This document shows, in pieces, positions 1-20,157 of a stretch of 20,157 nucleotides of DNA. Under the pieces are notes generated by a model. The model was not told where the DNA came from and did no database searches. It saw only the letters and a program-made list of their open reading frames with translations. Positions within the stretch are counted from its first letter, which is position 1. Each line of letters opens with the position of its first letter. This stretch comes from a virus. The position numbers were made by a program, and so were the translations under genes. Where the stretch lies: positions 1 to 20,157 of the IMG/VR virus record IMGVR_UViG_3300022074_000487. One strand, 5' to 3'.

Positions 1-1173
1 AATGCATCAGACGTTACTAAGCGAAACAGAAATGGACAGACAGCGTCTGGCTTATATTCTCTTTTTATCCCAATGGAGTGGAACTACGAAGGATTTATTG
101 ATGAGCACGGAAGCCCAGTCTTCAATAATCCGGATCATGAAGTCTACGATCCACATGGGGAATTAATAGATGTAGGTGTAATAGATAACTGGCAAAATGA
201 AGCAGATGGTTTAAGAAACGATCAAGATGCTTTAAATGAATTTTACCGCCAGTTTCCAAGAACTACAGAACATGCTTTTAGAGATGAAACAAAAAACAGT
301 ATATTTAACTTAGTAAAAATATACGAACAAATAGATTACAACGAAGAAATGTCTAGAAGTTTAGGTATTTCAACAGGTAGTTTTCAATGGGTTAACGGTG
401 TAAAAGATTCAAGCGTTATATTTTATCCAGATCCAAAAGGTAGGTTTAAAATAAGTTGGGTACCACCAACAAACATACAAAACAAAATTGTAATTAAAAA
501 CGGTATAAAATACCCTGGTAACGAACACATGGGCGCTTTTGGTTGTGACTCGTACGATATATCAGGAACTGTAGACGGTAAAGGTTCAAAAGGAGCTTTG
601 CATGGCCTAACTAAATTTAGCATGGAAGACGCACCAGCTAATACGTTTTTTTTAGAATATATAGCAAGGCCTCAGACCGCAGAGATGTTCTTTGAAGACG
701 TTCTAATGGCATTAGTATTTTACGGGATGCCTTTACTTGCAGAGAACAACAAACCTCGTCTATTGTATTATTTACGAAGACGTGGTTACAGAGGTTTTAG
801 CATGAACAGGCCAGATAAAATATGGAACAAATTATCTACTGCAGAAAAGGAAATAGGTGGTATACCAAACTCAAGCGAAGATATAAAACAAGCTCATGCT
901 GCTGCTATTGAAATGTATATACAAAGCCACGTGGGCATGAATACTGAAGGTCAATTTGGTAATTGTTATTTTAACGAGCTGTTAAATGACTGGGCTAAGT
1001 TTGACATAAACAAAAGAACAAAACATGATGCTTCTATAAGTTCTGGTCTTGCGATAATGGCTTGTAATAGGCATTTATATAGACCAAACGCTACAATAGA
1101 AAAACCAAAACTAAATATAAATATTGCTAAATATTCTAATCAAGGTAATATGTCTAAATTAATTAAAAAATAA
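1..1173 (+). CDS. Terminase large subunit, C-terminal part (5'-truncated by window edge)
   Basis: This is the C-terminal part of the ATP-driven motor subunit that packages phage DNA through the portal and cuts the concatemer. The frame is open from base 1, so the first in-frame ATG at 73 is internal. The ATPase domain lies outside the window. Just before that ATG the protein reads SGLYSLFIP, followed by MEWNYEGFIDEHG, a stretch that links motor and nuclease domains in related phage terminases. The nuclease (RNase H-like) fold is supported by three acidic positions: Asp in GCDSYD (codon 547-549), Glu in LAENNKPRLLYYL (742-744) and Asp in KHDASISSGLA (1027-1029). These match the usual metal-binding triad by spacing and context. 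The portal gene starts 2 nt after the stop, the standard terminase-portal pairing. Assignment rests on motifs and gene order; the catalytic residues are inferred. Confidence 0.9.
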   Translation, partial: NASDVTKRNRNGQTASGLYSLFIPMEWNYEGFIDEHGSPVFNNPDHEVYDPHGELIDVGVIDNWQNEADGLRNDQDALNEFYRQFPRTTEHAFRDETKNSIFNLVKIYEQIDYNEEMSRSLGISTGSFQWVNGVKDSSVIFYPDPKGRFKISWVPPTNIQNKIVIKNGIKYPGNEHMGAFGCDSYDISGTVDGKGSKGALHGLTKFSMEDAPANTFFLEYIARPQTAEMFFEDVLMALVFYGMPLLAENNKPRLLYYLRRRGYRGFSMNRPDKIWNKLSTAEKEIGGIPNSSEDIKQAHAAAIEMYIQSHVGMNTEGQFGNCYFNELLNDWAKFDINKRTKHDASISSGLAIMACNRHLYRPNATIEKPKLNINIAKYSNQGNMSKLIKK

Positions 1174-1175
1174 AT

Positions 1176-3584
1176 ATGATTGTAAAAAGTTATTTTCCTT
1201 CTCAAGTTGTGAGTGATGTGGAAAAAATAAGCTATGATTATGGTTTGAAAGTAGCTAAGGCTATTGAGGCTGAGTGGTTTTATACTGACAGAGGTAGTAA
1301 TAGATATAGAACTAACCATAACAATTTTCATAATCTTAGGTTGTATGCTAGAGGAGAACAATCAATACAAAAGTATAAAGATGAGTTGTCTATAAACGGT
1401 GATTTGTCTTATTTAAATTTAGACTGGAAACCAGTACCTATTATACCTAAATTTGTAGATATAGTAGTAAATGGTATTGCTGAAAGAACATATGACGTAA
1501 AAGCTTACTCTCAAGATCCTAATGGTGTAGCTCAAAGAACTAAGTATATGAATGATATACTAGAAGACATGAGAACCGAAGATTTTAAATCTGAAGTAAT
1601 GCAAGCAACAGGTTTAGACTTGTTTAAAAGCGACGTAGAATCTCTACCTCAAACTCAAGAAGAACTAGAACTTCACATGAAGTTAAATTACAAGCAGGCT
1701 GTAGAAATAGCAGAAGAGCAAGCTATAAATGTATTGTTAGAAGGAAATAAATACGAGCTTACTAAAAAACAATTTTATTACGATCTTACCGTTTTAGGTA
1801 TAGGCGCTGTAAAAACAAGTTTTAACACTTCTGAAGGTGTAACAGTTGAATATGTTGATCCGGCTGATTTAGTTTACTCATATACAGAATCACCTTACTT
1901 TGACAATATATATTACGTGGGTGAAGTTAAAAATATACCTATTAACGAGCTAGCAAAACAGTTCCCGCATTTAACACAAGAAGATTTAGAAGATATAGTT
2001 AAAAACAAAAATTATAATAAAACAAATTATAATCAAGGATATAATTATAACGAAGAAGACACAAATAAAGTTCAAGTTTTATATTTTAATTATAAAACAT
2101 ATATGAACGAGGTTTACAAAGTAAAAGAAACTGGTACTGGTGCAGATAAAATATTACCTAAAGATGATACGTTTAATCCACCAGAAGATTCTGACAACTT
2201 TGGTAAACTACACAGATCTATAGAGTGCTTGTATGATGGTGCTATTATTTTAGGTACAGACAAGTTACTTAAATGGGAAATGGCTAAAAACATGATGAGG
2301 CCAAAAAGCGATTTTACTAAAGTAAAAATGAATTATGCAATTGTAGCACCGCGTATGTATAAAGGACGTATAGAGTCTTTAGTACAGCGTATTACAGGTT
2401 TTGCTGATATGATACAGCTTACCCATTTAAAGCTACAACAAGTATTATCACGTATGGTACCAGATGGTGTTTATTTAGATGCCGATGGTTTAGCTGAAAT
2501 AGATTTAGGTAATGGTACAAATTATAATCCGCAAGAAGCTTTAAACATGTTCTTCCAAACAGGTTCTGTTATTGGTAGATCATTTACTTCTGAAGGTGAC
2601 ATGAACCCAGGTAAAGTACCGATACAAGAAATAACTAGTGGTAGTGGTGGTAGTAAAATGCAGGCGTTAATAGGTAATTACAACTACTACCTACAAATGA
2701 TAAGAGATGTAACTGGATTAAACGAAGCTAGAGATGGTAGTACGCCTGATAAAAACGCGTTAGTTGGCGTGCAGAAGTTAGCGGCAGCAAATTCTAATAC
2801 TGCGACAAGACACATATTACAGTCTGGTTTGTATTTAACTCAAGAGGTTGCAGAGTGTTTATCACTTAGAATATCTGATATTATAGAATACTCACCAACA
2901 AAAGATGCTTTTATACAAGCTATAGGCGCTCATAACGTTGCTACTCTTGAAGAAATGTCTAGTCTATACTTGTATGATTTTGGTATATTTATAGAGTTAA
3001 CGCCTGATGAAGAAGAAAAAGCTTTACTTGAAAACAACATACAAGTAGCTTTAGCACAGCAAACTATAGATTTAGAAGATGCTATTGATTTAAGAGAAAT
3101 AAAAAGCGTTAAGCTTGCAAACCAACTGTTAAAAATACGTAGAAAGAAAAAACAAGATAAAGACCAGCTGATTGCGCAACAAAATATACAAGCGCAAGCA
3201 CAAGCTAACATGCAAACACAGCAAGCATCTGCACAGCTTGAGGTTCAAAAAGAGCAAGCTAAATCTTCAGCTCAAGGACAATTAGAAAGTTTAAAAGCGC
3301 AGCTAGACAGTCAAAAATTATTACAAGAAGCTGAAATTAAAAAACAATTAATGGAAGTTGAGTTTAATTACAACGTGCAGCTAAGGCAAATGGAAAACGA
3401 AAGTGTTAAAAATAAAGAAAAAGAAAAGGAAGATCGTAAAGACGAAAGAACTAGAATACAAGCTACACAGCAAAGTGAGCTTATAGATCAAAGAAAAAGT
3501 GAAAAACCACCTAAAAACTTTGAGTCTGCAGGTAATGATATATTAGGAGGCGGATTTGATTTAGGTAGCTTTGATCCTAGATAA
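1176..3584 (+). CDS. Portal protein
   Basis: The portal is a ring at one capsid vertex; it docks the terminase, passes DNA, and anchors the tail. This 802-residue protein follows the terminase directly. Near residue 88 it has the segment PKFVDIVVNGIAERTYDVKA, typical of portal N-terminal halves. A central alpha/beta body follows, with a conserved-looking region of GRIESLVQRITGFADMIQLT and VTGLNEARDGSTPDKNALVG. Residues about 652-777 are a Gln/Lys/Glu-rich predicted coiled coil, which may form an extended barrel. The protein ends in a short Gly/Phe tail, NDILGGGFDLGSFDPR, after the charged helix. The length is at the large end for portals but usual for crAss-like phages, as I recall them. The start at 1176 is preceded by A/T-rich sequence with no Shine-Dalgarno. 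The identification is strong from position and sequence style. Confidence 0.92.
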   Translation: MIVKSYFPSQVVSDVEKISYDYGLKVAKAIEAEWFYTDRGSNRYRTNHNNFHNLRLYARGEQSIQKYKDELSINGDLSYLNLDWKPVPIIPKFVDIVVNGIAERTYDVKAYSQDPNGVAQRTKYMNDILEDMRTEDFKSEVMQATGLDLFKSDVESLPQTQEELELHMKLNYKQAVEIAEEQAINVLLEGNKYELTKKQFYYDLTVLGIGAVKTSFNTSEGVTVEYVDPADLVYSYTESPYFDNIYYVGEVKNIPINELAKQFPHLTQEDLEDIVKNKNYNKTNYNQGYNYNEEDTNKVQVLYFNYKTYMNEVYKVKETGTGADKILPKDDTFNPPEDSDNFGKLHRSIECLYDGAIILGTDKLLKWEMAKNMMRPKSDFTKVKMNYAIVAPRMYKGRIESLVQRITGFADMIQLTHLKLQQVLSRMVPDGVYLDADGLAEIDLGNGTNYNPQEALNMFFQTGSVIGRSFTSEGDMNPGKVPIQEITSGSGGSKMQALIGNYNYYLQMIRDVTGLNEARDGSTPDKNALVGVQKLAAANSNTATRHILQSGLYLTQEVAECLSLRISDIIEYSPTKDAFIQAIGAHNVATLEEMSSLYLYDFGIFIELTPDEEEKALLENNIQVALAQQTIDLEDAIDLREIKSVKLANQLLKIRRKKKQDKDQLIAQQNIQAQAQANMQTQQASAQLEVQKEQAKSSAQGQLESLKAQLDSQKLLQEAEIKKQLMEVEFNYNVQLRQMENESVKNKEKEKEDRKDERTRIQATQQSELIDQRKSEKPPKNFESAGNDILGGGFDLGSFDPR

Positions 3585-3612
3585 CAATTATTAATTATTA
3601 TTATATTATATT
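3585..3612 (+). promoter_or_regulatory. A/T-only translation leader before scaffold gene
   Basis: The 28-nt gap is A and T throughout except for its first base. It has no Shine-Dalgarno sequence. Its last 11 nt plus the first 11 nt of the gene are identical to the matching region of the gene at 6467. Unstructured A/T-rich leaders are the usual ribosome-loading signal in Bacteroidota, so this is probably the initiation region for the scaffold gene. I see no terminator and no TAnnTTTG-type promoter in it. Confidence 0.5.
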
Positions 3613-4812
3613 ATGGCAAAAAAGAAAAAAGAAGAAGTAGTCGAAAAGGCTACTGAAGACAACGTTGTAAAAGTTGATCTTAGTAAAAAAGAAATAAAAG
3701 AAGATGACAATGTCATCAAAGTAGATTTAAGTAAACCACCAACACCAAAAGAAGATGAAGTTACAGAAGAAGTTAAAGAAGATAACGCTGACGACAGCGG
3801 AGTGGTTGAGCTCGTTGAAGATGCCGACGCCACAGAAAAACAAGAAGAAGTACAGCCGGAAGCTGAAACACAAGAAGAGCAACCAGCTTTAGAAGAAGTT
3901 ACTGAAGAAGAAGTTCAAGAGCAAACAGAAGAGTTAGCGGAAGAAGTTCAAGAGGCTATAGAAGAAGCTCAAGAAACTGGTAAAGCAATACCTGAAAATT
4001 TACAAAAAGTTGTAGATTTTATGGAAGAAACTGGTGGTACACTAGAAGATTACGTACGTCTTAACCAAGATTTTTCTAGTTATGACGACATGACAATTCT
4101 TAGAGAATACTACAAACAAACAAAATCTCACTTAACAGATGATGAAATTAATTTTTTAATAGAAGATTCATTTTCATATGATGAAGAAGAAGACGAAGAA
4201 AGAGAGATTAAAAAGAAAAAGATAGCGTTAAAAGAGCAAGTTGCCAACGCTAAAAGCCACTTAGACGGGCAAAAGTCTAAATACTATGAAGAAGTTAAAG
4301 CTGGTTCAAGGTTAACACCTGAACAACAAAAAGCAATGAACTTCTTTAATAGATACAACAAAGAAAGCGAAGAGAACAAAAAAATAGCGGACAAACAAAC
4401 TAATACTTTTAAATTAAAAACTCAACAAGTTTTTAACGATAAATTCAAAGGTTTTGAATACAACGTCGGTGATAAAAAATATCGGTTTAACGTGAAGAAC
4501 GCTGGTGAGGTAAAAGAAACTCAAAGCGACATTAATAATTTTGTCAAGAAGTTCTTGAATGAAAATAATGAAATGTCAGATGCTAAAGGTTATCATAAAT
4601 CTCTATTTACAGCAATGAATCCCGACGCTATTGCTAAGCATTTTTACGATCAAGGCAAAGCTGATGCTATGAAAGATAGTGTTGCTAAGGCTAAAAACGT
4701 AAGTATGGATCCAAGGCAATCATTTTCTAATGATAACACTAGCGGGCCTAAAGTAAGAGTGCTTAACGATGATACTTCTTCTACTTTTAAGTTTAAAATT
4801 AAAAATAAATAA
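3613..4812 (+). CDS. Putative capsid scaffolding protein
   Basis: This 399-residue protein lies between portal and major capsid protein, the standard place for a scaffold, which templates procapsid assembly and then leaves. Residues 1-125 are very rich in Glu, Asp and Lys and look disordered. They carry a near-exact tandem motif, DNVVKVDLSK (16-25) and DNVIKVDLSK (32-41), 16 residues apart. Residues about 130-260 are mainly helical and charged, including a DEEEDEEREIKKKK stretch. The last 130 residues look like a folded domain, with FKGFEYNVGDKKYRFNV, GYHKSLFTAMNPDAIAKHFY and QGKADAMKD. A basic tail, FKFKIKNK, could bind the capsid shell, as scaffold C-termini often do. The scaffold role is inferred from position and composition. 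I see no protease motif, so a scaffold-protease fusion is unlikely. Confidence 0.72.
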   Translation: MAKKKKEEVVEKATEDNVVKVDLSKKEIKEDDNVIKVDLSKPPTPKEDEVTEEVKEDNADDSGVVELVEDADATEKQEEVQPEAETQEEQPALEEVTEEEVQEQTEELAEEVQEAIEEAQETGKAIPENLQKVVDFMEETGGTLEDYVRLNQDFSSYDDMTILREYYKQTKSHLTDDEINFLIEDSFSYDEEEDEEREIKKKKIALKEQVANAKSHLDGQKSKYYEEVKAGSRLTPEQQKAMNFFNRYNKESEENKKIADKQTNTFKLKTQQVFNDKFKGFEYNVGDKKYRFNVKNAGEVKETQSDINNFVKKFLNENNEMSDAKGYHKSLFTAMNPDAIAKHFYDQGKADAMKDSVAKAKNVSMDPRQSFSNDNTSGPKVRVLNDDTSSTFKFKIKNK

Positions 4813-4837
4813 ATAACTAATTTAAAATTACAAAATT

Positions 4838-6391
4838 ATGGCAATTACTCCTGGAGGTTTGTTAAATAGTGTACCAGCTACGCAGCAGGCTACATTATCA
4901 ACAAACTATTTAGATCTTGCGTCTACAGCTGGTGCTGGATGGGCGCAACAATATGTACCAGACCTAATGGAAAAAGAAGCTGAAGTTTTCGGACCGAGAA
5001 CTATTTCAGGTTTCTTAAATCAAGTTGGGGCTGAAGAGGCTATGACTGCTGACCAAGTTGTTTGGTCTGAGCAATCTAGACTACACTTATCTTATAAAGG
5101 AACAGTACAAACAAAAGCTGGTGGTACTGTAGTTTCTGGTGGTATTATTGATATCGACACTGATATTGATGGTAACTCTATGGATAAAATTCACGGTGTT
5201 AGAGTTAACGATCTTGTTATCGTTGCTGGTAGTGCTGGTGTTGTAAAATGTTTAGTAACTGAAGCTATTAGAGGTACTGCTACAGCTAACGCTTATATTG
5301 AAGTAGCTCCTTATGGTGTGGCTTCTTTAGATGCTGCTGGTTTTGAAGATTCTGATGCGATTACTATACTAGTTTACGGTTCTGAGTTTCAAAAAGGAAG
5401 AAGTTATAATACTGGCGCTAACGTTGGTAATGATGGAACTGCTACTGACTCAAGAGGTGCTAATGAGCCTTCTTTCAAGTCTTACATGAACAAGCCAATT
5501 ATATTAAAAGATTATTACGAGGTTTCAGGATCTGATGCTTCTAAAATTGGTTGGGTTGAAGTGTCTGCTGAAAACGGACAATCAGGTTACTTATGGTACT
5601 TAAAAGCTGAAGCTGATACTAGAGCTCGTTTTACTGACTACTTAGAAATGGCTATGTTAGAGTCAAAAATGGGTGGTGGTGCTAACGCAGGTGCTACTGG
5701 TCACCCAGTTGTTGCAGCTGCTGATTTAACTGACGATGCTTTTGATTTAGCTGCTGATACAGCTACAGGTACTCAAGGTTTATTCGATGCTATTGAATCA
5801 AGAGGTAATGTTACTTCTGGTGTTACTGGTGTTAATGCTGCTACTGACTTAGCTGAGTTCGATGCAATACTTGCTGAGTTTGACAAGCAAGGAGCTATTG
5901 AAGAGTACATGATGTTTGTTAACAGATCAACTAGCTTAGCTATTGATGATATGTTAGCTGCAATGAACTCTTACGGAGCTGGTGGTACTTCTTACGGAGT
6001 ATTCAACAACTCTGAAGACATGGCATTAAATTTAGGTTTCACTGGTTTCAGAAGAGGTTCTTATGACTTCTACAAGTCTGACTTCAGATACTTAAACGAC
6101 TTAGCTACAAGAGGTGGTATTAACGCTGCTGCTGGTGCTAACGCGCTTAGAGGGGTTATGATACCTGCTGGTACTTCTTCAGTTTATGATCAAACTGTTG
6201 GTGCAAGCATGAAGAGACCGTTCTTACACGTAAGATATAGAGCTTCACAAACTGATGACAGAAGATTAAAAACTTGGGTTACTGGTTCTGTTGGTGCTGC
6301 TACATCTGCTTTAGACGCGATGCAATTACACTTCTTATCAGAAAGATGTTTAATTACTCAAGGTGCTAATAATTTCATGTTAATGAAATAA
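4838..6391 (+). CDS. Major capsid protein (HK97 fold)
   Basis: This is the main shell protein of the head, 517 residues long. The N-terminal part, with WAQQYVPDLMEKEAEVFGPR, TISGFLNQVGAEEAM and QVVWSEQSRLHLSY, resembles major capsid proteins of crAss-like and marine Bacteroidota phages. Residues about 90-180 form a Gly/Val/Asp-rich beta segment that looks like an inserted barrel-like domain. The remainder fits the peripheral and axial domains, ending in a helix-rich QLHFLSERCLITQGANNF. Codon choice differs from neighbouring genes: I count 13 TTC and 6 TTT for Phe, against 1 TTC and 11 TTT in the next gene, as expected for a very highly expressed protein. A strong terminator follows 14 nt after the stop. 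The 25-nt upstream gap is A/T-rich and lacks a Shine-Dalgarno. The fold is inferred from the family. Confidence 0.9.
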   Translation: MAITPGGLLNSVPATQQATLSTNYLDLASTAGAGWAQQYVPDLMEKEAEVFGPRTISGFLNQVGAEEAMTADQVVWSEQSRLHLSYKGTVQTKAGGTVVSGGIIDIDTDIDGNSMDKIHGVRVNDLVIVAGSAGVVKCLVTEAIRGTATANAYIEVAPYGVASLDAAGFEDSDAITILVYGSEFQKGRSYNTGANVGNDGTATDSRGANEPSFKSYMNKPIILKDYYEVSGSDASKIGWVEVSAENGQSGYLWYLKAEADTRARFTDYLEMAMLESKMGGGANAGATGHPVVAAADLTDDAFDLAADTATGTQGLFDAIESRGNVTSGVTGVNAATDLAEFDAILAEFDKQGAIEEYMMFVNRSTSLAIDDMLAAMNSYGAGGTSYGVFNNSEDMALNLGFTGFRRGSYDFYKSDFRYLNDLATRGGINAAAGANALRGVMIPAGTSSVYDQTVGASMKRPFLHVRYRASQTDDRRLKTWVTGSVGAATSALDAMQLHFLSERCLITQGANNFMLMK

Positions 6392-6404
6392 GCACTTATT
6401 ATTT

Positions 6405-6445
6405 AAAGAGGTTGGGGTTAATTCCCCAACCCCTTTCTTTTTATT
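6405..6445 (+). terminator. Intrinsic (rho-independent) terminator after capsid gene
   Basis: Left arm AAAGAGGTTGGGG (6405-6417) pairs with right arm CCCCAACCCCTTT (6424-6436) around the 6-nt loop TTAATT. Twelve of 13 positions pair; only A6409 opposite C6432 fails. The T-rich tract CTTTTTATT follows at once. It is by far the most G/C-rich structure in the area, and its place after the capsid gene matches the late terminator after gene 10 in T7. As the genes downstream are on the same strand, it probably lets some transcription through. Confidence 0.9.
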
Positions 6446-6466
6446 AATTTTATTATATATTATATT
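6446..6466 (+). promoter_or_regulatory. A/T-only translation leader after terminator
   Basis: The sequence between the terminator and the ATG at 6467 is purely A and T, with no Shine-Dalgarno. The 11 nt before the start and first 11 nt of the gene (6456-6477) repeat those of the scaffold gene at 3602-3623. I could not recognise a promoter, though one might be expected if the terminator is efficient. Confidence 0.45.
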
Positions 6467-7285
6467 ATGGCAAAAAAACAAAAAACACAAGAGGTAGAGG
6501 TACCTGTTGTTGAAACACCAGTTGTTGAAACATCAAAACCTAAAAAAGTTGAACCTAAAAAACCAACTTGGGAAATAAAAGATAGAGTTTATTATTTAAA
6601 AGGCAATTTAAAACCTCTTTCTAAAATGATTAGATCTTCTGATATATTTTGGTTTGACGAAGAAAAAGGTTATCAAAGAGAGCTTAAATATTGCCAAAAT
6701 CAACAAACTTGTTTTGTAGATGAAATGAAAGGAGACCAAAGACTTTCTCATATTATATTTAGAAACGGAGTTTTGTTTGTAGAAAAAGAAAAAACAGTTT
6801 TACAAAAACTATTGTCTTTATATCACCCTCATGCAGGTAATATTTTTTATGAATATAATCCTAGTGAAATAGCTGAACAACAAATAGACATGCTAGAACT
6901 AGAAGCAGATGCAATAGTTACCGCTAGAAGTATGGATATTAATTTAGCAGAGGCTATACTACGTGTTGAAAACGGCTCTAAAGTTTCTAAGATGAGTTCT
7001 AGCGAACTTAAAAGAGATTTACTAGTGTTTGCTAGAAAAAATCCTTCTTTGTTTTTAGAATTAGCTAGTGATGACAATGTTCAATTAAGAAATTTTGGTA
7101 TTAACGCTGTAGAGCTTGGTATTATTAAATTAAGTCCAGACCAAAGAAACTTCATGTGGGGATCTAATAACAGACCTATTATGACAGTACCATTTGATGA
7201 GCATCCATATACTGCTTTAGCGCATTGGTTTAAAACTGATGAAGGTATGGAAATATATTCAAATATAGAAAAACGATTAAATTAA
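6467..7285 (+). CDS. Conserved virion-module protein, function unknown
   Basis: This 272-residue protein sits between the capsid gene and the connector candidates. Its N-terminus (about 1-38) is a low-complexity Lys/Pro/Val/Glu segment with a repeated PVVET motif, probably flexible. The rest appears folded: WEIKDRVYYLKGNLKPLS, a mixed region with YCQNQQTCFVDE, then a helical C-terminal half with VSKMSSSELKRDLLVFARK and FGINAVELGIIKLSPDQ, ending FKTDEGMEIYSNIEKRL. I recall similar proteins beside capsid genes of uncultured marine phages, but know no assigned function. Head completion, capsid decoration or connector roles are all possible from position. No signal peptide, membrane segment or catalytic motif is visible. 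It lies just downstream of the terminator, so its expression may be lower than that of the capsid protein. The start at 6467 is the only sensible one. Confidence 0.75.
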   Translation: MAKKQKTQEVEVPVVETPVVETSKPKKVEPKKPTWEIKDRVYYLKGNLKPLSKMIRSSDIFWFDEEKGYQRELKYCQNQQTCFVDEMKGDQRLSHIIFRNGVLFVEKEKTVLQKLLSLYHPHAGNIFYEYNPSEIAEQQIDMLELEADAIVTARSMDINLAEAILRVENGSKVSKMSSSELKRDLLVFARKNPSLFLELASDDNVQLRNFGINAVELGIIKLSPDQRNFMWGSNNRPIMTVPFDEHPYTALAHWFKTDEGMEIYSNIEKRLN

Positions 7286-7291
7286 TCAAAC

Positions 7292-7330
7292 TGTAGGAGC
7301 GGTCGCTCTACGGGGCGATCGCAAACTACA
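7292..7330 (+). promoter_or_regulatory. GC-rich element with two alternative hairpins
   Basis: In the 56-nt gap before 7342, a short GC-rich block stands out from A/T-rich surroundings. One fold pairs GCGGTCGC (7299-7306) with GCGATCGC (7315-7322), with one G-T wobble, and TGTAG (7292-7296) with CTACA (7326-7330). A competing fold pairs GTAG (7293-7296) with CTAC (7308-7311) and AGCG (7298-7301) with CGCT (7304-7307), with one bulged G. No T-tract follows, so it is not an ordinary terminator on the + strand. RNA processing, stability or translational control are possible; the role is unknown. Confidence 0.6.
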
Positions 7331-7341
7331 AAAAATAAAAT

Positions 7342-8064
7342 ATGGCAGTAAACGTAGACACAGTATATCAAAGAGTATTAGCTTTGGCTAATAAAGAGCA
7401 AAGAGGTTATGTAACACCTCAAGAGTTTAATTTATTTGCTAATCAAGCTCAAATGGATATATTTGAGCAATATTTTTATGATATAAATCAGTTTAGTAGA
7501 GTGCCTGGTAATGAAACAGAATACTCTGACATGGTAACTTTATTAGAAGAAAAAATAGCTAAGTTTGAAAAGTTTAAAGTATCAATGTCAGCTGTTAGCG
7601 GTAATCAACTAACACTACCTACAGATGTCTATAGATTAGGAACTGTATTTTACGCTGTTGGTGGTGCTTACGACGTTGAGGTTGAAAAGGTTGGCAAAAA
7701 AGATTTAGAGTATATGTCTAGAACAGCTTTATACGCACCTGTTGAAACTAGACCTGTTTATACTAGAAAATCAGATACTTTATTAAAACTGTTTCCAGCT
7801 TCTCCTAGCACTTCATATTCAGTTAGCAATGTAACTTGTAATTACGTAGCAAAACCCGCAGATGTCTCTTGGGCTTATACCGAAGTAAACGGCACGGCTT
7901 TATTTAACAGTGCTTCTGCTGTTGATTTTGAACTCCATGCTTCTGAAGAAAAAAACTTGGTTATAAAAATATTAGCTTTAGCTGGTATATCTATTGACGA
8001 CTCTGGTTTATACCAAATAGCGTCACAAGAAAACGCAAAAGAAATACAACAAGAAAAACAATAA
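7342..8064 (+). CDS. Putative head-tail connector / ring protein
   Basis: This 240-residue protein probably forms part of the ring stack between portal and nozzle. The N-terminus is helical, with VYQRVLALANKEQRGYVTP and FNLFANQAQMDIFEQYFYD, a motif I recall from connector-region proteins of crAss-like and marine phages. A beta-rich middle follows, including LTLPTDVYRLGTVFY, similar to the 'LP-D-RL' strand of adaptor proteins such as T7 gp11. Then come LLKLFPASP and CNYVAKPADVSW, and finally a helix with NLVIKILALAGI. The tail, IQQEKQ, is Gln/Lys-rich. The next gene starts 3 nt after the stop, so the two are probably translated together and act in one complex. The fold assignment is by resemblance and position; which ring it forms cannot be told. 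Confidence 0.6.
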   Translation: MAVNVDTVYQRVLALANKEQRGYVTPQEFNLFANQAQMDIFEQYFYDINQFSRVPGNETEYSDMVTLLEEKIAKFEKFKVSMSAVSGNQLTLPTDVYRLGTVFYAVGGAYDVEVEKVGKKDLEYMSRTALYAPVETRPVYTRKSDTLLKLFPASPSTSYSVSNVTCNYVAKPADVSWAYTEVNGTALFNSASAVDFELHASEEKNLVIKILALAGISIDDSGLYQIASQENAKEIQQEKQ

Positions 8065-8067
8065 TAA

Positions 8068-8937
8068 ATGGGATTACTAGACAATCAAACTCAACATGCA
8101 TACTATGGTGGATCAAGTTTTGGTACTTATCAATTTACATCATTAGAGCACATTATAAATCAATTTATTATTGCCTACGTAGGTGAAGGTAAAATAATAC
8201 CAAAAATAAAAAGAACTGATGTTGCTTTTCACGCACAAAGAGCTTTGCAAGAACTGTCTTTTGATACTTTTAAATCTACAAAATCTCAAGAAATAGAAGT
8301 TCCAGCAACACTGCAAATGGTGTTACCACAAGATTACGTTAACTATGTTAAGTTAACTTGGGCAGATTCTGCTGGTATAGAACACGTGTTATATCCTACA
8401 ATAAAAACTTCAAATCCATTAGACATTACACAAGGAGTAGATGGTAGCTACACTACTGACGGTACTAATTTAACTACAGATAATTCGTCTTCAACATGGG
8501 AAAGCTATAAAGCTCACACTCCTACAACTACGACAGACGATTACGAAGACGACACTAGATTTTATGCTGAAGGAAGAAGATATGGTATAGATCCTCAACA
8601 TGCACAAGATAATGGATCTTTTTATATAGACGAACTTAATGGTAAAATACACTTTAGCTCTTCTTTGTCTGGTAAAACTTTAGCTTTAAAATACATAAGC
8701 GATAGTCTTGGTACAGACGCTGAAATGCAAGTGCATAAGTTTGCTGAAGAAGCGATGTATAAATCTATAGCTTATGCTATAATGTCTACAAGAGCAAACG
8801 TGCAAGAATATATTGTTCGTAGATTTCAAAAAGATAAATTTGCTGCTACAAGAAAAGCAAAATTAAGACTATCAAATTTAAAATTAGAAGAATTAACTCA
8901 AATACTTAGAGGTAAGTCTAAGCACATAAAACACTAA
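8068..8937 (+). CDS. Putative head-tail adaptor / ring protein
   Basis: This 289-residue protein likely binds the portal or neighbouring ring proteins. It starts with GLLDNQTQHAYYGG, then a helix, LEHIINQFIIAYVGEGKIIP, and KIKRTDVAFHAQRALQEL. A strand motif follows, EVPATLQMVLPQDYVNYVKL, again the 'LP-DYV' pattern of connector proteins. A variable Thr/Asp-rich loop lies at about residues 130-170, with LTTDNSSSTWESY and TPTTTTDDYEDD. The C-terminal part returns to beta (GKIHFSSSLSGKTLALKYIS) and ends in long basic helices (YIVRRFQKDKFAATRKAKLRLSN cut short here). The motif AEMQVHKFAEEAMYKSIAYA resembles the helical bundle of adaptor proteins. The next gene begins 3 nt after the stop. The role is inferred from resemblance and position between the capsid and the giant nozzle gene. 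Confidence 0.6.
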   Translation: MGLLDNQTQHAYYGGSSFGTYQFTSLEHIINQFIIAYVGEGKIIPKIKRTDVAFHAQRALQELSFDTFKSTKSQEIEVPATLQMVLPQDYVNYVKLTWADSAGIEHVLYPTIKTSNPLDITQGVDGSYTTDGTNLTTDNSSSTWESYKAHTPTTTTDDYEDDTRFYAEGRRYGIDPQHAQDNGSFYIDELNGKIHFSSSLSGKTLALKYISDSLGTDAEMQVHKFAEEAMYKSIAYAIMSTRANVQEYIVRRFQKDKFAATRKAKLRLSNLKLEELTQILRGKSKHIKH

Positions 8938-8940
8938 TAT

Positions 8941-11900
8941 ATGCCAGAGATTAAGAGTACCTTTGTCGCCGGTAGAATGAACAAAAGCCTTGATGAAAGG
9001 CTAGTTCCTAAAGGTGAATACAGAGACGCAATGAATATAGATATTTCAACATCTGAAGACAGTGATGTTGGAGCTGCTCAAAACTGTATGGGTAATAGCT
9101 TGATAGATACTATTGGTATATCAGGTGGTTTTTGCGTTGGATCTGTTACTGACGCTAAAAACGATAAAATATATTGGTTTATAGCTGGTACTAACGTAGA
9201 CGCTATAGCAGAGTACGATCCAAATAAAAACGGCGGTTCAATATCACCAATACTTGTAGATGTAAAAGCTACTAGTGGTGGTATTTTAAATTTTTCATCA
9301 GCGCAACAAATAACCGGTATAAACATTATAGATGAATATCTTTTTTGGACAGACAATATTAATGAGCCTAAAAAAATTAATATTAATAGATCAAAACAAG
9401 GTTGTATAAAAAAAATATTTATAAGAACTACAAACGGTGATACTACTTACGACATTACAGACTCTACTGAAGGCGCTAATTATGATTTAACTACAAAGCC
9501 TTCCACATTAAACACAGATTTTACATCTTCATTAGCAGTTTCTAGTTACAACTCTTCAACTGGAATTTTAACATTATCTTCTAACCCTGGTTCTAACGCT
9601 TCTTTAAGAATAGATTTAAAGTTAAAAGCGCAATTTCTACAACACACTAGATTATTTGTTAATAACACCAACAAAGGTAATATTAAAGAAAAACATATTA
9701 CAGTTATAAAACGATATCCACTAAAAGCCCCTACAATAACACTTAATAGTAGCGATAGAGACGGTAACATAATCAATATGTTTTGCTCTACACCTGACGA
9801 GTCTCACGATGCTGGTTCTTTGAACAACTGGAGTTTTTGGGCTTACAAAACAACTACAGGTAACATTTTACCCAAACCAATAGGAACTAGCTTTGATCCG
9901 CTGCAAGTTTCTGGGTCTACTTTAACTGACAACTTAGGAAGAGATGTTTTACTTAGTGAAATAGAATTTCAAACAACATTGTTAAGAGAAAACGATGTTG
10001 TTAAAATGAAAGCTACAGATAGCAATATAGACTATGAAGTTGTTTTAGAATTAGAAGAAGAAACTACAGCTGCAAACGCTAGTAATCAAACTTTTAAATG
10101 CTCTATTTTAAATATATCAAACACTTTTGCAAACTCTAGCAAAGATCTTGCTTTAAATTGGACTGTAAATTTAGAACAAGAAGATCCTATATACGAATTA
10201 GTTTTTCCAAGATTTGCTTATAGATGGAGATATGCTGATGGTGAGTATTCAGCTTTATCGCCATTTACTGAAGTTGCGTTTTTACCAGATGAAATAACTG
10301 GTTATAAATTTGACGCAAAAACAGGTCACAACTTAGCTATGAAAAATATAGTTAGAAAAGTAACTTTAAGTGATTTTGGCGATTATATGACAGCTGTTGA
10401 TTCTGACGTTGTTTTCTTAGATATATTAATGAAAGAGTCTGATAAAACAAATATATATATTGTTAAGTCTATTGATATTACTGAAGAAGATGAACTTCAA
10501 ACTGTAGATATTAAAGCTGAAAGCGTAAAATCACTGTTACCGGAAAATCAAATATTAAGGCCATATGACAATGTTCCTAGAAAAGCATTAGCTCAAGAAG
10601 TAGCAGGTAATAGATTAGTATACGGTAACTACGTTCAAGGACAAACACATATACCTCAAGACTCTTTAAAAATATTTACAAGAGCATACAGCAAAGGAAT
10701 AAAAAATGAAAAGCCAACTCCTTCTCTTAAATCTATAAGAGATTATGAGGTTGGCATATCTTATTTAGATGAATACGGAAGACAAACTCCGGTTTTTGTA
10801 AGTAAAGATGGTGGTAGCGTTTTTAAAATACCACAGTCTAGATCAGACAAAGACAATTATATAAGAGCTAATGTTGAAAACGGACATCCTCCTTGGGCTA
10901 CACATTACAAGTTTTACATAAAAGAACCTTCTGAAGAATATTACAACTTACCTTTAGATAGAGTGTATTTATCTGAAGAAGAAGGTACTGCTTGGCTTTC
11001 TTTTGTTTCAGCAGACGTTAATAAAGTTAGTTTAAACGAATATATAATATTAAAGAAAAAACACGGTTCTAACAAAGCTATTTTCAACACTCAAGAAACA
11101 ATGGTTGAAGATGGTGATATTTCAAAAACTATTAAGTATAAAGTTTTAGATAAAAAATCACAAGCACCTGATTATGTAAGAAATCGTAAAGAAATTATTG
11201 GAAAAACACCAACGCAGTTTGGCTGTAATAACACTTCTGTTTACGATCAAGGTTTTCCTGTAGAGCAAACAATTTTGTTAACTATACCAGCCGAAGATAT
11301 TGTTGGCAGTCCTTTAGAGAATATGCACACGCTTAGCTCTGAAAAAAAATATATAAAAATATCTACTACTGATGGTAATATTTGCTCTAAATATTACGAA
11401 GTAGAGTCTATAGAGGCTGTAGATGGAGGGGGTACAAGCGGTGTTACTACTAATTCTGACGATGATAGATATGAGATTAGGTTAAAACAACCTTTGTCAA
11501 CAGATGTAGCTTTTACAGGAACATTTGCTAGTCCAACAGCTAATCTACAGCTTGAGCTTTATGTAGAAAAAGAAGAAGAGTATTTAAGCGAAGAGTTTCA
11601 AGGTAGATTTTTTGTTAAAATAAAAATAGATGAAACTTTTGATGAAAACGTAATACAAACAGAATCTTATAGAACAGAAAGTTGGATTATTTCTCATAGG
11701 CAAAACATATTTAATATTGTTAATACTGATACAACGTCTTCGTCTTCTAGCTCTGTAACATTTGGCGATGATGATTTTACACCAAGTTATATTTCTAATT
11801 CAAACTCTATAAACGGGCAAGAGTACGCTATTGATAACGCCTTTGGGTTTGAACCATCTTGGAATAATGGTAGTGGTACAGCTTTAGATCCAAACGACCC

Positions 11901-14439
11901 AGGTTATGTTAGCACTAGCGCATACTCAGGTGTTCAAGGAAAAGGCTGGGAAAGTGGAAACGAAGTAGATTTAAGATTTTTTGGTACATTAGATCAAGAA
12001 GAGTTTCCAGTGCCTGGTAGTTCTTTTTATCCAAACACGCAGCCTTTGTACCAAGCGTTGACAAGTGCTAGCGTTGGAAATCCTGTTTACTTTAGATGGA
12101 AAGATGAAGTTGTAAATACTTCAAACACACAGCCACCTATTTACAAAATAACTAACTGTGTTGAAATACCTGTAGACAATATTAGCGGTGGATCAAGCAA
12201 TACTTTTGGTATTAGACTAAGATTAACTATAGAAAACCACCCTGTTGGTCAAACGTCTGGGGTAAATTGGAGCCCAACAGACGCTGATAGTGATGGCACT
12301 CAAGATATGGATCCGTATAACGTAACAAACGTTCCTTACGACGCTTCTGGGCCTAGTTTAACACACGCTAAAGAGCTTCAAATATTGGACAGACATACTG
12401 ACTCTAGAACTTTTAGCACTGATAGTCCAGCTGTTTTTGAAACAGAACCTAAAAAGCTAATTGATTTAAATATATTTCACGAAACTTCTGAAGCTGTATT
12501 AATACCTAAAGTAGGTATGGCGCTTACGTCTACAGCTGCTAATTTTCCAAACACTACAGTGTCTTCTATTGGATTTGGTAATGGTATGGTTAAGATAGTA
12601 ACTGCAGACCCTATGACAGGAGATGTTGTTAACAACGCCGAAGTAACTTTTAGTTATCCACTAACAAATGCTAATAGCACTAACTTTTCGTACGGTTATA
12701 AAGTTTTTGGCGGTGGTACTAATGGTATAATAGATAGCGGAACAAACGTGTTTTACTTAAAAGCTATAGAGCTTAACTGGCACAACTGCTTTGCTTTTGG
12801 TAATGGTGTAGAGTCAAACAGAATACGTGATGATTTTAACGCGCCTTTTATTGATAACGGCCCTAAAGTATCTACAATAACAGAAGAAGATTATAGAGAA
12901 GAAAGAAGAAACAATGGTTTGATATACTCAGGTTTGTATAATTCAAATAGTGATTTTAATAATTTAAATCAGTTTATACAAGCAGAAAAAATTACAAAAG
13001 ATTTAAATCCTAGCTACGGTAGTATACAAAAACTATTTACTAGAAATACTAATATCGTAGTTTTTTGCGAAGATAAAACGTTAAAGGTTCTAGCAAATAA
13101 AGACGCGTTATTTAATGCTGATGGAAACGCAAATTTAACTTCAACAAATAAGTTTTTAGGCCAAACAATACCTTTTGTTGGTGATTATGGTATATCTAAA
13201 AACCCTGAGTCATTTGCTTCTTATGGTTATAGAGTTTATTATGCTGACAAAAATAGAAACGCTGTTTTAAGATTGTCTGGCGATGGTATAACTAATATAG
13301 CTGAAAAGGGCATGTCAAATTACTTTAAAGATAATCTTTACAAGTGCAGCAGAATAACTGGTAGTTACGATGAAGACAAAAACCTTTACAACATAACTTT
13401 ACAAAATACTAATTTAACAATTAACGATACTGTAAGTTTTACAGAAAAAACTAATGGTTGGACTAGTTTTAAATCTTTTAAACCAGAATCTGGAGTTTCT
13501 TTAAATAGTAAATATTACACTTTTTACAACGGTGATATTTATGAACACGGGGCTAATTCTTTAAGAAATACTTTTTACGATACATTTACTGAGTCTTCTA
13601 TAAAATTAATAATGAATGACATGCCTTCTTCTATAAAAGAATTTAAATCTTTAAATTATGAAGGCACAGTGTCTAGGTTATACAACAAAACTGTTGGTTC
13701 TGAAACTAATTTAGAAACAGACAAAAACCTTACAAGCACTTCTGGTAAAGGCTGGTATAATAGTTCTATAGAAACTGATAAACAATCTGGCTCTATAGCA
13801 CAGTTTACAGAAAAAGAAGGTAAGTGGTATAGCTATATAAAAGGTATTGACACAACTGTTGCCAACATTGATACTAAAGAGTTTTCAATACAAGGTCTTG
13901 GTGCTTTAAGCTCTATAAGTGGTGTTGGTTGGAGCGTTACTTACAAGTTAAACATTACTGGTAAAATAGCAGCTAAAGGTAACGATGCTACATTTGGTAA
14001 TGATTATTTAGTTGGAGAGCAAGAAATGTTCTCTTGGGAAGAAACAACGGGTACTTCTTTTGAATTTGACCCAAGTGTTGGTGTTAACGATATAACAAAA
14101 GAAGTTAATGTTCCAGCTGGTAGTTATAGCCAAAATCACGTATTTACTATATCTGGAAACACAGTTTTATCTGGAAATAACAATCAATCACAATTTTTAA
14201 TACGAGCTGAAGATTTTTCTGTTGACACGTCGTTTAATAGTGGTTCTGAAGAAAGTAGTGATCCTGTTATTAGCGGTGGTGGTATTGGAACTATATCTTT
14301 TGCAAACACTACGAGTGCTTACGCAGAAGACAATAAAGTAACTGTTACAGTGCCTTTTTCTTTTACAATGCCTAGCGCAGATCAAGCTATAACATTTAGA
14401 GTAAAAGGTTCTGCTATAATGACTCAAACAATAACTTAA
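8941..14439 (+). CDS. Tail nozzle / 'muzzle' protein, giant
   Basis: At 1832 residues this is the largest gene in the window. It likely forms the tube-like nozzle at the tail tip through which DNA leaves, as T7 gp12 and crAss-like muzzle proteins do. The N-terminal motif TFVAGRMNKSLDERLVP and GEYRDAMNI (residues 7-33) is characteristic of this family in marine and crAss-like phages. Propeller-like strands follow, such as DEYLFWTDNINEPKKI. FAYRWRYADGEYSALSPF at 425 is another family motif. A Ser run (11735-11754) marks a linker. Residues 1114-1124 read DADSDGTQDMD, a calcium-loop-like DxDxDGxxD. Near 1605-1636 are GWYNSSIETDKQSGSI and KEGKWYSYIKG, known from marine phage tail proteins. The last 110 residues form a separate beta module, resembling the start of the next protein. 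The nozzle role is inferred; a fused receptor-binding part is possible. Confidence 0.72.
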   Translation: MPEIKSTFVAGRMNKSLDERLVPKGEYRDAMNIDISTSEDSDVGAAQNCMGNSLIDTIGISGGFCVGSVTDAKNDKIYWFIAGTNVDAIAEYDPNKNGGSISPILVDVKATSGGILNFSSAQQITGINIIDEYLFWTDNINEPKKININRSKQGCIKKIFIRTTNGDTTYDITDSTEGANYDLTTKPSTLNTDFTSSLAVSSYNSSTGILTLSSNPGSNASLRIDLKLKAQFLQHTRLFVNNTNKGNIKEKHITVIKRYPLKAPTITLNSSDRDGNIINMFCSTPDESHDAGSLNNWSFWAYKTTTGNILPKPIGTSFDPLQVSGSTLTDNLGRDVLLSEIEFQTTLLRENDVVKMKATDSNIDYEVVLELEEETTAANASNQTFKCSILNISNTFANSSKDLALNWTVNLEQEDPIYELVFPRFAYRWRYADGEYSALSPFTEVAFLPDEITGYKFDAKTGHNLAMKNIVRKVTLSDFGDYMTAVDSDVVFLDILMKESDKTNIYIVKSIDITEEDELQTVDIKAESVKSLLPENQILRPYDNVPRKALAQEVAGNRLVYGNYVQGQTHIPQDSLKIFTRAYSKGIKNEKPTPSLKSIRDYEVGISYLDEYGRQTPVFVSKDGGSVFKIPQSRSDKDNYIRANVENGHPPWATHYKFYIKEPSEEYYNLPLDRVYLSEEEGTAWLSFVSADVNKVSLNEYIILKKKHGSNKAIFNTQETMVEDGDISKTIKYKVLDKKSQAPDYVRNRKEIIGKTPTQFGCNNTSVYDQGFPVEQTILLTIPAEDIVGSPLENMHTLSSEKKYIKISTTDGNICSKYYEVESIEAVDGGGTSGVTTNSDDDRYEIRLKQPLSTDVAFTGTFASPTANLQLELYVEKEEEYLSEEFQGRFFVKIKIDETFDENVIQTESYRTESWIISHRQNIFNIVNTDTTSSSSSSVTFGDDDFTPSYISNSNSINGQEYAIDNAFGFEPSWNNGSGTALDPNDPGYVSTSAYSGVQGKGWESGNEVDLRFFGTLDQEEFPVPGSSFYPNTQPLYQALTSASVGNPVYFRWKDEVVNTSNTQPPIYKITNCVEIPVDNISGGSSNTFGIRLRLTIENHPVGQTSGVNWSPTDADSDGTQDMDPYNVTNVPYDASGPSLTHAKELQILDRHTDSRTFSTDSPAVFETEPKKLIDLNIFHETSEAVLIPKVGMALTSTAANFPNTTVSSIGFGNGMVKIVTADPMTGDVVNNAEVTFSYPLTNANSTNFSYGYKVFGGGTNGIIDSGTNVFYLKAIELNWHNCFAFGNGVESNRIRDDFNAPFIDNGPKVSTITEEDYREERRNNGLIYSGLYNSNSDFNNLNQFIQAEKITKDLNPSYGSIQKLFTRNTNIVVFCEDKTLKVLANKDALFNADGNANLTSTNKFLGQTIPFVGDYGISKNPESFASYGYRVYYADKNRNAVLRLSGDGITNIAEKGMSNYFKDNLYKCSRITGSYDEDKNLYNITLQNTNLTINDTVSFTEKTNGWTSFKSFKPESGVSLNSKYYTFYNGDIYEHGANSLRNTFYDTFTESSIKLIMNDMPSSIKEFKSLNYEGTVSRLYNKTVGSETNLETDKNLTSTSGKGWYNSSIETDKQSGSIAQFTEKEGKWYSYIKGIDTTVANIDTKEFSIQGLGALSSISGVGWSVTYKLNITGKIAAKGNDATFGNDYLVGEQEMFSWEETTGTSFEFDPSVGVNDITKEVNVPAGSYSQNHVFTISGNTVLSGNNNQSQFLIRAEDFSVDTSFNSGSEESSDPVISGGGIGTISFANTTSAYAEDNKVTVTVPFSFTMPSADQAITFRVKGSAIMTQTIT

Positions 14440-14440
14440 T

Positions 14441-15892
14441 ATGGCTACAATAATAAGTAACACGCAAAACTTAGCTTCTGAAACTTTAACCGCTGTTGAC
14501 GCAACTATCAACGGTTCAACTTACACTGTGTCTGGTACTGTTGGTCAAACAATAGAGTTGTTTACAAAAACCTTCACAACAGCAACTAACAACATATTTG
14601 AGCAAAATCCAACTATAGATTTTAGCCAAACTAATTTTCCTGAAAATTATAGGTTTACAGTAGAAGATACTGGTAGTATTTCTGGAGGAGATTTTACTGT
14701 TAGAAAATACACTGTTTTTTATACAATGCCAAATCAAACTTCTGCTGGTGATATTATAATTTTTAACGCTTTTGCAAATATTAAAAGAGGTACTTCTACT
14801 GGTAAAATTAGAAGTATAAATATAGACAGTTCAGATTTGCCTTACTACGGTGATAAAAGAAAAGTTAGGGTTTATGGTGACGTTAGCGCTACGGCAACTT
14901 TAAGAGCGCAAGTAACTTCTGGCACTGACTTAACACAAACTACAGCTGTGGTTTCTGAAAACACTTCTGGTAGTACAACTGTTACTTTGGCTAATGTTAA
15001 TACCAAAATATTTAAAGGCATGGCTGTGTCTGGAACAAATATAGCTGGTGGAACAACAGTGTCAAGTATAAGCGGTACAACTTTAACTTTAAGTGCCGGC
15101 TCAAGTGGTGGAGCAGCTAGTGGTACTTTAACTTTTTCTAATTCTTTTGTAATACAAATTGGTAGTGATGGTTTTTATGAATTAGAATTAAACTTTCCAT
15201 CAACAACAAGCTCTACATCATATACAATTACTTTAACTGAAATAGCTGGTGGTTCTTTTATTGAAGATTTAAATGGAGTTACTTCTAAAGCTATAGTAAT
15301 ACAACAAAGAGCAAAAACAGTTGTTACTGTTGCTCTTAGTCAAAGCGCTAGCACTTTTACCTTACCTACTCCAAGTAGCGTTACTTTGCCAGGTTTAGCA
15401 GATAGGCAAAACAGTTTTGAGTCAAGCTCTTCTAGGTTTGAGTTTATTGTAAACGCAGCTTCTGCAGGTGAAATAACTAAAGACGGTACTTTTGCTATTG
15501 CTGATTTTACAAGCTCTTCAACCTCGGCAAACGTTGCTACACTAGCAAATTCAAATCAGATAACTTTAACAGATTTTGACATACAGATTAACAATCAAAC
15601 AACACAAGCTGTTGGCTCTGCAAGCTCAACTGTTAATATACCGCTTAGCGCTGCCAACTCTGCAATAGCTGTGGGTATGACGGTAACAGGAACTAACATA
15701 GCTAGTGATACAACCGTTGCGTCTATTAGCAATGAAAATTTAACTTTAAGCAAAACGCCTACAGGCTCTGTGTCTGGAACTTTAAGTTTTAGACCTATGG
15801 CAGTTATATCGTTTTTTGCTAGAGTAAATTATCATGGTACAGGAGCTGCAACAACAACATTAAACGTAGATAATATATTAAACTTTGCATAA
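14441..15892 (+). CDS. Beta-rich virion/tail protein with internal repeat
   Basis: This 483-residue protein is rich in Thr, Ser, Gly and Val and appears almost all beta, as in tail fibre or capsid-surface proteins. It starts 1 nt after the nozzle gene stop, so it is probably its structural partner. Residues 34-113 end in TVFYTMPNQTSAGDIIIFNA, resembling the C-terminal module of the nozzle protein. A repeated module occurs at 192-232 and 411-450: GMAVSGTNIAGGTTVSSIS and GMTVTGTNIASDTTVASIS, each followed by LTLS and SGTL.F; I count 18 of 27 identical residues in the core. This motif is common in phage tail and surface proteins. Between them lies a segment with GSDGFYELELNF and a Pro-rich STFTLPTPSSVTLPG hinge. 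No enzymatic motif is visible. Tail appendage or nozzle decoration is a reasonable inference, but I cannot pick between them. Confidence 0.62.
   Translation: MATIISNTQNLASETLTAVDATINGSTYTVSGTVGQTIELFTKTFTTATNNIFEQNPTIDFSQTNFPENYRFTVEDTGSISGGDFTVRKYTVFYTMPNQTSAGDIIIFNAFANIKRGTSTGKIRSINIDSSDLPYYGDKRKVRVYGDVSATATLRAQVTSGTDLTQTTAVVSENTSGSTTVTLANVNTKIFKGMAVSGTNIAGGTTVSSISGTTLTLSAGSSGGAASGTLTFSNSFVIQIGSDGFYELELNFPSTTSSTSYTITLTEIAGGSFIEDLNGVTSKAIVIQQRAKTVVTVALSQSASTFTLPTPSSVTLPGLADRQNSFESSSSRFEFIVNAASAGEITKDGTFAIADFTSSSTSANVATLANSNQITLTDFDIQINNQTTQAVGSASSTVNIPLSAANSAIAVGMTVTGTNIASDTTVASISNENLTLSKTPTGSVSGTLSFRPMAVISFFARVNYHGTGAATTTLNVDNILNFA
15014..15136 (+). repeat. Intragenic repeat, copy 1 (residues 192-232)
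   Basis: This encodes KGMAVSGTNIAGGTTV and SSISGTTLTLS, ending SGTLTF. It matches copy 2 at 15671-15790 at 18 of the first 27 residues by my count. The copies are diverged at DNA level, so the duplication is old or arose by module exchange. Confidence 0.8.
15671..15790 (+). repeat. Intragenic repeat, copy 2 (residues 411-450)
   Basis: This encodes VGMTVTGTNIASDTTV and ASISNENLTLS, ending SGTLSF, parallel to copy 1 at 15014-15136. It lies close to the protein C-terminus, so copy 2 forms most of the last folded unit. Confidence 0.8.
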
Positions 15893-15894
15893 TT

Positions 15895-16284
15895 ATGGCT
15901 ACAGTAACATTAACATTTAGTAATTCTATAAACGTGTCTTTACAGGCAAAAGCTACTAATGTAGCTAGCAATACTTCAAACTCTGATAATGGTGCTTGGG
16001 ATAATATTTATTTTGTGCAAATATCAAATGGTAAACAGTTTGGAGACGTTAAGTATTTAGGTTATTGCACTGCTGTTGATAGAGCTAATAACACAGTGAG
16101 CGTAGAAGTAGCAACAGACACGCCAACGCCAACTGCAAATGATTTTATATTTTTTGCAAAGAGCAATATTGTTAATACATCAGCGTTGTCTGGTTATTTT
16201 GCAGAAATAGAAATGAAAAATGATTCAACAAGTTACGCTGAGTTATTTGCTGTTAGTTCAGAAGTGTCAATAAGTAGTAAATAA
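15895..16284 (+). CDS. Small virion-associated protein, family of unknown function
   Basis: This is a 129-residue protein, largely beta. It starts with TVTLTFSNSINVSLQAKATN, then GAWDNIYFVQISNGKQFGD, a small-beta-barrel-like part with VKYLGYCTAVDRANNTVSVE, and NDFIFFAKSNIVNTSALSGY. It ends in EIEMKNDSTSYAELFAVS followed by SEVSISSK. I recall this pattern, above all the 'GYFAE-E-NNS-AELFA-SSE-SSK' end, from structural modules of uncultured marine phages, where it has no assigned function. It begins 2 nt after the preceding stop, so it is probably translated with the beta-rich tail protein. The small size and likely barrel fold suggest a capsid-decoration or tail-attachment part, but this is a guess. 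No signal peptide or membrane segment is present. Confidence 0.62.
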   Translation: MATVTLTFSNSINVSLQAKATNVASNTSNSDNGAWDNIYFVQISNGKQFGDVKYLGYCTAVDRANNTVSVEVATDTPTPTANDFIFFAKSNIVNTSALSGYFAEIEMKNDSTSYAELFAVSSEVSISSK

Positions 16285-16319
16285 CAGCAAAAAAGTGTAA
16301 TTATAATAAAAAAATAAAC

Positions 16320-17003
16320 ATGAAAAAAAGTCCTTTAAAATCTGGTGATCCAGTAACAACTCAAGCTGCTATTAAATTAGGTGCTCCAGTTACAGGCGCT
16401 TTAATTAGTGCTGGCGCTTCTATATTAGGTGGTTTATTTGGTAGAAAAAAACGTAGAAGAGAAAAAAGACAAGCTCTTGCTGAAATGGAGCAAATGAAAG
16501 CTGAGTATATGAATTTAGACTTTAGTAATCCTTATGCTAATTTAGAAAATCCATACGAAGACTTAACTGTAAACTTGAAACAAGCTGAGTTTATGGCTGA
16601 AAGACAAAACCAACAACAAGCAAATACTTTAGCTGCTTTGCGTGGCGCTGCAGGAAGCTCTGGTGTTGCTGGTCTAGCACAAGCTGTTTATAATCAGAAA
16701 GTAAAAAAGAAACAACAAGCCGCTGCTTCTATAGGACTTCAAGAATCTAGAAACCAAGCTTTATCTGCAAAAGGTGAAATGGCAGTGCAATCAGCTGAAA
16801 GAAAAGGAGAGTTGATGCGCAAAAAATTAGAACAACAAAGAACAGAAACTTTATACGCTATGGCTATGAATAGGTCTGCTGCTGCGCTACAGTCTTCTAA
16901 CAATGTTACTAAATCAATAATTGGTGGTATTGGTGGCAGTCTTGCTGGTTTTGCAGGGACTGAATACGGCTCAAAAGCTATAGGTAAACTTTTTAATTTA
17001 TAA
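16320..17003 (+). CDS. Putative internal virion (ejection) protein, T7 gp14-like
   Basis: This 227-residue protein is likely carried inside the capsid and ejected with DNA. Residues 20-40 are a Gly/Ala hydrophobic segment (VTGALISAGASILGGLFG), followed at once by the highly basic RKKRRREKR (42-50). The middle is Gln/Ala-rich helix (ENPYEDLTVNLKQAEF, NTLAALRGAAGSSGVAGLAQ, ASIGLQESRNQA, TETLYAMAMNRSAAALQ). The C-terminus is a second Gly-rich hydrophobic part, SIIGGIGGSLAGFAG. This layout, of hydrophobic ends around an amphipathic Q/A-rich core, is the style of T7 gp14, which enters the outer membrane during infection. Two larger ejection candidates follow, as gp15 and gp16 follow gp14. I recall very similar Ala/Gln-rich proteins in marine Bacteroidota phages. 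The 35-nt upstream gap is A/T-rich and holds no clear promoter. Confidence 0.66.
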   Translation: MKKSPLKSGDPVTTQAAIKLGAPVTGALISAGASILGGLFGRKKRRREKRQALAEMEQMKAEYMNLDFSNPYANLENPYEDLTVNLKQAEFMAERQNQQQANTLAALRGAAGSSGVAGLAQAVYNQKVKKKQQAAASIGLQESRNQALSAKGEMAVQSAERKGELMRKKLEQQRTETLYAMAMNRSAAALQSSNNVTKSIIGGIGGSLAGFAGTEYGSKAIGKLFNL

Positions 17004-17006
17004 ATT

Positions 17007-18629
17007 ATGTCAAAACAATTAATACAAGCGTCTTTAAATTTAGACTTAGCTAAAAGCTACAACCCTGCTCAAGACGCTGTAGAGCAAATAGGTAAAGCTT
17101 TAGATAGTTACGTTAAATATGAAGAAGAACAAAGTGAAAAAGCTTATCAAATAGCTGAAAACTTACAAGAAGGCATGGTAGGTTTTGATCTTATGAACGA
17201 TCAAGCACAAGACTATTACGAAAAAGAACTTAGCAATATAGCTACAGAACTTGCTAGCGCTAGAGCTAGAAAAGACTCTAAAGAAGTTAGGAGATTATTA
17301 GCCAAAGGAAAAAGTTTAGTTGACGACCAAAATAGGATAGGTGAAATAATTTATGCTCATAGTCAGGATAAACTTTCTGACAACTATGTGACAGGTGCTA
17401 ACACGCACGTGTTAGATCTGCTAGTTAACAAGGATTACAGAGTAAAAGAAAACAAAGACGGTGAAAGAATAGTTGTTTTTGGTATGGGTGACAATGAAAA
17501 ATTTGACGATAATTTTTTAGGCGGAAAAGAAGGTATTTTATTATCTGATCTTGATAAGTTTGCAATACCTAAAGATACTAACATAGCTAGCGATTATTTA
17601 AAAACTTTAAGCGCTGTAGCTAAACAATCTCAAGCAGGTAAAAAATACGAAGGATCGCCGGGTCAAAACTCGATAAATGTTGTAATAAATAAAATTGTAA
17701 AAGATGTAGATGGTTTGCAAAACGCTTTATTCACTGAAAACTTTCAACTTAAAGATGGTAAAAGAATAGCAGATTTATATTACGAGGAAAAAGGCTCGCA
17801 ATTACCAATGAATGAGTTTGTTAGTAAATTTATGACTCCTGGTAGAAAAGATTACAACGCAGAAGAATTAACCGATTTTGTAAGAAAAAAGTTACAAGAT
17901 GGTGCTGTAAACTATAATAACTTTTATTTTGAAGAAGACGAAAGTGATAAAGAAAAAACTGCAACCGGTCTTTTTTATGACGAATCAAATAACAAACAAC
18001 TTATTCCTGCTGGAAGAGAAATGAGCAATGGTTATCAACAAAAGTTTCCACCTACTTATATTAACCAGCAATTACAAAACTTACAAGACGGTAAAGATGT
18101 AATTTTAGGTGGTAAATTATTTAGATGGGTAGATCCGGAAAAAACAGGTGAATCTGCTTGGCATTTTGCTGATGGTAATACGGGTAATTTTGTAAAAGTT
18201 GGTGATGGTACTGCTCAAGCTATGATTAGAAATGAGTTTAGAATATCTGGTGGAAAAAGAATAAACGACACAAGTAAAATTGTTACTGAAGCGCCTGTTA
18301 TTGTAGATAACCAAGGTAATCCAGTAACTCAAACTTCTGTTGACGATTCTTATATTCAAGTAATAAAACAAAATTTAGAAAATAACAATACTAGAGGTAT
18401 TAAAAATACAGTTCAAGAAATATTTGATAAAAAAGGAATTGATATAAAAGTTAAAAATCTTGGATCTGTTGCGTTTAAATTTACTTATAAAGATGGAAAT
18501 AAAGAAAAAGAAGTTAAATACTCAAGTAATCCTAGAAACTCAAATTATTTAACTATTGAAAAGTTAATAGATGAAATTAATAGAGCTTTACAAACAACTG
18601 TCCCTGGTAGTATACCTGGAGAAGAGTAA
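17007..18629 (+). CDS. Putative internal virion (ejection) protein, T7 gp15-like by position
   Basis: This 540-residue protein lies between the gp14-like gene and a large glycine-rich gene. The first 130 residues are mainly charged helix (SYNPAQDAVEQIGKALDSYV, YEEEQSEKAYQIAENLQE, ELASARARKDSKEVRRLLAK), such as a coiled rod. The middle is mixed alpha/beta, with IPKDTNIASDYLKTLSAVAK and FVSKFMTPGRKDYNAEEL. The last part is beta-rich (VILGGKLFRWVDPEKTGE, SAWHFADGNTGNFVKVGDG) and ends SIPGEE. No catalytic motif, signal peptide or membrane segment is visible. It begins 3 nt after the previous stop, and the next gene starts 10 nt after its own. The ejection role rests on gene order only. Other virion roles, such as a packaged cargo protein in crAss-like phages, are also open. 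Confidence 0.58.
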   Translation: MSKQLIQASLNLDLAKSYNPAQDAVEQIGKALDSYVKYEEEQSEKAYQIAENLQEGMVGFDLMNDQAQDYYEKELSNIATELASARARKDSKEVRRLLAKGKSLVDDQNRIGEIIYAHSQDKLSDNYVTGANTHVLDLLVNKDYRVKENKDGERIVVFGMGDNEKFDDNFLGGKEGILLSDLDKFAIPKDTNIASDYLKTLSAVAKQSQAGKKYEGSPGQNSINVVINKIVKDVDGLQNALFTENFQLKDGKRIADLYYEEKGSQLPMNEFVSKFMTPGRKDYNAEELTDFVRKKLQDGAVNYNNFYFEEDESDKEKTATGLFYDESNNKQLIPAGREMSNGYQQKFPPTYINQQLQNLQDGKDVILGGKLFRWVDPEKTGESAWHFADGNTGNFVKVGDGTAQAMIRNEFRISGGKRINDTSKIVTEAPVIVDNQGNPVTQTSVDDSYIQVIKQNLENNNTRGIKNTVQEIFDKKGIDIKVKNLGSVAFKFTYKDGNKEKEVKYSSNPRNSNYLTIEKLIDEINRALQTTVPGSIPGEE

Positions 18630-18639
18630 ACAATAAAAT

Positions 18640-20157
18640 ATGCCAAACTATTTATACAACGGAAATATTATTACTGAAGATCGTGTTATAGGCGCTGCTG
18701 AAAACTTAGGCTTAAGCGTTGACGAATACGTTAGTAAATATGGTTTTGAAGCTGAAGGCGAGCAAGACACCGCTATTGAAAGAGCTTTTGGTAAAAACGT
18801 AGTAACAGATTTTTTTGGCGATTTATATAGAGCTGGCGCTCAGGGTATGGCTCAAGGAGCTTCCGTAGAAGAAGCTTTTGATGTTTATCAAAAAGGTGCT
18901 AGTATTTCTGACGAAGAGTTGCAAGCTTTTATAAATGCAGACCAAAGAATACAAGCGTTAGGAGTTTCTGATGAAATGAAAGAGTACGAGCGTATAAAAA
19001 ACGAAGCAGGTGGTGGTGTTTTTGGTTTTATGAAAGGTATGCTAATGACTAGAGGTCAAATATTACCACAGGTTGTAGTTAGTTCTATGGCAAGCATGGT
19101 AAGAACAGCTTTTGACTCTGAAGAGGCTGCTGCCGCTACAATCACAGGAGCGGCGGCTGGTAGTTTTATACCTGTAATAGGTACTTTAGGTGGTGCCATT
19201 GCGGGTGTTAGCGGTTCTTTAGAAACAGCAACTACGTTTTCTCAATTATTAAAAGAAAAGCTCGGAGACAAAGAGTTTACCAAAGAAAATATTAGAGCAC
19301 TTTTAGAAGACGAAGACTCTATGATAGATATAAAAGGTAAAGCTTTAGCTAGAGGTGCTACTATTGGTGCTATAGAAGGTTTAACGGCTGGTCTTGCTAG
19401 AAACGTTGCTGGAAAATTAGTTGATGCTGGTAAAAGCGTTAGGAAAACTGGCGCTATTGTTACTGGTATTGAGGCTACAGGTGGCGCTACTGGAGAGGCT
19501 TTAGGTCAAGTTGCTGCCGGTCAAGATTTTGATATAGCAGATGTTTTGCTAGAAGGTTTTGCCGAAGCAAAAGGTGTTGTAAATGTTGCTGATATATTAA
19601 CTAAAAAATCTTACAAAGTAAATAACAAAGCAGCAACTAGAAAACAAGTTACTAAAATTCTTCAAGAAGCTAAAGAAGGTAAAATAGCTACAAAAGATCT
19701 TTATAAAATAAATATAGAAGTAACTGGAGATCAAAACTTAAGCAACGCAATACAAAAAATAAAACAAGATGCTTTTACGGAAACTCAAATTAACGCAAGT
19801 GTTAGTGATGTTTCTGATAGAAAAAAGCTAGTTGAATTAAATAAACAGTTACAAATAGCAGAAGCTAATACTAAAAAAACAGGTATATTTAAAGACAACA
19901 CAGCACAAATTAAACTTGAAAGTATACAGGCTAGAATAGATACTATATTAAACAAGTATGCTCCTAAAGTTGGTAGGCCTTCTAAAGAAAGAGTTGCTGG
20001 TATTGAAACTAGAAAAGCAGAAGCTCGAGAAGCTTTAGCTTTTAGTGTAGAAGAAAATTTTCAGGCTAAATTATCTTTTGCTAAAAAGCATGCTGGTTTG
20101 TATAATCTAGAATTAGATGATTCTTTAAGTTTTCAAGAAATACAAGATCAGTTTGGT
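18640..20157 (+). CDS. Large glycine-rich virion protein, ejection candidate (3'-truncated by window edge)
   Basis: The frame opens at ATG 18640 and is still open at the last base, so at least 506 residues are present and the end is missing. The N-terminus, NYLYNGNIITEDRVIGAAEN (3-22) followed by LSVDEYVSKYGF, is a short strand-helix-helix module. I recall similar N-termini on large virion proteins of marine phages. Residues about 123-195 hold hydrophobic and Gly/Ala-rich stretches (GGGVFGFMKGMLMTRGQI, AAAGSFIPVIGTLGGAIAGV) which could insert in membranes. Residues 234-316 are another Gly/Ala-rich helical part (ARGATIGAIEGLTAGLARN, GGATGEALGQVAAGQDFD) of glycine-zipper style. After 330 the chain is charged helix, probably coiled coil. 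Size, position after two ejection candidates, and membrane-active look suggest a T7 gp16-like ejection protein. A lytic transglycosylase or toxin domain could lie beyond the edge; none is visible here. Confidence 0.68.
   Translation, partial: MPNYLYNGNIITEDRVIGAAENLGLSVDEYVSKYGFEAEGEQDTAIERAFGKNVVTDFFGDLYRAGAQGMAQGASVEEAFDVYQKGASISDEELQAFINADQRIQALGVSDEMKEYERIKNEAGGGVFGFMKGMLMTRGQILPQVVVSSMASMVRTAFDSEEAAAATITGAAAGSFIPVIGTLGGAIAGVSGSLETATTFSQLLKEKLGDKEFTKENIRALLEDEDSMIDIKGKALARGATIGAIEGLTAGLARNVAGKLVDAGKSVRKTGAIVTGIEATGGATGEALGQVAAGQDFDIADVLLEGFAEAKGVVNVADILTKKSYKVNNKAATRKQVTKILQEAKEGKIATKDLYKINIEVTGDQNLSNAIQKIKQDAFTETQINASVSDVSDRKKLVELNKQLQIAEANTKKTGIFKDNTAQIKLESIQARIDTILNKYAPKVGRPSKERVAGIETRKAEAREALAFSVEENFQAKLSFAKKHAGLYNLELDDSLSFQEIQDQFG

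Follow-up and report, generated by a model that had tools for sequence, protein, structure and literature searches.

A selected two-tier UNCG hairpin at one fixed intergenic site in phages of likely Bacteroidota hosts, and its possible role as a post-transcriptional boundary

Results

Gene context of the hairpin

The window, by which we mean the whole stretch of 20,157 nucleotides that was analysed, carries an intergenic hairpin at positions 7292-7330; this hairpin and the flanking features of the window listed next lie on the + strand. The gene upstream of the hairpin encodes a 272-aa protein (6467..7285, with the stop codon TAA at 7283-7285), assigned to phrog_34748 from the ORF list and PHROGs. 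The next gene downstream encodes a 240-aa virion structural protein (7342..8064, phrog_14543 by PHROGs). The genes that follow the hairpin had initially been taken for connector genes; PHROGs labels them virion structural proteins. A 6-nt spacer, TCAAAC (7286..7291), separates the stop codon from the base of the hairpin, and an A-rich leader (7331..7341) separates the hairpin from the ATG at 7342. Based on the sequence, a terminator scan, and a survey of equivalent gaps, this leader contains no U-tract and leaves no room for a promoter. Further upstream, the gene for a 517-aa structural protein (the probable major capsid protein) is followed by a U-tract terminator (6410..6440), identified by the terminator scan and in relatives, and then by an AT block conserved in relatives, TATTAATTTTATTATATATTATATT (6442..6466), that directly precedes the 272-aa gene and is a probable promoter or leader.

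Structural proteins of the window are less than 60% identical to those of podovirus-like phages of Flavobacterium, Cellulophaga, and Maribacter; a Tenacibaculum phage was matched by the portal protein only, also at less than 60% identity. These protein matches make a Bacteroidota host likely; the group is one of marine phages, probably with Flavobacteria-like hosts. A DNA search of a phage collection at E 1e-5 returned no near relative of the window, and comparison of three of its proteins with solved structures gave no useful match. Relatives of the 272-aa protein are encoded by 598 stretches in IMG/VR, of which 80 were used here. Three contigs that contain the same phage head region (L286, L287, and L288) are filed under Maricaulis and Sphingobacteriales metagenome-assembled genomes and are likely to be mis-binned virus contigs.

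Anatomy and fold of the hairpin

The 39 nt at 7292-7330 fold as one two-tier RNA hairpin, consisting of a clamp, an internal loop, an upper stem, and a UNCG tetraloop. The clamp is a 5-bp helix formed by UGUAG (7292..7296) and CUACA (7326..7330), and both of its arms were assigned from the fold and from alignment A1, described below. A 2x3 internal loop, with GA on the 5' side (7297..7298) and AAA on the 3' side (7323..7325), separates the clamp from an upper helix of 10 bp, in which the 5' arm GCGGUCGCUC (7299..7308) pairs with the 3' arm GGGCGAUCGC (7313..7322), these arms being likewise assigned from the fold and alignment A1. The upper helix is capped by UACG (7309..7312), a loop of the UNCG type closed by a C-G pair and identified from the fold, the loop counts, and the tree. 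The first-pass annotation had described two nested stems in this block, and both are present as it read them. The inner stem extends further than was recognized, however, because the 8-nt loop assigned to it is made up of the tetraloop and the last two base pairs.

The predicted RNA fold energy of 7292-7330 is -24.5 kcal/mol compared to -6.7 for shuffled sequences (z -8.71), and none of 200 shuffles folded as well. Folded as DNA, the same interval gave -10.8 (z -6.6). The identical RNA hairpin was recovered in each of the four longer sequence contexts tried. Consistent with the initial statement that the block carries no known motif, no Rfam 15 family matched 7292-7330 at its gathering score. 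Weak matches to snR51 and Clostridium-PBP (E 8.6-9.5) were taken as chance.

Selection on RNA base pairing

Comparison of compensatory changes in related phages had been proposed as a check on the structure, and these changes were found. Alignment A1 comprises 50 distinct hairpin cores, hand-picked for the fold. Of its 726 cells, 99.4% hold standard pairs, and 9 of the 15 pairs have changed on both sides. The covariation score of A1 was 0.536 compared to 0.290 after shuffling and no more than 0.185 in slid controls. RNAalifold applied to A1 recovered the upper 10 pairs and did not recover the clamp. Within the clamp sequence UAG, the UA is invariant in A1, and every row that has letters on both sides at the next position retains the G.

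Because the rows of A1 had been picked for the fold, we used a second set of cores chosen by the UNCG loop only. The 370 cells of these 37 distinct cores comprise 302 Watson-Crick pairs, 63 G.U pairs, and 5 others, with no A.C pairs. The presence of G.U and absence of A.C indicates that the plus-strand RNA is the pairing form and that the hairpin acts as RNA of the + strand. A palindrome recognized at the DNA level is disfavored by the same counts (G.U 63 vs A.C 0). A promoter inside the hairpin is disfavored by the free variation, in pairs, of the letters of the stem.

A UNCG loop was found in 142 of 198 distinct gaps, with UACG the most frequent (102), followed by UUCG (37), UGCG (2), and UCCG (1). 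Parsimony on a FastTree tree built from 191 proteins gives at least 32 changes of the loop letter, always within UNCG. Counting pairs from the loop, the sixth requires at least 10 changes on either side, and the ninth at least 20 on one side and 19 on the other; all of these are minima on an unverified tree, and recombination could inflate them.

A single site per genome

A motif scan identified at least 119 stretches with the hairpin motif. Among the 119 matches listed, 118 lie 10 or 13 nt past the last aligned codon of the homologue of the 272-aa gene, and the remaining match, which has the same flank, sits at the edge of a contig. When a covariance model derived from 50 hairpin cores was run on the window, on 168 of 285 loci, and on 15 whole records, no second site reached E <0.01. 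Within set stem and loop limits, one U-less UNCG hairpin each was found in the window and in two near-full-length records of 66-67 kb (G011 and G012), outside of reading frames. With one site per genome, the hairpin is not a repeated element, nor is it a feature used throughout the genome. The block at 7292-7330 is a real, selected, and site-specific RNA hairpin of fixed structure.

Position of the hairpin relative to the flanking genes

Placement is tighter on the upstream side of the hairpin than on the downstream side. In gaps without a U-tract, the spacer after the stop codon is 6 nt in 118 of 166 cases and 7 nt in a further 18. The standard deviation of the leader length is 4.5 nt compared to 1.2 nt for the upstream spacer, part of the leader spread being due to fold-boundary error. 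The median stop-to-start distance across the folded hairpin is 18 nt.

The 240-aa gene lies more than 130 nt away in 51 of the 268 loci in which it could be detected. In both such loci that were read (L020 and L062), a short gene intervenes, and in L062 several do. At L020:3876-4028 and L062:4734-4898, a gene of 50-54 aa encoding a KGLGD... protein with a CGC motif is located between the hairpin or terminator and the 240-aa gene; this gene probably explains why the distance is longer in many of these 51 cases.

Terminators at the equivalent site

In sister lineages and in cultivated phages the same gap contains a terminator with a U-tract, among them the Maribacter phage Panino, an elemo phage, and MW202828, a complete spring-derived genome of an uncultivated phage. 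Phage phi38:1 and others also have a U-tract terminator in the equivalent gap. The isolates read from the phage collection had such terminators, and none with the U-less form was found there. Several of these terminators are followed by a TAnnTTTG-like box, resembling the Bacteroidota promoter consensus. A run of at least 5 U follows the stem in 26 of 195 distinct gaps, and on the tree of 191 proteins this state has changed at least 9 times. The next ATG is at least 80 nt away in 21 of the 26 gaps with a U-run, less in 4, and undefined in 1. Gaps longer than 80 nt were found in 3 of the 169 gaps without a U-run (L046, L062, and L274): the long gap apparently results from a GTG start that was read past in L046 and from a misplaced stop in L274, and inserted genes are the likely cause in L062. 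Four gaps (L008, L250, L079, and L259) contain a U-tract without promoter room, indicating that a terminator is tolerated there without its own downstream promoter. In five loci (L231, L232, L235, L241, and L242) we observed UUUU within the clamp, a form intermediate between the terminator and the clamped hairpin.

In an intrinsic (Rho-independent) terminator a U-tract directly follows a GC-rich hairpin, and the hairpin of the window does not fit this description. Its tail, AAACUACA, lacks a U-tract, and 7292-7330 is absent from the list produced by the terminator scan, in agreement with the first-pass annotation, which had noted the missing T-tract. The structural gene that precedes the 272-aa gene has, in the same genomes, retained a U-tract terminator of its own, behind which comes the nearly invariant AT block, as read in 45 of 131 distinct upstream stretches. 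Having neither a U-tract nor room for a promoter, the gap of the window is missing both parts of a transcription boundary and has nevertheless kept a selected hairpin.

Discussion

A possible post-transcriptional boundary

Based on its anatomy, we propose that the hairpin is a post-transcriptional boundary that closes off the head-gene part of a polycistronic late mRNA, acting as an exonuclease block or processing site, a role to which we assign roughly even chances. Since no promoter fits before the next ATG, transcription is expected to continue through the hairpin rather than to end there. The RNA downstream would then be cut or be degraded starting at the 3' end. Here the clamped UNCG hairpin would either stop 3'-to-5' exonucleases or would itself be the cut site, possibly for RNase III. 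A stable upstream mRNA would be left, such that more upstream than downstream protein is made. By this means a boundary composed of a terminator plus a promoter would be replaced by a post-transcriptional one, and the probable role of the hairpin is to mark where the head-gene message ends and to protect that end. The initial suggestion of a processing or mRNA-stability signal holds up to the point that the element is a structured, functional RNA with compensatory changes; the role itself is plausible.

A more general formulation is that these hairpins form a class of boundary elements in phage RNA: junctions made of a terminator and a promoter would repeatedly have given way to a U-less, clamped UNCG hairpin by which a single transcript is divided once it has been made, and protection of the 3' end could be gated by upstream translation. 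Gating is conceivable because the clamp begins 6-7 nt past the stop codon, so that a terminating ribosome should hold the clamp open. We consider this full formulation rather improbable.

Alternative functions

A different reading of the terminator exchange is that the hairpin serves as a leaky attenuator, the U-less structure pausing or partly terminating the host RNA polymerase, perhaps with a factor, and thereby lowering transcription of the downstream module. The U-tract terminators of sister lineages at the same position, the repeated change of state on the tree, and the intermediate forms with UUUU inside the clamp are all compatible with such a function. Nevertheless, 169 of 195 distinct gaps have no run of 5 U, the site in the window fails the terminator scan, and the adjacent terminator at 6410-6440 retains its U-tract in the same genomes; we therefore regard attenuation as unlikely.

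The hairpin could also be a translation element for the next gene, either bringing stop and start codons close enough for re-initiation or keeping the A-rich leader open in hosts whose initiation does not depend on Shine-Dalgarno pairing. The short stop-to-start distance across the folded hairpin is compatible with this function, and according to one report (PMC3014915), hairpins shorten a split ribosome site in T4 genes 25 and 38. Like these, the present hairpin occupies a short stretch just before a phage start codon; it differs in that its upstream spacer TCAAAC contains no Shine-Dalgarno-like sequence. The looser placement of the downstream side, to which fold-boundary error contributes, also argues against a translational role, as do the loci in which the 240-aa gene lies more than 130 nt away. 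The earlier proposal that the block sets translation of the following genes is accordingly weakened, the distance to the upstream stop being the one that is fixed, and we view this function as doubtful. At the same time, the closeness of the hairpin to both stop and start means that a role tied to the upstream gene is hard to tell apart from one tied to the downstream gene. A T4 gene 60-type bypass was rejected on the finding that there is no constant take-off or landing codon: the last sense codon of the upstream gene varies (AAT 64, AAA 42, GCG 12 ... of 166), and an in-frame match to it is found in the A-rich leader in 75 of 166 cases.

The first-pass annotation suggested a two-state RNA switch in which a shared arm chooses between the nested stems and a competing GTAG/CTAC plus AGCG/CGCT stem. 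The competing stem can form, and the 5' half alone may adopt it (-7.3 kcal/mol), perhaps briefly during transcription; it is minor, at -7.3 compared to -23.5 kcal/mol for the full hairpin, a penalty of 16 kcal/mol. The summed pair probability of the alternative is approximately 4e-9, as calculated by T-letter folding with tetraloop bonuses dropped. The arm said to be shared corresponds to the tetraloop, which has changed repeatedly while staying UNCG. The CTAC arm consists of the loop UAC and the closing C; it is absent from the UUCG relatives and is present at the needed loop position in 105 of 198 distinct gaps, with the AGCG/CGCT arms also available in 31 of 198. A riboswitch-like RNA requires two conserved, mutually exclusive folds, which were not found here, and we consider a switch very improbable.

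We take the GTAG head and palindromic body of the element to resemble a GTAG-type REP, but a mobile palindrome of this kind carried into the phage is the least credible explanation, with almost no likelihood, given that a GTAG REP/BIME requires many dispersed extragenic copies and here there is one copy per record in one context, the exact 30-mer was not found in a genome contig collection, and the G.U pattern of the stem is strand-polar.

Relationship to known systems

In phage T7 a boundary follows the head genes: Tphi, located after the capsid gene, terminates transcription intrinsically and has a U-run; the present element differs in having no U-run. The hairpin is a further version of the known phage intercistronic UNCG hairpins. 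As described in PMC8948821, the CUUCGG hairpins of T4 and of Salmonella phage 7-11 are likewise stable structures with a UUCG-type loop between phage genes, and one of them stabilizes the T4 gene 32 message. The present element is likewise a C(UNCG)G-capped stem between phage genes; it does not share the many genomic copies reported for the T4 hairpins, differing by its one fixed site per genome, the predominance of UACG over UUCG, a separate clamp helix, and the exchange with terminators.

In PMC11925234, the E. coli galE hairpin, with a stem of 8 bp and a loop of 4 nt, is described as an exonuclease block that sets polarity. The two elements are alike in having a short GC-rich stem with a 4-nt loop, and the 10-bp stem plus clamp would also lie inside a polycistronic mRNA, as judged from the gene layout. 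The galE hairpin lies inside galT, whereas the present hairpin is intergenic. In addition, these precedents come from E. coli and T4, whereas the present phages point to Bacteroidota. The element was not found described in those portions of the literature available to us on phage intergenic hairpins, UUCG intercistronic hairpins, Bacteroidota phage terminators, and conserved RNA structures of phages, or on Cellulophaga transcriptomes and on RNase III and capsid genes.

The hairpin is a cis-acting RNA structure with good support and no Rfam 15 match at gathering score, and it occurs in a phage group that has hundreds of metagenomic relatives with likely Bacteroidota hosts. If the proposed boundary function is correct, these phages would set unequal outputs of head and downstream proteins inside one transcript. 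The terminators, intermediate forms, and clamped hairpins would then represent a natural series with which to test how transcriptional and post-transcriptional boundaries interchange.

Additional features of the surrounding region

The AT block at 6442-6466 was matched in 8 of 10 records, one of which had a second, weaker match, and is mostly single-copy. In ten other loci (L024, L042, L053, L054, L055, L057, L061, L062, L064, and L073), a conserved CTTTAYTATGTAACTATA...AGTAAAA block follows the U-tract terminator. This block holds an inverted repeat, and its exact form occurs once per record in all six such records searched. Neither the AT block nor the post-terminator block recurred as a clear promoter family. 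In L062, the 272-aa gene and the terminator are separated by two small genes that look related to each other (112 and 129 aa; L062:3870-4623), indicating that the boundary need not stay with that gene; these two genes possibly encode decoration proteins.
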